DNA of 64,000 nt, taken from Vibrio gallaecicus. GTDB taxonomy: Bacteria; Pseudomonadota; Gammaproteobacteria; Enterobacterales; Vibrionaceae. Location of the stretch: assembly GCF_024347495.1 (NCBI RefSeq), contig NZ_AP025491.1, forward strand, positions 1,426,001-1,490,000. Direction: 5' to 3'. Made by a program: the position numbers and the translations under genes. The notes under the pieces are model-generated. The model had not been told where the DNA came from and ran no database searches. It saw only the letters and a program-made list of their open reading frames with translations. This document shows, one piece after another, positions 1 to 64,000 of this stretch (position 1 is the first letter of the stretch; the number at the start of each line of letters is the position of its first letter).

Positions 1-1149
1 TTTGCTGTAAATGAAGCAGGGGTTGGCGGGAAAGATGGAGAATGGTTAGCAGAAGGTATGTCTTTACATTCATTGTACCCAGACCATGCTAAACCAAACC
101 TAATGATAGGTAACCATGACTTAGTGCGTTTTGGAGACTTAATGCAACGTGGTGATATTGCATCTCCACAAGATAAAGAATACTGGCAACGTTACAAAGC
201 GGCTTTCTCTTTCCAAGCGGCTTATACAGGACCTATTACGACTTATTACGGCGATGAAATTGGCGATCAGTTAGAAGGATTTGCAAGTAAGGTTTGGACA
301 GATGGCTGCGCGGTTGATGGCTTATGTGATGATCACGTTGCCCGTACAAGTGCAAAAATTGAAAACATTACGGCTCAGCTAAACGCTAATGAGCAAGATC
401 TAAAACAATACGTTACGGATTTGATGGAGCTGAGAAAAAATCACCCTGCATTATCGCAAGGTAAACGTACCAACCTTATTGCCAGTGACGTCGCTTATGT
501 TGACCACAAAGCCTTTGAAGACAAAGCCATTGTTTACGCGGTTAATGTGACAGATCAAGCTCAAACCATCGCGCTATCGCAAGAAAAATCGGCTTCTTTA
601 GATGACTTGAACGACCTTCAGTCTAACCAAGCTATTGCTGCTAATAATGGGGAATATGCCATTGCCCTTGAACCTTTTGAAGCTCGCTTCTTAGAAGTGA
701 CTAAACCGAGTGACAAAGCGCCTATTGGGGTGGTTATCGCAACCGGAGGCGAAGTGGGGAGCGGTTTCATGGCTCAATGTGATAATCCAACCGTTGAAGG
801 TACAGGTCCTATCACTAGTCAGCTTTATGTCGTAGGTAACTTCGCAGATTCTGGTTGGAAGCATGTAGCAAAACGCGGATTAAAATATAAGGGCGATAAC
901 ACCTATCAAGTTGTCACTACTGAAAAACCAGGTAGCTATCGCATGCAGTATGCTTCTAAATCGTGGTCTCCACAATTTACGGCAGATGGTCTAAACCTTA
1001 AGTTGGGGCAAATGAATCCACTAACCAAAGGTGGCTATGGTCAAGATACAGCAATTACGATCCGTAATGGTGGTAAGTATGTATGGAGCTTACAGTTCGA
1101 TGACTCAGGTAAACCATTACAAATTATGGCTTCAAAGTGTGCGGAATAA
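1..1149 (+). CDS. Alpha-amylase, GH13 family (5' end outside the window)
   Basis: The reading frame is open from base 1, so this is the C-terminal part of a longer protein and the first in-window ATG (58) is internal. It shows the GH13 conserved region IV as NHD (bases 112-120), followed by a TYYGDEIGD segment typical of the end of the amylase barrel. Family members hydrolyse internal alpha-1,4 links of starch or maltodextrin. The last ~140 residues look like a separate beta-sandwich, possibly starch-binding, with two cysteines (one near its start, one at the C-terminal CAE) that could form a disulfide. That would fit a periplasmic or secreted enzyme, but the signal peptide lies outside the window. 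The gene ends at a strong bidirectional terminator. Confidence 0.85.
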   Translation, partial: FAVNEAGVGGKDGEWLAEGMSLHSLYPDHAKPNLMIGNHDLVRFGDLMQRGDIASPQDKEYWQRYKAAFSFQAAYTGPITTYYGDEIGDQLEGFASKVWTDGCAVDGLCDDHVARTSAKIENITAQLNANEQDLKQYVTDLMELRKNHPALSQGKRTNLIASDVAYVDHKAFEDKAIVYAVNVTDQAQTIALSQEKSASLDDLNDLQSNQAIAANNGEYAIALEPFEARFLEVTKPSDKAPIGVVIATGGEVGSGFMAQCDNPTVEGTGPITSQLYVVGNFADSGWKHVAKRGLKYKGDNTYQVVTTEKPGSYRMQYASKSWSPQFTADGLNLKLGQMNPLTKGGYGQDTAITIRNGGKYVWSLQFDDSGKPLQIMASKCAE

Positions 1150-1178
1150 TCACTGCTTAAATAGATAAATAGGCAGAA

Positions 1179-1215
1179 AAAAAGCCCCAGACGATACACT
1201 CGCTTGGGGCTTTTT
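1179..1215. terminator. Bidirectional terminator between amylase and RNA methyltransferase genes
   Basis: An inverted repeat pairs AAAAAGCCCCAG with CTTGGGGCTTTTT, with A-run and T-run on the two sides. It can act as an intrinsic terminator for both convergent genes. Confidence 0.85.
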
Positions 1216-1238
1216 AATGAATAAAATAAACAGCTCGA

Positions 1239-1748
1239 TTACGACTTCACAAGCAAGTGATTGCGATTATCACGGCTACTACGAATAAGCTCATCACTCT
1301 CATCCATATCTTCTGATTTTGCCAAGCGGTCATAAAGCAACACGTTCACCGTTGCAGCAAGGTTCATGCAGCCTACAGTAGGAACATAAACCACATGGTC
1401 AGCACGGTCTGCAACATCTTGAGTGATTGACCCATCTTCAGGACCAAATATATATATGGCTTTCTCAGGATGCTTAAAACGAGGTAAAGGTACTGCGCCT
1501 TCCGCTAATTCTACACATACGATCTGGGTGTCGGGGTCTAAGTCATCAAGAAATGACTCAGCAAAAGTAAGAGGAATCGTTCGTGCCGCACTTTTCGTAT
1601 CAGTATGAAACTTAGCAGCTTTAGCATAACGCTGACCCGTGTATTTAACTTCATCAACTTGGTAGCAGCCAGCCGCGCGCATTACCGCACCCACGTTGGT
1701 TGGGCTTTTAGGGTTGGTTAGCCCTACGGTTACATGGCTTTTTTTCAT
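1239..1748 (-). CDS. RNA 2'-O-methyltransferase, SpoU/TrmH family
   Basis: A 169-residue protein with the three SPOUT motifs: NPKSPTNVGAVMRA at residues 12-25 (Asn and Arg of motif 1), IFGPEDGS at 100-107 (motif 2) and VPTVGCMNLAATVNVLLYD at 122-140 (motif 3, the knotted SAM-binding loop). The family methylates ribose 2'-OH groups in tRNA or rRNA. The protein is a bare catalytic domain close to TrmL in size, but its start and tail differ from what I recall of TrmL, so the exact target RNA is open. A weak GAG ribosome-binding sequence precedes the ATG. It stands alone and converges on the amylase gene. Confidence 0.85.
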   Translation of the reverse strand: MKKSHVTVGLTNPKSPTNVGAVMRAAGCYQVDEVKYTGQRYAKAAKFHTDTKSAARTIPLTFAESFLDDLDPDTQIVCVELAEGAVPLPRFKHPEKAIYIFGPEDGSITQDVADRADHVVYVPTVGCMNLAATVNVLLYDRLAKSEDMDESDELIRSSRDNRNHLLVKS

Positions 1749-1962
1749 CGTTCATCTCACTTCGCAAAGCTTCAGCACAAGAGCGTGCAGGAAAGCGCCG
1801 CATTCTAGCAAAGCCCCCACTCACTCGCCAAGCCCAGTAAGCCTGTTTAGTGGAATTTATAAGCGAGGGTCAACTTTAGATTTGAAGATTCAATCTATTG
1901 TTTTGGTAAATTTATTGGTTGGCTGACAGTTACTTGTTGGTTGATAGTTACTTAATAGTGAG

Positions 1963-2838
1963 TTACTTAATTGATAACTGCTCAGAGAGATAGTCCACCA
2001 GCAGGCGAACTTTAGGAGATAAGTTTCTATTGTGAGGATAAAGCGCCCAGATCCCTTCTTTGTCGTCTCGAAAGTCAGAAAGAACCTCAACCAATTGGCC
2101 AGATTCCAGCTCTTCACTCACGTAATAATCCGGGAGTTGAACTAAACCGACGCTCTGTTTGGCTGCATCTAACAAGGCTAATCCGCTATTACACTTAATA
2201 CGACCATTCACTCGAACGCTTCGGGATTGCTTATTTTCTTTAAAGCGCCAATGCTCGAAGCTTCCCAGTAAACACTGATGGTTAGCAAGCTCAGACAAAG
2301 TATGAGGCTCGCCATATCGCTCAATATATTCAGGGCTAGCACAAATGAACAGCTGCCTTTGAGAGAGCTTCTTAGCAATCAAGCTGGAATCTTCCAAGCG
2401 GCCTAAACGAATCGCGACATCAACGCCAGAGTCAATCAGATCCAGCTTTTGATTGGTCAACATCAATTCCAATTCCACCTGCGGATACAGCTTTAAAAAT
2501 CGGTGTAAAATTGGGGCAAGTTCTCGTTCGCCATAAGTCACAGGCGCAGTCACTTTCAATAAACCTTTCGGCGTCGATTGCATTTGGGTAACAGCAAGCT
2601 CAGCAATTTCTAGACCTTCCACTAACTGCTTACATTGCTGAAAGTACAGTTGCCCCGCTTCCGTCAGGGACACTTTTCTTGTGGTTCGGTTTAAAAGCTT
2701 AACAGCCAAACGTTCTTCAAGGTTGGCGACACGTCGGCTTATTTGAGCAACCGATGTTGCAAGCTTTTGCGCGGCGCCAGTAAAGCTTTCACGTTCTGCC
2801 ACTGCAACAAACTCACTGACCCCTTCCCAATTTGCCAT
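1963..2838 (-). CDS. LysR-family transcriptional regulator
   Basis: A 291-residue LysR protein. The N-terminal winged helix-turn-helix (about residues 5-64) contains FTGAAQKLATSVAQISRRVA, and the rest is the effector-binding domain with the usual IRLG and LPDYYV segments. The sequence style is that of the CrgA/DmlR branch. It lies 125 bases downstream of the EamA transporter gene on the same strand, so the two may be co-transcribed or the regulator may control that exporter; this is inference. Near-duplicate motifs of the type GTTGGTTGA-AGTTACTT follow its 3' end (about 1910-1955), with no clear terminator. Confidence 0.85.
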   Translation of the reverse strand: MANWEGVSEFVAVAERESFTGAAQKLATSVAQISRRVANLEERLAVKLLNRTTRKVSLTEAGQLYFQQCKQLVEGLEIAELAVTQMQSTPKGLLKVTAPVTYGERELAPILHRFLKLYPQVELELMLTNQKLDLIDSGVDVAIRLGRLEDSSLIAKKLSQRQLFICASPEYIERYGEPHTLSELANHQCLLGSFEHWRFKENKQSRSVRVNGRIKCNSGLALLDAAKQSVGLVQLPDYYVSEELESGQLVEVLSDFRDDKEGIWALYPHNRNLSPKVRLLVDYLSEQLSIK

Positions 2839-2963
2839 CTAAACTGCCTATATGATTTTTAAAACCTGTCATACAGTGTATTTGAGTTATAAAAAGGAGT
2901 CACGCTCGCCGTTTTTCATTCTTCCCCACAGTTATGCCGATTACTTAGCAAAGGGCACTACAA

Positions 2964-3875
2964 TTACTTAACAAGAGACAGATCAGAAGCTTGGTCTTGA
3001 TGTCTAATTAATATTTTGGGCTTTCTAGTGACTAAGTACACAGCCAACGCTGCAAGAGCAAAGCCTAACCCGCCAAGCGCATCAAAAGACTCACCAAACA
3101 TTAACCAGGCTTGAATGGCTGTAACAGGTGGCACAAGATAAAAAACAGATGCAACTGAAGATGCAGCCCCGTGCTCAACCATATACAAAAGGAGCAATAC
3201 AGCAAAACAAGACAACACCACCACTAACCATAACAGTGTTAATAAAAACTCAATACTCCAGTCTACTTTCCCTGTTTCGAATTGCATCGCTACTGGTGCA
3301 AACAACATCCCTGCCGCTAGGTATTGGATCATTGCGGAACCCACAATATCCGTCCCTTGGCAAAATCGTTTCTGGTAAAGCGTACCAAATGTAATACCAA
3401 ATAATGCAAGCATACAGGTACCAAAAGCGAATAAGCGATGTTCGTCATTTTGCCACTCAATATCGCCAATCAAAACCAAGCATATGCCTAAGAATCCAAG
3501 CCCTAATCCTAGCCATTGAGAAAGCCTGAACTTCTGTTGTGAAAAACCCACCATCACAAGAGCCGTGATGATTGGCTGTAAACCAACTAGCAAAGAACTG
3601 AGCCCAGCCGGCATACCAGAACCAATCGCTAGATAGCTCCCGCCAAGATAAAAACCATGGATAAGCACGCCAACGATAAAGGCATGAATGAAGGCTTTTC
3701 CTTTAGGTATGTTTCGCTTCAATAGCCAGACTAGTGCACCAAAAAGCATGACATTTCCTACCATACGAATCGATAGCAAAGTCGCCGGTTCTGCGTATTC
3801 CAAACCTAACCTTGCTCCAATAAATCCTGACGCCCAAAGCCAAACAAATACAAATGGAATCAATTTTAACAACAT
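2964..3875 (-). CDS. EamA/DMT-family transporter
   Basis: A 303-residue, highly hydrophobic protein with about ten predicted membrane helices in two EamA repeats. It starts LIPFVFVWLWASGFIGARLG, the usual opening of RhaT/YdcZ-like drug/metabolite transporters. Family members export amino acids, nucleosides or drugs; the substrate here is unknown. The ATG is preceded by a GAGG Shine-Dalgarno sequence. It is divergent from a MocR-type regulator at 4147 across 271 bases, an arrangement often seen when a MocR protein controls an exporter of an amine or amino acid. The LysR gene follows on the same strand. Confidence 0.85.
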   Translation of the reverse strand: MLLKLIPFVFVWLWASGFIGARLGLEYAEPATLLSIRMVGNVMLFGALVWLLKRNIPKGKAFIHAFIVGVLIHGFYLGGSYLAIGSGMPAGLSSLLVGLQPIITALVMVGFSQQKFRLSQWLGLGLGFLGICLVLIGDIEWQNDEHRLFAFGTCMLALFGITFGTLYQKRFCQGTDIVGSAMIQYLAAGMLFAPVAMQFETGKVDWSIEFLLTLLWLVVVLSCFAVLLLLYMVEHGAASSVASVFYLVPPVTAIQAWLMFGESFDALGGLGFALAALAVYLVTRKPKILIRHQDQASDLSLVK

Positions 3876-4072
3876 AATCAGGCCTCAGGTCGTTGATGGA
3901 ATATGCAGCTACTTTAATTGGGTACAAGAAACTTAAAAGATACAGATTTAATCAATTTTTTGGGTACAGATTTGAGACTTAAATAGAGAGGCGCGGTAAA
4001 GTAATTCACACGATACGTTGCAAATAACTTCTGCAGTGCAATAAGCGTTTTAGCTTTGGTTTAGATACGGCG

Positions 4073-4108
4073 ATGGCAATGGCAATGGCAATGGCAATGG
4101 CAATGGCA
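4073..4108 (+). repeat. (ATGGCA)6 tandem repeat forming a 13-codon mini-ORF
   Basis: Six perfect copies of ATGGCA. Because the unit is six bases, it reads as Met-Ala repeated six times, then TGT and TAG (stop at 4112-4114), ending 32 bases before the MocR start and out of frame with it. No good ribosome-binding site precedes it. Copy-number change would alter promoter or leader spacing without breaking this frame. Confidence 0.8.
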
Positions 4109-4146
4109 TGTTAGGAAATGAGTAGATACGAAAAAATAGGAAAGGC

Positions 4147-5577
4147 ATGAATTCGAAGAGTAAATACCATCAAGTTGAAAATCATTTATTACTTTCTATC
4201 GAGAAAGGGGTTTTCATGCCTGAAGATAAGCTCCCATCGATCAGGATTTTAAGCCAACAGCTCAACGTAAGTAAAAACACAGTAATTCGAGCCTACCAAG
4301 AACTTGAAGCCGTTGGGATTATCTATTCGGTTGCCAAATCTGGGTATCGGGTGAAGCCAAATTTAACTCAGCAACAATCCATTCCTGTAGAACCTAGTAA
4401 AGTTGATTTACTGTCTCTCTCTAAGTCGGTACTCAGCTACCCTGAAGGGAAGCCGATTTTGCCAACCGGATCTGCCCACCCAAATACTAATTCGAATGCC
4501 ATTAAAAGCTTATACGCTGAAGTCGGCAGGCATAGCCGAATGCAGAGCCAAATACCAAGCCATTACCAACTGCCTCCAGGCAACGATCTGCTGATTCAAC
4601 AGCTACTGCGGATCAGTCAAAGTATGGGAATTAATGCCGCTAAAAGTGACTTGGCGATTACTCATGGAGCACAGCAGGGTATCAGCCTTGCATTGCGAGC
4701 ACTTACTCAGCCCGGAGACATAGTAGCGATTGAATCTCCATGTTATTTCGGCAGCTTATTATTACTTGAATCGTTAGGCTTACAAGTATTAGAAATACCC
4801 AGTAATGACCATTACGGAATTGATGTAGAAGAACTTAAAAAATCAATACAAAAGTGGCCGGTGAAAGCCATTATTGTTACACCTAACTTCACGAACCCTT
4901 CAGGTGCAAGAATGCCTCTAGAGCATAGGAAGAAATTGCTCAGCTACAGTGAAGATATCCCTATTATTGAAGATGATGTGTTTGGCGGGTTAAGCGCAGA
5001 CAGCGGGCTTCCCGCTTTAAAAGCGCTGGATAAAACAGGCAGAGTTATTTACGTCAGCTCCCTATCTAAAACTCTAGACTCAAGGCTAAGAATTGGTTGG
5101 ATCATTTCAGAGCGCTATCAAAAACAGATCGAGAAACATTTGATCTGTGAAAGTATGGGAAGCTTGAATTTAATGCAGTCAGCCGTAGGTGAGTTTTTAA
5201 CGACTGGGAAGTATCGTAGCCATTTAACCAAAATGCGCCGCGTGTATCAGCACAACCAAAAGCGTTTTGCCCATTATTTGGTGCAATCATTGAACCAGTT
5301 TTCGAACTTAGAAAACCGTTTTAATTTAACTCGCCCTCAAGGCTCGTACCTCGTTTGGTTAACTTTGCCTTTTGAGGTAGACAGTTCTCTTCTTTATCGG
5401 GAATGCCAAGAGCAAAAAATCATCATTCTACCGGGTACCGTATTCGGCACAAAAGAGCAGTATAAAAATTGCGTTCGAATGAGTGTGGCAAATTTTGAAG
5501 ACACAAAAGACTGGCGAATCGGTATAGAAAAATTCGCGAGCCTTGTCAGTAAACATGTCTCAGAGAGAAACCGTTAA
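4147..5577 (+). CDS. MocR-family regulator (GntR HTH fused to an aminotransferase-like domain)
   Basis: A 476-residue fusion. Residues 1-75 form a GntR winged helix (LPSIRILSQQLNVSKNTVIR), and residues ~100-465 have the fold type I aminotransferase layout with the PLP lysine in the SSLSKTLDSRLRIGW segment. MocR proteins use PLP or its amino-acid adducts as effector rather than catalysing transamination. A clear AGGAAAGG ribosome-binding site precedes the ATG. It is divergent from the EamA exporter, its most likely target by context. The intergenic region carries a six-copy ATGGCA repeat close to the start codon. Confidence 0.88.
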   Translation: MNSKSKYHQVENHLLLSIEKGVFMPEDKLPSIRILSQQLNVSKNTVIRAYQELEAVGIIYSVAKSGYRVKPNLTQQQSIPVEPSKVDLLSLSKSVLSYPEGKPILPTGSAHPNTNSNAIKSLYAEVGRHSRMQSQIPSHYQLPPGNDLLIQQLLRISQSMGINAAKSDLAITHGAQQGISLALRALTQPGDIVAIESPCYFGSLLLLESLGLQVLEIPSNDHYGIDVEELKKSIQKWPVKAIIVTPNFTNPSGARMPLEHRKKLLSYSEDIPIIEDDVFGGLSADSGLPALKALDKTGRVIYVSSLSKTLDSRLRIGWIISERYQKQIEKHLICESMGSLNLMQSAVGEFLTTGKYRSHLTKMRRVYQHNQKRFAHYLVQSLNQFSNLENRFNLTRPQGSYLVWLTLPFEVDSSLLYRECQEQKIIILPGTVFGTKEQYKNCVRMSVANFEDTKDWRIGIEKFASLVSKHVSERNR

Positions 5578-5591
5578 CTAACCCAAATCTA

Positions 5592-5615
5592 AAAACCAAA
5601 ACCAAAACCAAAACC
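5592..5615. repeat. (AAAACC)4 tandem repeat
   Basis: Four perfect AAAACC copies lie directly after the MocR stop codon and run into the inverted repeat at 5617. No function is evident. Confidence 0.75.
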
Positions 5616-5616
5616 A

Positions 5617-5690
5617 AAAAAGCTTAGTTTCAAAATCTAGAAATTCGCATAATGCTGGCTTCTAAACTTCAAAATCTAAGCTTTTTAATT
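5617..5690 (+). terminator. Possible long-loop terminator after the MocR gene
   Basis: AAAAAGCTTAG (5617-5627) pairs with CTAAGCTTTTT (5676-5686) across a ~48-base loop, ending in a T-run. The large loop makes it less certain than the other terminators here. Confidence 0.45.
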
Positions 5691-5790
5691 AGTAGGCTTA
5701 AACGATAAGTTAACATCGTTAAAAGCTTTTAGTTGGAAGGTTCCACTCTAATGTAAGCTAACCAAACCTAATAACTGCATACCAAAATAG

Positions 5791-7428
5791 TTACACTTCA
5801 AATTGAGACACTAATGAATCCAGTGACTCACATTGCTCAGCTAATGCCATACATGCGTTTTCTGCACTGCTGGCCATTTCAACCATATGCATTGTACTTT
5901 CCGCAATTCTTTGGACATTTTGGTTCACATCTTCAGATACATTAGATTGCTGAGAAGCGGCAATCGCAATTTGTGTGTTCATCTCATTCATAAGACCGAT
6001 AGAGCTTCGAATTTCACTCAAAGAAGACGCCGCAGTTTCCGCTTGCTCGATGGTTTTTTCACTGCTCTGCTTGCTCTCATTCATCACACCAACCGCTTGC
6101 TTGGCACCCGCTTCTAAACGTTCAATCATTGACTCGATTTCACCAGTACTCTCTTGCGTTTTACTTGCCAAAGCACGAACTTCATCCGCTACTACAGCAA
6201 AGCCACGCCCTTGCTCTCCAGCTCGTGCAGCTTCAATCGCAGCGTTCAACGCCAATAAGTTGGTTTGTTCAGCGATACCTTTAATAACGCCCAAAATGGA
6301 AGCGATATTTTTAACATCACTATCCAATTCGTGCACAACACTGCTTGCGTGATCTATATCTGTTGCAAGTTGCTCAATTGAAGTCACTGTAGACCCAAGA
6401 GTATTGTTGGCGGATTCTACTTCGCTATTGGCACTATTACTGGCAGTAGCTGCATCATTTGCATTGTTGCTTACCGTTTCACTGGTGACCTGCATCTCAT
6501 GAACAGCAGCCGCTACTACTTCACTTTCTTGCTGTTGATTTGCAGAGAACTCCGCCACACTTTGGGTTAATGATTTGATGTTTTCCATCTCAGCACGCAC
6601 CGCATTGGAAGCAAAAATAACTTGTTCAACCGTGATGTGAATCTTGCTGACGAACTCATTAAAAGCCCCACTTAAACGACCAATTTCATCTGTCCCTTCC
6701 ACTGTCATTCTCTGTGATAAGTCACCGTCTCCTGAAGCAATCTCATTCATCGCTTTTTCAACATTCTGGATCGGTTTAATGATGAAACGATTTGAAGACC
6801 ACATCGCAAACACTGCAGCAAAAAATGCTACGCCAATACCAATCTCTAGAGTCAATTTACTCGACTGTATCGAATCATCCGCTTGTTTACGCAAAGCAAT
6901 TTGTTTCGTTTCAATCAGTCCTCGAATTGAAATTAGTTGCTCACGAATTGTGGTGAATTCTTTATCAATGGCATGAGATTGCGATTCGTTATATGCGTGT
7001 GCATTCTGCGGGTTATTAAACATAGGTTCGTGTAGTGACACCCAGTTACGCATTGATTTTACAAGCCGTGTTAATTCACCTCGTGAAGAAGAGTTAAGCA
7101 CACCTGCATCATAAAGTTGTTGGACACTTTCAAACCTTGGCACGATTTTGTAGGCGTTATCTTTAAATTCGTGTTGCTGGTACGCAATAGCAGCGTCATC
7201 GTCAGCAAGCAGTAAGCCTTGGGCCGCTGCAATTACTTGGTAAATATCTCGGTAACCATCTTCGATATTTTCAAGGACTGGCTGCACTACATTATTCAGT
7301 TCATGGTTTATTGCGGCCTGTTCATTCGACTTAACAACGTTAAGCACTGTTACCATAAAAAACAGAACAACAATAACGATCAGAGGGATCGCGATTTTAC
7401 TCTTAATGGAAATATTGTTGATATTCAT
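5791..7428 (-). CDS. Methyl-accepting chemotaxis protein
   Basis: A 545-residue chemoreceptor. A first membrane helix (about residues 10-32) is followed by a ~150-residue periplasmic helical domain, a second membrane helix near 190-215 ([15 protein letters not shown]), a HAMP domain, and the cytoplasmic signalling hairpin with the hallmark tip [20 protein letters not shown]. It would transmit ligand binding to CheA/CheW and so flagellar rotation. The periplasmic domain resembles a four-helix bundle, and the ligand cannot be read from sequence. There is no obvious operon partner; a weak GAG ribosome-binding site precedes the ATG. Confidence 0.92.
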
Positions 7429-7718
7429 AAAGGCTCTACAACCATATAAGTGAGGGATAAGAAATAAGTTGCAATAATATACCGTACAAGGCGTATTTAT
7501 AGCTAGGTGTTTGAGAAGTAACTCTCAAATTTAGACTGCAGTATAAGCCTAGCAGTAAAAACCTTTCGGGGTACTTTTCTCTCAACATTTCAATAGGTGT
7601 GCAATTTTCAATCAATTGATTTAATTATAGTCAGTATCAGTTAAGCTAATGCAGTAAAACTGGTGAACTCACTTAAATAGCCTCATAATGTACGGCTCAA
7701 AAATAAGTAGGTAAAAGC

Positions 7719-8150
7719 ATGAAAATTTGTGGTGTTGAAATTAAAGGCAATGATGCAATCATCTGTCTCCTTTCGCTTTCTGACGGTGTATTTAACATTC
7801 CAGACTGCCGAGTTTCGAAGGTTTCTATTGGTGATGCAAACGACACACAGAAAATGAAAGACTTTCAATTTTCTTTTGCAAAACTTATGGAAGATTACCA
7901 AGTAGACAAGGTTGTTATTCGCCAACGTCAAACTAAAGGCAAATTTGCTGGCGGTGGTTTTGGTTTCAAACTTGAAGCGGCGATTCAACTGATTAACGAC
8001 CTTGATGTCGTGGTAGTTGCTCCAACTCAAATTAAAGAAAACCTTAAGCGTCATCCATTAATGATGAAGTTTAAAGAAACAGGTCTTAAGCAATACCAAG
8101 AAGCTCCGTTCACAACGGCTTATGCTTGCTTAATGGACAAAAGTGCTTAA
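7719..8150 (+). CDS. DUF3010 family protein
   Basis: A 143-residue protein that I recognise as DUF3010 from its opening MKICGVEIKGNDAIICLLSL and the VDKVVIRQRQTKGKFAGGGFGF core. The start resembles the first strand of an RNase H/actin-like fold (glycine-rich V-E-I-K-G-N-D), but no catalytic role is established and none is claimed. The ATG has a good TAGG ribosome-binding site. It is a single-gene unit closed by two hairpins, the second a very stable terminator shared with the convergent yidZ gene. Confidence 0.75.
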   Translation: MKICGVEIKGNDAIICLLSLSDGVFNIPDCRVSKVSIGDANDTQKMKDFQFSFAKLMEDYQVDKVVIRQRQTKGKFAGGGFGFKLEAAIQLINDLDVVVVAPTQIKENLKRHPLMMKFKETGLKQYQEAPFTTAYACLMDKSA

Positions 8151-8160
8151 TCGTCTTATT

Positions 8161-8198
8161 TTACAATTCTAGTGAGCCTTCATTAGAATTGTAAAAAT
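8161..8198 (+). terminator. Hairpin terminator after DUF3010 gene
   Basis: TTACAATTCTA (8161-8171) pairs with TAGAATTGTAA (8184-8194), followed by AAA rather than a T-run. It is probably an RNA hairpin acting together with the next terminator. Confidence 0.5.
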
Positions 8199-8210
8199 CG
8201 AGCAGCAATA

Positions 8211-8269
8211 AAAAATGGCGGTTATTTAGCGTTCTTTTTAATTAAGAACATTAAATAACCGCCATTTTT
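8211..8269. terminator. Strong bidirectional terminator between DUF3010 and yidZ genes
   Basis: Eighteen of 19 bases pair between 8211-8229 (AAAAATGGCGGTTATTTA...) and 8251-8269. An inner GTTCTT/AAGAAC stem extends it, and A- and T-runs flank it. It lies between convergent genes. Confidence 0.85.
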
Positions 8270-8325
8270 ACATCTGAATAATGCCTAAACTTAATGAGTG
8301 TTCACATTGAAGTTAACCGCTAAAG

Positions 8326-9279
8326 CTAAAATTGATATAAAGATTTAATAGTTTCTCTTAGCCAAATAATCACCGGATTATAAGCGTTTCTTTTGTGCCA
8401 TAACATAGTGAAAGGAATGAGTAATTTATCTTTGTATTCATCATTAAGTGGAATGGGCAGACACACTAAATTTGGGTGCAATTGCTCAGTGTATTTCGAA
8501 CAATACTGAGGTGCCGTGGTCATCATATGATGATGAGGTTGCGCTGCCATAAACAGTGACTGCTCAAAGCTCGCCATCGTCAATGCAATGTTTCTCTTCA
8601 GCTCAAGATCAATCAAAACTTCATCTAACGCCCACGTTTCACTTTTCTCCCACACGATGTTGATATGTGGGTAGCTTAAGAACGTGTCCATATTCCATTC
8701 TTGCTGTAAAGCGGGGTGATCTTTTCGCAGATAGACAACTGGCATATCATGAAATAGCACTTCAAAGTCAATAAAGTAAGGCAAAGCACTCAGCGATTCT
8801 TTCGACCTTGGGTGTGTTTCTCTTCCTGAAAAGCCGATATCTGATTCACCACGTACTAAAGCATCAATCGAGTCATAATCCCAACTGCGCGTTTTAACTT
8901 TGGCATTGGGGTATCTTTGATAGGTTTCTTTCAGTAGATCATTCAACATGATCAAAAACAGGGGCGATTCGACCTCCAAGCTCAAGGTAATGTCGCTGGG
9001 CGTTTCATCCCCTCTTTTTGTCAAAATTTGGCTGCCGATTTGTAACCAATCTTGTAGATCATGCGCCATGCTCATTGCCAAAGGGGTTGGAGCTAACCCT
9101 TGAGGCGTTTTGACAAATAGCGGGTCTTCAAACCAATCTCGCAATTTGGTGAGTGATTTACTGACAGTGGAAGGTGTAACATTCAGCTTCTTAGCCGTTT
9201 TAGAAACACTTTGCTCTTGCAGTAGCAATTGCAAAGTGAACAGTAAATTCAAATCAAGACGCGCGAGTGATTTCTTCAT
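8326..9279 (-). CDS. yidZ: LysR-family regulator, YidZ-like
   Basis: A LysR-family regulator closely matching the E. coli YidZ sequence as I recall it: a LDLNLL opening, [20 protein letters not shown] in the helix-turn-helix, IGFSGRE-HPRS in the effector domain, and LLWHKRN-NP near the end. The start is placed at the second Met (9279) because it aligns with the MKKS start of YidZ; an ATG six bases upstream is possible. It overlaps the end of mdtL by 26 bases, so translation is probably coupled. E. coli also has mdtL next to yidZ, so the pair is conserved. YidZ has been linked to anaerobic nitric oxide protection in E. coli. Confidence 0.85.
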
Positions 9280-10507
9280 AGTCATTTTGAGTGCAAGATG
9301 GACGTACCCATAATATTAAAGCCAAGCCAATAACACCACCACCAGCAAGAATAAACGCCAGCATTCCCAATGCGCTCACTCCGATCACACCCATAAACCA
9401 GATATAAAATGCAGAAGTGCATACTTGTGCGACGCCCAAAATAGAACTCGCAACACCGGCTCGTTTCGAATAAGGACTCAATGCTTGACTCATTGTGACG
9501 CCAAAACCTAAAGAAAAACCAGCAGATACGAGCCCAAAACCGATGAAGGTGACAGCATGATCAAGTTGATAACTAAATGATAAACTGACAAGGCTTGCAG
9601 CCGTCACCAATAATAATTGAGCCGCCGCCATCAGCGTTCGTTGCTTAAAAATAGACAATGCAAATGGTGCAGAAAAAGACACCAACATACTGACGAACGC
9701 CGTGCCTGCCATCACCGCAGAATAGCCAGCTCGGTCTAAACCTAATTCGCTCATCAATAGCATGGGAGAGACATTCACGTAGGTTAAAATTGCAGTTACT
9801 GCCAAAGATGTCATGACCACGCGGCTAACAAAGAAAGAGGTCTTAAACGATTCCACTTTCCAAGCATCATCAACTGGCTGATCATCATTCGCGCTATCTT
9901 TCGAACTGTTTTGGGGCGGCATCCCCTTAACCAAAGAAGTATTTGTTGAAGGAATCCTTTTTGAAAAGGTCTCTTTTAAAACAAACAGAGATAGCGCCAC
10001 CACCACACCCATTCCTGTCATAGTGACAAACAAGCTCTGCCATGGGTATTGCGTCATGATCAAATGCCCAAGAACAGGCGCAAGTACAGGAACAATACAA
10101 GTGATACCATTCAGCATCGACAAGATTTTCGCGCGTTTTTTATCGTCTAAAACATCCCGAAGGATCGCAAAAGCCACAACATAGCAGGAGCCCGCCCCAA
10201 TGCCTTGCACAAATCGAGCGATCAAGAAAAACTCAGCATTCTCAGCGGTCCCCCCAGTGAAAGAAGCGATAGAAAAAATGACTGCACCAGCGATGGCAAC
10301 TGGCTTTCTGCCAATCGCGTCTGCTAATTTTCCAGCAAACAGCATAGTAGCAGCCATACCGGCGAGATAAATGGAAAAGGCGATATGGAGCTGAGCTTCA
10401 GAGGCGTGTAAATCAGCCGCTATTTGCGGTAAACCTACCAGATATAAGTCAATTGCGGTTGGATAAAGCAGCACTAACGCAAAGCTGCAAAAAAGAAAAC
10501 GTAACAT
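9254..10507 (-). CDS. mdtL: MFS multidrug efflux transporter, MdtL-like
   Basis: A 417-residue major facilitator with about 12 membrane helices. It matches E. coli MdtL in its first helices ([20 protein letters not shown]) and in the segments [24 protein letters not shown] and [11 protein letters not shown]. MdtL exports drugs such as chloramphenicol by proton antiport. A ~45-residue hydrophilic stretch near residues 180-225 is the central cytoplasmic loop, longer than I would expect. The ATG has a GAGG ribosome-binding site. It is followed without a gap by yidZ. A perfect 8-bp inverted repeat lies about 100 bases upstream and could be its operator. Confidence 0.87.
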
Positions 10508-10605
10508 AAAACCTCAGAGAAGAATCCTAAACACAATAGGAAAGAATGATCTGTGAAGATGTTACGTCTTCAATAAGATTGTGACGATTGGCTTATGCGA
10601 CAACA

Positions 10606-10628
10606 GGTATGTCCGATTACGACATACC
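10606..10628. promoter_or_regulatory. Inverted repeat upstream of mdtL (operator or hairpin)
   Basis: GGTATGTC-N7-GACATACC is a perfect palindrome about 100 bases upstream of mdtL. It is followed on the plus strand by GTTTTTG. It could be a regulator site (YidZ is the obvious candidate) or the terminator of an unseen plus-strand transcript. The half-site spacing does not exactly fit the usual LysR T-N11-A. Confidence 0.45.
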
Positions 10629-10682
10629 GTTTTTGTTAATCAGGTGAGAGACTTAAACATCAAACAATTCGACACCAGATAT

Positions 10683-11495
10683 TTAGTCAGTTGCTAACGG
10701 CTTTAGATCTGAAAATGAAGCTTCCAGTTTAATACCAAATTGAGTTCGAAGTGTTTCTAGATAAGACTCATTTTCTTCTAACACCGTTTCTTCCGTGATG
10801 CCATTCACTACCTTTTTCATCGTGTTATTAAAAATAGTCACAATGCCATTCTCAATTGGAAACGCAGCAATACGAGAAGTCACAAACAAAGACTTAGGGT
10901 GATTCGACACATAAAAATTACCATATGATTTATCCGCGTCATACACGTTGGTCATATCAAGACTGTACAAGCTTTGCCAAATAAAGCCTTCATTGTCGTC
11001 AGGTAACTTCACTTGAAGCATGTAACCAAATTGCTCAGTTTCTATAAAACGAAACGTTTGAATATCAGTAGAAAGCTCTTTATCAGTGACTAAAGGCAAA
11101 GGAGAACGAGGTGTGTGAGAACCAAAGCCCGCATCAACAATCCATAACTGCTCATCTAGGTTAACGACACTGACTTGGTGGCTTCTTCCGGTAGGCTCAC
11201 CAGCTAAATGTACTCTTCCCAATAATGCTCTCGTGTCAAAACCGGTCGCTTTCAAAGTTTTCAAAAGAAGACCATTTAGTTCAAAACAATAGCCACCGCG
11301 TTCTTTATGAATCAGTTTGTTGATGAGTTCTTCATCACTCAGTGAAATACTTTTCCCTAAGGCAATATCGAAATTCTCGAATGGTATTCTTCGGTGTTGA
11401 GCGTTGTGTAAAGCCTTCAACCCTTCTTCGGTTAAAGCTGGTTTGGAAGTAAGCCCTACTTTTGTTAGATAGCTATCAAAGTCACTGTTATTCAT
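10683..11495 (-). CDS. Arylamine N-acetyltransferase
   Basis: A 270-residue NAT enzyme with the full catalytic triad in family context: Cys70 in RGGYCFELN, His106 in GRSHQVSV, and Asp121 in WIVDAGFG. NATs transfer acetyl from acetyl-CoA to arylamines, hydrazines and hydroxylamines in the cytosol. Length and motif order are normal. A GGAGGG ribosome-binding site precedes the ATG. The upstream promoter carries a SoxR-type palindrome in a 19-bp spacer, suggesting induction by redox-active compounds, which would suit an enzyme of aromatic amine detoxification. Confidence 0.92.
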   Translation of the reverse strand: MNNSDFDSYLTKVGLTSKPALTEEGLKALHNAQHRRIPFENFDIALGKSISLSDEELINKLIHKERGGYCFELNGLLLKTLKATGFDTRALLGRVHLAGEPTGRSHQVSVVNLDEQLWIVDAGFGSHTPRSPLPLVTDKELSTDIQTFRFIETEQFGYMLQVKLPDDNEGFIWQSLYSLDMTNVYDADKSYGNFYVSNHPKSLFVTSRIAAFPIENGIVTIFNNTMKKVVNGITEETVLEENESYLETLRTQFGIKLEASFSDLKPLATD

Positions 11496-11557
11496 TGTAT
11501 CCCTCCAGAAATTTTCGATAAGTGATTAGTTCTTTCGTGAACCATACCAATGTCGGC

Positions 11558-11588
11558 ATCATAAAACTTCAAGTTAACTTGAGATCAA
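11558..11588 (-). promoter_or_regulatory. SoxR/MerR-type promoter of the NAT gene
   Basis: On the minus strand, TTGATC (-35, 11588-11583) and TATGAT (-10, 11563-11558) are separated by exactly 19 bases. The spacer holds the palindrome TCAAGTTAACTTGA (11569-11582). That core is identical to the E. coli SoxR box at soxS, and the overlong spacer is the MerR-family signature. The predicted start is ~55 bases before the NAT ATG. Confidence 0.75.
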
Positions 11589-11784
11589 GAGGTATTTCAA
11601 AAAGTGCTGCTTTTGATTTCGTAGAATTGCAGTTAAAGCAGTAACCTCTTTCACCCATTGAGGGGTGTCAGTACGAGAAGAACCACAATATAAGATCAGT
11701 GCTTGTTCGATTACGGATGTGACTTAGGAAAAGGCTATTTGTTTAGTAAACCCATTGAAGAGCGAGAAGAAAATTAATGCGAAA

Positions 11785-11817
11785 AAAAGGTAAGCACTAA
11801 AGAAGAGAGTGCTTACC
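11785..11817 (-). terminator. Terminator of the yjfI-ygiC operon
   Basis: On the minus strand, GGTAAGCACT pairs with AGTGCTTACC around a nine-base loop, followed by a run of seven T. It begins seven bases after the ygiC stop codon. Confidence 0.9.
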
Positions 11818-11824
11818 TAATTTG

Positions 11825-13006
11825 TTAATCAAGAATAATATGAGGCAAGTAACGCGACATATCTTGTGTCACTAACGACCGGTCTTCTCGAATTGAAATG
11901 CCAGCGGGTTCATCATTGATCAACCAACTGCCCACCAATGTGTAGTTATCACCAAACTTTGGTAAAGGGTGGAAAGCTTGAATGATATGCCCCTCCTCCC
12001 CATACGGTCCTTCAGTATCTAGCACCAATTTATTATCCCGTACTACCTGTATATTGGCACCTTCACGAGAAAAAAGCGGCTTAATCACATGGTCTTTTAG
12101 CTCTGCATTTTTTAGGCTTTGTAGCTTAGGATCATCAGAAAAATAAGAAGCCAGCAAGTTAGGATGGTTAGGGAATTTCTGCCATAGCAGGGGAAGCAAC
12201 GCTTTATTCGACAAGATCGATTTCCACATCGGTTCTAGCCAGTTCACTTTCGCGGTATGCAGGTGCTTAGCGTACTCTTCTTGAAACATAAATTCCCAAG
12301 GGTACAACTTAAACATCCAACGAATAAGGTTATCTTCTGAATCAGTAAATTCACCGTCTTGAGTTAACCCTATATCTTCAATATGAACAAACTTAGTGTC
12401 GAGCCCAGCTTCAATGGCGCAATCTTGCATGTACTGCACGGTCCCGCGATCTTCTTCAGTGTCTTTACAACACGAAAAATGTAATGTTTGTCCCGGTTGC
12501 AACCTAGATAGCTCTTGGAATCGCGCCATCATTAGCTCTTGCAGCAAGTTAAACTGGTCTGAGTCGCGTCTTAATTTCCCAGACTTCACTTGGTCTTCTA
12601 GCCAAAACCATTGCCAGAATCCAGTTTCAAACAGAGAAGTCGGGGTATCTGCATTGTTCTCATAGAACTTAGCAGGGCCATTACCGTCATAAGCTAAATC
12701 AATACGTGAATAGAGAGAAGGTTCTTTACGCATCCATGAATTTTGGACTTCTTGCCACATGGCTTCAGGGATTTGAAAGCGCTTTAACCAGAACTCATCT
12801 TTAACCACCATGTCGACCACCTCAAGACACATTTCATGGATCTCTTGAGTCGGCTGTTCAAGGTCTTGCTCGATCTGTTTAAGCGTAAACTGATAATAAG
12901 CAGTTTCATCCCAATAAGGTTCTTCATACATGCTATGGAAGCCAAAGCCGTATTCCGCGGCTAAGTGCTTCCAATTTTTGCGGGGGGTCGAGCTCAGTCG
13001 AAGCAT
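11825..13006 (-). CDS. ygiC: Glutathionylspermidine synthase-like ATP-grasp protein, YgiC/YjfC family
   Basis: A ~393-residue protein matching E. coli YgiC/YjfC: SLYSRIDLAYDGNGPAKFYE, LENNADTPTSL-like and EDRGTVQYMQDC segments, and the C-terminal KPLFSREGANIQ, GPYGEEG and SLVTQDMSRY segments. It carries the C-terminal ATP-grasp ligase domain of glutathionylspermidine synthetase but lacks the amidase half; its real substrate is not established. I place the start at 13006 (MLRLSS) because that ATG overlaps the ygiB stop codon as TAATG and aligns with the E. coli start; an in-frame ATG at 13018 also exists. It is the last gene of a six-gene operon. Confidence 0.87.
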   Translation of the reverse strand: MLRLSSTPRKNWKHLAAEYGFGFHSMYEEPYWDETAYYQFTLKQIEQDLEQPTQEIHEMCLEVVDMVVKDEFWLKRFQIPEAMWQEVQNSWMRKEPSLYSRIDLAYDGNGPAKFYENNADTPTSLFETGFWQWFWLEDQVKSGKLRRDSDQFNLLQELMMARFQELSRLQPGQTLHFSCCKDTEEDRGTVQYMQDCAIEAGLDTKFVHIEDIGLTQDGEFTDSEDNLIRWMFKLYPWEFMFQEEYAKHLHTAKVNWLEPMWKSILSNKALLPLLWQKFPNHPNLLASYFSDDPKLQSLKNAELKDHVIKPLFSREGANIQVVRDNKLVLDTEGPYGEEGHIIQAFHPLPKFGDNYTLVGSWLINDEPAGISIREDRSLVTQDMSRYLPHIILD

Positions 13007-13617
13007 TATCCGCCCCAACTCTTACTAGAGCTCTTAGAACTGCTCCAACTTGATTTAGCAGAGACTGTTGAACCGAAACCGCCGCGAGAAATGGTTCTTT
13101 TCGCCGTTGCTTTCGGTTTTAAATCCTCCCGACTGACCGAGATTTTGCCACGCTTATACGTTTTACCGTAGTTACGTCCATCAGAAGAAATCCAATCACC
13201 GTAAAACACGCTATTTCGGTAGGTAGAAGTGAACATTGGCTGTGAATAATGACGTCTGTCATCTATAAGACGGCTGAACATAAAGCCAGCCATTGCAGGC
13301 ATAAACCAATTGTTCTGCGGCGCAGCAACACAACCACTGAAACCAAACTCACTCGCGCAGTCATTCATTGACTTAAACTTAGGTGCGGTGCGATCAGCTT
13401 CTATTAACGCTTCTTGATAAGCAGTTTGACACTCCGCAGTATAGCTAGGGTGATCGCTAATACATTCATCGATAGTACCGTAGATATTGGTTTGTACTGA
13501 ATCATCACTGCAACCAGAAATCATCGCGGTGGTTACGGCAACTGAAATTGGCGCTAGGCTAAATTTACGCCAGTTTTTACGCATCTCTGGCAGAATTACA
13601 TTTTGGCTACGTTTCAT
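13006..13617 (-). CDS. ygiB: DUF1190 lipoprotein, YgiB/YjfM family
   Basis: A ~203-residue protein with a basic N-terminus, a hydrophobic stretch and a lipobox-like ISGC (cysteine ~36), so probably a lipoprotein. It shares DUF1190 features with E. coli YgiB: DECISDHPSYTAECQTAY, RTAPKFKSMNDCASEFG, FMPAMAGFMFSRL, and a serine/glycine-rich tail preceded by RGGFGSTV. The start at 13617 follows an AGGAGG ribosome-binding site; the upstream in-frame start at 13641 lacks one. Stop and ygiC start overlap. Function is unknown; its conserved pairing with YgiC suggests it delivers a substrate or anchors the enzyme's pathway at the envelope. Confidence 0.85.
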   Translation of the reverse strand: MKRSQNVILPEMRKNWRKFSLAPISVAVTTAMISGCSDDSVQTNIYGTIDECISDHPSYTAECQTAYQEALIEADRTAPKFKSMNDCASEFGFSGCVAAPQNNWFMPAMAGFMFSRLIDDRRHYSQPMFTSTYRNSVFYGDWISSDGRNYGKTYKRGKISVSREDLKPKATAKRTISRGGFGSTVSAKSSWSSSKSSSKSWGG

Positions 13618-13625
13618 TACGCCTC

Positions 13626-14042
13626 CTAGTAAGTCATACAAGCAGCGTTTAGCAAACCAATCGCAATCGACATTGAGCCCATCACAATACCTGCAGGGAT
13701 CTCATTATCTTTAATACGATCAACCAATTTAGGCATGAAACCAAAACGGACGATAGCAAAAGCAAGCAGCTGTGCAATTAACGCAACAACACCCCAAACT
13801 GCAAAGTCGATAAGGTTAACTGAATTAGTTGCCGCACCCGCAATGGCTAAACTGTAACCGATGAATGCACCAGATAAAGTCAAACCTGCTGCCACGTTTT
13901 TATCATCTTTAACGAGCTTCCACTCGTCATAAGGTGTGCAGCGAATATAGACGAACTTGAATAGTAATAAGAAAAAAATCGACAGCGCAAAATAAAGTGC
14001 GAATGCACCTAAGCCTGCCAGTGAGTTCAATAATTGAGACAT
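13626..14042 (-). CDS. yjfL: DUF350 membrane protein, YjfL-like
   Basis: A 138-residue integral membrane protein with about four helices (near 8-28, 48-68, 78-98 and 115-135) and the DUF350 core GLTLSGAFIGYSLAIAGA. It corresponds in operon position and family to E. coli YjfL. Its function is unknown; DUF350 proteins recur beside PspA-like and ATP-grasp genes. The ATG has an AAGGAAGG ribosome-binding site, and it lies nine bases before ygiB, so they are surely co-transcribed. Confidence 0.85.
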   Translation of the reverse strand: MSQLLNSLAGLGAFALYFALSIFFLLLFKFVYIRCTPYDEWKLVKDDKNVAAGLTLSGAFIGYSLAIAGAATNSVNLIDFAVWGVVALIAQLLAFAIVRFGFMPKLVDRIKDNEIPAGIVMGSMSIAIGLLNAACMTY

Positions 14043-14076
14043 GAGCCTTCCTTGATGGCGAAAATAAAAATTAAAT

Positions 14077-14712
14077 TTAGCTGATTAATGTAAAGTCGGT
14101 GGGTGTTAAGTTGATGCCTGTACTCGTCACGACACTTCGGTCATGCTGATTGTTAACAATCGTTTCCTCACCGCTGACCAAAAGCGACTCAAAAAGATCA
14201 TCAGAAACTTGTCGTTCATACACCATCACAAATTGATCGGTCGTGGTCATATTTCCAGACTGATCCCACGTGGTTTCTGTCATAGGAACAGGGCGAGTGT
14301 TTTCCCAGACTTTAGTGAAGACTTGTTCTTCTAATGTTTTCTCCGCCGTCACGATCTCGTTATCAAGTACAGCTTGCCAGCGAGCTTGAGTATCAATGGG
14401 TTTAGATTCATAGAAGTACCATAGCTTCACTTCTTCAACACCAGACTCATCAGTGCCGTGCTGAAGTATTTGCAAAAAACCTTCATCGTCTGTGTAGTAA
14501 CGCAGCAAACGGCTTTGACTATCGAGCTTAACTTCACCAACCGCTTTGATTATCTGAGTTCGAGCAGCCCCTTCAATGGTTAGATCGGGTTCTATAATTT
14601 TAAGCTTAAGATCGTCAAGTTCAAAAGCGCCGCCTAAGCGAAGGCCAAGTACTTCCGGTGCTTGTGGGCGTTGAGGTTTCTCTTCTTTTTGTTTCTTAAA
14701 CCAACCAAACAT
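14077..14712 (-). CDS. yjfK: DUF2491 family protein, YjfK-like
   Basis: A ~211-residue soluble protein with the DUF2491 style of E. coli YjfK: a basic start (MFGWFKKQKEEKPQRPQAPE), LGLRLGGAFELDDL, then an acidic beta-rich domain containing LLRYYTDDEGFLQI. The start at 14712 has a GGAG ribosome-binding site; the in-frame TTG at 14724 overlaps that site and is unlikely. Function unknown. It sits third in the operon between the PspA-like and DUF350 genes. Confidence 0.82.
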   Translation of the reverse strand: MFGWFKKQKEEKPQRPQAPEVLGLRLGGAFELDDLKLKIIEPDLTIEGAARTQIIKAVGEVKLDSQSRLLRYYTDDEGFLQILQHGTDESGVEEVKLWYFYESKPIDTQARWQAVLDNEIVTAEKTLEEQVFTKVWENTRPVPMTETTWDQSGNMTTTDQFVMVYERQVSDDLFESLLVSGEETIVNNQHDRSVVTSTGINLTPTDFTLIS

Positions 14713-14834
14713 CGCTTTCTCCAAAGTCGTGAGTCAGTAATATGAGTGTATGGTCAAAGAGATTGAGCGCAATATAAAGCCACCACGCATGAAATAAACG
14801 TCGTGGCGGCATTGCACTCAATAATAGTTGACGA

Positions 14835-15521
14835 TTACTTACCTAGAATGCGCGCAAGTTCATCTTCTGCTGAACTGCTGCCTGCGCCACTGATTCCAGC
14901 CTCTGCCAGCTTCTTGTCTAAGCTGCTACCAGATTGCTCTTCTTGAAGTTCCGCAGATGCTTCAAATTGAGCTTGTCTTTCATCTTGACGACGTTTAATA
15001 CGATCAAGAGATTCAACCGCCGTATGCATTTTGGCATTCGCACCAACATTCGTCGCCGATACTGCCGCTTGAGCTTTTTGAACGGCTTCATTAGCTTTAA
15101 CAACGTCGACTTGCTGCTCAAGTTGACGCAGTTTATCTTTGGCTTGGGCGATGTTGACACGCATCGACTGATCCGACTGCGTGAACTGCTGTAGGTAAGT
15201 TTCTTCGGCTTGCTGTTCATTACGCAATGACGCAACTTTAGTTGCACATTCTAATGCTAACTCTTGCTGCCCCTTTTCCATCGCTGAACGAGCATGACCT
15301 TCATATTCAGCGATTCCAGCATCAAAGCTTGTGACTTTCTTCTGAGAAAGCTTACGCTTCGCGATGATTTTAACCAAAGCTTCATCTGAACGGCGAAGTT
15401 CCTCTTTCGCTTCACGAATCTCTTGATCAAGAATACGTAATGCTTGATTGTCTGCTGCCGCTTCTGCTGCTTCGTTAGCGCCACCTTTGATTGCGGTAAC
15501 TAATTTTTTCCATACACTCAT
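14835..15521 (-). CDS. yjfJ: PspA/IM30-family protein, YjfJ-like
   Basis: A 228-residue, almost wholly alpha-helical protein with long charged coiled coils (about residues 25-190) and an alanine/glutamine-rich tail. It has the PspA/IM30 opening (MSVWKKLVTAIKGGANEAAE) and matches E. coli YjfJ in position. The PspA/IM30 family belongs to the ESCRT-III-like membrane-remodelling proteins: they polymerise on stressed inner membranes. It has an AAGGAG ribosome-binding site and is second in the operon, ten bases after yjfI. Confidence 0.87.
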   Translation of the reverse strand: MSVWKKLVTAIKGGANEAAEAAADNQALRILDQEIREAKEELRRSDEALVKIIAKRKLSQKKVTSFDAGIAEYEGHARSAMEKGQQELALECATKVASLRNEQQAEETYLQQFTQSDQSMRVNIAQAKDKLRQLEQQVDVVKANEAVQKAQAAVSATNVGANAKMHTAVESLDRIKRRQDERQAQFEASAELQEEQSGSSLDKKLAEAGISGAGSSSAEDELARILGK

Positions 15522-15531
15522 AGCGGGCTCC

Positions 15532-15918
15532 TTATAGGTATTCTTGATATAGGTCGATGAAAGCTTCTACGTTTCTAAACAAAGTCGCGACTTCAATAAC
15601 AATGCTCTCTTGCTTCGATTGCGAAGACAACGAACCAAACGCGGTATAATAGCTATTGCCATTCACATCATTAATGCCAATGGTCGATAGTGGGAACATT
15701 TTATGTGTACGCAGAATGGTTTCATTCAACACAGGAATATCTTTTACATCCGCTTGAGCGAACAGTAAAACTTCAACCAAAATTTGCTCACCAGAAACGG
15801 CTAAGAAAGCGTTGATTCCATCTTCATTTTTGATAACTAACGATTGTTCAGCTTCCTCTACGCTCCAACCTTGATGTTCACTTAAGAACGCTTGTAATTC
15901 ACTTAATGTCCAATTCAT
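15532..15918 (-). CDS. yjfI: DUF2170 family protein, YjfI-like
   Basis: A 128-residue soluble protein of the DUF2170 family: a helical start (WTLSELQAFLSEHQGW), ALPV-like strands, and the FPLSTIGIND segment found in E. coli YjfI. It is the first gene of the yjfI-J-K-L-ygiB-ygiC operon, whose order matches E. coli yjfIJKLMC. The ATG has an AAGG ribosome-binding site. No biochemical function is known to me. The 425-base region upstream holds the operon promoter and a 9-bp tandem repeat. Confidence 0.82.
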   Translation of the reverse strand: MNWTLSELQAFLSEHQGWSVEEAEQSLVIKNEDGINAFLAVSGEQILVEVLLFAQADVKDIPVLNETILRTHKMFPLSTIGINDVNGNSYYTAFGSLSSQSKQESIVIEVATLFRNVEAFIDLYQEYL

Positions 15919-16343
15919 CGTTATTTAGCCTTTTGACGTTAATACCTAACACAATACTGCTGCACGATTTTATCAATATGCCATCCACTTAATCATTTGT
16001 ACCCATTGAGTATTGGTACTAATAGATCGTTCGAATCAAGGCATAAGTTAAATCGTGCGGCACCAAAGTAACCATTCTTTCTAGGTCATGCCCCCAATAT
16101 TCAGGCAGCAGAGTAAGCCCTAATGATTATCTTAATATACAAAATACCACTTGATAGTTACAGATTTTATAAATGCAAGCAATTGAAAATATTGAAAGTA
16201 TTGAAAGTATTGAAAGTATTGAAAGTATTGAAAGTATTGAAAGTATTGACAAGAGCAGCAACTGAGTCACATACCCTAATAATATTTTCAATTAAATTCA
16301 AATCCCCATAAGCGCATACCTAAGACAGGCACTCGTTCATAAT
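15919..16343. other. Intergenic region upstream of yjfI
   Basis: It should contain the yjfI operon promoter. A distant inverted repeat, GCACGATTT (15963-15971) and AAATCGTGC (16050-16058), could fold into a long-loop hairpin. The rest is AT-rich and includes the 9-bp repeat at 16182. No sigma-54 box was recognised, in contrast to the classical psp operon. Confidence 0.5.
16182..16250. repeat. 9-bp tandem repeat ATTGAAAGT, six perfect copies
   Basis: One degenerate copy (ATTGAAAAT), six perfect ATTGAAAGT copies (16191-16244) and a partial copy. An open frame through it would encode a Val-Leu-Lys repeat, but I regard that as an artefact of the repeat. Confidence 0.85.
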
Positions 16344-16442
16344 TTAAACAGCGTAATACACCACATGCAAAAATAGAGTTACAAATGTCGCAACCAGCAA
16401 AAGAAAAACCGTTAAAAGTTTAACGTTTTTTGTTGATGTCAT
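16344..16442 (-). CDS. Possible 32-residue single-pass membrane peptide
   Basis: A short frame encodes MTSTKNVKLL followed by ~18 mostly hydrophobic residues (TVFLLLVATFVTLFLHVVYY), a plausible single membrane helix. No clear ribosome-binding site precedes the ATG. A longer in-frame version starts with GTG at 16559 (71 residues). It lies divergent from frmA in an otherwise empty stretch. It could be a real small membrane protein or chance. Confidence 0.25.
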   Translation of the reverse strand: MTSTKNVKLLTVFLLLVATFVTLFLHVVYYAV

Positions 16443-16594
16443 GATTTGAGGTAAAGCTGTGCTGGTTAAAGTTTCTATACGGTCGGAAGGCAATAAAATA
16501 ATGGAGGTAATGAAATAACTGCGATTCAAAAACGATTTCCTAAGAGCTCTATTTCTCACTTTGGTTTCGTATTTTCATTTTGACTTACATTTTA

Positions 16595-16616
16595 ATTATT
16601 ACATATACGTAATAAT
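16595..16616. promoter_or_regulatory. Inverted repeat in the frmA upstream region
   Basis: ATTATTAC-N6-GTAATAAT is a perfect 8-bp palindrome about 180 bases before frmA and just upstream of the short ORF at 16442/16559. It is a candidate operator; no frmR-like gene is nearby. The remaining bases 16443-16798 show only AT-rich sequence. Confidence 0.4.
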
Positions 16617-16786
16617 GATTTTCCATTTGGTGGGATTATCAAACCAATACAAAACTCTATACTAGCCCCAACAAAACGAGAGAGCGGAAACAAACAAGCT
16701 CAACTACGCTTAAAACACAAAACTGGGTTACTCAGTTTAAACCGTTGCTTTAAGCCGAATGAAGCTTCCGCTTCACTGACTAATAA

Positions 16787-17947
<1,161 letters not shown>

Positions 17948-18041
17948 CCTAAACAGGTTTAAGTAACATAAGCTTAGCTAAGTCACCCAAGCAGAAGTCA
18001 GTGACCTAGACATAGGCGAACAACCTAACTTCGCTTTACCT

Positions 18042-18071
18042 AATAGCCGTTCTTCTCTAAGAGCGGCTATT
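18042..18071 (+). other. Intercistronic hairpin between frmA and frmB
   Basis: AATAGCCGTTCTT pairs with AAGAGCGGCTATT around a CTCT tetraloop (13 pairs, one G-T). No T-run follows, so it is more likely an mRNA-stabilising or processing hairpin than a full terminator. Confidence 0.6.
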
Positions 18072-18094
18072 CCAATATCAAAGGCTTAATCATC

Positions 18095-18934
18095 ATGTCT
18101 ATCGAAAATATCAGCCAAGCAAAAGTTGCCGACGGTTGGCACAAACAATACAGCCACCACTCTGCCACTCTTAACTGCAATATGCGTTTTGCTATCTTTT
18201 TACCGCCGAATGCAAGCAAAGAAAACCCAGTTCCCGTTTTATACTGGTTATCTGGCTTAACCTGCACAGACGAAAATTTCATGCAAAAAGCCAATGCTTT
18301 CAAAGCGGCTGCCGAGCAAGGCATTGCGATAGTTGCACCTGACACTAGTCCTCGCGGTGAAAATGTGCCAAATGATGAAAGTTACGATATGGGTCAAGGC
18401 GCGGGCTTTTACCTAAACGCAACTCAAGCACCTTGGAATGATCACTACCACATGTATGACTACATCGTGACAGAACTTCCAGCGCTAATTGAAGCTTACT
18501 TTCCAGTAACGGCAATCAAGTCGATTTCAGGACACAGCATGGGCGGGCATGGTGCACTGACCATAGGTATCAAAAATTCGGATAGCTATCGTTCTATTTC
18601 AGCATTCAGTCCGATCAGTAATCCAATGCAATGCCCTTGGGGGCAAAAGGCGTTCAGCCAATACCTAGGCAGTGATATTGAGTCTTGGAAGCAGTATGAC
18701 GCTTCAGAATTGATGAAAGAACATAGCATTGAGCTTCCAATTTTAGTTGACCAAGGTGAAGCGGATAACTTCTTAGTAGAGCAGCTAAAACCTGAGCAAT
18801 TGATAGAAGCAGCCAAAGTGAACAATACAGATTTAGAACTGCGCATGCAGCCCGGTTATGATCACGGCTATTTCTTTATCTCTACCTTCATCAGTGACCA
18901 CATTGAGTTCCACGCCGCCTACTTAAACAAGTAA
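18095..18934 (+). CDS. frmB: S-formylglutathione hydrolase
   Basis: A 279-residue alpha/beta hydrolase of the esterase D family. The nucleophile elbow is SGHSMGGHGAL (Ser148), the oxyanion region lies in WLSGLTCTDENF, and the C-terminal His is in GYDHGYFFISTF. It hydrolyses S-formylglutathione to formate and glutathione, finishing the pathway begun by frmA. The start has an AAGG ribosome-binding site. It follows frmA on the same strand after a stable hairpin, so expression of the two may be partly uncoupled. Confidence 0.93.
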   Translation: MSIENISQAKVADGWHKQYSHHSATLNCNMRFAIFLPPNASKENPVPVLYWLSGLTCTDENFMQKANAFKAAAEQGIAIVAPDTSPRGENVPNDESYDMGQGAGFYLNATQAPWNDHYHMYDYIVTELPALIEAYFPVTAIKSISGHSMGGHGALTIGIKNSDSYRSISAFSPISNPMQCPWGQKAFSQYLGSDIESWKQYDASELMKEHSIELPILVDQGEADNFLVEQLKPEQLIEAAKVNNTDLELRMQPGYDHGYFFISTFISDHIEFHAAYLNK

Positions 18935-19027
18935 GCTTGGAATAAAAACCTGTTACCATAGCAACCTTATTTTTATTGATGTTACTGTCACCCTATTAGT
19001 AACGGTTGCTATACAGCAAGGTTTGCA

Positions 19028-19447
19028 ATGAATACAAAACTCGCACTAAAAACGGCAAAAGTTCTTTTCTTTATTGTCGTATTACTCAGTGGTTTATTTA
19101 CCGCTTGGCTTTTTATCCCTACGCCTTCAATTTTGGATAAACAAGTACTCGACGTACCTTTAACCAAGCCATTTAAATTGGTTTCTTACCGAAATAACCC
19201 GAACGATGCCAGCATGCCATTCACTTACCATTACTACGTGGTTTCTGACGTAAGTGATATTGAAAATATGGAACCTTTCCTCATCACTACAGATAAGTTT
19301 GCCAAACTGGGCGAATTCGATGAGAACACATTTTCTCTCAGTGTGAACGGGAAAATAGAGCAGTACACGAATGATCTTTGGATTGAAAAATCCGATGGAA
19401 AACTCCAACACTGGTATGTAAGTATCAATGCTCGATACATTAGGTAA
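19028..19447 (+). CDS. Hypothetical membrane-anchored protein
   Basis: 139 residues, family not recognised. A lysine-containing N-terminus is followed by one hydrophobic helix (about residues 11-30, VLFFIVVLLSGLFTAWLFI). The remaining ~105 residues are polar and beta-rich, so the protein is probably anchored in the inner membrane with its domain in the periplasm, or is secreted. An AAGG ribosome-binding site precedes the ATG. It stands alone between frmB and a Fur-box-preceded gene, and no function can be proposed. Confidence 0.6.
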   Translation: MNTKLALKTAKVLFFIVVLLSGLFTAWLFIPTPSILDKQVLDVPLTKPFKLVSYRNNPNDASMPFTYHYYVVSDVSDIENMEPFLITTDKFAKLGEFDENTFSLSVNGKIEQYTNDLWIEKSDGKLQHWYVSINARYIR

Positions 19448-19536
19448 CCCTTACGCACACCTCTGCCAATATATTCACACGCACAATGCCAATCAATAAT
19501 TTTATAAATAGACCGTAACTTTGACTTGGCTCATTT

Positions 19537-19555
19537 GGAAATGATTCTCATTAAT
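19537..19555 (+). promoter_or_regulatory. Fur box upstream of the CopD-like gene
   Basis: GGAAATGATTCTCATTAAT matches 13 of 19 positions of the consensus GATAATGATAATCATTATC, with the inner ATGAT and TCATTA halves intact. It lies 36 bases before the gene start, where iron-loaded Fur would block transcription. Confidence 0.6.
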
Positions 19556-19591
19556 ATAAGGTGAGTTATCATTTCCTAAAGTCAGTTAACT

Positions 19592-20035
19592 ATGTTTGGA
19601 ATATTGCTATTACTGCACGTATTGGGCGCCACCATTTGGACTGGCGGGCATATCGTACTTTCAGTTGTCGTATTACCCCGAGTATTAAAAGAACGATCGC
19701 CTGAAGAGTTACTCAAGTTTGAATCTGTCTATGAAAAAATTGGGATGCCTGCCCTCGTAACACAGATCGTTACAGGCATAATGCTTGCCTTCCATATGTT
19801 GCCTGACATTAACCAATGGACTGATTTCTCAAACCCTATCACTCACGTACTTTGGCTTAAATTTTCTCTTTTGTTCATCACTTTTTGCTTTGCCTTAAGC
19901 GCTAGATTTAGAGTCATACCCAACTTATCACCTGACACCCTAAAAACCATGGCTTGGCATATTATCCCTGTCACCATTTTATCAATATGCTTTGTCGTGG
20001 TAGGCGTTTCGTTTCGAACTGGCTGGTTCTACTAA
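19592..20035 (+). CDS. CopD-like four-helix membrane protein
   Basis: A 147-residue membrane protein with four hydrophobic helices (about 1-22, 50-70, 85-105 and 120-145). It looks like the CopD-type family: the first helix carries LLHVLGATIWTGGH with two histidines, and further histidines sit in helices 2-4 (AFHML, ITHVL, WHIIP). Such histidines could bind heme or metal. A Fur box directly upstream points to induction under iron limitation, so a role in heme or metal handling fits better than copper resistance; this is inference. The ribosome-binding site is weak. Confidence 0.65.
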   Translation: MFGILLLLHVLGATIWTGGHIVLSVVVLPRVLKERSPEELLKFESVYEKIGMPALVTQIVTGIMLAFHMLPDINQWTDFSNPITHVLWLKFSLLFITFCFALSARFRVIPNLSPDTLKTMAWHIIPVTILSICFVVVGVSFRTGWFY

Positions 20036-20150
20036 TCCAATTGGAAATGCTAAAAATTCAAATGAGAGTTCTCCTAACTCCGCTATAGAAGATGAACTAG
20101 GCTTATGTAAGAATGCGGGCTTCACATAATTTTGAGAAAGAAGTCACCAC

Positions 20151-20804
20151 ATGAATTTCCAAGCTGCCATTTTCGATATGGATGGATTACTCCTCGACAC
20201 TGAACGGGTTTGTATGCGTATTTTTGAAGAAGCATGCCAAGCCCAAGGTGTACCATTCCTAAAAGACGTGTATCTCAATATTATTGGCTGTAATGCAAAA
20301 ACGATTGAGCAATTATTCCGTAAGGGCTACGGCAAAGATCTCGATTATCCAGCACTCAATAACGAGTGGCGTACTCGATACAGCAACATAGTAAAACACC
20401 AAGCTATTCCCGTGAAAGAAGGAGTGATCGAACTCCTGGAGTGGCTCAAATCAAAAAACATTCCTATCGCAGTGGCAACTTCCACACAACTTGATCTTGC
20501 AGAGGTAAAGCTCAAATTAGCAGGGCTGGATTCCTACTTCACATCATTAAGTACAGGCTGCGAAGTTACTCATGGTAAACCTCATCCTGAAATCTACTTG
20601 CTCGCAGCAGAACGTCTTGGCGTAGCTCCAGAAAAATGTCTCGCATTTGAAGATTCAAACAACGGCACTCGCGCAGCCGTCGCAGCCAATATGATGACCT
20701 TTCAAGTACCTGACCTTGTAGAGCCATGCGATGAAGTCAAAGCTTTAGGTCATACGATTCTGCCTTCGTTAACGGATACTTTAAAGCATTTAAAAAACGC
20801 CTAA
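20151..20804 (+). CDS. HAD-superfamily hydrolase, subfamily IA (phosphoglycolate phosphatase/beta-PGM-like)
   Basis: A 217-residue HAD phosphatase. Motif I is FDMDGLLLDTE (residues 8-18, nucleophile and acid Asp), motif II is the Thr/Ser in VATST near 110, motif III is the Lys in HGKPHPEIY, and motif IV is the acidic FEDSNNG near 163-169. A helical cap is inserted between motifs I and II, as in subfamily IA. It would dephosphorylate a small sugar phosphate; the substrate is not readable. It lies 29 bases before the Nudix gene on the same strand, likely co-transcribed. Confidence 0.88.
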   Translation: MNFQAAIFDMDGLLLDTERVCMRIFEEACQAQGVPFLKDVYLNIIGCNAKTIEQLFRKGYGKDLDYPALNNEWRTRYSNIVKHQAIPVKEGVIELLEWLKSKNIPIAVATSTQLDLAEVKLKLAGLDSYFTSLSTGCEVTHGKPHPEIYLLAAERLGVAPEKCLAFEDSNNGTRAAVAANMMTFQVPDLVEPCDEVKALGHTILPSLTDTLKHLKNA

Positions 20805-20833
20805 GCCTCATAAATAGAAGATAAGGAAAGCCA

Positions 20834-21577
20834 GTGGAATTCATTCTCGATAAATTTAACGGCATCATTATTGATGTGACAAGTGTGCCAAATGACACCA
20901 AAATTTTTGAGCAAGAGCTGACCGAGATCTTACAGTTTTCGTCAGAAAATCGAAAAGGAATCACTTGGCTTAGCTTACCGATCTCTCAATCCCAATTGAT
21001 TCCTGTGGCTACTCAAGCCGGGTTTGTTTTTCATAATTGCCTTGAAGCTGAAATTACACTGGTTCATAAATCCGATTCAGTCTCTTTTGTGCCATTCATC
21101 CCCACTCACACTCTTGGGGCTGGCGCATTAATTACCAATGATGATCATGAACTTCTCGTTATCAAAGAACATGGGATGACAGGTTATAAGCTCCCAGGTG
21201 GGCACATTGAATTAGCAGAAAACATAGAAGAGTCCATCATTAGAGAAACACTAGAAGAAACGGGCGTGGAAGCCACATTTCAGTCCGTGGTAGGCATGAC
21301 AACAAAGCACCCCTACCAATTTGGTAAATCGAACTTGTACTTTATTTGCCACCTAACGGCAGACACTCAAGACATCGACATTCAAGATACTCATGAAATC
21401 GCCGAAGCTAAGTGGATTTCAGTGGATGAGTTCATTGAAGACGAGAAGAACTTCCCATTTAACCGCCAAATGGTCCGCGCATTAGTGGGTAAGAAAGGCT
21501 TAGAGAAAGTTAAAGTAGAAGGGAATCACGGGCTTCATAAGAAGCAAGAAATCTTCTTTTCTCATACCGAGTTATAA
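20834..21577 (+). CDS. Nudix hydrolase with NUDT6-like N-terminal domain
   Basis: A 247-residue protein starting at GTG with an AAGGAA ribosome-binding site. The Nudix box is complete: GGHIELAENIEESIIRE then EETG (about residues 120-142). Residues 1-85 form a separate domain resembling the N-terminal region of eukaryotic NUDT6 and plant Nudix proteins (a WLSLPISQSQLIPVATQAGF segment followed by FHNC). Nudix enzymes cleave nucleoside diphosphates linked to other groups; the substrate here is unknown. It is probably co-transcribed with the HAD gene and ends at a strong terminator. Confidence 0.85.
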   Translation: MEFILDKFNGIIIDVTSVPNDTKIFEQELTEILQFSSENRKGITWLSLPISQSQLIPVATQAGFVFHNCLEAEITLVHKSDSVSFVPFIPTHTLGAGALITNDDHELLVIKEHGMTGYKLPGGHIELAENIEESIIRETLEETGVEATFQSVVGMTTKHPYQFGKSNLYFICHLTADTQDIDIQDTHEIAEAKWISVDEFIEDEKNFPFNRQMVRALVGKKGLEKVKVEGNHGLHKKQEIFFSHTEL

Positions 21578-21617
21578 ATCTCATCGCACTTTTTTCTATA
21601 GTCATTTTTTCTGAAAA

Positions 21618-21650
21618 AAAAGCGCCACTTCATACGAATGTGGCGCTTTT
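21618..21650. terminator. Bidirectional terminator between Nudix and aldB genes
   Basis: AAAAGCGCCAC (21618-21628) pairs perfectly with GTGGCGCTTTT (21640-21650), with a poly-A side and a poly-T side. It serves the convergent genes. Confidence 0.88.
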
Positions 21651-21772
21651 AGTTAGTTAAGCCAACTGTGTTGTTATTCCATCTTTATTCAATAGCCAAG
21701 TTCTGTAGATCAGTTCAATGGCTTAAACTTGTTGACTAGGTCAGTTTTGTTGAACAATTATTCGCTACTCGA

Positions 21773-23293
21773 TTAGAAAAAGCCAAGAGGGTTAGTGTCG
21801 TAACTGATCAATAAGTTTTTAGTGTTTTGGTAGTGATCTAGCATCATCTTATGAGTTTCACGTCCAATGCCCGATTTCTTGTACCCACCGAATGCCGCAT
21901 GCGCAGGGTAAGCGTGGTAGCAGTTCACCCAAATACGTCCTGCTTCAATTTTACGCCCCATTCGATAGGCTAGGTTTGCATCACGAGTCCACACCCCAGC
22001 ACCCAACCCATACTCGGTATCATTGGCAATCGCCAATGCTTCAGCTTCATCTTTAAAGGTAGTTACGGCAATAACAGGGCCAAAGATTTCTTCTTGGAAC
22101 ACTCGCATCTTATTGTTGCCTTCCAACATCGTTGGTTGAATATAATAGCCGTTACCCAAATCATCAGGTTGTTGAGCAATTTCACCGCCAGTCAGTACTT
22201 TTGCCCCTTCTTGACGACCAATTTCCAGATAACTTAGGATCTTATCAAACTGCTCTTTTGAAGCTTGAGCGCCCACTTGCGTGTCGGTATCCAGTGGGTT
22301 GCCTTGTTTAATGGTTTGCGCTCTTTCAACCACCTTCGCAATAAACTTATCGTAAACCGATTCATGGATCAGTACGCGTGATGGACAAGTACACACTTCT
22401 CCTTGGTTAAAGAATGCCAGCAGCATGCCTTCTACACATTTATCTAGGTACTCATCTTCATGGTTGAAAATATCAGGGAAATAGATATTCGGAGACTTAC
22501 CGCCCAATTCAACCGTTGATGGAATCAAGCTTTCAGCGGCACATTTCAGTATATGATGACCCACTTCAGTTGAGCCTGTGAAAGCCAATTTAGCAATGCG
22601 ATCACTGGTTGCTAACGCTTGACCAGCTTCGCTACCAAAGCCATTCACGACATTGATAACACCAGCAGGAAGAAGGTCTGCAATTTTTTCCATTAATACC
22701 AAAATAGAGGTGGGAGTCTGCTCTGCTGGTTTTAAAACAATACAACAACCAGCCGCTAACGCAGGCGCAAGTTTCCAAGCCGCCATTAAGATTGGGAAGT
22801 TCCAAGGGATGATTTGCCCGACCACACCAATTGGTTCTGGGAAATGATAACTTGCGGTGTTTGAATCCAGCTCTGCTGCGCTGCCTTCTTGCGCTCTAAT
22901 ACAACCCGCAAAGTAACGGAAATGATCAACAACTAAAGGAATATCAGCAGCCAAAGTTTCACGTACAGGTTTGCCATTTTCCCAAGTTTCAGCAACCGCA
23001 ATTTCTTCTAAGTTTGCTTCAATTCGATCGGCTATTTTCAGTAAAATATTTGAGCGTTCAGTAACACTTGTGCTTGCCCAACTAGCTCTCGCCGCATGCG
23101 CTGCATCTAACGCTAAAGAAATATCGGCTTCCGTAGATCGTGCCACTTGGCAATAAGGTTCACCATTGACGGGTGAAATATTGTCAAAGTATTCGCCACT
23201 TACAGGCTTCACCCACTCACCGCCGATAAAGTTATCGTATTGAGCTTTAAAGTTCACCACTGCATTTTCACTACCCGGCTGCGCATAAATCAT
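21773..23293 (-). CDS. aldB: Aldehyde dehydrogenase, AldB/ExaC type
   Basis: A 506-residue NAD(P)-dependent aldehyde dehydrogenase, closely matching E. coli AldB as recalled: [47 protein letters not shown], the catalytic cysteine in [12 protein letters not shown], and [20 protein letters not shown] near the end. It oxidises acetaldehyde and similar short aldehydes to acids. The ribosome-binding site is GGAAGGA. It is divergent from a sigma-54 activator, and a -24/-12 promoter is present upstream, so expression likely depends on RpoN and that activator. Confidence 0.93.
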
Positions 23294-23406
23294 AGTTAGA
23301 TCCTTCCACTTTCAATTCTGTTTGAGTTATTGATTTCTATTCCGTTTTTTAAACGTAATGTGTTTAAAACATGGTTGTTCCGTGTTTTTCTCACACCAGT
23401 AACAAC

Positions 23407-23421
23407 GCAAATCACACGCCA
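23407..23421 (-). promoter_or_regulatory. Sigma-54 (-24/-12) promoter of aldB
   Basis: The minus strand reads TGGCGTGTGATTTGC, matching TGGCAC-N5-TTGC in its invariant GG and GC with correct spacing. The predicted start is ~100 bases before the aldB ATG. Confidence 0.75.
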
Positions 23422-23531
23422 ATACTTCAAAACTTGTTGTTAATAAAATGTAAAACTATGATTACCAAACAATAACAACCTGAAGTGTATTAACTTTGAA
23501 CTGTGGTAGAGGAAGTGTCTCAGTGTTCAAG

Positions 23532-23572
23532 TGTCCCACTTTGGAACACCCTAACTGTCACAGCTTGGAACG
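23532..23572 (+). promoter_or_regulatory. Paired upstream activator sites between aldB and its regulator
   Basis: Two related 17-mers lie 24 bases apart: TGTCCCACTTTGGAACA (23532-23548) and TGTCACAGCTTGGAACG (23556-23572). The first lies inside a larger near-palindrome, GTGTTCAAGTG...CACTTTGGAACAC. They sit ~110-165 bases upstream of the sigma-54 promoter, typical for enhancer sites. The second abuts the regulator start codon, suggesting autoregulation. Confidence 0.6.
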
Positions 23573-23575
23573 GTC

Positions 23576-25417
23576 ATGCAACTTCAGCAATCCAAAACCT
23601 CATTGAAGCACACATCCACTTCTGACTGGCTCTCATCTTCTTGGGGGCGCAGCAGTGAAGCAGGTCTAAAACAAAGGCGTCTCCCAGAAGATATTCGCTT
23701 ACCTCAATCTCTTCTAAAAGAGCGCAGATACGGCTCGGCTAACCTCATCCAAATCGTCAAGCAAGTCGCACTACCCTTGTTTAATCAAATGTTTGCGCGT
23801 AGTGATAGTCGTTTAATTTTGACCGATGTTGAAGGCGTAATATTGGCAAGTTGGGGACAGGAAAAATTTAAGGAGAAGCTGACTACAATCGCATTAAGTT
23901 CTGGTGCTTGCTGGCAAGAACAACTTAAAGGGACCAATGCAATCGGCACAGCCATCGTTGAGGCTAAGCCTGTATCCATTATTGGAGACCAGCATTTTAT
24001 CCACCAGCATCGGTTCATAAGTTGCTCCGCTTGCCCCATTTTTGATCATCAAGGGCAAATGATCGGTATCTTGGATATCACCAGTGAACAGCAGCAACAC
24101 AACTCAACGGTTCAACTGCTCGTACAGAACATGATTCAACTTATTGAAAATCAGTTACTCAGCCATATCCCACAAGGCACTATTCGCATTGATTTAGCGT
24201 ATGAAAAATCACTGCTGCACAGTGGCTGGCAAGGGATTGTAATTGCTGATAAAACGGGGCAAATACTTGCGCACAATCAAGTCGCCTCCCAGTTGTTAGA
24301 ACAAACATCCGTAGTCGGTGAGTCTATTGAATCACTATTCGAAAAGCCGTTCTCTGAATCTTCCTTTGTGTTTGAAAAGCAGCAACTGCAAGCCCCACCT
24401 AAACGGACTCGCGCTTTAACTATGTCTTGCGATTTACACCACGGTGACCACCATATTGAACACGTTTGGCAACAAGCGAATAAGGTTATCGACAAAGACA
24501 TCAGCTTATTAATTCTTGGGGAAACGGGTGTAGGCAAAGGCGAATTCGTCAAAGCTTTACACAAGCAAAGCCAGCGAAAATCGGCACCATTAGTGGCGGT
24601 GAATTGTGGTGCGTTACCAAAAGATTTAATCGAATCAGAATTATTTGGCTACGCGCCCGGAGCCTTTACAGGCGCAAGCCATAAAGGCTACCAAGGAAAG
24701 ATAAGGCAAGCGGACAAAGGCATTTTGTTTTTAGACGAAATCGCCGACATGCCATTAGAAGCACAATGCCGGTTATTGCATGTCTTACAAGACAAGTCCG
24801 TTGTACCGGTTGGATCAAACCAAAGTATCAATGTGGATTGCCAAATCATTGCCGCCACCCACAAAAACCTAGAGCAACTAGTTGAAAGTGGAGAGTTTAG
24901 ACAAGATCTCTACTACCGATTGAATGGACTGGCGTTCCACTTACCAAGCTTAAAAGAAAGAGACGATAAGCCAGCGCTCATTAAAACGATCCATCAAAAA
25001 TACTCAGAGCACAACCAAACTATTTGCCCTAGCCTAATGGAACGCCTTTGTACGTATTCCTGGCCAGGAAATATTCGGGAGTTAGACAACCTATTAAAAG
25101 TGACAGCTTTGCTGTCTTCTGGTGAGCCTCAATTGACTTTAGAGCATGTCCCAAATCATTTAGCTCAACATTTGAAAACAGCATACACACCTGAAGCCGC
25201 TTATCATGTAAGTTCACCACAGCATCACACATCGCAACTTAAGACTCCTCCAACAAATGGCTTTATGTCAGAAGGAACAAATTTAAAAGCCGCGGTTGAA
25301 GATACCTTGGTTCAAACCTATCAAGCTAACCAAGGTAATATCAGTAAGACCTCACGCATACTGGGAGTCAGCCGAAATACCATTTACCGGAAGCTTAAAA
25401 CGCTTGGAATTCTTTAA
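23576..25417 (+). CDS. Sigma-54-dependent transcriptional activator, AcoR-like
   Basis: A 613-residue enhancer-binding protein. The N-terminal ~210 residues look like a GAF-type sensor (SCSACPIFDHQGQMIGILDI), followed by a short PAS-like part, then a AAA+ domain with Walker A GETGVGKGE near residue 315 and the sigma-54 contact loop GAFTGA near 360. A Fis-type helix-turn-helix ends the protein (ISKTSRILGVSRNTIYRKL). It belongs to the AcoR group that activates acetoin or alcohol catabolism. Divergent placement, a sigma-54 promoter before aldB and paired sites between them make aldB the likely target. Confidence 0.92.
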   Translation: MQLQQSKTSLKHTSTSDWLSSSWGRSSEAGLKQRRLPEDIRLPQSLLKERRYGSANLIQIVKQVALPLFNQMFARSDSRLILTDVEGVILASWGQEKFKEKLTTIALSSGACWQEQLKGTNAIGTAIVEAKPVSIIGDQHFIHQHRFISCSACPIFDHQGQMIGILDITSEQQQHNSTVQLLVQNMIQLIENQLLSHIPQGTIRIDLAYEKSLLHSGWQGIVIADKTGQILAHNQVASQLLEQTSVVGESIESLFEKPFSESSFVFEKQQLQAPPKRTRALTMSCDLHHGDHHIEHVWQQANKVIDKDISLLILGETGVGKGEFVKALHKQSQRKSAPLVAVNCGALPKDLIESELFGYAPGAFTGASHKGYQGKIRQADKGILFLDEIADMPLEAQCRLLHVLQDKSVVPVGSNQSINVDCQIIAATHKNLEQLVESGEFRQDLYYRLNGLAFHLPSLKERDDKPALIKTIHQKYSEHNQTICPSLMERLCTYSWPGNIRELDNLLKVTALLSSGEPQLTLEHVPNHLAQHLKTAYTPEAAYHVSSPQHHTSQLKTPPTNGFMSEGTNLKAAVEDTLVQTYQANQGNISKTSRILGVSRNTIYRKLKTLGIL

Positions 25418-25430
25418 CCTTCAATGAAGC

Positions 25431-26426
25431 CTACGAAGCTGTGCTGCTATTACGGATTCGTAGTTCATGTGGCAATTGATGGTGTGCCTCAATGGGTTGG
25501 TTGTTGATTTGTTTCATTAAAACTTCAACTGCGAGGCGTGCCATGTCACTGATAGGAAAGTGAACAGAGGAAACCTTAGGGTAGTACATTTCACACCTGT
25601 CGATGCTATCAAAACTGATGAGTGCAACTTGCTCAGGAATCTTAATACCTTGTTCATGGAAAAACTGAACTGCTCCTGATGTCATGTCTTCACTGCATGA
25701 AAAAATGGCCGTCATATTAGGGTTTGCCTCATACAGCCTCTTCGCGGCATGGTACCCACTGGCTTGACGATAATCACCAGCGTCTTCAAGATCTTCAGAA
25801 ATTAGCAAACCATCTTGCTTCAACGCTTCACGGTACCCTTGGGTTCTTAATTGGCTCGATAACCGATTCGGTGAACCTGCAATACAACCTATGGTTTTAT
25901 GCCCCTGTTCAATCAGATGTTCAACGGCCGCTTTTGCTGCCTCAACATGATCAAATGTGACACAACGTGATTCTAAACCCTCGACTAAACGGTCAACGAG
26001 TACAAATGGAGTTGGTTTTTTCGCAAGCTCTCTAAGCTCGTCATCGCTTAAATGACGACTATTCAGAACATAACCATCACATCGCAAATCATTAAACCTT
26101 TGGATTGCTTCTCTCTCGCCAGCTTCCGTTTGGTGGCCTTGCGCCGTGATTAAAAACTTCTTATTTAAATCAAGTTCTGCTTGTACTTGATCCATCATCT
26201 CTCCGAAGAATCCACCCGTGTAATAGGTGACCAACAAGCCAATCATATTGGAAGATGATGTTGCTAATGAACGTGCAATTGCGCTGGGGCGATAATCAAG
26301 TTCTGCCATTGCAGCTTCTACTTTACGAACCGTATCCGCTCTAAATTTCCCTTCGCCGTTAATGATCCTAGAAACGGTGGAACGGTTTACGCCTGCAAGT
26401 TCTGCAACGTCTTTAATCCTTGCCAT
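25431..26426 (-). CDS. LacI-family regulator of the chitobiose-type PTS operon
   Basis: A 331-residue LacI/GalR regulator. The N-terminal helix-turn-helix is VAELAGVNRSTVSRIINGEG with the hinge RPSAIARSLA, and a periplasmic-binding-protein-like effector domain follows. It is the last gene in a run IIB-IIC-IIA-GH4-ChbG-LacI. The same order exists in Vibrio cholerae (VC1281-VC1286), from memory. Its probable operator is the palindrome CGCAACCGGTTGCG upstream of the IIB gene. The 3' end is only 13 bases from the convergent activator gene, with no terminator between them. Confidence 0.88.
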   Translation of the reverse strand: MARIKDVAELAGVNRSTVSRIINGEGKFRADTVRKVEAAMAELDYRPSAIARSLATSSSNMIGLLVTYYTGGFFGEMMDQVQAELDLNKKFLITAQGHQTEAGEREAIQRFNDLRCDGYVLNSRHLSDDELRELAKKPTPFVLVDRLVEGLESRCVTFDHVEAAKAAVEHLIEQGHKTIGCIAGSPNRLSSQLRTQGYREALKQDGLLISEDLEDAGDYRQASGYHAAKRLYEANPNMTAIFSCSEDMTSGAVQFFHEQGIKIPEQVALISFDSIDRCEMYYPKVSSVHFPISDMARLAVEVLMKQINNQPIEAHHQLPHELRIRNSSTAS

Positions 26427-26495
26427 GTAAAGTTCTGTACCTTAATAAACGGCGCCTTTCATTCTTTTACCTAGAATGTATCACCGTTGATAAAT

Positions 26496-26540
26496 TGAAA
26501 TAGAATGCGTTGAAATAGAATGCACTGAAATGGAGTAGCA
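26496..26540. repeat. 15-bp imperfect tandem repeat, three copies
   Basis: TGAAATAGAATGCGT, TGAAATAGAATGCAC and TGAAATGGAGTAGCA follow one another in the gap between chbG and the lacI gene, about 70 bases before the LacI start codon. Confidence 0.65.
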
Positions 26541-26624
26541 ACCTGCCTGTATTATTTGTCTTTTGACTAAAAGGGGGCAATAGCTGGCAGGCTGCTAAAA
26601 TCTTAATATTTGATGTGGATGCTG

Positions 26625-27362
26625 TTATTCATTCAATATTGAATAATCCGTCACCGTTACTTGTGCTTCATGGAGCGCTTCTTTGAGTTGCTGACTTGTT
26701 AGAGTGTTCAGCTCTATTTCTCGTTGATGGTAATAGCTGCTCTGCGCTTTAAGTGATTCATCAAGGTGAGCAGGGTGACACATAAATTCCAGCACATCAG
26801 TGTTCGTTTGAAGCCGTTTGATCTCTTTTACAATTGTATCCACGCCTACAGAATCACCATAAAACACATCGCTAAAACAGTAGCGCTTTAAAGATATATC
26901 TCCAGCGATTTGCCTTTGACCTCTAACCGGTACTCTATGAAAATTTGCCACTTCCAATACGACAGGGAGTACTTGAGGGTGAGTGTGAACATGGTGATGG
27001 CTATCGATATGGCTCAGAGTCGCGCCCGTTTTTTTGAACTGCTCAACTTGTAAACTCAGCTCATCAAACAACTCATTTTCATTGAACTGAGTTCTCGGCC
27101 AAAAGCGGTCTTGTGTAAGAAACTGACCATGATTGTCTGTGAGGCTACTTAGAGATGATAAAGCAGATCCTGCTGTTAGCCTAAAATGCAAACCAAGCTT
27201 CAGATAAGGTGCGGTCGTCAGTAAATCAATACCATGGTTTTGAGCTTCCATCCCTACCATTAATGTTGTGGAACGAACCACGCCCTGATTGGAGGAGTCA
27301 ATAATGCCGGTGTTGACTCCTTGGCTCAGCCCATAATCATCCGCATTGAATATAACGTACAT
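26625..27362 (-). CDS. chbG: ChbG/YdjC-family carbohydrate deacetylase
   Basis: A 245-residue protein of the YdjC/ChbG family with the metal-site residues in place: NADDYG (Asp8, Asp9), the early HF at 59-60, and IDSHHHVHTHP near 119-129. In E. coli ChbG removes one acetyl group from chitobiose 6-phosphate so that the phospho-glucosidase and regulator can use it. Its presence suggests that this PTS operon handles N-acetylated or partly deacetylated chitobiose rather than only cellobiose. The ribosome-binding site is AAGGAT. A 200-base gap with a hairpin separates it from the GH4 gene. Confidence 0.88.
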   Translation of the reverse strand: MYVIFNADDYGLSQGVNTGIIDSSNQGVVRSTTLMVGMEAQNHGIDLLTTAPYLKLGLHFRLTAGSALSSLSSLTDNHGQFLTQDRFWPRTQFNENELFDELSLQVEQFKKTGATLSHIDSHHHVHTHPQVLPVVLEVANFHRVPVRGQRQIAGDISLKRYCFSDVFYGDSVGVDTIVKEIKRLQTNTDVLEFMCHPAHLDESLKAQSSYYHQREIELNTLTSQQLKEALHEAQVTVTDYSILNE

Positions 27363-27407
27363 CTTAAATCCTTTATAAGTGACCGTTTATCACAACTTCA
27401 ACTCATC

Positions 27408-27440
27408 AATATCGGCGTGAGCCATGCTCACACCGATATT
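27408..27440. other. Stable hairpin between the GH4 gene and chbG
   Basis: AATATCGGCGTGAGC pairs with GCTCACACCGATATT around a CAT loop, with a single mismatch. No T-run follows on either strand, so it is probably an intercistronic stabilising or processing element. Confidence 0.6.
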
Positions 27441-27562
27441 AAGCCTGCCAATAATAGCTTTTTACTAATAAAATTTTTAAGTATTTTAGCCTTGCTTGTA
27501 TTACGTTTTCTCATATTAATCAAAGCTAACTAGGCAAATGTCATCTTACTACTATGGCTAGA

Positions 27563-28918
27563 TTAAGTCGGTACATCTTGCGCGACTTTTTTGCCATAAA
27601 ACTGCGGTAAGTAGTCATAATTCACCTTCAATATCTCATCTAAAATATTCTTCGCTTTATTGATATCTTGAACCAATGGGTTACACGTTAAAGCCATCAG
27701 CCCTTTATCATAATCGCCATGAACCGCAGCTTCGACCGCCAATTGTTCATACGCTTTTACTTGAGTAATGAGCCCAGTAATAGCAGGAGAGAATGAACCA
27801 AATGCCAAAGGCTTTGCTCCCCAACTTCCTATCACCGCACTACACTCAATAACGGCATCATTTGGTAAAGCAGGGATAGCACCGTTATTACGTACATTAA
27901 CAACATTAATCGTATTCAAATTGTTATACAGTGCATCCACTAGATTGAGTGAAGCATCGGAATAATACGCACCACCGCGTTCTTCCAATAGCTTGGGTTT
28001 TTCATCCAGCTGAACATCTTTATACAACTCAAACAGTTCAGCTTCTGTTTTCATCACTTGTTCAGCTCGGGTACCTTCACTTTCTGCCGCTTGCTTCTCT
28101 TCTGCTAACATTGCATCGGTTTGATAGAAGTAACGGTGGTAAGGGCACGGGATGGCACCTAGCGACTGTAAGAAATCCGGATTCCACGGTTCTTCAAAGA
28201 TATTTTTCATACTGAAGTTAGCACCGTCCCCTACTTTTTCAAGCACGGTTGACGTTATATCTTTGCCTTCTAACCAGACTTTATGAGCCCACAACAAATG
28301 ATTTAAGCCGGCGCATTCAAGAGAAAGTTGCTCTGGTTTGCACGCCATCATTTCAGCGATCATCATCTGCATTGAAACAGGGACATTGCACAGCCCTATC
28401 GTTTTTACTGAGCTGTATTTAAGAATCGCTTCAGTGACCAAGCCTGCAGGGTTTGTGAAGTTCAGCATCCATGCATCTGGAGCCAGTTCTTCAATATCTT
28501 TGCAAATATCCAGGATGACAGGGATGGTTCGCAATGCTTTAGCAAAACCACCTGCGCCCGTAGTTTCCTGGCCGATCACACCGTACTTTAATGGGATTTT
28601 TTCATCATTCGCCCGAGCATACAGCCCCCCGACTCGGAATTGAGTCATGATAAAATCAGCCCCTTCAATCGCTTCTCTTCGATTCAAAGTGGCTTTTACC
28701 TCAATATTCAAGCCTGAACGCTCAATCATGCGTTTAGCTAAAGCTTCAATAATGTAGAGCTTGTCTCGGCCAGCAGTCACATCAACCAAATGCACTTCAT
28801 TAATCGGCAGTTGCTGATGACGGTTAATAATACCTTCTATCAATTCTGGGGTATAACTACTGCCACCACCAATAATCACAACTTTAAGATGCTGCTTTTT
28901 ACTTGTTGTTTGTGTCAT
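27563..28918 (-). CDS. chbF: 6-phospho-beta-glucosidase, GH4 family
   Basis: A 451-residue GH4 enzyme, which needs NAD+ and a divalent metal. The NAD loop is VVIIGGGSSYTPELIEG (residues 13-29), the metal-binding Cys-His pair is in CNVP (177-180) and GLNHLLW (205-211), and TNPAG (156-160) is typical of the family. It hydrolyses the phosphorylated disaccharide delivered by the PTS. It starts nine bases after the IIA stop codon with an AGGTG ribosome-binding site. The natural substrate (cellobiose, chitobiose or diglucosamine 6-phosphate) cannot be settled from sequence. Confidence 0.92.
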   Translation of the reverse strand: MTQTTSKKQHLKVVIIGGGSSYTPELIEGIINRHQQLPINEVHLVDVTAGRDKLYIIEALAKRMIERSGLNIEVKATLNRREAIEGADFIMTQFRVGGLYARANDEKIPLKYGVIGQETTGAGGFAKALRTIPVILDICKDIEELAPDAWMLNFTNPAGLVTEAILKYSSVKTIGLCNVPVSMQMMIAEMMACKPEQLSLECAGLNHLLWAHKVWLEGKDITSTVLEKVGDGANFSMKNIFEEPWNPDFLQSLGAIPCPYHRYFYQTDAMLAEEKQAAESEGTRAEQVMKTEAELFELYKDVQLDEKPKLLEERGGAYYSDASLNLVDALYNNLNTINVVNVRNNGAIPALPNDAVIECSAVIGSWGAKPLAFGSFSPAITGLITQVKAYEQLAVEAAVHGDYDKGLMALTCNPLVQDINKAKNILDEILKVNYDYLPQFYGKKVAQDVPT

Positions 28919-28926
28919 ATTTTCAC

Positions 28927-29322
28927 CTATACATCAGCAGTCTGAAGTTTAGAAACCAAAGCATCATGCTCTCGTTGCTGGCTATCTAATTTAAGATGAA
29001 CTTCCAACATTTCTGTTGCGAGTTCTTGGACAACAATCGTCGTCATTAGATGATCTTGCGCGTGGACCATCACTAACGTCATGGGGACTTTCCCTTCACC
29101 CTGATCCAATTCAATCAGCTTAGTTTGCGTAAGGTGCGCTTTATTGATGCACTCTCGAGAACGCTTAATATTTTCTCTCGCGACGTCAAATTCACCTTTT
29201 CGCGCTTGTTGTAATGCTTCAAAACATAAGCTCCGAGCTTCACCAGCATTGACGATGATTTCCATTACAACTTGTTCTTGATCGATTTCTACAGAGGTAT
29301 TCTGGTTTTCTTGAACACTCAT
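28927..29322 (-). CDS. chbA: PTS lactose/cellobiose-family IIA component
   Basis: A ~131-residue, all-helical IIA protein of the lactose/chitobiose family. The phosphorylated histidine lies in the MVHAQDHLMTT segment; VMEIIVNAGEARSLCFEAL is the typical first helix. It accepts phosphate from HPr and passes it to IIB. The start is set at 29322 because an in-frame TTG at 29334 overlaps the GGAG ribosome-binding site. The N-terminal ~20 residues are polar and probably disordered. Confidence 0.92.
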   Translation of the reverse strand: MSVQENQNTSVEIDQEQVVMEIIVNAGEARSLCFEALQQARKGEFDVARENIKRSRECINKAHLTQTKLIELDQGEGKVPMTLVMVHAQDHLMTTIVVQELATEMLEVHLKLDSQQREHDALVSKLQTADV

Positions 29323-29472
29323 GGTTAACTCCAAAATAATATCGAGTAAGGCTGAACTTAATCTCTGCCTTGCAATGTAATTCTTTGATAGTAAACCGTT
29401 AACTTAAACGTTGAGACGAGTGCTGGAGACAAAGTTCGACTTAGCTGTCACCCCATCACTCGTTCATTTAAA

Positions 29473-30807
29473 TTAAGCGGTAACGCCAGCGCCTGCCGCT
29501 GATTCGGCTTCTTTTTTCGCTTGTTCAGCTTCGCCTTCTTGCTTAAGTAATTGCTTTTCGAACATTTTGAAAAAGGGCAAGTAGATGAACAGATCCATCA
29601 CTAATAAAACACCCACTAATATTACGGGGGAAATGGTCCACCCAGAGCCCCACGATGCACCTAAAAAGGCAGGAGCAGTCCAAGCTGTTTGCGATACGCC
29701 CATGCCGACAAAGCCCATGTGCACGGCTGTGTAAGCAACAATGGCGTTTAAGACAGGAGCAAAAACGAAAGGTATAAACAAGGTTGGGTTCAAGACCAAC
29801 GGGCTACCGAAAATAACCGGCTCGTTGATTTGAAACATTCCAGGAACAAAGCTCATGCGCCCTAAACTGCGTAAGTGCACTGAACGGCTGAAAATCATCA
29901 AGAGCACTAACGCTAACGTTGCACCTGAGCCACCAATGAAAATATAGAAATCCCAAAACGGTTGAGTGAACACATTAGGAATTGTCTCACCCGCTAAATA
30001 CGCTTCTTGGTTAGCACTAATGTTTGTTAGGAAAATTGGCGAAAGCAGACCGACAACAATTGCTGCGCCATGAATACCCGCAAACCAAAGTAGCTGACAC
30101 AATAACAAGGCACCAATGATGGCTGGTAAAGTGTTAGATGCGCTAACTAATGGACGAAATGCTTCAAGAACTAGGTCTGGAATAAGCATATTAAACTCAG
30201 CTTGAAGATATAAGCTTAATGGGAAAACCGTTAGGTAAATGAACACAATAGGGATCAGTACTTCAAACGATCGAGCAATAGCTGGCGGCACCTGCTCGGG
30301 AAGTTTTATGGTGATGTTGTACTTCTGGAGGATTCGATTCAGCTCGACCGCAAAGAAAGCACTGATAACGGCGGTAAATATGCCCGTCCCAGACAAATGC
30401 CCCATTGAAAGTGCACCTTCAGAAGCTGGCGAGGCGACTAAAAGGAAGGTCATCAAAGCTAAAGCACCATTGGTAATGCCATCCATACTATAAGCACGAG
30501 CTAAGTTATAGCCAATACCTATGGAAACAAACACCGCCATAATCCCCATCGTCATATTGAAGGGCATCATAATATTGTCGAAATTAGCGCTCGCAAAATC
30601 GAGCCAAGCGCGGCCGAAGCTGTTCGTCGTGTCTTCCGAGAATGGAGGGAAAGCAAAGACTAAAGCGAAACTTCCCACAATAATAAATGGCATCGCGACA
30701 ATAAAACCGTCACGCATTGCTCTCACATGTTTTTGATTACCAACTTTAATAGCAATGGGTGCTATTTTATTTTCAACAAAGTTAATAACCATATTATAAA
30801 ACGACAT
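29473..30807 (-). CDS. chbC: PTS cellobiose/chitobiose-family IIC permease
   Basis: A 444-residue membrane protein with about ten helices. It has IIC features: MRDGFIVAMPFIIVGSFALV near the start, LWFAGIHGAAIVVG, and FQINEPVIFGSPLVLNP, the substrate-binding hairpin with the conserved Glu. It moves the disaccharide across the inner membrane while IIB phosphorylates it. The C-terminal tail is charged and alanine-rich (EQAKKEAESAAGAG). It is preceded by an AAAGGA ribosome-binding site. Its place between IIB and IIA matches E. coli chbBCA. Confidence 0.93.
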   Translation of the reverse strand: MSFYNMVINFVENKIAPIAIKVGNQKHVRAMRDGFIVAMPFIIVGSFALVFAFPPFSEDTTNSFGRAWLDFASANFDNIMMPFNMTMGIMAVFVSIGIGYNLARAYSMDGITNGALALMTFLLVASPASEGALSMGHLSGTGIFTAVISAFFAVELNRILQKYNITIKLPEQVPPAIARSFEVLIPIVFIYLTVFPLSLYLQAEFNMLIPDLVLEAFRPLVSASNTLPAIIGALLLCQLLWFAGIHGAAIVVGLLSPIFLTNISANQEAYLAGETIPNVFTQPFWDFYIFIGGSGATLALVLLMIFSRSVHLRSLGRMSFVPGMFQINEPVIFGSPLVLNPTLFIPFVFAPVLNAIVAYTAVHMGFVGMGVSQTAWTAPAFLGASWGSGWTISPVILVGVLLVMDLFIYLPFFKMFEKQLLKQEGEAEQAKKEAESAAGAGVTA

Positions 30808-30901
30808 AGCTAAAGTCCTTTTTTAAATATACTTATTCCTACCCACATATTTATGCAGGTATAAATGAAATTTTATTAATTTTTAAAATAGTTGCTTTTA
30901 A

Positions 30902-31210
30902 TTAACTCGGAATAAGGTCTAAGGCTTGTGTTAACGCTTCATCACCTTTCATCATTCCATAAGTCATTGCAGGTATGGCTTCTACTTTTTTGTTATAGCG
31001 GTCAGCCACTTTTTGAAGTTCATCCTTTTGGAATCGAACTTGGGGACCCAGTAAACATACATCGTACTCCTGGATTAAGTCATTAAATGCACTCACGGAC
31101 ACTGCTTCTATATGGCATTCAACGTTTCGAGAAACCGCGGCTTCTTGCATTTTTTTTACTAACATACTCGTAGACATACCGGCACTACAGCACAATAAAA
31201 TCTTTTTCAT
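30902..31210 (-). CDS. chbB: PTS cellobiose/chitobiose-family IIB component
   Basis: A 102-residue IIB protein with the phosphocysteine motif at the N-terminus: KKILLCCSAGMSTSMLVKKM, active Cys at position ~8. LLGPQVRFQ and KVEAIPAMTYGMM are also family-typical. The start is set at 31210 where GGAGAG precedes the ATG; an upstream in-frame start at 31243 lacks a site. It is the first gene of the operon, 76 bases after a LacI-type palindrome. Confidence 0.92.
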   Translation of the reverse strand: MKKILLCCSAGMSTSMLVKKMQEAAVSRNVECHIEAVSVSAFNDLIQEYDVCLLGPQVRFQKDELQKVADRYNKKVEAIPAMTYGMMKGDEALTQALDLIPS

Positions 31211-31285
31211 CTTGCTCTCCAATCTAAAAATAATCGTAATCAAAGTGTTGTATGAATCTTAAACGATCAATTTATAAACTAAAAG

Positions 31286-31299
31286 CGCAACCGGTTGCG
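31286..31299. promoter_or_regulatory. LacI-type operator of the PTS operon
   Basis: CGCAACCGGTTGCG is a perfect 14-bp palindrome with the central CG typical of LacI/GalR operators. It is 76 bases upstream of the IIB start; the LacI gene at the operon end is the likely ligand. Confidence 0.7.
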
Positions 31300-31305
31300 T
31301 TATGC

Positions 31306-31319
31306 GTGATTAAGATCTC
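31306..31319. promoter_or_regulatory. CRP-like site upstream of the PTS operon
   Basis: GTGA-N6-TCTC lies directly upstream of the LacI operator. One half matches the CRP consensus fully, the other has one change from TCAC. It is a moderate match only. Confidence 0.4.
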
Positions 31320-31446
31320 AATAACCATAAGAATTGTGTATTTAATCGATGCCTATGTAGAATGGGAAATTAAGTGATAATATTATTAAAATAAGCATAA
31401 CGTTGTTACGTAACCACTTACTAACTTTAAATAACCCAATATTTAA

Positions 31447-31491
31447 AAAATAAAAAAGAGTAATTCATAATGAATTACTCTTTTTTATTTT
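31447..31491 (-). terminator. Terminator downstream of the YgjV-like gene
   Basis: A 21-bp perfect stem: AAAATAAAAAAGAGTAATTCA pairs with the mirror arm 31471-31491 around a TAA loop. It lies ~110 bases after the stop codon at 31603 and can work in both directions. Confidence 0.85.
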
Positions 31492-31602
31492 CCGTTAAAA
31501 TGTATTTTAAAATGGAATCATATTGTTATTACGGGCTTGATATGAATAAATCAATCTTACCTCACACATTTTGATCCTTAATAATAAGTACTTCCTACCT
31601 CA

Positions 31603-32229
31603 CTACAGAATCTTAATGAAGGCTTTTTCTCCGTCTGCACCTGTGTCATACGAAAAGCCTACAGCTTCCAGATAACGGCGGTGATCATCATTGGCAGCCA
31701 TCGCTTGTAGTGAAGTAATTCCCCGTGCTTTCATCACTTCAGGGTGAGCTTCGTAGTAATAATGCCCTAACTTGAAGTCACGGAACTCAGGGGTGACGAA
31801 ATCTAGCAAAATGTTCATGCAGCCACCTTCATCGGTTTCGCCCACTAACACGCCGGCAATACTGTTATTCCTTAACATGTAAAATGAAGTATTCGCGGTT
31901 TTAAGTTGCTCTATAGGAATTTGTTTTTCTATGTCAGTTTGATTACTTTCCACAAAGTGAGAGAAGTATTCAGAATCTACAGAAGTAGCAACTAACTTGA
32001 ACGTTTCATTTGCCTTTCGGAGTTGATAAAGATAGTGCACATTGATCCCTGCAATGCCTAAATTCATCAACATTGTTGGCCATGAATCTATAAAGTAAGC
32101 AAACGCTGCAAACAGTAAACAGCCAATAAAGTTAATGACTCTGAGTTTCACAATGGATGTCATTGTCAAAGACACTAAAACAACCAGTGATGCTAAGTAG
32201 CCAAACCATTCAACCCAATCAAACGTCAT
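31603..32229 (-). CDS. YgjV-like membrane protein with a soluble C-terminal domain
   Basis: A 208-residue protein. Residues 1-70 hold three hydrophobic helices resembling the YgjV-type inner membrane protein (WFGYLASLVVLVSLTMTSIVK, then MLMNLGIAGINVHYLYQL). Residues ~75-208 are soluble, with a segment (FVTPEFRDFKLGHYYYEAHP, then GFSY) that recalls a GNAT acyltransferase fold but lacks the usual clear acetyl-CoA loop. Function unknown. The start has a GGGATAGG ribosome-binding site. It is a single-gene unit with its own strong terminator. Confidence 0.7.
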   Translation of the reverse strand: MTFDWVEWFGYLASLVVLVSLTMTSIVKLRVINFIGCLLFAAFAYFIDSWPTMLMNLGIAGINVHYLYQLRKANETFKLVATSVDSEYFSHFVESNQTDIEKQIPIEQLKTANTSFYMLRNNSIAGVLVGETDEGGCMNILLDFVTPEFRDFKLGHYYYEAHPEVMKARGITSLQAMAANDDHRRYLEAVGFSYDTGADGEKAFIKIL

Positions 32230-32388
32230 AACCTATCCCTTTGTTTTATATTGCTAAATGAACGCTATCTCACTAAACATAGCACATCCCCAATCATTGG
32301 TTAAAAATACAGCAGACGGACATCACAATTTGATTTTAATAAATCTGCCCCAATACTACTCTCCAGAAGTCCATAGCTTGGAGCAGTC

Positions 32389-33075
32389 ATGCCACTAGAA
32401 AAGTTTGATTCAATTTACGAACGCGCAGCACACCGTAAAGGTGGGGAAGAATTACTCGAACAATTAATCTACAAGCCACTAAGCGCTGACGAAATAGCGA
32501 AAATTTCTGACGACCGCTGGTTGGCAGCTTTCACTGAGAAGGTTTTCCAGTGCGGGATATCTTGGGATGTAGTACGCAAAAAATGGCCGAATTTCGAGGA
32601 GGTCTTTTTCAATTTCGACATAGAAAAAATGCTCATGCTTCCTAACGAAATGTGGGAGTCGAAATCCCAAGATCCGCGCATCATTCGCCACCTTACGAAA
32701 GTCATGACTATTCCAGCTAATGCCATGATGATCAATGCAGCGAAACGTGAAGCTAACTCATTTTCGGAAATGGTCGCTTACTGGCCAGACGAAAATATTA
32801 CAGAGCTATGGGCATATTTGAAGAAAAACGGTAAACGATTAGGTGGAAACACCGGGGCATATACTCTGCGCCAAATGGGTAAAGATACTTTTATTCTCAG
32901 TTCAGATGTGGAGTCTCATTTACGTAATACTGGGATTATCGATAGTGGTCGAGATACCAAAAGAGCTCACCAAGCTGCAAATAAAGCATTTAATGAGTGG
33001 CAACAGCAATCTGGGCGAAGCTTAAGTGAAATAAGCCAGATCATTGCTTATAGCTGCGGTGATAACCGAGTTTAA
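32389..33075 (+). CDS. DNA-3-methyladenine glycosylase I-like protein
   Basis: A 228-residue member of the Tag (3-methyladenine DNA glycosylase I) family: WDVVRKKWPNFEEVFFNFD, DPRIIRHLTKVMTIPANAMMI, and KDTFILSSDVESHLR. The family excises 3-methyladenine from DNA. The N-terminal cysteine and nearby histidine that bind zinc in E. coli Tag are not evident (it starts MPLEKFDSIYERAA), and only one cysteine lies near the C-terminus. It therefore belongs to a divergent branch and its activity is uncertain. Good GGAG ribosome-binding site; single gene. Confidence 0.8.
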   Translation: MPLEKFDSIYERAAHRKGGEELLEQLIYKPLSADEIAKISDDRWLAAFTEKVFQCGISWDVVRKKWPNFEEVFFNFDIEKMLMLPNEMWESKSQDPRIIRHLTKVMTIPANAMMINAAKREANSFSEMVAYWPDENITELWAYLKKNGKRLGGNTGAYTLRQMGKDTFILSSDVESHLRNTGIIDSGRDTKRAHQAANKAFNEWQQQSGRSLSEISQIIAYSCGDNRV

Positions 33076-33102
33076 GCTGATTTACGATAAGTACCATTCA
33101 GG

Positions 33103-33142
33103 TTGAGTAACATTCGCTTTCTATAAACCGAACGTTACTCAA
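33103..33142. terminator. Hairpin after the glycosylase gene
   Basis: TTGAGTAACATTCG pairs with CGAACGTTACTCAA with one mismatch. It lies between convergent genes. No long T-run follows. Confidence 0.5.
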
Positions 33143-33201
33143 AATATCATTATCTCATTTCATTCTTGTCACCGAAGGGGTGCCACCCCCAACATTCGTG
33201 A

Positions 33202-34479
33202 TTAGCGAATAGCGCGAACCTTCGTTGTTGCTAGCCATAGTGCAGCTATCACTTGCAGTGAAAAACAAAGTACAAACGCAGTATGTACGCCATAAGCCGC
33301 CACTAAATAACCAGAACCCGCTAAGCCAAATGGCATCAAGAGCTTAAACAGTGATCCTGTGATCCCGGCGACTCGTCCTAAATGCTGTTCTTCAAAGGCT
33401 TCTTGTCGATAACTCCAAATACAAATGCTGCTATAAATACCGACTGCACTGACCCATAAGAAGGAAATCATTAATACCCATTGCCCGTTTCTGAAATGCA
33501 CATTACTCAAATATCCATTAAGAAATAAATCATCCGCAAAAAGTAAACTATGCAAAACAGGCAGTAAAAAACCCAGCGCTTCTAATGCAATAGAGACAAT
33601 TAATAACACGCCAAGCCCTACTCGCCTTCTTACTTTATCAGCAGTGAATGAACCAACTAACCCACCAATACCAGAAGCTGCAATCAAGTAGCCAACTTCT
33701 ATATGGCTTAATTCAAGCTCAGATTTAGAGAAGTACATCGCTTGAATCCAAAAAACTGCGCCTGTGGTGTTGATCACCATAACCACCAACGTGATGTGCC
33801 ACATATTTTTATTAGCGTACAAGACACGCCAGCCCTCTTTTAATGCCACGAAAACAGAGGAGTGCTGAATGGGCTTCGTCGCTTCAAATTTCAATTTATT
33901 TAACTGAAAGAAAGCCAATAAATACAACAATGCGACCAGCAGAAACACATTATGCAGAGCTGAAAGCAGAAGTAGCCCACCAGATAACACAGGACCAACC
34001 GTCTCAAGTAGATTGTAGAGAGCACTCATTCTTGCGGTCGCAGTATTCTGTAATTGGTGAGGCAATACATTTTTAATCATCCCCATTCGAGCATTATGGT
34101 AGCCATAGTTAAATGCCATCATCAAAAATGCGCATGGAAATAAAACATACAGTGGGTCAGCCAACCAGCGAACTGCCAGATACGACATAACTAACACCGC
34201 CATTTGCCCAATCAACATACATTGGGACCAGTTCTTCTTATTGAACCTATCTACCCATACCCCAATAAACAGTGCGAGTAACAAGTTAGGCAGAAACTCG
34301 ACAGCTCGCATCCACCCCATCATCTGAGAAGATTGGGTGAGTTCATACACTAATAAAGGCAAAGCTAAGTCATATATTTTCGATCCGAATGCCACAAAAT
34401 AGGCGGTTGAGAACAAAATGACAAAGCGTGAGCTTTTCCATATTGAAGGGGGCAAAGCAACACGGTTATCAGCTTCCAT
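33202..34479 (-). CDS. MFS transporter (EntS/macrolide-efflux-like)
   Basis: A 425-residue major facilitator with about 12 helices, in the style of the MFS_3 exporters: LALPLLVYELTQSSQMMGWMRAVEF, then FIGVWVDRFNKK (the loop 2-3 signature region). Such proteins export siderophores, macrolides or other small molecules; the substrate is unknown. The ribosome-binding site is AAGGAAAG. It is divergent from an SgrR-like regulator, only 90 bases apart, a likely regulator-target pair. Confidence 0.85.
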   Translation of the reverse strand: MEADNRVALPPSIWKSSRFVILFSTAYFVAFGSKIYDLALPLLVYELTQSSQMMGWMRAVEFLPNLLLALFIGVWVDRFNKKNWSQCMLIGQMAVLVMSYLAVRWLADPLYVLFPCAFLMMAFNYGYHNARMGMIKNVLPHQLQNTATARMSALYNLLETVGPVLSGGLLLLSALHNVFLLVALLYLLAFFQLNKLKFEATKPIQHSSVFVALKEGWRVLYANKNMWHITLVVMVINTTGAVFWIQAMYFSKSELELSHIEVGYLIAASGIGGLVGSFTADKVRRRVGLGVLLIVSIALEALGFLLPVLHSLLFADDLFLNGYLSNVHFRNGQWVLMISFLWVSAVGIYSSICIWSYRQEAFEEQHLGRVAGITGSLFKLLMPFGLAGSGYLVAAYGVHTAFVLCFSLQVIAALWLATTKVRAIR

Positions 34480-34569
34480 TTTCTTTCCTTTTAAAAGTAA
34501 CCCGATGCCTCTATTATCAAGATTAAAAGATGAAGAAAAATAGAAAGATAAAAATGGAATTTCACCTTT

Positions 34570-36363
34570 ATGTATTATTGGAAAGCCTTAGCCTTTTTTA
34601 GAACTCAATTGACCTTGAACCACTCCATACACATGCCGTTAGATAACCTTTCGAAATCCTTAGGGTGTACTAGACGCAATGCACAGCTATTGATCAAAAA
34701 ATTAGTTGAAGAAGGGTGGATTGATTGGAAACCCGGAGTTGGTCGTGGAAATTTACCTAAGGTCACATTAATTAAATGTGTAAACGAGGCAATAGAAAAG
34801 CATGTTGACAGTTTGCTTGCCGAAAACAAAGTAGACCAAGCTTTAGAGTTTGTTGAAGAGGACAAACGCGACCTTTGCTTACTTAGCTACATAAGCCGCT
34901 ACCAGACCTCGCCTGGCACATTAGATATTCTACAAATCCCTTTCTATCGCGGTACTCACTGCCTCGATTCAATTGAGATATCCCGAAGAACAGAAAGCCA
35001 TATTGCCAATTACTTATACAGTAACCTCATTCGCTACAATCCTTCCTCCATGACTTTTGACGGTGACCTTGCGATTCAATGGCACAGGGAAGGAAACTGC
35101 TGGTTCTTTACCTTACGTAAAGGTATTTTTTTTCACGATGGCTCCCCTATTTTCGCGCAAGATATCAAAAACCACTTCCAACGTCTGAAGACTGAAAATA
35201 CCACAAACAAAAGTCTGTTTGAGTGTATCTCAAATATCGAGGTAACCAGCCCATACCACCTCTCTTTTGAAGCCAAACATTACACTGGTTATATAGAGTC
35301 ACTTTTGTCGACGACACCGGCTGGCATAACAAAAGTATCAAGTGGGAAGATCATCGGCAGTGGTAGCTTCCAATTAGTAGAACAATCAAAATGGCTAACC
35401 CGTCTTGAGGCATTCAAACATTATCACGGACACCGCCCTTGGGTAGATGCAGTGGAAATGTGGAATGTAGGCGATAAAGCCAAAGATTACGAAATGCACT
35501 GCGATATTGTTCATTCGCATCCACACTATCAAGAAGCATCCAACCTGACATTTAAAGAGTCTGAACAGTGGGAGTCCGGCTGTGAATACGCCTTAATCAA
35601 TGCGCATAACCACCCTTGGTTAAGCAGCATTAAGCATAGGCAGGATTTAAGTGAATTATTGCAGTTGATTGGGGTATCCAAAAACATATCTAAAGATGAA
35701 ATAAGACCCGCATCTGGAATGCTTTACCAATCAGGCGACCTCTTGGGGACGGAGAAAAATACAGAAATAGAGCAAACATCCGTTAATCAAGCAACCGTTG
35801 AGAAAACAACAGCTGAAAATGCGGCACCAGCAAAAACTAAAGCCGCACAACTTTTAGCGGATGGATTAAAGCATTCCAAGCAGCCTATAAAAATTCTAAC
35901 CTATCAACTCTTTGACCATATAAAAATGGCGAAACACTACTATGAATGGCTGAGTTCGGCAGGAATTGCCTGTGAATATCAGGTATTAGAGTTTCCTGAT
36001 TTTTGTTTACAAGAAAACCTAAAAAGCGCAGACATCATTATCTCAGGGGCGGTATTTTACGATAATACAAACAGTAGCTGGATGGGCTGGCTACTAAGCA
36101 CCCCTCCTCTGGAAATCTGTTTTACCCAAGAACAAAAAGAGTGGCGTTCAGAACAGCTAGAAAAGCTGTGGGACTTAAACAATGAACAACAAAGGCAATG
36201 TGCATTTCTTGAAATGGAGAAGAGCCTTATTCAATCCGGTGTTTACCGACCTATTTTTCACGTAAAGCAACAACTCAACCAAGCCGATACTGTCAACCCT
36301 GTGGAACTCTTAGCCAATGGCTGGATTGACTTCAACCAAGTGACCATGAGCAGGCATTCGTAA
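34570..36363 (+). CDS. SgrR-like transcriptional regulator (HTH plus solute-binding domain)
   Basis: A 597-residue protein of the SgrR type. An N-terminal winged helix (about residues 15-70, DNLSKSLGCTRRNAQLLIKKL, then GWIDWKPGVGRGN) is followed by an SBP_bac_5 solute-binding domain (LRKGIFFHDGSPIFAQDIK near 180-200) that acts as an intracellular ligand sensor. A low-complexity Thr/Ala/Glu insert occurs near residues 395-430. In E. coli SgrR senses sugar-phosphate stress and drives the sRNA SgrS; no SgrS-like RNA was recognised here. It lies between two MFS genes and is divergent from one of them. Confidence 0.87.
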   Translation: MYYWKALAFFRTQLTLNHSIHMPLDNLSKSLGCTRRNAQLLIKKLVEEGWIDWKPGVGRGNLPKVTLIKCVNEAIEKHVDSLLAENKVDQALEFVEEDKRDLCLLSYISRYQTSPGTLDILQIPFYRGTHCLDSIEISRRTESHIANYLYSNLIRYNPSSMTFDGDLAIQWHREGNCWFFTLRKGIFFHDGSPIFAQDIKNHFQRLKTENTTNKSLFECISNIEVTSPYHLSFEAKHYTGYIESLLSTTPAGITKVSSGKIIGSGSFQLVEQSKWLTRLEAFKHYHGHRPWVDAVEMWNVGDKAKDYEMHCDIVHSHPHYQEASNLTFKESEQWESGCEYALINAHNHPWLSSIKHRQDLSELLQLIGVSKNISKDEIRPASGMLYQSGDLLGTEKNTEIEQTSVNQATVEKTTAENAAPAKTKAAQLLADGLKHSKQPIKILTYQLFDHIKMAKHYYEWLSSAGIACEYQVLEFPDFCLQENLKSADIIISGAVFYDNTNSSWMGWLLSTPPLEICFTQEQKEWRSEQLEKLWDLNNEQQRQCAFLEMEKSLIQSGVYRPIFHVKQQLNQADTVNPVELLANGWIDFNQVTMSRHS

Positions 36364-36400
36364 TCATCCTTAAACCTATCAACTTGAGACTGACTAAAGC

Positions 36401-36440
36401 AGCAGGGAGAAGCGATAATCACTTCTCCCTGCTTTATTTT
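36401..36440. terminator. Terminator between the sgrR-like gene and the next MFS gene
   Basis: AGCAGGGAGAAG pairs with CTTCTCCCTGCT (12 bp) around a nine-base loop, followed by TTATTTT on the plus strand. It lies between convergent genes. Confidence 0.88.
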
Positions 36441-36497
36441 ATGTTGAACCGACTCATCACTTTTAGCCGAGTGAAACAAGCCTGATCGACTAAACTA

Positions 36498-37691
36498 TTA
36501 ACGCCAACTTAAAAAACGCACTTCGTTCCCTTCATCTGGCTTTCTCGGAATGTTCAATGACAACAATAAAGAAATAGCCGCCATACCCGCGCCAATATAG
36601 AAAACACTCGCAGGAGAGACTAACCAAATCACACCAAAGGTAACCGGGATGACCACCGCTGCAATATGATTAATGGTGAAAGCTACACCTGCTGTTGATG
36701 CCATATCTGCTGGGTCTGCAATTTTCTGAAAATACGTTTTTATAGCCAGAGCTAGCGCAAAGAAAAGATGATCGACCACATAAAGCGCAGCCGCCCATTC
36801 CGCTGTTTCAACTAACGCATAGCCAACGAACACAAAGATTAATCCAACGTATTCAAATGTCAGAGCCTTTCTCTCGCCCACAACGCCGATAAACTTACCA
36901 ATACGCTTGGCAAACAAGAAGTTAAATAGATAATTGATTAAGAACAGTAACGTAATATCAGCAGCAGAATAACCAAATTTCTCTACCATCAAGAAACCCG
37001 CAAAAACAGTGAATATCTGCCTTCTTGCACCACTCATAAACGTTAATGCGTAGTACAGCCAGTAACGCTTTCTCAGAATTAACTTTTTATGTTGCTGAGT
37101 TTGCGTTTGGAATTCAGGGAATGAAAAAGCCATTACCATCACCAAAATAAAACCAATCCCGCCGGTAATGCCATACACCCATTTAAATTCAAGCTGAAAT
37201 TGCTCCAGCATCAACCATATAGAGCCATAAGTGATCAATGACGCTAATGCTCCCACGGAAATCATTTTACCCAGCATTTCAGGGGCTTCTTGTTTACTTA
37301 GCCATTGCAATGAAAGGGACTGCTTGAGAGTTTCAAAATAATGAAAGCCTGTAGACATCAATAATGTCGTCAGTAATAAGCCAAATAAAGAAGGAAATAA
37401 ACCCGTAATGGCAGTGCCTACCGTTAACATTGCCAAAGAGACGAGCATAAATCGTTGCTCGCGAATAAACAGCAATACAAATACAACCGTAAACGCTAGA
37501 AAGCCTGGGATTTCACGCACACTCTGCAGTAACCCAATATCGGCGCCATCGAAGTTAGCTTTTTCAATAACAAAATTATTCAATAAAGCCATCCAACTCG
37601 AAAAAGCGATAGGGACGATGATTGATATCAAAATTAAGAAGTTTTGAGGAGTCTTCCAACTCTGTGAATGTGCTGACATATCGGTATCCAT
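36498..37691 (-). CDS. MFS transporter
   Basis: A 397-residue major facilitator with about 12 helices. Segments such as LLQSVREIPGFLAFTVVF and TGFHYFETLKQSLSLQWL are recognisable MFS layout, but I do not know the subfamily substrate. The start is ambiguous: 37691 lacks a ribosome-binding site, while the in-frame ATG at 37679 has GGA at a good distance. It converges on the SgrR-like gene, which might also control it. Confidence 0.8.
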   Translation of the reverse strand: MDTDMSAHSQSWKTPQNFLILISIIVPIAFSSWMALLNNFVIEKANFDGADIGLLQSVREIPGFLAFTVVFVLLFIREQRFMLVSLAMLTVGTAITGLFPSLFGLLLTTLLMSTGFHYFETLKQSLSLQWLSKQEAPEMLGKMISVGALASLITYGSIWLMLEQFQLEFKWVYGITGGIGFILVMVMAFSFPEFQTQTQQHKKLILRKRYWLYYALTFMSGARRQIFTVFAGFLMVEKFGYSAADITLLFLINYLFNFLFAKRIGKFIGVVGERKALTFEYVGLIFVFVGYALVETAEWAAALYVVDHLFFALALAIKTYFQKIADPADMASTAGVAFTINHIAAVVIPVTFGVIWLVSPASVFYIGAGMAAISLLLSLNIPRKPDEGNEVRFLSWR

Positions 37692-37857
37692 GCAAATGAT
37701 TGAACTATCTTACTCCTGCTTATCAAAAATTAACATCAAGTTAACCTTGAACGGTTTAGGGAAAATAGGTTATATCTAGATGATCTAATAAATTATTATT
37801 TTTCAAAGAGCTAGTGGCTGTATTCCGCTAACTTAAAATAAGCACAAGGAGTCATGT

Positions 37858-38355
37858 ATGGAAGTTATCATTCGCCCAGCGCAAGTTTCAGATGCACAAG
37901 GTCTTAGCGATTTGTATTCTCAACCGAAGGCGCAACGAGAAACCCTACAGCTCCCAAACTCTTCACCAAAACTCTGGATTGATCGACTCAGCAACATACC
38001 AACTGGCGTGTACAGCTATGTGGCTGAAGTTGACGGGAAGATTGTCGGTAATATTGGATTCCAACAAAATCAAAGGCCAAGAAATCAACATATGGCTTCC
38101 TTTGGTATGGGTGTGCATGATGACTTTAGTGGCCTTGGTATTGGCAGTAGACTATTAGAAACGGTGATTGAACTTGCCGACAATTGGCTCAATGTTCATC
38201 GCATTCATATTGAAGCCCATTGCGATAATGAACGGGCGATCGCACTTTACAAAAAATTTGGCTTTGAAATTGAAGGGGAAGCGAAAGACAACTCTTTCAG
38301 AGATGGTGAGTTTGTGAACACTTACTATCTAGCGCGTATAAGGCCATCTAAATAG
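37858..38355 (+). CDS. GNAT acetyltransferase, AaaT/YhhY-like
   Basis: A 165-residue GNAT enzyme close in sequence to E. coli YhhY (AaaT, an amino-acid N-acetyltransferase) as recalled: ETLQLPN, QNQRPRNQHMASFGMGV, the acetyl-CoA loop region GLGIGSRLLE, and ALYKKFGFEIEGEAKDNSFRDGE. It would acetylate an amine on an amino acid or similar small molecule. The AAGGAG ribosome-binding site is clear. Single gene ended by a terminator. Confidence 0.85.
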   Translation: MEVIIRPAQVSDAQGLSDLYSQPKAQRETLQLPNSSPKLWIDRLSNIPTGVYSYVAEVDGKIVGNIGFQQNQRPRNQHMASFGMGVHDDFSGLGIGSRLLETVIELADNWLNVHRIHIEAHCDNERAIALYKKFGFEIEGEAKDNSFRDGEFVNTYYLARIRPSK

Positions 38356-38399
38356 GTTAAATTAAACCTCAGTTCAAACCACGCGTTAATAAATACTGA

Positions 38400-38436
38400 A
38401 GCGGTCAATCTATCATTTATATTGACCGCTATTTTT
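38400..38436. terminator. Terminator between the GNAT and phosphotransferase genes
   Basis: AGCGGTCAAT (38400-38409) pairs with ATTGACCGCT (38421-38430), followed by ATTTTT. It lies between convergent genes. Confidence 0.85.
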
Positions 38437-38450
38437 CTCACTTTTCAATT

Positions 38451-39506
38451 TCACTTTTTACTTTCATTTTTACGTTCGCTTTGAAATTCATTAACGACTG
38501 AATTTGCCATGCTCTCCGTGTATGAATTTATCTTCCAGTGATTGGGGCTCCACCCTTTAACAAAGCGGTGAAAATCAGCCCAAGCAACGTAAAACATAGG
38601 TCTCCATGATGCTTCTACTTCAGGAAACGATAAATGAGGTTGGTAGCGAGTAAGCGCTTCTTGTAAATAACCAAAATAGCTTTCTAGCAATTCACTTTCC
38701 AAGCCATCACAATATTCAGGTTCTACTGCGCTACTCATAAATAAAGCGACATCTTTCATCGCGCAGCCGTGTCCTACATATTGAAAATCAACGGCGGCAA
38801 CTTTGTCACCTTTCAGGTTAAAGCAAAAATTCGCCAGCTTAGCATCGCCATGAACTAGGGTTTGAAATGACGCTTGTTTTAGTTTTCGATCAATAGCCTC
38901 TGCTTGAGCTTTCAAAGGTAAATCTTGCAAGGCATTCAGCTCATCAGGGCGCGTATCCAAGTGCCAGTAAGTGCCGCTTTCCCAGACGTCATTAGCTTCT
39001 GTTCCAATATGCTTTGCATGAAAATTAGCTAACCATTCTAAGCACGCATTACGCTGCATTTTATTCGCGGTTTGGTGAGTATTCGGAAAGCCCAAGTCTG
39101 CTAAGTCTTGCATCACGATAAGCCATTCATTATCGCTTTGCTTACAGAGTAAGCCTTTAGGCACAGGACAATATGGATCAAACACTTGTGTATGATCTTG
39201 ATACCAGGATGTTTCTACTTGGTAAGAGCCTACTTTTCTTAGGTGAGATCGCTCAGTATTCCACCCTTTAGGATGTTCTGATTTATCAGGTAAAGAGACA
39301 TGTTTGACGATGAGATTCGGTGGGGTAATTGCATTCGGCTTAGACAAATCATCATTACCCAAATTACCATTGTCCAAATTCTTCTCATCGCAGAATGATA
39401 AGCGCACTAATTCCCCATATCCGCCCCATAAACCTTGAATTACTTCAACATTAAATGATGCTTCTATATCTAAAGATGAAACGATATTTTGATATGTAAA
39501 ATTCAA
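38451..39506 (-). CDS. Phosphotransferase/kinase-like protein (APH/choline kinase fold)
   Basis: A 351-residue protein with the aminoglycoside phosphotransferase/choline-kinase layout: the Brenner motif LVHGDAKLANFCFN (catalytic Asp near 218) and the metal-binding DFQYVG near 237. A hydrophilic Asn/Leu/Asp-rich insert (NLDNGNLGNDD) lies in the N-terminal lobe. Members of this ecdysteroid-kinase-like group phosphorylate small alcohols; the substrate is unknown. The only available start is TTG, with AGG 9 bases before it. The GNAT gene upstream is on the same strand. Confidence 0.78.
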   Translation of the reverse strand: MNFTYQNIVSSLDIEASFNVEVIQGLWGGYGELVRLSFCDEKNLDNGNLGNDDLSKPNAITPPNLIVKHVSLPDKSEHPKGWNTERSHLRKVGSYQVETSWYQDHTQVFDPYCPVPKGLLCKQSDNEWLIVMQDLADLGFPNTHQTANKMQRNACLEWLANFHAKHIGTEANDVWESGTYWHLDTRPDELNALQDLPLKAQAEAIDRKLKQASFQTLVHGDAKLANFCFNLKGDKVAAVDFQYVGHGCAMKDVALFMSSAVEPEYCDGLESELLESYFGYLQEALTRYQPHLSFPEVEASWRPMFYVAWADFHRFVKGWSPNHWKINSYTESMANSVVNEFQSERKNESKK

Positions 39507-39562
39507 ACGCCTAAACCTGTTTTTTTGTTTTTAAAAGAAGCTATAGCTTGATATGACTAAAG

Positions 39563-39841
39563 CTACTCAGCCAAAAGATGCGACCATTGCGGGTTTCTAG
39601 ACATGTAATGCACAACATAAGAGCACACCGGTATTATAGATAAACCTTTTTTATCTAATTCAGTCAGCATCGTCTCCATCATCACTTTCCCATACCCTTT
39701 CCCTTTTAGAGCGTCTGGAATTCGAGTTGAATTAATGTGTAATACATCGCCATTTTGCTGATATTTAATCAAAGCAAACGATTCGTCGTTTAACTGAACC
39801 ATCATTTGGCTTTGATCGCGATCCCATTTTAATGCCTTCAT
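39563..39841 (-). CDS. Small GNAT-fold N-acetyltransferase, YjdJ-like
   Basis: A ~92-residue minimal GNAT protein of the YjdJ group: a short N-terminal beta sheet (MMVQLNDESFALIKYQQ), then the acetyl-CoA loop GKGYGKVMMETML and IIPVCSYVVHYMSRNPQW. These small proteins hold the fold but their substrates are unknown. The start at 39841 has AGG at six bases; an upstream TTG at 39847 is less likely. It may share a transcript with the kinase-like gene downstream. Confidence 0.82.
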   Translation of the reverse strand: MKALKWDRDQSQMMVQLNDESFALIKYQQNGDVLHINSTRIPDALKGKGYGKVMMETMLTELDKKGLSIIPVCSYVVHYMSRNPQWSHLLAE

Positions 39842-39987
39842 TCGCAACCTTCATCAATTATTAATAGTAAACACAACAATAATTTGAACTCTTTAAATCT
39901 TACTAATAAAATAGTTTACGTGCATGTAAATGGCACATGATGTCTAAAATAATTATAAGTTACACGTTGGCGTACAGGGAACATGGA

Positions 39988-40734
39988 ATGAACGCACCAC
40001 TAAAGAAACACGTTGAACGCAATGAGGTGCATCCAGACTCTCGCAATAAAACAGTTTCAACACTGAACAGTACTGATGCCCTATCAATGGTAGAGCATGG
40101 CAGTGAACTCACATTAAATGTCACCACCCCTGTTGGTACAAAATTCCTCACTATGACCAATTTCATTGGTACTCATAGTGACAATTGCGTAGTCATTGAA
40201 TTACCCAAAATTTCGAATGACGATCTTTCTTTCTTTTTCCAAGAGGGCTTTTGGATGACAGTGCGGGCACTTTCCCATCGAGGAGAAGGGGCTTTAATTC
40301 ATTTCCGCAGTCAGATAAAACACAAAATAGGCGACCCTTTCCCACTGCTTGTTATTTCAATACCCAGCACAATGCAGGTCACTCAACTGCGTAAAGAAAC
40401 TCGCTATGAAGTGAATTTAGGTGGCAACGTCATCATGAATAACTCACGCATTGGCTGTGAAATCCGTGACTTATCCAAATGCGGCTGCCGTATTGTGACC
40501 TCACCGACCACTAAAACACTGCAAGTCGACGAGAAGATATCCATTGATGTGACGCCTGAAAATTATCAAGGGCCGCTCATTCCACCGCTCAAGGGCAAAG
40601 TCTGTAACCTTCAAAAATCGACTCACTACGCAAGGTATGGAGTAGAGTTTGATGACATTGGTAAGTCCAACGTAAAGAGCCTTCTCAACCGTTTAAAATT
40701 TGATGGGACAAAACTGCGCTTACGTCAGTCTTAA
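39988..40734 (+). CDS. PilZ-domain protein with YcgR-type N-terminal domain
   Basis: A ~248-residue two-domain protein. The N-terminal half is the PilZN/YcgR-like beta barrel, and the C-terminal PilZ domain has the c-di-GMP motif RKETR near residue 135 and DLSKCGC (the D/N-x-S-x-x-G motif) near 158. It should bind cyclic di-GMP and may act as a flagellar brake or other effector. I set the start at 39988, where GGGA lies seven bases upstream; the longer frame from 39937 lacks a ribosome-binding site. Single gene. Confidence 0.85.
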   Translation: MNAPLKKHVERNEVHPDSRNKTVSTLNSTDALSMVEHGSELTLNVTTPVGTKFLTMTNFIGTHSDNCVVIELPKISNDDLSFFFQEGFWMTVRALSHRGEGALIHFRSQIKHKIGDPFPLLVISIPSTMQVTQLRKETRYEVNLGGNVIMNNSRIGCEIRDLSKCGCRIVTSPTTKTLQVDEKISIDVTPENYQGPLIPPLKGKVCNLQKSTHYARYGVEFDDIGKSNVKSLLNRLKFDGTKLRLRQS

Positions 40735-40866
40735 TTTACAGAAGTCAAAATATACGACAGTTTTAACGCGGCCCTTTAGCCTTTTTCCTATGCCTATTTA
40801 TTTCTATATATTCTTCAAGAATATAGCTTTCTAAATCAATACTCTGAGTTGTAAATTCCCGTTAAA

Positions 40867-40898
40867 AAAAGCAGCCATACTTTTATATGGCTGCTTTT
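40867..40898. terminator. Terminator between the PilZ and Lon-like genes
   Basis: AAAAGCAGCCATA pairs with TATGGCTGCTTTT (13 bp) around a six-base loop. It lies between convergent genes. Confidence 0.88.
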
Positions 40899-41008
40899 AA
40901 TTTAGAGTAAAAACGTCATTATCTGCTTTTTAATCTCTATGAACTTCTCAAGTTGCTCTTTCCAAGTTGAGACTTACTCTTTCATAGATTGAGAATGACT
41001 CTAAGCTA

Positions 41009-43369
41009 TTATTTACGTAAAGCATTTAACTTAGCTTGAGCAATACCAAAGATCGTATTAATTGGGTAACTGCCTTCGTCGCTGGCTTCTCCTGCTGCCT
41101 TACCCGTAAATAACTCGATAGCTTCAGTTACGTGGTCAATGGCCCATATATTAAACTCACCTTTTTCAACCGCTTTAACGATATCTGAGCGAAGCATTAA
41201 GTTATGTGCATTAGAACGAGGAATAATCACACCTTGCTCATTAGTTCGACCTTTGATCTCACAAACATCAAAGAACCCTTCAATTTTCTCGTTCACACCA
41301 CCGATAGGCTGTGATTCACCAAACTGGTTCATTGAACCTGTAATCGCAATATCCTGACGGTTAGGCTGCTTAGAAAACGCAGACACAACGGCACAGAATT
41401 CCGCCATGCTGGCACTGTCTCCGTCAACTCCGCCATAAGACTGCTCAAAGGTGATATTAGTGGTTAGAGGTACTTTAGCCGTACGACCAAATACTGAAGA
41501 CAAATAAGCAGAAAGAATCATCACACCTTTTGAGTGAATACTGCCACCAAGGTCAACATTCCTTTCAATATCAATCACCTCACCATCACCATAGGCAGTA
41601 GTGGCAGTAATACGATTTGGTGCTCCAAACATATGGTCACTGGTGCTAAGAACGGATAGAGCGTTCACCTGCCCAACCGCTTCACCATCTGTTCGAATAA
41701 GCGTGGTGCCATTAGTGAACGTTTCCATCACACTGTCTTGCAAGCGACCGACTCTCATTTGTTGATTTGCGAGTGCTTGTTCCACATGACTGGCTCTAAT
41801 CAAATTCGACTTTGAGCTTTTCGCCACGTAGTTAGATTCTCGTAACAAGTTAGCCGTGTGAGCAGAGTGCAAGGACAACTTCCCTTGATCGCCCGCCTGA
41901 CGTGAGCTGTGCTCGATAATTCGACCAATCGCTTTTCGGTCACAATGCAGCATGCCGTTATCATGCACAATGCTTGAAATAAAACGTGCGTAGTGCATTT
42001 CTGAATCCGGAGAACGCTTCATTTCATCTTCAAAATCAGCAGTAACACGGAACAATTCAGCGAACTCTGCATCGTAATGTTGCAGCAGTTGATAAGTCCG
42101 ATAATCCCCAAACAAGATGATTTTCACATCCAATGGGATAGGTTCTGGATCAAGCGAAACCGCCCCAGTTAGAGTGACCTCTTTCTCTAAAGACGTGAGG
42201 CTTAATTGGCGTGAACGCAACGCTCGCTTTAGACCATCCCATACATAAGGCTGCTCCAGAACTTTCACCGCATCCATAAGCAATACGCCGCCATTCGCTC
42301 GGTGTAAACTACCCGCTCGAATCAAAGAGAAATCCGTAAATACGGTGCCTTTGAATGTGGCTGTTTCTACATAACCAAACAGAGAGTGATAGTTCGGATT
42401 TTCTTCCACCACTATCGGAAACTTGTTCTCTTTTTGGTTAACAATGACATTCACTTTATAACGACGAGGCATTTTCTTATCGAGTGAAGCCGTCGCTATT
42501 TCAGCTTGTTCATTACTTTCTTCTAGGAAAATATCAGCATTTTCAACGATGTCTTTTTGTAGATCAGTCAGATACTTTTTAATATCAGGGTATTGGCTGT
42601 AATCTTTCTTCAATTGCTTAATAAAATGAGCAATCACATCTCGAGTGGTGTCATCATTAAGCTTTTCAATTTTTTCAGTATACGTTTCTTCAAGTTCAGT
42701 TAGATCACGAGAAATCGTGCGTAAGCCGACTTCCAACGCATCAATGGTTTTATCAAATTGAGCTTGGTCTTCTGGTGAAAGCAGATCAAAGCTTTCCTCG
42801 GTATGCAACTCTTCACCATTCATCGCAACAAATTGATAATCACCTTGCGTTGTAATAGTTAAGTTAACGCCTTTCTCTTGGGCTTCTTGACTGATCGCTG
42901 CCAGCGCAGCTTGTTGTTTACTGGCAAGTTGGTTTTTAAGCTTATCTGCACGCCCGAAGTACATTTCGTTATCAAATGCTAATGGCATGGCTTTTAACAG
43001 CTTGGTCATTAACTTTTCAATATCATTCTTTAAGCTGCTGCCAACACCGCATGGCAACTTAAGCACCTTAGGTGTTCGAATATCTTCAAAGTTAGCCACG
43101 TAGCACCAATCATAAAGTTCATTTGCTTCATGTGGGTGGCGGTTTAAATAACGCAGGATCATGGTTCTTTTACCTAAACCATTTCTCCCTATCGCGTAAA
43201 TGTTGTAACCCTTTTCCTTAATTGACATAGCAAATTCAACGGCTTTTTGCGCACGTTCTTGCCCTACTATCTCATCAATGGGAGCCAGTTCTTTGGTCGA
43301 CTTACAGGGTAGCTTTTCGAGATCAGCTGCTTGATAGAGCTGCTCTATATTGAGTCTTTGAATCGCCAT
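41009..43369 (-). CDS. Lon-like ATP-dependent protease, LonB/YcbZ type
   Basis: A 786-residue AAA+ protease. The AAA region starts near residue 30 with GQERAQKAVEFAMSI and GRNGLGKRT as Walker A, where the residue after GK is Arg instead of Ser/Thr. A long coiled-coil insert follows (about 150-290), then GGVLLMDAVKVLEQPYVWDGL. The C-terminal Lon protease domain has the catalytic Ser in GVDGDSASMAEF near 651 and Lys in GGVNEKIEGF near 693. It is of the LonB/YcbZ group, distinct from housekeeping Lon. A perfect AAGGAGG ribosome-binding site precedes the ATG. Single gene. Confidence 0.88.
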   Translation of the reverse strand: MAIQRLNIEQLYQAADLEKLPCKSTKELAPIDEIVGQERAQKAVEFAMSIKEKGYNIYAIGRNGLGKRTMILRYLNRHPHEANELYDWCYVANFEDIRTPKVLKLPCGVGSSLKNDIEKLMTKLLKAMPLAFDNEMYFGRADKLKNQLASKQQAALAAISQEAQEKGVNLTITTQGDYQFVAMNGEELHTEESFDLLSPEDQAQFDKTIDALEVGLRTISRDLTELEETYTEKIEKLNDDTTRDVIAHFIKQLKKDYSQYPDIKKYLTDLQKDIVENADIFLEESNEQAEIATASLDKKMPRRYKVNVIVNQKENKFPIVVEENPNYHSLFGYVETATFKGTVFTDFSLIRAGSLHRANGGVLLMDAVKVLEQPYVWDGLKRALRSRQLSLTSLEKEVTLTGAVSLDPEPIPLDVKIILFGDYRTYQLLQHYDAEFAELFRVTADFEDEMKRSPDSEMHYARFISSIVHDNGMLHCDRKAIGRIIEHSSRQAGDQGKLSLHSAHTANLLRESNYVAKSSKSNLIRASHVEQALANQQMRVGRLQDSVMETFTNGTTLIRTDGEAVGQVNALSVLSTSDHMFGAPNRITATTAYGDGEVIDIERNVDLGGSIHSKGVMILSAYLSSVFGRTAKVPLTTNITFEQSYGGVDGDSASMAEFCAVVSAFSKQPNRQDIAITGSMNQFGESQPIGGVNEKIEGFFDVCEIKGRTNEQGVIIPRSNAHNLMLRSDIVKAVEKGEFNIWAIDHVTEAIELFTGKAAGEASDEGSYPINTIFGIAQAKLNALRK

Positions 43370-43695
43370 CGCCGCCTCCTTAGTCCTTTATTATTTTGGG
43401 TGTAGATAAAATCAGTGTAGATGCAATTCTCAATAATTTTAGTGACTTACGCAACACCATGGTTCAAGTGAACAAATAACATACAAATCTATCGAGTTTT
43501 CTCTAGTTTATGCCTAAAACCTTCTACCCGCTTTTGTACTCTATTCGTGTTCCGTATCAATTATCTATTCATACATCATATCAATTAGCTACGCCCATTT
43601 TGATTACGATCCTTCGCTAAACTAAATGATTTTAATTTGCAATTGATAATAAATATCATTAACATCCCTGCATCTTATAAAAAGGAGATGGGAAC
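43370..43695. other. Intergenic region with divergent promoters
   Basis: It separates the Lon-like gene from the TPR-like gene and holds a strong Fur box at 43645. The rest is AT-rich without recognised elements. Confidence 0.6.
43645..43663 (+). promoter_or_regulatory. Fur box upstream of the TPR-like/YejF operon
   Basis: GATAATAAATATCATTAAC matches 15 of 19 positions of the Fur consensus. It starts with GATAAT, which could double as the -10 box, 33 bases before the start codon. Confidence 0.7.
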
Positions 43696-44190
43696 ATGGA
43701 ACTTGAACAATGCTGGATGTATTATTTAAAAGCAGAGCAGTTAATGGAACAAGGTCACTGGCCTGAAGCTCAGCGACTATACCATGATGTTTTAAGCCAC
43801 CTCCCAAACCACATTCAAGAAGCCGCTTTTGAAAGTAACATTAAGCCCTGTCAATTTGCTTGCCTGCTTGCAGGTCTTAGAGACGCGAGCGTTGCTCAAT
43901 CAGAAATATTGAATCGCTTAGGTCAACAGCAACAAGCTTTCGACACCTTGAATCAATCTTATGCGCTCTTGCAATTCATCTCCCTTGAAAATACCAGTCT
44001 CATACAAAGAACTTACTTACTGCTCGAAAAGCAAAGTGAAGATCTACTCAATCACTTAATCGCTTTTTGCAGTGCTCAAAGGAGCTCGCATTGGATGCTG
44101 GAGCTCGAACAAATACAACGAGCACATCACCACTTTGGGCAACTTAAATCGACACCTGAGACTCATTCATCTCCAAATGTCTTAAATTGA
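43696..44190 (+). CDS. Small TPR-like protein
   Basis: A 164-residue helical protein. The first 35 residues (YYLKAEQLMEQGHWPEAQRLYHDVLSHLP) form a good tetratricopeptide repeat, and a second TPR-like helix pair lies near 75-95 (LGQQQQAFDTLNQSYALL). No enzymatic motif is visible. It lies 12 bases before the YejF-type ATPase and shares its Fur-controlled promoter. An AAGGAG ribosome-binding site is present. A chaperone or adaptor role for the ATPase is possible but is inference. Confidence 0.65.
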   Translation: MELEQCWMYYLKAEQLMEQGHWPEAQRLYHDVLSHLPNHIQEAAFESNIKPCQFACLLAGLRDASVAQSEILNRLGQQQQAFDTLNQSYALLQFISLENTSLIQRTYLLLEKQSEDLLNHLIAFCSAQRSSHWMLELEQIQRAHHHFGQLKSTPETHSSPNVLN

Positions 44191-44202
44191 TAAGGACGTA
44201 TC

Positions 44203-45831
44203 ATGTCAGACCAAGCCATTCTCAATGTAGAAAATCTTTCTGTTAGTTTCAAAACGAATGATGGAATCATTGACGCTGTAAAAGGCATTAATTTCTCACT
44301 AGAAGCAGGGGAAACGCTCGCGATTGTGGGCGAATCAGGCTCAGGAAAATCGGTATCGAGTAACGCTCTGATGCGTTTACTGCCTGACAATGCCATTTTG
44401 CACCCTGAATCTAGAATTGAATTTGAAGGTGAAGAGGTTTTACACAAAACCGAACGTCAAATGCAGGCAATACGTGGCGATAGAATTGGCATGATTTTCC
44501 AAGAGCCAATGACCTCTCTCAACCCCTACTTACGTGTTGGCATACAAGTCGCAGAGGCGATCATGTGCCACCGAAAGGTAAGTAAATCCGATGCCAAGAA
44601 ACGCGTTCTAGAATTGTTTGAGCTTGTCCATTTACCAAACATTGACCAAGCCTATACCAAATACCCTCATGAATTTTCTGGTGGCCAACTGCAACGTATC
44701 ATGATCGCAATGGCTCTTATCAACGAACCTGACATTCTAATCGCGGATGAACCGACAACCGCATTGGATGTAACCGTTCAAGCTGAAGTTCTAGGGTTGA
44801 TTAAAGAAATCCAAGAAAAGATGGGCATGGCTATTTTATTTATTACCCACGATCTTGGGGTGGTCAAACACTTTGCTGACCGTGTTCTGGTGATGTGTAA
44901 AGGTGAGTTAGTAGAAGAAGGCGAGACACAAGCCTTATTCAATGATCCGAAACACGAATACACTCGCATGCTTATCAATTCAATTCCAAAGGGACAAAAA
45001 GACCCAATTGAACCTGATGCGCCAGATCTACTCACGGTAGAAGATATCCGCGTTAAATTCCTAGTGAAACAACATTTCATTAAGAGCAAAAACCAGTATT
45101 TTGAAGCGGTTAAAGGTATTTCCTTGTCGCTTAAACAAGGTGAGACGTTGGGAATTGTTGGTGAATCTGGCTCAGGTAAATCAACCCTTGGGCGCGCATT
45201 GATTGGCTTACTTCCTTCTACGGGACGCATTGTTTACAAAGGCAAAGACCTTAGCTTGCTTACAGACACTGAACGCTTTGATTTAAAGAAAGACGTACAA
45301 ATGGTGTTCCAAGACCCATATGGTTCTTTATCACCAAGAATGACAGTAGGTGAGATAATCACGGAAGGCTTAACCGTGCATCAACCTCACCTATCTAAAA
45401 AAGATCGTTTACAACGTGCTCGAATAGCACTTGAAGAAGTTCGTTTAGAAGCTAATTCAATTAACCGATACCCGCATGAATTCTCTGGTGGTCAAAGGCA
45501 ACGTATCGCCATTGCTCGTGCATTAATTTTAGAACCATCATTCATTCTGTTAGATGAGCCAACGTCAGCACTTGACCGTTCGGTTCAATTAACGGTTATT
45601 GACCTACTAAAAGATATTCAGAAAAAACACAATATCGGCTTCTTATTCATCAGCCATGACTTATCTGTTGTTAAAGCATTATCAGACCGCGTGTTAGTAA
45701 TGCAGAAAGGTGAAGTAATGGAACAAGGCACGGCAGATGAGATTTTCCATAACCCTCAGAATGAATATACACAGAAACTGATTGATGCATCTTTCGATTT
45801 GGATGAAACACCGAAAGAAAATGCAGCTTAA
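44203..45831 (+). CDS. Oligopeptide-type ABC transporter ATPase, YejF-like (fused double ATPase)
   Basis: A 542-residue protein with two complete ABC ATPase domains. Both have Walker A GESGSGKS (near residues 45 and 322) and a signature FSGGQLQR or FSGGQRQR, followed by LIADEPTTALD or LLDEPTSALD. This is the layout of YejF, which powers YejABE import of peptides such as microcin C. The partner permease and binding-protein genes are not next to it, so the ATPase is an orphan here. It is co-transcribed with the TPR-like gene under a Fur box, and ends at a terminator. Confidence 0.87.
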   Translation: MSDQAILNVENLSVSFKTNDGIIDAVKGINFSLEAGETLAIVGESGSGKSVSSNALMRLLPDNAILHPESRIEFEGEEVLHKTERQMQAIRGDRIGMIFQEPMTSLNPYLRVGIQVAEAIMCHRKVSKSDAKKRVLELFELVHLPNIDQAYTKYPHEFSGGQLQRIMIAMALINEPDILIADEPTTALDVTVQAEVLGLIKEIQEKMGMAILFITHDLGVVKHFADRVLVMCKGELVEEGETQALFNDPKHEYTRMLINSIPKGQKDPIEPDAPDLLTVEDIRVKFLVKQHFIKSKNQYFEAVKGISLSLKQGETLGIVGESGSGKSTLGRALIGLLPSTGRIVYKGKDLSLLTDTERFDLKKDVQMVFQDPYGSLSPRMTVGEIITEGLTVHQPHLSKKDRLQRARIALEEVRLEANSINRYPHEFSGGQRQRIAIARALILEPSFILLDEPTSALDRSVQLTVIDLLKDIQKKHNIGFLFISHDLSVVKALSDRVLVMQKGEVMEQGTADEIFHNPQNEYTQKLIDASFDLDETPKENAA

Positions 45832-45940
45832 ATTGAACTAATTGGAATTAACAACGTCTTATAGATATACCATCTTGGATAACTCCTGAATGGACTGGAG
45901 CAAGAATGGATATAGCTAATCTGGTTTGGCCGCCAAAAAC

Positions 45941-45970
45941 AAAAAAAGTCGCATGGAGGCGGCTTTTTTT
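45941..45970 (+). terminator. Terminator of the YejF-type gene
   Basis: AAAAAAAGTCGC pairs with GCGGCTTTTTTT (one G-T) around an ATGGAG loop, ending in a T-run. Confidence 0.87.
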
Positions 45971-45988
45971 GTGTCTGTAGCTTTGTAC

Positions 45989-46105
45989 TTCATCTGTCAC
46001 TTTTACTTTATCTATAACTATTAGCTCACCTGTATCTTTTTGCTTCACCTTTAACTGTTAGTTTCATCTATAACTGTTAATTGCATCTATAACTGTTAAT
46101 TGCAT
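45989..46105. repeat. Degenerate 19-bp tandem array
   Basis: Two perfect copies of CATCTATAACTGTTAATTG (46065-46083, 46084-46102) are preceded by three or four diverged copies with the same 19-base period (CACCTTTAACTGTTAGTTT and others) and followed by a partial copy. The array lies just after the YejF-gene terminator and close to the 3' end of the LacI gene. Confidence 0.7.
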
Positions 46106-46146
46106 CTGCAAATTCTGGGATCACCTAATCACATTGAGCCACAAAC

Positions 46147-47160
46147 TTACCGATACAAAGACTTTGTCGATTCACGAACAATCAAATCAATCGGTGGCAA
46201 CCTTGCTTCGTGTCTTTCTCCTGACAGAAGGTTAAGAATAGACTCTGCACATACTTCGCCTATTTCTTCGATTGGCTGCCTGAGTGTAGTCAGTGCTGGG
46301 GTGAAGTATTTAGACGTAGGTAAATCATCAAAACCAATAACTGAAACATCTTCTGGGACTTTATATCCATGATCATGAAGCGCTTTAATAGCACCGTAAG
46401 CCGTTTGATCATTAGCAGCAAACAAAGCCGAAAAATGCACTTTAGATTGAATAAGCTCTATCGTCTTCTCATAACCTTGCTCACTACTAAAGTCGCCTTG
46501 CTTGACTAGTTTAGGCATCACTTTGATACCAGCTTCACCTAATGCTTTTTTATACCCTTCAAAGCGTGAGCCTGAATCCGGCTGTGAAGCTAACCCTTTA
46601 ATATGCGCAATATTAACGTGACCTTGTTGTAATAAGTGCAAAGTCGCCATATAGCCACCGAGTACATTATCTATATTAAGTGAACGAACATTCTCTTCAA
46701 CAATATCGTACCCAACCATAACGATAGGAATATCTTTAGCGTACTTAGAAATGTCTTCATTGGTCACACTCCCCGTGACGATGATCATGCCATCCACATT
46801 GCTTTTGGCTAAGTATTCCAAAGCATGGATTTCAAGTTTTTTTTGCCAATGACCCGTAGCAATCACAAGTGAATAGCCCTGAGCAATCAAGGTTTTTTCC
46901 ATATCATTCAAAATGCGGCTGGTGTATGGGCTATCTGGGTGCTGGACTAACACCCCAACCGTCAATGTGCGACGATTAAGGTTATCTTGCACCTGAAAGT
47001 TGGGTTTGTACCCCGTATCTTTTATAGCTTGTTCAATATTCTGGCTTTTATCATCAGATACATAAGTTGTTCGATTCAAAAAACGAGAAACGGTACTGGG
47101 AGAAACACCCGCGAGTTTAGCGACGTCGTATACTGTTGTTTTTCTAGTTTTAGTACGCAT
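46147..47160 (-). CDS. LacI-family regulator (beta-glucoside locus, second copy)
   Basis: A 337-residue LacI/GalR regulator with the helix-turn-helix VYDVAKLAGVSPSTVSRFLN and a sugar-binding effector domain (VGVLVQHPDSPYTSRIL; VIGFDDLP near the end). It has an AAGGGG ribosome-binding site. It sits downstream of the GH116 gene on the same strand but behind that gene's terminator, so it has its own promoter, in a region carrying an (AATTC)8 repeat. Its target is likely GH116 and/or the epimerase, but no operator was found there. Confidence 0.88.
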   Translation of the reverse strand: MRTKTRKTTVYDVAKLAGVSPSTVSRFLNRTTYVSDDKSQNIEQAIKDTGYKPNFQVQDNLNRRTLTVGVLVQHPDSPYTSRILNDMEKTLIAQGYSLVIATGHWQKKLEIHALEYLAKSNVDGMIIVTGSVTNEDISKYAKDIPIVMVGYDIVEENVRSLNIDNVLGGYMATLHLLQQGHVNIAHIKGLASQPDSGSRFEGYKKALGEAGIKVMPKLVKQGDFSSEQGYEKTIELIQSKVHFSALFAANDQTAYGAIKALHDHGYKVPEDVSVIGFDDLPTSKYFTPALTTLRQPIEEIGEVCAESILNLLSGERHEARLPPIDLIVRESTKSLYR

Positions 47161-47231
47161 TTTTTCCCCTTAAGCCATTAAACGTGAATTTGAAGCCGTC
47201 TATGGCACTCGGTCATGGAAATGAGCTCATT

Positions 47232-47271
47232 AATTCAATTCAATTCAATTCAATTCAATTCAATTCAATTC
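47232..47271. repeat. (AATTC)8 pentanucleotide repeat upstream of the LacI gene
   Basis: Eight perfect AATTC copies lie 72-111 bases upstream of the LacI start codon, probably in or near its promoter. Length changes by slippage would alter promoter spacing. Confidence 0.85.
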
Positions 47272-47312
47272 TAAGTACAGCAGGCTTTCAGCCGATAAAA
47301 CAAGCTCTAAAC

Positions 47313-47340
47313 CAAAAAATAGGGGGAGAAAAATCTCCCC
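47313..47340 (-). terminator. Terminator of the GH116 gene
   Basis: On the minus strand, GGGGAGA-TTTT-TCTCCCC is followed by TATTTTTT, 35 bases after the GH116 stop codon. Confidence 0.85.
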
Positions 47341-47374
47341 TCTCACTCAGTAATCATCAACTCAATTCATGAAC

Positions 47375-50300
47375 CTATTCATATAAATAAGCGAATATCA
47401 TTCCAGGTCTAAAATAGCGACCTGCGGTATATTTTAAACCCGTGTTCAATAGCCACTTGTGTAAATTACTTGCCGTTTCAGCAGTAACGTCAACTTTAAG
47501 CATACTAACAAACTCATCAGTATCTTTCGTTAACATTGGGTTGACGCGTTTATCAAAAAATAAAATTTCTTGCTCAATCAAAGCATTTACCCACAACTTA
47601 GCTTCATTTATTGACAAGTTAAATTCATTTCCTAATTCAATCTCTGTTACGGATACAGAACAGTTAAACCCTTCGGGCGCTGCAAATGGTATCTTTGAGT
47701 AATCATATAAAGCGGTATACACCGTATCCATTAACTGCTCAGCTTGAGGGGTTTTACCCGCTAACTTTAACGCCGTTGCAACACTGAATTGAACGCCAAT
47801 CCATACATCTTGAGCTTGAAAGGCTTCATGGGGTGAACCGTCAGCGAGTGTCATGTTTGCGATGCCCAATGTAGGGCTATTAATCTCAAAGTTGTGCTTA
47901 TACACATAGTCTAGTGCACGTTGAATACGCTCTTCTGAAAAAATGCCTTCTAATCCAATTAGCTTTAGGTAGCTATCGGCAAGTAAGGCGTCACCAAAGC
48001 TATTATCTGAATCAGGAACTAGGTTTGAATACTCTTGCGTAAAGGCTTGAGGAGCGGTTTCACTGAGTAAACCTTTCTTAGAGATCCTTTGAGATAACTT
48101 ACTAAGGCTCATTGATGTGTCAGTTTGGTTTAAATAATCATTAAGAATATTTTTGTCGGAAATCGCGTCGCCAGTCAAAGACAGACCTAAATGAACCAGT
48201 GCTTGGTAGCCTTCACCCGTTAAATGCTTAGCTTGGATAGGCGTCACAAAAAAGTGGTAATAACCCTCTTTTTCGTCCCACAAACTTTGATCGAGTGTCA
48301 CTAACGCACGCTTTGAACGCTCTAGGTAACTTGCCGCTAATTCTGATTCACCAACCAGCACTGCCAATTCACTCGCCGCTTGTAATCCTGCAACCCACAG
48401 GCTTGCACAATAAATAGAAATGCCATGAGAAGCGAGGTTATCAAAAGTGTCGTCTGTGCCTCGAGTCAGTGGTAAATCATCACCTTCAGCAATCAAGCTA
48501 GACAAGAACTCAATGCTTTCTGTAACCGCTTGCCAGCATTCTTGAACGACTGAGATGTCTTGTGTGTTTTGATAGTGGCGGTACACCATCAGAATGTACT
48601 TAGGTGCTAAATCCTTCCATTCTTTTACGTTATGCCAACTGTAAGCATCAGGCTGGATATCGAATGGGCTGCCCAAATCGTGTATCACAGCGCCTCTTAC
48701 AGCCCTTACCCCTTGGTACTTTTCATCTATCAATTCAGCATTAGGCGTCGCTTCGTATTCCCAGTATCGGCGCTCGGTAAAGTCTTCCGCTAGAATGGCT
48801 TTAGAAAACTCTTTCATCACGCAACCATCAAGCTCAGGCAGCAAATAAAGCAGAGAAAAAGATCCGTAGAAGTACACATCTAAAGAGTTAAAAAATGGGT
48901 AATCGACACACTCTTTCACTAAGAACTTATCACCTTTATCCCATACTGTGGATTCTGCTAAAAAAGAGAGTGAATTCATTGCCATGGTTGAATAACGCAA
49001 AGCTGATTCAGGATTTTCTATTTTCTGCTGAGCTTCGGCCAAAAAATCTGCCTGCTGAGCCACAATAGTGTGTTCAATGTTTGCCAATTCAGGAAGTACA
49101 TCATTAAGAATATCGATTGCAGGCATTGCTTGAGGGTAGAACTGAGTGTATGCCTTTTCTGAAACCCAATCGTTCAGTAGCACTTTACTGTGCGCCATTA
49201 CTTGCGCAAAACGAAGATCGATCGCTTCGCCAGGTTCCAATTCTATTTGAACCGTAATTAATGCACTTAACGCTTCTCTTCCACTGTAAATTCCAGTTTC
49301 AAATTCCTCGTTAGTTCGGCCAGTACGTAAGGCGTATTCAACTTCTTTTTCGGTTTTAGACGTATAAAGAGAAGGTTTAACGGAAACAGACACCTTCCCT
49401 TCTTCAATCAGTTGTTTAGACGCTTGAACGCCGAAAACAACTTCTCCCTCAATGTCGCTTTGATATGGAGAGTCACTTATTAAGCGGGCCCCGGAAAACA
49501 CCAAGTCACCATGATTCAAAGAAACCGAATCATGTTTCTGAGCGATCGAGTTTTGAAATAAGTAGCAAGCGGAATCTTGAATGCCATCACGACTTTTTTG
49601 GTAATTAGAACCAATCAGGTTTTGCAATGGTTGTACTAAAGTAATAACACGAGTTTGCTCTGACTTATTTTCACATTCAAAATGGTTCCAGTGGATAGGC
49701 AAAGAGCATAATTTTTTATTGCCTTGGACTATTGGGGAGACAACTTTTCTTCTAATTACAATATCATTGAAGCATGAATATGCATATTCAGAACATGGGT
49801 ATAATGCTCGATAATCAATATCCCCATCATTAATTGAGTTTATAATGTTATTTTTCTTTGAAGCTAAAGATAATAATTCAGATGTGTTATTACTTAACAA
49901 ACCATTAAAGAAATCTAATGCAACATATATTTGGCAAATTATTGATGTACAGTCTTTTTTAATTAAAAATTGAGTCTTTTCTGAAAAACCCATACGCCAC
50001 TTTATAAAATTATCTTTATTTTCATTATAAAAACCACCTGATAATAAAGCGGACTTAATCAATAACAGAGCTTCTGATATATTATTTTTATCTATTTTTA
50101 TTCCATCAAACAAAGCTGGATAGAAATTCAAGTGCACACTAAGATCTTGAATTGAGATGACTTCTAATGAGTCTATAGATGGCACATCCATCACAGAAGC
50201 ATAAAAGTCATTAAAATTAATATCTTGCTTGGTGCAATCAATAAATATACCCGGGATAAAACTGAAGTTCGGCGTGCTTCCATTAGCTGTTAAAGTGAAT

Positions 50301-50452
50301 GTGTTACCTATTCCCCCAACTGCCATCCCTGTATTTTCAGGCGTAGTAGATATTGGCGTATACCATGGCTGTATGAATTCAGCAGCATCACCTTTTTTGC
50401 ATAACTGTTCGGCTTTACCAAAATATGTAGTGTATGGAATTTTATTTTTCAT
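47375..50452 (-). CDS. GH116-type beta-glycosidase
   Basis: A 1025-residue protein in the GH116 (bile-acid beta-glucosidase/DUF608) family. The N-terminal domain has the GMAVGGIGNTFTL glycine-rich start. The catalytic (alpha/alpha)6 barrel holds the putative nucleophile Glu in VKECVDYPFFNSLDVYFYGS (near 514) and acid/base Asp in RGTDDTFDNL (near 667), followed by SIYCASLWVAGLQAA. The family cleaves beta-glucosides or beta-xylosides. No signal peptide is seen, so it is likely cytoplasmic. The first ~240 codons are far more AT-rich than the rest. It is divergent from an aldose epimerase gene across 66 bases. Confidence 0.82.
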   Translation of the reverse strand: MKNKIPYTTYFGKAEQLCKKGDAAEFIQPWYTPISTTPENTGMAVGGIGNTFTLTANGSTPNFSFIPGIFIDCTKQDINFNDFYASVMDVPSIDSLEVISIQDLSVHLNFYPALFDGIKIDKNNISEALLLIKSALLSGGFYNENKDNFIKWRMGFSEKTQFLIKKDCTSIICQIYVALDFFNGLLSNNTSELLSLASKKNNIINSINDGDIDYRALYPCSEYAYSCFNDIVIRRKVVSPIVQGNKKLCSLPIHWNHFECENKSEQTRVITLVQPLQNLIGSNYQKSRDGIQDSACYLFQNSIAQKHDSVSLNHGDLVFSGARLISDSPYQSDIEGEVVFGVQASKQLIEEGKVSVSVKPSLYTSKTEKEVEYALRTGRTNEEFETGIYSGREALSALITVQIELEPGEAIDLRFAQVMAHSKVLLNDWVSEKAYTQFYPQAMPAIDILNDVLPELANIEHTIVAQQADFLAEAQQKIENPESALRYSTMAMNSLSFLAESTVWDKGDKFLVKECVDYPFFNSLDVYFYGSFSLLYLLPELDGCVMKEFSKAILAEDFTERRYWEYEATPNAELIDEKYQGVRAVRGAVIHDLGSPFDIQPDAYSWHNVKEWKDLAPKYILMVYRHYQNTQDISVVQECWQAVTESIEFLSSLIAEGDDLPLTRGTDDTFDNLASHGISIYCASLWVAGLQAASELAVLVGESELAASYLERSKRALVTLDQSLWDEKEGYYHFFVTPIQAKHLTGEGYQALVHLGLSLTGDAISDKNILNDYLNQTDTSMSLSKLSQRISKKGLLSETAPQAFTQEYSNLVPDSDNSFGDALLADSYLKLIGLEGIFSEERIQRALDYVYKHNFEINSPTLGIANMTLADGSPHEAFQAQDVWIGVQFSVATALKLAGKTPQAEQLMDTVYTALYDYSKIPFAAPEGFNCSVSVTEIELGNEFNLSINEAKLWVNALIEQEILFFDKRVNPMLTKDTDEFVSMLKVDVTAETASNLHKWLLNTGLKYTAGRYFRPGMIFAYLYE

Positions 50453-50518
50453 TTTTTAAAACCACCATTGAATATTTTATTCTTCTTGTTAATATCTTTA
50501 AAAAATGGAGACATCAAC

Positions 50519-51463
50519 ATGTTTAAAATTATAAATGAAAATTTTGGAAGTCTTGACGCTGTCACAATATTAAACTCCCAACATGGTATAGAACTACAAA
50601 TAATCAATGGATTTGGCGCAATAATTAATAAATACATAGTTAATAATAGTCCATTCTCTTTTATTTGCGGCTATGAAAATTCTGATGAACTTATTAATCA
50701 GAATCCTTTTTATTCTCGTAGTGCGAAATTATTTCCATTCCCAAATCGACTAAATAACGGTCGTTATCAATTCAATAATCAAACACATCAACTTCCGGCT
50801 AATTTTTCATGGTCTGAACATGCCGTGCACGGGTTACTTTATAACCAAACTTTCTCTGTTGTTGCTTCATCAGCTAATGAATCAGAAGCGAGCGTAACGG
50901 TGCAATATTCCACCCAAAAACTTCATGAGGGTTTTCCATTTGCCTTTGTGTTGAATGTAACCTTCACTATCGATATTAATGGTTTACTGACGTGTTCCAC
51001 CAGCATCCAGAACCAAGGCAATCTAACCTTCCCATTTGGCGATGCTTGGCACCCTTACTTTTACTTAGATACCCAACGTGAAGACTGCACTTTAACCATG
51101 CCAACCTGTTTAGAACTCGAACACGTTGACGATTTACCTAATGGTCAAAAACACACTTTCGATGCATTTTCAAAAGGGATGTCACTGGCGGATAAGAACC
51201 TCAACAATTGTTTTGAATTTGAGACCAACACTCCAATCAACCTCACGCTTGCACGCACCGATGCGAAAGCTTGTTTACATTACCAACAAGATTCGAGCTA
51301 CCCATTTATTCAACTTTACACCCCTACAACAGAGCAAAGTATTGCAATAGAACCAATGACTTGCCCTGGGGATGCTTTCAATAACCATATTGGGTTACTG
51401 ACCTTAGAACCGGCGCAAACCAAAACTTTTAGCTGGCAATGCCAAGCTCAATACCGCGAGTAG
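50519..51463 (+). CDS. Aldose 1-epimerase family protein
   Basis: A 314-residue galactose-mutarotase-fold protein. Family features are NGRYQF (substrate Arg region), NFSWSEHAVHGLL (His) and DAWHPYFYLD (His). It interconverts alpha and beta anomers of sugars released by hydrolases or phosphorylases. The start at 50519 has a TGGAGA ribosome-binding site; the longer frame from 50468 lacks one. The first ~65 codons are AT-rich like the facing end of GH116. It converges on the GH94 gene through a shared terminator. Confidence 0.82.
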   Translation: MFKIINENFGSLDAVTILNSQHGIELQIINGFGAIINKYIVNNSPFSFICGYENSDELINQNPFYSRSAKLFPFPNRLNNGRYQFNNQTHQLPANFSWSEHAVHGLLYNQTFSVVASSANESEASVTVQYSTQKLHEGFPFAFVLNVTFTIDINGLLTCSTSIQNQGNLTFPFGDAWHPYFYLDTQREDCTLTMPTCLELEHVDDLPNGQKHTFDAFSKGMSLADKNLNNCFEFETNTPINLTLARTDAKACLHYQQDSSYPFIQLYTPTTEQSIAIEPMTCPGDAFNNHIGLLTLEPAQTKTFSWQCQAQYRE

Positions 51464-51495
51464 TAAGTCGCTCGATCAGCTAAGACACAACGGAT

Positions 51496-51518
51496 AAAGG
51501 GCGCACTAAGCGCCCTTT
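51496..51518. terminator. Bidirectional terminator between the epimerase and GH94 genes
   Basis: AAAGGGCGC pairs with GCGCCCTTT (9 bp) around an ACTAA loop. It lies between convergent genes, with only short A/T flanks. Confidence 0.75.
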
Positions 51519-51524
51519 CCATTT

Positions 51525-53939
51525 CTAGCCTAAAACCACTTCAATGCTATGTTCACCTGAAGTAAAGATAGGTGCCTTATTGCCCGTTATTAGGTCCCCA
51601 TTTACACGCATTTCAACCACGCCTTTACAAACATTATTTGGGTTGGTCACATGGATGTTATAAGTCGCACCACGGAACTGGCGACGGACTTTGAATTCAG
51701 GCCATTCTGCCGGAATACATGGGTCCACCAGCAAGCCATCCACTTCAGGTCGAACACCCAGAATCCATTGCGTACCCGCCACGTATGTCCAAGAAGATGT
51801 ACCTGAAAGCCACGCGTTACGCCCTAAACCAAATTGCTTATGTTCATCACCCAAGATGTTTTGTGGGTAGCAGTAAGGCTCAGATTCGAAGGTATCGATG
51901 TCGTCGTTCTTAGAAGCAGGGTTGATTTGACGGTAGTACTCATAAGCACGCTCACCGTTGCCCATTTTCGCTTCTGCGATCATCACCCAAGGGTTTGAAT
52001 GCAGGAAGATACCGCCATTTTCTTTTGCACCTGGTGGGTAAGTTGAAACACCGCCTAGCTGCGGATCAAAGCCGTTGTAACCAGGAGTTGAAAGCTTAAT
52101 GCCATTCGCTGTATTCAGCTTGTTGTAAACCGAATCTAGTGCTTGAGTAGCACGTTCTTGAGTCGCGAAACCAGAGATCACAGGCCAGCTTTGACCGTTA
52201 GTGTAGATCTGCCCTTGCTCGTTCTTGTGAGAGCCGATTGGCAAACCCTGCTCATCAAAGTAACGAACAAACCATTCACCATCCCAGCCGCATTCATTCA
52301 CCGTATTCTGCATCTGTTGGTACTGATCTTTAAACTTAGCTGTCAGTTGCACTTCGCCACGCAGCTCACACAAGTCCAACATGTCGAGCAATGCCTTACC
52401 GTACATGTTAGCCACCATCATCGACTCAGCACCGGTTGGCAGGTTCACCGTGTCGTTCCAGTCAGCAAAACCTAACAACGGTAGGCCGTGCTCACCAGTA
52501 TTGGTGTAGGTAAATTCAATCGCGCGGCACAGGTGGTTCCAAACCGTTCCCGTTTCAACTGGGTTGCCCGCTTTGTCTTTTTGATAGAACGGGATCTCTT
52601 TATTCAAGAAGTCTGCATTGCCCGTTTCTTTCACATATTGCGTCACCGCGTAGATGATCCACAGGTGATCATCACCGTAGTAATCCGGGCGATCTTCTTC
52701 TTCCCGCGAGTCACCGGCGTTCGCTTCCATCGTTGATGGGAAGAACTGGTGCATCGCTGAACCGTTAGTGTTCTGAACAGAAAGCAGACGCTCAATAAAC
52801 TCGCGCGCTTCTTCTGGCATGTGAGTAATTACGCCTAACGTATCTTGAGAAGAATCACGGAAACCGATGCCACGAGCACCATAGCCAAGCTGATACAGAG
52901 ACAGGTAACGAGACCAGTTTTTGGTGGTGTGACACTGACGTGGATTATGTACATTAAGCATTGAATTCATTGCCGGATCTGGCGTTTCAACCTGAACTGC
53001 TTGTAGGTAACCATCCCAATGTTCAGCCAGTTCAGCGAAAGCAGAATCGACCACTTGATGGTCACGATATTTAGCCAGCAGAGGCAATGCTGCTTCTAGG
53101 TTCTGTTCTTGCGCGATTTGTACAATCGTACGTTCAGTCTGCTCTGGAGATAACCAACCTAGACGCAGGTTCAGTGCGCCAATGTTGTCGCCACGCAAAC
53201 ACTCGGTGTTGCCTAATTCATCATTGTTCAGTGCTTCTGGCGCTGCCCATGTACCGTAGCCCAAATTACCTAGGAACGATTGGCGATCACCATCAAAAGA
53301 CGTCGCAGGGCGATCCGCTGTCATCAGGTTCACCGCGTAGTCACGCTTCATGAAGGCATACTGCTCAAGCACGGTATGACCCGACTCTTGCTGGTGTGCT
53401 TTTAGCGTCATGGTTTGTGGAACCCAGTCCGCATTGAGTAGCTGTTTAAGCGCATCGAAGTGTGTAAATTCGTAGACAGGCACCACATCAACGTGCAGCG
53501 CTTTGTCTGAAATGTTGGTCACTTTGATGTCTTGTAGCAGTACTTGGTCAGTTTTTGGTACGAAGAAAGTCGCTTCACAACGCACACCAAAGGCTTCTGC
53601 AATGATGGTTGTGTATGACAAACCGGTGTGGTTTTCGAACTTATCTAACGGCTTCAAGGTTGGCGTGTAGAAAGGTGAGAACACCTCTACGTTGCCCGCT
53701 TCGTCACGTACCTTGAGGTACATGGTCGAGCCTTTAAAATCTGAATTTGGCAGTTGTGCAATGTACTTAGTGATACGGTTGAGTGCAGGATCGCCCTTAC
53801 ACAACAGGACTCCACCGTTGCTATCTACAATGCCACCGAAATCTAATGTGCCGACATAGTTACACCATTTGATCGGCGTACACGGTGTGGTTGCTACGTA
53901 TTCTTTGTTTTTATCGTCAAAATATCCGAATTTCATCAT
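51525..53939 (-). CDS. GH94 beta-glucan/disaccharide phosphorylase
   Basis: A ~804-residue glycoside phosphorylase of GH94. Recognised parts are the start KFGYFDDKNKEYVATTP, GIGFRDSSQDTLGV (substrate/phosphate region), the catalytic Asp in FADWNDTVNLPTG near 495, STYPPGAKENGGIFLHSNPW and GTSSWTYVAGTQWILG. Such enzymes split a beta-linked disaccharide with phosphate to glucose 1-phosphate and a sugar. It is clearly different in its N-terminus from Vibrio chitobiose phosphorylase and looks closer to cellobiose or laminaribiose phosphorylases. The start is set at 53939; the upstream in-frame extension lacks support. Confidence 0.87.
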   Translation of the reverse strand: MMKFGYFDDKNKEYVATTPCTPIKWCNYVGTLDFGGIVDSNGGVLLCKGDPALNRITKYIAQLPNSDFKGSTMYLKVRDEAGNVEVFSPFYTPTLKPLDKFENHTGLSYTTIIAEAFGVRCEATFFVPKTDQVLLQDIKVTNISDKALHVDVVPVYEFTHFDALKQLLNADWVPQTMTLKAHQQESGHTVLEQYAFMKRDYAVNLMTADRPATSFDGDRQSFLGNLGYGTWAAPEALNNDELGNTECLRGDNIGALNLRLGWLSPEQTERTIVQIAQEQNLEAALPLLAKYRDHQVVDSAFAELAEHWDGYLQAVQVETPDPAMNSMLNVHNPRQCHTTKNWSRYLSLYQLGYGARGIGFRDSSQDTLGVITHMPEEAREFIERLLSVQNTNGSAMHQFFPSTMEANAGDSREEEDRPDYYGDDHLWIIYAVTQYVKETGNADFLNKEIPFYQKDKAGNPVETGTVWNHLCRAIEFTYTNTGEHGLPLLGFADWNDTVNLPTGAESMMVANMYGKALLDMLDLCELRGEVQLTAKFKDQYQQMQNTVNECGWDGEWFVRYFDEQGLPIGSHKNEQGQIYTNGQSWPVISGFATQERATQALDSVYNKLNTANGIKLSTPGYNGFDPQLGGVSTYPPGAKENGGIFLHSNPWVMIAEAKMGNGERAYEYYRQINPASKNDDIDTFESEPYCYPQNILGDEHKQFGLGRNAWLSGTSSWTYVAGTQWILGVRPEVDGLLVDPCIPAEWPEFKVRRQFRGATYNIHVTNPNNVCKGVVEMRVNGDLITGNKAPIFTSGEHSIEVVLG

Positions 53940-53950
53940 CACTATCCCTA

Positions 53951-54019
53951 GCCCCTCCCAAATCAGGAGGAGCCAAAACAATTTGTCGTAAGTTGGTTGG
54001 TGTCAGCTCAATGGCTGAC
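53951..54019 (-). other. Two hairpins upstream of the GH94 gene
   Basis: GTCAGC-TCAATG-GCTGAC (54002-54019) and an 8-bp stem GCCCCTCC/GGAGGAGC (53951-53973, with G-T pairs) lie between the ATPase stop and the GH94 start. The second would tie up a GGAGGGGC sequence ~13-20 bases before the GH94 ATG. They could limit or tune GH94 translation. Confidence 0.4.
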
Positions 54020-54043
54020 TTAAATTGACTATCTCGTAATTGA

Positions 54044-55135
54044 CTAGCTCGCTAGCGAGTTCTCACTGAGAGCATCGAACAAGTGGAAAGCATCCAAATC
54101 CAAGTAAAGCGTCAGATCTTTTACATCCACTTCAGCCGCTTGGGTTTCAACCATCAGCGGTTGACCGCCAATTTCTGTTTTCAGAAGAATGCTTGCGCCC
54201 AGTAATTCCTTGTCTTTGATTTTCACAGGGAATGGCAGCACGCGGTCATGGTCAACTTGCTCGGCACGTAGGTGAATGTCTGTTGGACGAACACCAAAAT
54301 GCAGCGCTAGGTTCTTAGACGCCAGAGACTTAAAGCGCTCAGGCAGTGGGATATGAACATCGCCTATTTCAACGAAGTACTCGCCTTCTTTTTCAATCAG
54401 TTTTGCTTCCAACATGTTCATTGACGGGTTACCAATGAATTGCGCGACAAACTTGTTTGCAGGACGCTGGAACACCTCGGTTGGTGTACCAACTTGAGCA
54501 ACATAACCGTCTTTCAGGATCACGATGCGATCCGCCAGTGTCATCGCTTCGATCTGATCGTGGGTTACGTAGATCGTTGTGGTTTTTAGTTCACGGTGTA
54601 GATGTTTGATCTCTTCACGCATCACGCCACGAAGTTTGGCATCTAGGTTAGATAATGGCTCATCAAACAAGAACACTTTAGGTGTACGAACCATCGCACG
54701 CCCCATTGCCACACGTTGACGTTGACCGCCAGAAAGCTCTTTCGGCTTACGGTTCAGTAGCGGATCAAGCTCTAGCATTTTCGCAGCTTTTAGTACTTCT
54801 ACGTCGATTTCTGCTTTTGGCATGCCCTTCAGTTTCAGAGCAAACGCAATGTTCTCGTACACCGTCATGTGTGGGTACAGAGCGTAGCTTTGGAATACCA
54901 TCGCCAAATCACGGTCTTTCGCGTCGACTTTATTCATCAGCTTGCCGCCAACCACAATGTCGCCAGAGCTGATGCTTTCAAGGCCAGCGAGCATACGTAG
55001 CGTTGTCGATTTACCACAGCCAGATGGACCAAGGAAAACCACGAACTCACCGTCTTCAACTGTAAAATCAAACTCTTTGACGACTTCAACATCACCGAAT
55101 GATTTTTTGATGTTTTTAAATTCTACTTTAGCCAT
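54044..55135 (-). CDS. Sugar ABC transporter ATPase, MalK/UgpC/MsmK type
   Basis: A 363-residue ATPase with Walker A GPSGCGKST, signature LSGGQRQRVAMGRA, Walker B VFLFDEPLSNLDA and the C-terminal regulatory OB-type domain (about residues 240-363) of the MalK class. It powers the two permeases encoded upstream. Its ATG overlaps the GH1 stop codon (TAATG), so translation is coupled. It lies in the operon binding protein - permease - permease - GH1 - ATPase - GH94. Confidence 0.93.
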   Translation of the reverse strand: MAKVEFKNIKKSFGDVEVVKEFDFTVEDGEFVVFLGPSGCGKSTTLRMLAGLESISSGDIVVGGKLMNKVDAKDRDLAMVFQSYALYPHMTVYENIAFALKLKGMPKAEIDVEVLKAAKMLELDPLLNRKPKELSGGQRQRVAMGRAMVRTPKVFLFDEPLSNLDAKLRGVMREEIKHLHRELKTTTIYVTHDQIEAMTLADRIVILKDGYVAQVGTPTEVFQRPANKFVAQFIGNPSMNMLEAKLIEKEGEYFVEIGDVHIPLPERFKSLASKNLALHFGVRPTDIHLRAEQVDHDRVLPFPVKIKDKELLGASILLKTEIGGQPLMVETQAAEVDVKDLTLYLDLDAFHLFDALSENSLAS

Positions 55136-56484
55136 TATCTGTTCTCCTCAGCGCGCTCTAGAAGCATATTTCGGTATGCAATTGCGCTCTGTTTCAATGT
55201 TCTTTCTTGGGTGGTGTAATCAACATGGACAATGCCAAAACGCTGGCAGTAGCCGAATGCCCACTCAAAGTTATCCATTAGGCTCCAAGCGAAGTAACCG
55301 TCGACTTTAACCCCCGCTTCAACGGCGTTGTGAACCGCCTCGATGTGACCTTGGAAATAACGAACGCGTTGGTCATCCATCACTTGTCCGTTAACGCGCT
55401 CGTCGTTACCCGCTGCGCCATTTTCAGTAATGTAGATAGGTGGTATGTTTTCATAACGAGCATCCAGTCTTACCAATAAATCGGTTAAACCTTGTGGGTT
55501 GATCTCCCAGCCGATGTAAGTGTGTTCAGCTTCAGTTTGTTTCACCGATTCAATATCGCCGTTCTCATTAAAGCGAGCGACATTGCGTGTGTAGTAGTTG
55601 ATGCCGATGTAATCCACCGGTGCGCTGATAATGTCTAAGTCACCTTCGAGGATCATCGGCATGTTCATCGCTTGGCGTTCAACCACTAACTGTGGGTATT
55701 CACCTTTCAATACTGGGTCGATAAACCAGTGGTAGTTCTCCGCTTCGCAGTAGTCTGCTGCCGCTTGGTCTTGTGGTGTTAATGGGTAAGCCGGTGTCGC
55801 GTTGAATACCACGCCGTGCTTAGCGTTTGGCGCATTTTTACGAAGGATCGGCATCGCTAAACCATGGCCTAACATCAAGTGGTGAGACGCTAAGTAGCCC
55901 TCTTTCTCGCCTTTGATACCTGGTGCGTGTTCGCCCCATCGGTAACCTAGAAATGCAGACACAAACGGTTCATTAAGCGTGGTGTACACGTCGATGGTAT
56001 CGCCAAAGTATTTACTCACCACTTCTGCGTATTCTGCGAATTTGTAAGACGTTTCACGATTTAGCCAACCGCCCTTATCTTCAAGGTATTGCGGCAGGTC
56101 CCAGTGATAAAGCGTCACATAAACCTTCATGCCACGAGCATGGCACTCATCAATAATTTGCTCGTAAAACTCTAAGCCTTCTTGATTCACCACACCGTCT
56201 TGCGGCAGGATGCGCGGCCATGCAATAGAGAGACGGTAAGCATCCACGCCTAAACCTTGTATCATCTCAATGTCTTGTTGCCATAAGTGGTAGTGGTCAC
56301 ACGCCACATCACCACTGTCGCCGTTATCGACCTTGCCCGGTGTCTTACAGAAAGTGTCCCAGATAGACGGTGTACGACCGCCCTCTTCAACGCCGCCTTC
56401 GATTTGGTATGAAGACGTAGCCACACCGAATACAAATTCCTTACTGCGTAACTTTGAATCACTTGGAAGTTGATATTTATTCAT
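55135..56484 (-). CDS. Beta-glucosidase, GH1 family
   Basis: A 449-residue GH1 enzyme. The acid/base Glu is in TLNEPFVSAFLGYRWG near 171 and the nucleophile Glu in YITENGAAGND near 351; FVFGVATSSYQIEGG opens the barrel. There is no signal peptide, so it is cytoplasmic and acts on imported oligosaccharides. The lack of phospho-sugar residues expected for a 6-phospho enzyme, plus the ABC importer context, points to non-phosphorylated beta-glucosides. I set the start at 56484 (MNKYQLPSD); the frame upstream to 56616 overlaps the permease gene. Confidence 0.93.
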   Translation of the reverse strand: MNKYQLPSDSKLRSKEFVFGVATSSYQIEGGVEEGGRTPSIWDTFCKTPGKVDNGDSGDVACDHYHLWQQDIEMIQGLGVDAYRLSIAWPRILPQDGVVNQEGLEFYEQIIDECHARGMKVYVTLYHWDLPQYLEDKGGWLNRETSYKFAEYAEVVSKYFGDTIDVYTTLNEPFVSAFLGYRWGEHAPGIKGEKEGYLASHHLMLGHGLAMPILRKNAPNAKHGVVFNATPAYPLTPQDQAAADYCEAENYHWFIDPVLKGEYPQLVVERQAMNMPMILEGDLDIISAPVDYIGINYYTRNVARFNENGDIESVKQTEAEHTYIGWEINPQGLTDLLVRLDARYENIPPIYITENGAAGNDERVNGQVMDDQRVRYFQGHIEAVHNAVEAGVKVDGYFAWSLMDNFEWAFGYCQRFGIVHVDYTTQERTLKQSAIAYRNMLLERAEENR

Positions 56485-56501
56485 TGTTATAACCCTTAAA
56501 C

Positions 56502-57395
56502 CTAACCTTTGACTGCGCCGGACGTTAAACCACTGATCATCTGTTTCGATGCGAACAGGTAAGTGATCACGAGCGGTAAAATAGAAATTGTGGTACCTAG
56601 CATTACCGCGCCCCATGGCGTATTCGGAATACCTTGAACACTTCGAAGTGCTTGTGTAATGACATAGTTATCTGGGTTGTTTAGCACCACGAGAGGCTGC
56701 ATAAACATGTTCCAGAAGAAAACGAACTGAACAATCGCAAGCGTTGCCAATGCTGGCTTCATCAGTGGCAATACCACGCTCCAGTATGTTCTGAACTCGC
56801 CAGCACCATCCAATTTCGCTGCTTCAAGTAGCTCTTTTGGAATCGATGCAATCACGTGCTGACGCATCAAAAAGATACCAAATGGTGTGGTGGTGAACGG
56901 TAGCCATACCGCCATGTGGTTATCCAACAAACCTAAGAATTTCACGATCATGAAGTAAGGGATCAAGCTAAGCACCGGCGGAATCGCCATTGAGCCAACC
57001 AGCATGCCGAACAACACATTCTTACCGCGGAACTTAAACACAGCAAACGCGTAACCACCCATGCTACAAAACAGCAGCGAGATAGTGGTACCTAAGAACG
57101 CCACGTAAATCGAATTAAACATCGCTTTCCAAAACGGCATGATTTCCAGCAGTTTTGCGTAGTTCACCATTAGGCTATCGCCAATCGCAAAGCTGATGCC
57201 TGAGCCGAAGATTTCCGAACGATCACGTGTTGAAAGCAGAGCTGACCATACAAACGGAAACACCGTAATGATTGCAGAAACCACCAGTAAAATGCCTAAC
57301 ATGACCATCAAGATTTTAGTCAGAATGTACATGCTGCGTTCGCTTGGCATCAGCCCACTTAGTGGTGAGGTATTTGTCTTAATTGATGTCGACAT
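56502..57395 (-). CDS. Sugar ABC transporter permease, MalG/LacG type
   Basis: A 297-residue permease with six predicted helices and the EAA loop LLEAAKLDGAGEFRTYWSVV that contacts the ATPase. It is the second permease of the importer and starts one base after the stop of the first. An AGGGGA ribosome-binding site is present. Ligand specificity comes from the binding protein rather than this subunit. Confidence 0.92.
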   Translation of the reverse strand: MSTSIKTNTSPLSGLMPSERSMYILTKILMVMLGILLVVSAIITVFPFVWSALLSTRDRSEIFGSGISFAIGDSLMVNYAKLLEIMPFWKAMFNSIYVAFLGTTISLLFCSMGGYAFAVFKFRGKNVLFGMLVGSMAIPPVLSLIPYFMIVKFLGLLDNHMAVWLPFTTTPFGIFLMRQHVIASIPKELLEAAKLDGAGEFRTYWSVVLPLMKPALATLAIVQFVFFWNMFMQPLVVLNNPDNYVITQALRSVQGIPNTPWGAVMLGTTISILPLVITYLFASKQMISGLTSGAVKG

Positions 57396-57396
57396 C

Positions 57397-58383
57397 TTAA
57401 TGTTCCCCTAAGCCTTTCTTACCGAAGAATAAAAATTGAACCAAGGTACACGTTGCAATGAGTGCAAACAGAAGCCATGAAATCGCTGACGCTGTGCCCA
57501 TTTCTAACCATTCCCAACCCACTTTGTAGAGGTACATAGAGATAGTTAAACCAGATTGACCCGTACCACCTGTACCACGCGTTAGAACGAACGGTTCTTC
57601 AAACATCTGCAAGTTACCGATGATCGTCATCGTGATAGCAAAGAAGATGAACGGACGAATCATTGGTAGTGAAATGTTCCAGAAACGGCGGAAGGCATTC
57701 GCACCGTCCATACGAGCAGCTTCTAAAATGTCTTTAGGAATCGTCATTAAACCTGTGGTGTAAAGGACGATGTTAAAACCGGTGTATTTCCAGAAAACCA
57801 TGATTGCGATAGACGGCTTCACCATAGTGGCATCGTCTAACCAACGGATTGGTTGGAAATCGTTAACCCAAGCGAATGCCCAACCAAACAGCGTGCTATC
57901 GGCGAGAGCCATCAGCGTTTGGTTAATAATTCCAGAGTTAGGAGAGTACATATTGAAGAAAATCAGTGACGCTGCGACCGTTGATGTAATGAACGGTAGA
58001 AAGTACGCCGATGTTAGCCAGTGACGCATGCGGTCACCCATAGAAACCAACATGTAAGCTACTGGTATAGCGACTAAGTGCTGAGCTACACCTGACGTGA
58101 TGGCTAGCCAAAGCGTGTTCTTTAATGAACGCCATAACCATGGGTCCGTTAAAGCAATGTGATAGTTCTCAAAACCAACGAACTCCATCGCATCCATGCC
58201 TCTTACCGGGTTCCACTCGTGGAACGACAGGTAAACAGAGAACAACAGCGGGAAGATCCCAAATACAGAAAAAATGATCAGAAACGGCAGAAGGAATCCA
58301 TACGGTGTAAGCGCTTTCAAATTCAGGCGAGAAAAAAGGCTTTGCTCCGAAGGTTCTATCGTTGTGCTCGCTGTATGATTCAT
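57397..58383 (-). CDS. Sugar ABC transporter permease, MalF/LacF type
   Basis: A 328-residue permease with about six membrane helices and the EAA loop LEAARMDGANAFRRFWNISL. It pairs with the MalG-type subunit. The start has an AGAGG ribosome-binding site. It lies 67 bases after the binding protein gene, with a stem-loop in the gap. Confidence 0.92.
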   Translation of the reverse strand: MNHTASTTIEPSEQSLFSRLNLKALTPYGFLLPFLIIFSVFGIFPLLFSVYLSFHEWNPVRGMDAMEFVGFENYHIALTDPWLWRSLKNTLWLAITSGVAQHLVAIPVAYMLVSMGDRMRHWLTSAYFLPFITSTVAASLIFFNMYSPNSGIINQTLMALADSTLFGWAFAWVNDFQPIRWLDDATMVKPSIAIMVFWKYTGFNIVLYTTGLMTIPKDILEAARMDGANAFRRFWNISLPMIRPFIFFAITMTIIGNLQMFEEPFVLTRGTGGTGQSGLTISMYLYKVGWEWLEMGTASAISWLLFALIATCTLVQFLFFGKKGLGEH

Positions 58384-58403
58384 AGTAACGACCTCTTAGA
58401 AAA

Positions 58404-58426
58404 GGAAGCGCGTTATCCACGCTTCC
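58404..58426 (-). other. Intercistronic hairpin after the binding protein gene
   Basis: On the minus strand, GGAAGCG-N9-CGCTTCC is followed by TTTTC. It resembles the attenuating hairpins found between binding-protein and permease genes, which give excess binding protein. Confidence 0.6.
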
Positions 58427-58450
58427 TCACTTACTTAAAAAATAACTAAA

Positions 58451-59695
58451 TTAAAGATTACGAGTACGACGCTTGATTAGACGCTCAGCCTCTTTAAGCG
58501 CAGTCTTGATGTCTTTGCCTTCATCAAGCACTTCCATCAATGCGTTCTCTAAAATAATAGAACGTGCAACATGGTCACCTTGTGCTGGAGCGACTGGTTT
58601 AATATTTTGAGCGACTTCAGCAAAGATTAGACGAGCTTTTTGTCCACCTAGGAACTCCATTTCTTCTTGGAATAACGCATCGTCATACGTAGTGACATTT
58701 GCCGGGAAAGCAGCAATCGTTTCGAAGTGCTTAAGTTGAACGTCACGTTTAGTCGTCATGTATTCAATCAGCGCCCAAGCTTCATCTGGGTTGTCTGATT
58801 GAGTTGGAATTGAAAGGAATGAACCGCCCCAGCTGCCATAGATGCCATCAGGTAGGTTTTCTACTGCCCACTTACCTTTGGTTTCAGGTGCAATCCAGTT
58901 GTTTAGGTGTCCCAGCAGCCAAGCGCCAGAAAGTTGAGTTGCGAATGTGCCGTTACGGAAGCCTTCGTACCATTCGTTAGACCAAGCCAAAATACGGCCA
59001 TCTAAGCCTTTATCGCGGATTTCTTTCGCGACTTCAAAAGCGTGAACAAAACGCTCTGATGTCACGACTGGGTTACCATCTTTATCGAAATAAAGACCTT
59101 CACCTTCAGGAACGGTTGTGAAGATAATCGCTTGTGCTACGTCTGCCGCTGAAGCAATAAGCTGTACGTTTTGCTCTTTCAGTTTTTCACCAGCCGCAAT
59201 GTATGAATCCCAATCCTTGATTGCTTCATTGACATCAATACCCGCTTTTTCAAATACGTCAGTACGGTAGTACATGACACCAGGACCTAGGTCGACAGGG
59301 ATGCCGTACATATCGCCGTCAGCACCTTTACCTTGTGCCCACGCATACGGTGCAAATCGTTCTTCGTATTTATCTGCGCCGTAGTTTTCAGAAAGGTTAA
59401 CTAGACCTCCAGAACCCACGAATGGACCGATTTTTTCTACATCCACAACAATCACATCACCCGCACCAGAGCCAGTTGCTAAGTTTGTGGTCAGTTTTGT
59501 GTGGTGATCACCGTGGTTATTCATTAGGTAGTCGACTTTGATTCCCGTTTCCTTTTCAAAATCAGGCAGTAATACTTTCAGGCTACTATCGAAATCTGGA
59601 AAGCCGTCAAAACGAATTTCTTTATCAGCAGCGTTTGCTGTTGCAGCAAGTCCTAAAGCGACTGCGCAAGAAAGCGCTAAGGTCTTAAGTTTCAT
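58451..59695 (-). CDS. Sugar ABC transporter substrate-binding protein
   Basis: A 414-residue periplasmic binding protein. A 22-residue signal peptide (MKLKTLALSCAVALGLAATA, then NA-ADKE) precedes the mature part, and the segment VDLGPGVMYYRTDVFEKAG is typical of the carbohydrate (CUT1) SBP family. It captures the oligosaccharide in the periplasm and hands it to the permeases. It has an AAGGAT ribosome-binding site and starts 18 bases after the LacI gene, so both are in one transcript. Confidence 0.93.
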   Translation of the reverse strand: MKLKTLALSCAVALGLAATANAADKEIRFDGFPDFDSSLKVLLPDFEKETGIKVDYLMNNHGDHHTKLTTNLATGSGAGDVIVVDVEKIGPFVGSGGLVNLSENYGADKYEERFAPYAWAQGKGADGDMYGIPVDLGPGVMYYRTDVFEKAGIDVNEAIKDWDSYIAAGEKLKEQNVQLIASAADVAQAIIFTTVPEGEGLYFDKDGNPVVTSERFVHAFEVAKEIRDKGLDGRILAWSNEWYEGFRNGTFATQLSGAWLLGHLNNWIAPETKGKWAVENLPDGIYGSWGGSFLSIPTQSDNPDEAWALIEYMTTKRDVQLKHFETIAAFPANVTTYDDALFQEEMEFLGGQKARLIFAEVAQNIKPVAPAQGDHVARSIILENALMEVLDEGKDIKTALKEAERLIKRRTRNL

Positions 59696-59713
59696 GTTCT
59701 ATCCTTAATATTT

Positions 59714-60721
59714 TTATAGGGTATCTAGTAAATTCGTAACCGAGTTTCTAGCAACCAAAGTCGGCAACAATTTAAAATTCACATCACGTTTAATCTTGTT
59801 GAGTTTTTGCAAAGTCAGCTGAACCGCTTCAATGCTCATCTCTTCTATTGGAAAATTAATGGTGGTCAAACTAGGGGTTAGGTATCGAGCGAATATGGTG
59901 TTATCAAAGCCCACAAGAGAAACATCCTCTGGTACAGAAAGCCCTTCTTCATGCAGCACTTCAAATGCGCCAAATGCCATGTGATCGTTTGATGCAAACA
60001 CTGCAGTAAATCGGCATTTACGGTTAATCAATTTCTTCATGGCACTAACACCGGTTTGTTCCGTGAACCCAGCCTCTGAAACCAATGCTTCATCGTAGGG
60101 CACATTCGCCTCTTCCAAAGCCTTTCGATAACCTTGCAAACGCCCCCGAGCATCTGCTTTATCTAAAGGTCCGGTAATACATGCGATTCTGGTGTGCCCC
60201 TGTCGCAGTAAATATTGAGTAGCAAGTTGTCCCCCGACCTCGTTATCAATATCTATGCAGCTCATTGCCATTTCTGGAATAAAGCGGTTAATTAAAACCA
60301 CAGGGGTTCCCTGATCTTCCAGTTCAATTAAATAATCATCGCTCAGCATTTGAGTATGAAGTATCAAAGCGTCCACTCGGCGCCCTAATAAAAACTCCAC
60401 AGACTCACGTTGCCCTTGCTCTGTATTTGAACCAGCAGTTACCACAGCGTGATAACCAAAGCGGCGGAGGTTCTCTTCTAAACAATGCAAAATCCCCGAA
60501 TAGAAAGAACCACCAAGTTCAGGTACAACAATCCCAATGCTGCCACTACGACTAGACGCTAAAGCTTGAGCAATAGAGTTAGGGCGATAACCCAACTCTT
60601 TAATCGCTTTTTCAACTTTTAGTTTCTTGTCATGACTGACTCGGCTCGTTCCATTAATCACTCTGGAAACTGTCGCCTGAGATACACCAGCATGCTCTGA
60701 TACGTGCTTTATTGTCGCCAC
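59714..60721 (-). CDS. LacI-family regulator of the beta-glucoside ABC operon
   Basis: A 335-residue LacI/GalR regulator starting at GTG with a CGAGG ribosome-binding site. The helix-turn-helix is VSEHAGVSQATVSRVINGTS with the hinge RPNSIAQALASSRS, and the effector domain follows. It is the first gene of the operon, so it is probably autoregulated by the two operators upstream. Its likely operator motif is TGTAANCGCTTTCA. Confidence 0.9.
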   Translation of the reverse strand: MATIKHVSEHAGVSQATVSRVINGTSRVSHDKKLKVEKAIKELGYRPNSIAQALASSRSGSIGIVVPELGGSFYSGILHCLEENLRRFGYHAVVTAGSNTEQGQRESVEFLLGRRVDALILHTQMLSDDYLIELEDQGTPVVLINRFIPEMAMSCIDIDNEVGGQLATQYLLRQGHTRIACITGPLDKADARGRLQGYRKALEEANVPYDEALVSEAGFTEQTGVSAMKKLINRKCRFTAVFASNDHMAFGAFEVLHEEGLSVPEDVSLVGFDNTIFARYLTPSLTTINFPIEEMSIEAVQLTLQKLNKIKRDVNFKLLPTLVARNSVTNLLDTL

Positions 60722-60745
60722 TCGAACCTCGATACTTCATTAGCT

Positions 60746-60759
60746 TGTAACCGCTTTCA
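60746..60759. promoter_or_regulatory. LacI operator 1
   Basis: TGTAACCGCTTTCA, the same motif as operator 2 apart from one base (read on the opposite strand). Confidence 0.72.
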
Positions 60760-60791
60760 TAAAGATTATTGACGAAGTGAGTACTAGTTTG

Positions 60792-60807
60792 AGTGAGTAC
60801 CATCACA
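60792..60807. promoter_or_regulatory. CRP site
   Basis: AGTGA-GTACCA-TCACA matches the CRP consensus TGTGA-N6-TCACA in nine of ten conserved positions. It sits roughly midway between the two LacI operators. Confidence 0.72.
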
Positions 60808-60843
60808 CTAAACTCGGGGTGAAATGGCTAGATTGGTAAATGT

Positions 60844-60857
60844 TGAAAGCGCTTACA
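60844..60857. promoter_or_regulatory. LacI operator 2
   Basis: TGAAAGCGCTTACA is the reverse complement of TGTAAGCGCTTTCA. Its centre is 98 bp from that of operator 1, compatible with repressor looping. Confidence 0.75.
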
Positions 60858-61112
60858 AATTAATTCCGCGCCATGAAACTGTTTCATGAAATTATGGTTC
60901 ACCTAATCAAAATAGCACTCGGTTACCCGTCATATCTGCCTTGCCAAACACACTTAAAGTCCACTAACTTAGAAGCGCTATTAAGTAATCAACCTACAAC
61001 AGAAAGTAATATACGGGTCTATATTGACCTTAATGTTTCAGCGTTCATGCGAAACTGTATGGGAACATTTCATAGCACTTTTAGTTCAAATACTTGTATC
61101 AAGAATGAAAAC

Positions 61113-61136
61113 AGAAATAGAAATAGAAATAGAAAC
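61113..61136. repeat. (AGAAAT)3 short tandem repeat
   Basis: Three perfect AGAAAT copies plus a diverged fourth (AGAAAC). Read on the minus strand, it supplies the T-rich tail after the MCP terminator hairpin. Confidence 0.65.
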
Positions 61137-61157
61137 GCCCAGCTAAAAGGCTGGGCG
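61136..61157 (-). terminator. Terminator of the MCP gene
   Basis: CGCCCAGC-N6-GCTGGGCG is a perfect 8-bp stem followed on the minus strand by TTTCTATTTCTATTTC, 42 bases after the MCP stop codon. Confidence 0.78.
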
Positions 61158-61198
61158 TGGAAACATCAGAAAGACCTAAATGGTATCCAAAATCTTAT

Positions 61199-63205
61199 TT
61201 AGGATGGTTTCGCTAGTTTGAATTCTTGAGTTAACGAAAATTGCTGCTGTGACATGGTTTCAAGCTGCAGACCATGAGAGAACAATACCTGAGATCGTTG
61301 AGAGTTATCTTCTGCCAATGTGTGTATCTGGCTGATGTTTTGAGTAACTTGAGAAGCAACCACTTGGTGCTCAGTAGTTGCAGTCGCGATTTGATGACTT
61401 CTTTGCTCTACTTCGTTGAGAAGATCAGAGACCATCGATATCGAGTGATTAACTTCACCTGTTTGCTCAACGCATTGAACCATCCCCATCACGCATTGAT
61501 TAATTTGCTCCACCGCCAGTTTAGAGCTAGTTTGCAGCTGCTCTATCTTGTTGTGTATTTCTTGCGTAGAAGCATTAGTTTTTGCCGCTAACACGCGAAC
61601 TTCATCGGCAACCACAGAGAAACCACGCCCTTGCTCACCCGCTCGCGCCGCTTCTATTGCTGCATTCAATGCCAATAAATTGGTTTGCTCAGAGATCCCA
61701 GATATTACATCCAGTATCGAACCAATGCTGGCGCTTTCGCTTTCAAGCTGATCGATGGTCGCCGTTGACTCCGCCAATTTACCTTCTAGATTGCTCATCA
61801 ACTCGACACTTTTATCCACCGTCTTTTGTCCATGGTTAGAACTCGAAACGGCTTCGGTCACCAAGGTTAAGGTTTGATTCGCGGCTTGGGTTATCTCCGT
61901 CACAGAGCACTCGATCTGCTCCATCGCCGTTGCCACCATAACCGTTTGATTGGTTTGATCCTGCATCGCCTCACTCAGTGAGCGACTGGTGCTTTGGTTC
62001 TCAAGAGAGGCTTCTTTCAGACGCGATGACGACTGACGCATGCTCTCAATGATTTGAGTCAGGTGACTGATCACCAAGTTCACTTTATCGCTCACCAAGC
62101 CGAATTCATTGTGGGCTCGATACTGAACCATCACGCTCAAATCTTTGTTGGCAACTTGTTCTAAAGCACTTTGCAACAACTTGCTTGGTTTGCGAATCCC
62201 TTTGGCAATATTCAGCCCTATCAGCAGAGCAAGAAAAACAGAGCCTACAGCAATAATAGTTTGCATCATAAGGGCTCGCAGTGAAGAGCCCATCGACTCG
62301 TGATACAGGCGTGTTGCTGTGTCTTCTGCGTAAATGGATAACTCATCAAAATGGTTCAATTGGAGATCAATCAACTGCTCAATTTCCAACCTTTGCTGCG
62401 TAATGGACTCATCTAACTTGACTGTTTCCTTGTGTATAGACACTGAACCTTTCGCTGAAAAAGCATGAGAAGCGAGCAGTGACAAAGACTGCTTACTGCG
62501 GCGCAGCGCAGACGAGTCCAAACGGTCTAAGTCTGATACAGCTTGTTCGAATCGCTGTTTTCGACTTTGCAGGCGGCGCTCAACCCCACGAACTTCCGAA
62601 GAGGTTTGCAATGAGAAAGCCTCATTAGATTCAGCCGCTATCAAACTTAATTGCACCAGCAATGCTTCTACCGCTTTTTGTGTTTGCGCTGAATTCGCAC
62701 TCGCCAGTTGATTAACCAAAGTGTTATTTAGCTGCCCCACTACAGACTGAAATTGAGTTTGCCTCATCAAGCCGAGATCTTTGCTATCCAGATAAGTAAC
62801 GTAACCTTCTAACAGCTGCTCAATACTACCGATCGTAGCGGCACCAGTGTCATTAATATTTGAGAGCAGAAGTTCAAGTGGCGAGCCCGATTCAGCCTTG
62901 CCATCAAACCAATCTAACTGCTGTTTATATTGTTCGATACTACTCAAAACGGTTTGTTTTAGTGGTTCCAGTTCATCAATGTAGTTGGCGGATAAATAGG
63001 GAGTAGTACTGCGATTTATGTCCAAGAACCGAATCGTAAGAGTGGAAGATTGGAGCATTAAAGGAGTGGCTTGTTGAGCTATGGTTTCGATGTGTGAGGT
63101 TATGTTCTTGTTACTGCTAATACTCAACCATGCGCTACCAAGCATGATGACTATCAGCGTGAAAAAACCTAAATAAACTCGAGACACGATGGAAGAAAGC
63201 CTCAT
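61199..63205 (-). CDS. Methyl-accepting chemotaxis protein beside the porin gene
   Basis: A ~668-residue chemoreceptor. Membrane helix 1 is near residues 8-30, followed by a large (~290-residue) helical periplasmic domain, helix 2 ([19 protein letters not shown], near 325-345), a HAMP domain and the signalling hairpin with [20 protein letters not shown]. The start is set at 63205 (MRLSSIV) with an AAGGA ribosome-binding site; the upstream frame to 63244 runs through the porin terminator. Its place between the porin and the ABC operon suggests a role in sensing the same oligosaccharide, directly or through the binding protein. Confidence 0.9.
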
Positions 63206-63227
63206 AGTTATTCCTTGCTCTAATGGC

Positions 63228-63257
63228 GAAAAAAATGGGCACAATAAATGTGCCCAT
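63228..63257 (-). terminator. Terminator of the porin gene, directly before the MCP start
   Basis: On the minus strand, ATGGGCACA-N5-TGTGCCCAT (9 bp) is followed by a TTTTTT run. The run ends ~23 bases before the MCP ATG and ~120 bases after the porin stop codon. Confidence 0.87.
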
Positions 63258-63376
63258 AAGGGAGTTAATCTATGTAATGTTGCCCTAATAAAACTGCCTT
63301 TAGGGCTTAAATGGACAGTTACTATCTTTAAGTGATAAGCGAGCCTATTAACCCGTTAATCGTTGACGGGTAATCT

Positions 63377-64000
63377 TTACCACCAAGCTTCAAACATTGC
63401 GCCAAATGCAAGCGTATCGGCAGTCTTTCGTTCCGTCATATTTTTCGTTTCAACATCGCCAATCGTAGTATAGAAGCGAAGCATTGGTCGGCTACCAGGC
63501 ATGCCGCCTAATGAAACGTTTTGAGAAAGCGTGACTTTCCAACCATTTTTCTCACCGCCATCATCAAAGTCTTCCATCGCATAACCGGCTTCTAACCAAG
63601 TTGAATGCACGTCATCCCATTGGTACTGTGGACGAACAATACCGGCGTATTCATTTTTATCTAAGTTTCGACCTGTATTAGCATCTTTGTAGTCATCACC
63701 TGAAATGTCTTTGTAAGAAACAAGGTAGTCGATAATGAATTGGTTGCTGACCGCATAATTACCTTCCACACTCGCGTAAAATACGCTTTTGTCTCCAGCT
63801 AAATCGAATACCGAGTCATCTGCACCATCGGCATATTTCACTACTAACTTATTACTATCACCCAAGCCTAGCGTTGCACCTAATTGCCAAGCATTCTCAT
63901 CACTGACTTTTGCTTCGCCCACTTCGTTCGCTTCATCAGACGCAAAACCGTAGTTGGCGTAGATATCTAAATTACCGATACCTGCATTGATTGAGTGAAG
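63377..64000 (-). CDS. Maltoporin-like (LamB family) outer-membrane porin, 5' end outside the window
   Basis: The frame stays open to the right edge, so this is the C-terminal ~207 residues of an outer-membrane beta-barrel. Short alternating amphipathic strands (NKLVVKYADG, LVSYKDISG, HSTWLEAGYAME) are typical, and it ends in FGAMFEAWW, the terminal aromatic signature of LamB-type sugar porins. It would let oligosaccharides into the periplasm. Its terminator and the next gene, the chemoreceptor, tie it to the beta-glucoside locus. Confidence 0.8.
   Translation of the reverse strand, partial: LHSINAGIGNLDIYANYGFASDEANEVGEAKVSDENAWQLGATLGLGDSNKLVVKYADGADDSVFDLAGDKSVFYASVEGNYAVSNQFIIDYLVSYKDISGDDYKDANTGRNLDKNEYAGIVRPQYQWDDVHSTWLEAGYAMEDFDDGGEKNGWKVTLSQNVSLGGMPGSRPMLRFYTTIGDVETKNMTERKTADTLAFGAMFEAWW

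Follow-up and report, generated by a model that had tools for sequence, protein, structure and literature searches.

The window analysed here is a 64,000-nt stretch of Vibrio gallaecicus DNA (NZ_AP025491.1, positions 1,426,001-1,490,000, forward strand), and coordinates given without a contig label are those of the window. The minus strand of the window contains nat (10683..11495), which encodes an arylamine N-acetyltransferase (NAT) of 270 residues. The nat product carries an Acetyltransf_2 domain (PF00797, 215 bits), and its alignment to 2bsz (arylamine N-acetyltransferase 1) contains the C (RGGYCFE), H (RSHQ) and D (VDAGFG) motifs, whose residues we take to be the Cys-His-Asp triad of NAT. 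The score of the product against PRK15047 (N-hydroxyarylamine O-acetyltransferase) is 147 bits, far below the curated cut-off of 493, and consequently the protein is not assigned to this equivalog. A GGAGGG sequence at 11501..11506 (minus strand) probably serves as the ribosome-binding site of nat. Upstream of nat, on the same strand, is a gene (11825-13018) that contains a GSP_synth domain and is followed by an inverted repeat, GGTAAGCACT...AGTGCTTACC, and a TTTTTTT run on the minus strand (11789..11817). This repeat was read by eye as the likely terminator of the upstream gene; it is absent from the list produced by the terminator scan, the limit of which is exceeded by its loop of 9. The presence of a hairpin and T run after the upstream gene suggests that nat is probably transcribed as a unit of its own. 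On the other side of nat, a hairpin (GGTATGTC...GACATACC, 10606..10628) lies between nat and an MFS gene (9254-10507, minus strand) and was scored as terminator-like on the plus strand. The scan returned 1 terminator-like site versus a shuffle mean of 1.3, such that this hairpin may be due to chance; alternatively, it could act on the MFS-LysR pair (8326-10507), as terminator or as operator.

A SoxR-type promoter is located upstream of nat at 11558..11588 on the minus strand. The promoter is made up of a -35 hexamer (TTGATC, 11583-11588), a 19-nt spacer (11564-11582) and a -10 hexamer (TATGAT, 11558-11563), reads TTGATC-TCAAGTTAACTTGAAGTTT-TATGAT from 11588 to 11558, and is separated from the nat start codon by 62 nt. 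The spacer length falls within the 19-20 nt expected of a SoxR-dependent promoter. Within the spacer is an exact 14-nt palindrome, TCAAGTTAACTTGA (11569..11582), which is the predicted SoxR operator core and which we take to be identical to the operator core at E. coli soxS. These observations confirm the proposal, made in the sequence-only reading of this DNA, that a -35/-10 pair with a 19-bp spacer containing the SoxR-box core precedes the NAT gene. The V. gallaecicus site is weaker than most, and it deviates from those of its relatives in the right half, which reads GAAG instead of GAGG (AG in place of the outer GG), and in its -35 sequence, TTGATC. A scan for ordinary sigma-70 promoters with 16-18 nt spacers identified none between 10300 and 11900.

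The promoter was evaluated using a matrix of 31 positions derived from 27 promoters that adjoin soxR in other genomes. The training sites were chosen from 30 soxR loci by their nearness to the E. coli operator, and no nat promoter was knowingly included. Three of the 30 loci (L096, L100, L105) contributed nothing, as every site in them differs from this operator at more than 3 positions, and the hexamers of two of the 27 training sites (L117, L124) are poor. At the bottom of the training set are scores of 20.0 and 30.7, and the E. coli soxS promoter scores 40.0. On this matrix the nat promoter scores 25.8, versus 3.4 for the runner-up anywhere in the window on both strands. A score of 25.8 is never attained when the window is shuffled 200 times with dinucleotides preserved (top shuffle 23.3). 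Taken by itself, the 14-nt palindrome carries less weight than the whole 31-nt promoter. At up to 3 mismatches, the palindrome has 7 matches in the window versus a chance mean of 5.1, which is no excess. The exact 14-mer occurs once across the 200 window shuffles. The 5.13 Mb genome contains two exact copies, the second of which is within a flagellin ORF, indicating that the palindrome by itself is no proof of a SoxR site. This flagellin copy (C1:2464136; L008 1501-1514) was rejected as a candidate, being coding and having a best matrix score of -13.6 in its locus. Two near-exact palindromes (C2:758811 and C2:1662242) were also rejected, as neither matches the promoter pattern at 3 mismatches and their maximum matrix scores are -2.0 and -9.0, respectively.

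The sequence-only reading had stated that there is no soxR in the window, and this holds for all 64 kb. The gene on which the proposed link depends was found elsewhere in the genome (G000:C2, approximately 1677493-1677978; TIGR01950, 194 bits, cut-off 116.9). The encoded protein contains MerR domains, with the MerR-type HTH, and aligns over nearly its full length with E. coli SoxR (2zhg; E 6e-40), including the SIR..GNQRRY stretch. The four cluster cysteines are present in the CxxCxCx5C arrangement (CIGCGCLSMKKC, aligned with CIGCGCLSRSDC of 2zhg), as expected for the ligands of the [2Fe-2S] cluster. A Bcr/CflA-like MFS gene (TIGR00710, 193 bits versus a cut-off of 201) lies immediately 3' of soxR. 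Upstream of soxR there is only a degraded palindrome with 5 mismatches, and no matrix promoter was identified at this locus, where the best score is 1.9. The genome has seven places that encode MerR domains, which include one SoxR, one ZntR and one CueR. The MerR-domain proteins of L003, L004 and L006 score below every curated regulator cut-off among the matches listed. L006 (G000:C2:930241) and L007 (C2:1035695) contain identical MerR-like ORFs of 98 residues, which are apparently truncated and repeated, while L003 (1480-2667; G000:C2:1307247) encodes a protein of 395 residues that combines a MerR HTH with a methyltransferase-like part.

A search of the V. gallaecicus genome with the promoter pattern at up to 3 mismatches returned 5 places versus 4 for the reversed control, indicating that a 3-mismatch search is at the level of noise. 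The three best sites have 1 or 2 mismatches and are located before a VOC-family gene (C2:1152367), an MFS gene (C2:235492) and nat, the nat site having 2 mismatches. Besides nat, the predicted regulon in V. gallaecicus comprises an MFS efflux pump and a protein of the VOC family (glyoxalase/bleomycin-resistance fold). The MFS protein is 57-65% identical to 7 proteins encoded divergently from soxR in other vibrios, suggesting that soxR seems to have moved in the V. gallaecicus lineage while the pump retained its site. No reductase was found among the genes at the three sites, and nat is behind its own box. All three sites (C2:1437558, C2:1152367 and C2:235492) have AAG in the right half where most relatives have AGG, and it is possible that the operator has drifted along with SoxR in this species.

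The specificity of the promoter pattern was also probed across the genus. At no more than 1 mismatch, the pattern occurs in 46 of 61 genomes (96 sites), versus none of 61 for the reversed pattern. Downstream genes were inspected for 30 of the 96 sites, one per genome, and 29 of these have a downstream ORF. By similarity, these ORFs comprise 7 MFS, 4 NAT, 12 VOC-family, 4 VOC-like and 2 other genes. Pfam confirms 2 of 3 reference proteins for the VOC-family class; the VOC-like class has no Pfam match over the cut-off, the two members checked giving no match (L190) and 24.5 versus a cut-off of 27 (L198). Judged by sequence, this set of genes has the make-up of a SoxR regulon devoted to small-molecule handling. 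The VOC-like ORF of L190 (1012-1455) has a C-terminal part that is seemingly out of frame. One of the two other genes, in L202 (G209:C79), resembles questin oxidase (PF14027) and is divergent from a gene that by eye resembles window ORF 7719-8150.

Conservation of the promoter before related genes was assessed across the Vibrionaceae. A protein search identified NAT in 80 of 296 genomes (82 places), and together with L012 these places make up 83 loci, V. gallaecicus included; L012 and L014 are taken as the same genome. A NAT search restricted to named genomes returned a single locus. A SoxR promoter lies within 250 nt upstream of NAT at 55 of the 83 loci, at distances of 54-139 nt from the estimated start, and 34 of these direct sites outscore that of V. 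gallaecicus. All but one of the 55 direct sites score above the top of 2,490 shuffles (16.1), the exception being L081 (8.3); the highest score among 83 in-gene controls is -6.5. At L089 the box is approximately 345 nt upstream of NAT. In ten further cases the promoter serves NAT via an operon: at nine loci NAT comes second, after an oxidoreductase-like gene with a box of its own upstream, and in L048/L204 NAT is third in a box-FMN reductase-MFS-NAT arrangement. The search of other vibrios suggested by the sequence-only reading thus finds the same promoter at 66 of the 83 loci (65 of 82 without the duplicate). The operon partners that were checked (L038, L053, L055/L129, L083 and L204, plus L154 and L156 from other families, drawn from 12) all match PF03358 (7/7). 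One Vibrionaceae locus, L129 (the same as L055), contains soxR followed by a box-FMN reductase-NAT unit.

The promoter is found with NATs as distant as 29% identity, and its range takes in other genera as well as a few other families. Because the loci are not independent, the NATs were clustered at 70% identity; 21 of the resulting 32 clusters have the promoter throughout, 2 are mixed and 9 are without it. In L012 (Vibrio sp. 99-70-13A1), whose NAT is 91% identical to that of V. gallaecicus, all 31 nt of the promoter are identical, while the alignment is lost beyond approximately 20 nt upstream of the promoter. The box was not seen at 17 of the 83 loci (L016, L023, L024, L027, L036, L037, L045, L046, L047, L049, L050, L052, L056, L058, L059, L079 and L084), 14 of which are in genomes that have soxR. 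Longer upstream DNA at L016, L027, L037, L045, L046, L049, L050, L052, L059 and L084 still reveals no box; as this covers 10 of the 17 loci, 66 of 83 is a lower bound. The NAT of G050, which was missed by the protein search and recovered with the domain model, also has no box. In L016, L023 and L024, NAT lies just downstream of an ORF that by eye resembles an AraC-type regulator, which is possibly an alternative means of controlling nat at these loci.

Among the 296 Vibrionaceae genomes, 217 have soxR, including 76 of the 80 genomes with NAT versus 141 of the 216 without it (Fisher p 4e-8, with no correction for kinship). The soxR gene is missing from four NAT genomes, three of which (G015, G057 and G043) are also boxless; the fourth, G048, is a draft and has the box. 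Outside the Vibrionaceae the promoter is found at 7 of 55 NAT loci, 6 by matrix score. An order-level sample, in which 29 of 30 places were counted (a NAT fragment with stops in G515 was left out), yielded 4 loci with a SoxR promoter, 2 direct and 2 in operons. A class-level sample yielded 3 of 26 loci, or strictly 2 of 26, as L225 fails on score. The scores of L219 (12.0) and L225 (-0.9) on the Vibrio-trained matrix are below the shuffle maximum, and both sites have 0-1 mismatches to a loose operator pattern. In these two samples, every non-family genome with a box-bearing NAT has soxR (7/7), versus 15 of 45 with a boxless NAT (p 0.001, or 0.004 without L225). Furthermore, the box-nat unit adjoins soxR in three of these genomes: the box separates divergently oriented soxR and nat genes in L255, soxR is divergent from box-VOC-FMN reductase-NAT in L156, and soxR is tail to tail with a box-FMN reductase-NAT operon in L256. 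Family f19, which probably corresponds to the enterobacteria, contributed 11 NAT loci from 10 genomes to the order-level sample; no box was found at any of them in the DNA read, and 9 of the 10 genomes have soxR. In L254 (4931-6324; G460), an ORF that by eye is nitroreductase-like overlaps the start of NAT with no SoxR box, and the SoxR box of that genome is before a VOC-like gene beside soxR. This arrangement fits reduction followed by acetylation without SoxR.

Taken together, the soxR gene in the genome, the promoter at 66 of 83 family loci and the box-nat units beside soxR in three genomes outside the family support the SoxR-NAT link that the sequence-only reading had claimed. Direct activation of nat by SoxR is predicted from these sequence data with a probability of roughly 0.87. 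Promoter anatomy, the presence of soxR, conservation, co-occurrence and operon linkage are observed in the sequences, and binding, the direction of control, the inducer and the substrate are predictions.

Two other explanations of the promoter were weighed. The site could be a coincidence, a palindrome of no special meaning that lies in AT-rich intergenic DNA and is read by no regulator, as might be suggested by the second exact copy in the flagellin ORF and by the single 14-mer in the window shuffles. The strand, spacer and distance of the nat site are all right for a promoter, however, and the recurrence of the promoter before most family NAT genes, as well as its complete identity in L012 although the DNA further up is unalignable, makes coincidence very unlikely, to the point that it can almost be disregarded. 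Alternatively, a ZntR-like, CueR-like or uncharacterised MerR-family activator could read the promoter, in which case nat would answer to a metal or other effector. MerR activators generally use spacers of 19-20 nt, and the genome has seven MerR-domain places to draw upon. Yet ZntR and CueR have operators of different sequence, three of the remaining MerR-domain proteins (L003, L004 and L006) are below the curated cut-offs among the matches listed, and the nat sites match sites beside soxR and are seen outside the Vibrionaceae only in genomes with soxR. Based on the family scores and the soxR-side training set, ownership of the site by another MerR regulator is unlikely, with only a slim chance of being correct.

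A third alternative accepts control of nat by SoxR and concerns the role of the enzyme, proposing that NAT acetylates an endogenous amine or serves secondary metabolism under redox stress. NAT homologues have been tied to secondary metabolism in other microbes (PMC11213898), and the SoxR proteins of Streptomyces and Pseudomonas respond to endogenous antibiotics (PMC4146615). The regulon partners, in contrast, are efflux pumps, VOC-family proteins, FMN reductases and a questin oxidase-like protein, which suggest the handling of foreign aromatic compounds, and no biosynthetic cluster was noticed beside nat on reading through the flanks. A role of this kind is judged less likely than not, and retains more weight than either alternative to SoxR itself.

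Activation of nat by SoxR would proceed via a mechanism modelled on the E. coli SoxR-soxS case, in which SoxR holds an over-long promoter and distorts it when oxidised so that transcription starts. First, SoxR would sit on the palindrome within the over-long 19-nt spacer. Next, a redox-active compound would oxidise the [2Fe-2S] cluster of SoxR, and the oxidised protein would distort the DNA such that the -35 and -10 elements align and RNA polymerase starts nat. Finally, NAT would acetylate aromatic amines or hydroxylamines belonging to, or formed by reduction from, the compound that trips SoxR. With less confidence than is attached to control by SoxR, nat may belong to a small detoxification regulon in which NAT detoxifies redox-active xenobiotics. 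The pairing of NAT with FMN reductase in several operons suggests a reduce-then-acetylate chemistry, and it can tentatively be proposed, with the balance leaning slightly against it, that SoxR runs a conserved module for reduction and acetylation. An FMN reductase would convert a redox-cycling quinone-imine, nitro or azo compound to an amine, NAT would cap this amine to prevent its re-oxidation, and the MFS pump would export the product. The box-FMN reductase-NAT, box-FMN reductase-MFS-NAT and soxR|box-VOC-FMN reductase-NAT operons are as this module predicts.

To our knowledge, few natural substrates have been established for bacterial NATs. SoxR senses redox-active small molecules, and its control of nat at most of the Vibrionaceae loci examined would narrow the hunt for such substrates to redox-active aromatic compounds. 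It would also extend the range of SoxR targets to a conjugation (phase II) enzyme. If the reduce-and-acetylate module is correct, it would give bacterial NATs a natural role in disarming the redox-active aromatic antibiotics of competitors.

The closest parallel in promoter architecture is presumably the E. coli soxS promoter, in which the operator core and 19-nt spacer are the same as those of the nat promoter. Unlike in E. coli, where SoxR acts on soxS, SoxR is predicted to control nat directly in V. gallaecicus. The structure of E. coli SoxR bound to DNA is known (PMC5045206). A NAT has also been described from Vibrio vulnificus, (VIBVN)NAT, which is an arylamine N-acetyltransferase with a catalytic Cys that is active on hydralazine among other substrates (PMC7847940). 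It is comparable to the product of the window nat as a Vibrio NAT, and the words 'promoter' and 'SoxR' are absent from the main text of that paper. A regulon table for Shewanella lists SoxR, with 'acetyltransferase' absent from the main text (PMC3223726). The sole match containing both 'SoxR' and 'arylamine N-acetyltransferase' in the literature searched is a study of E. coli morphology (PMC11446759). No link between SoxR and an arylamine NAT was found among the matches listed; an earlier in-silico prediction of such a link, in subscription papers on predicted SoxR regulons or in RegPrecise, is possible. The non-enteric SoxR regulons of P. aeruginosa and S. coelicolor consist of a few pumps and enzymes that modify small molecules as opposed to a global stress response, and their named targets include transporters and oxidoreductases, together with a monooxygenase and an epimerase/dehydratase; the word 'acetyltransferase' is absent from the main text (PMC4146615). 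The regulon predicted here is similar in combining pumps with modifying enzymes, and is distinguished by the identity of the enzymes that recur in it, which are NAT, VOC-family proteins and FMN reductases.
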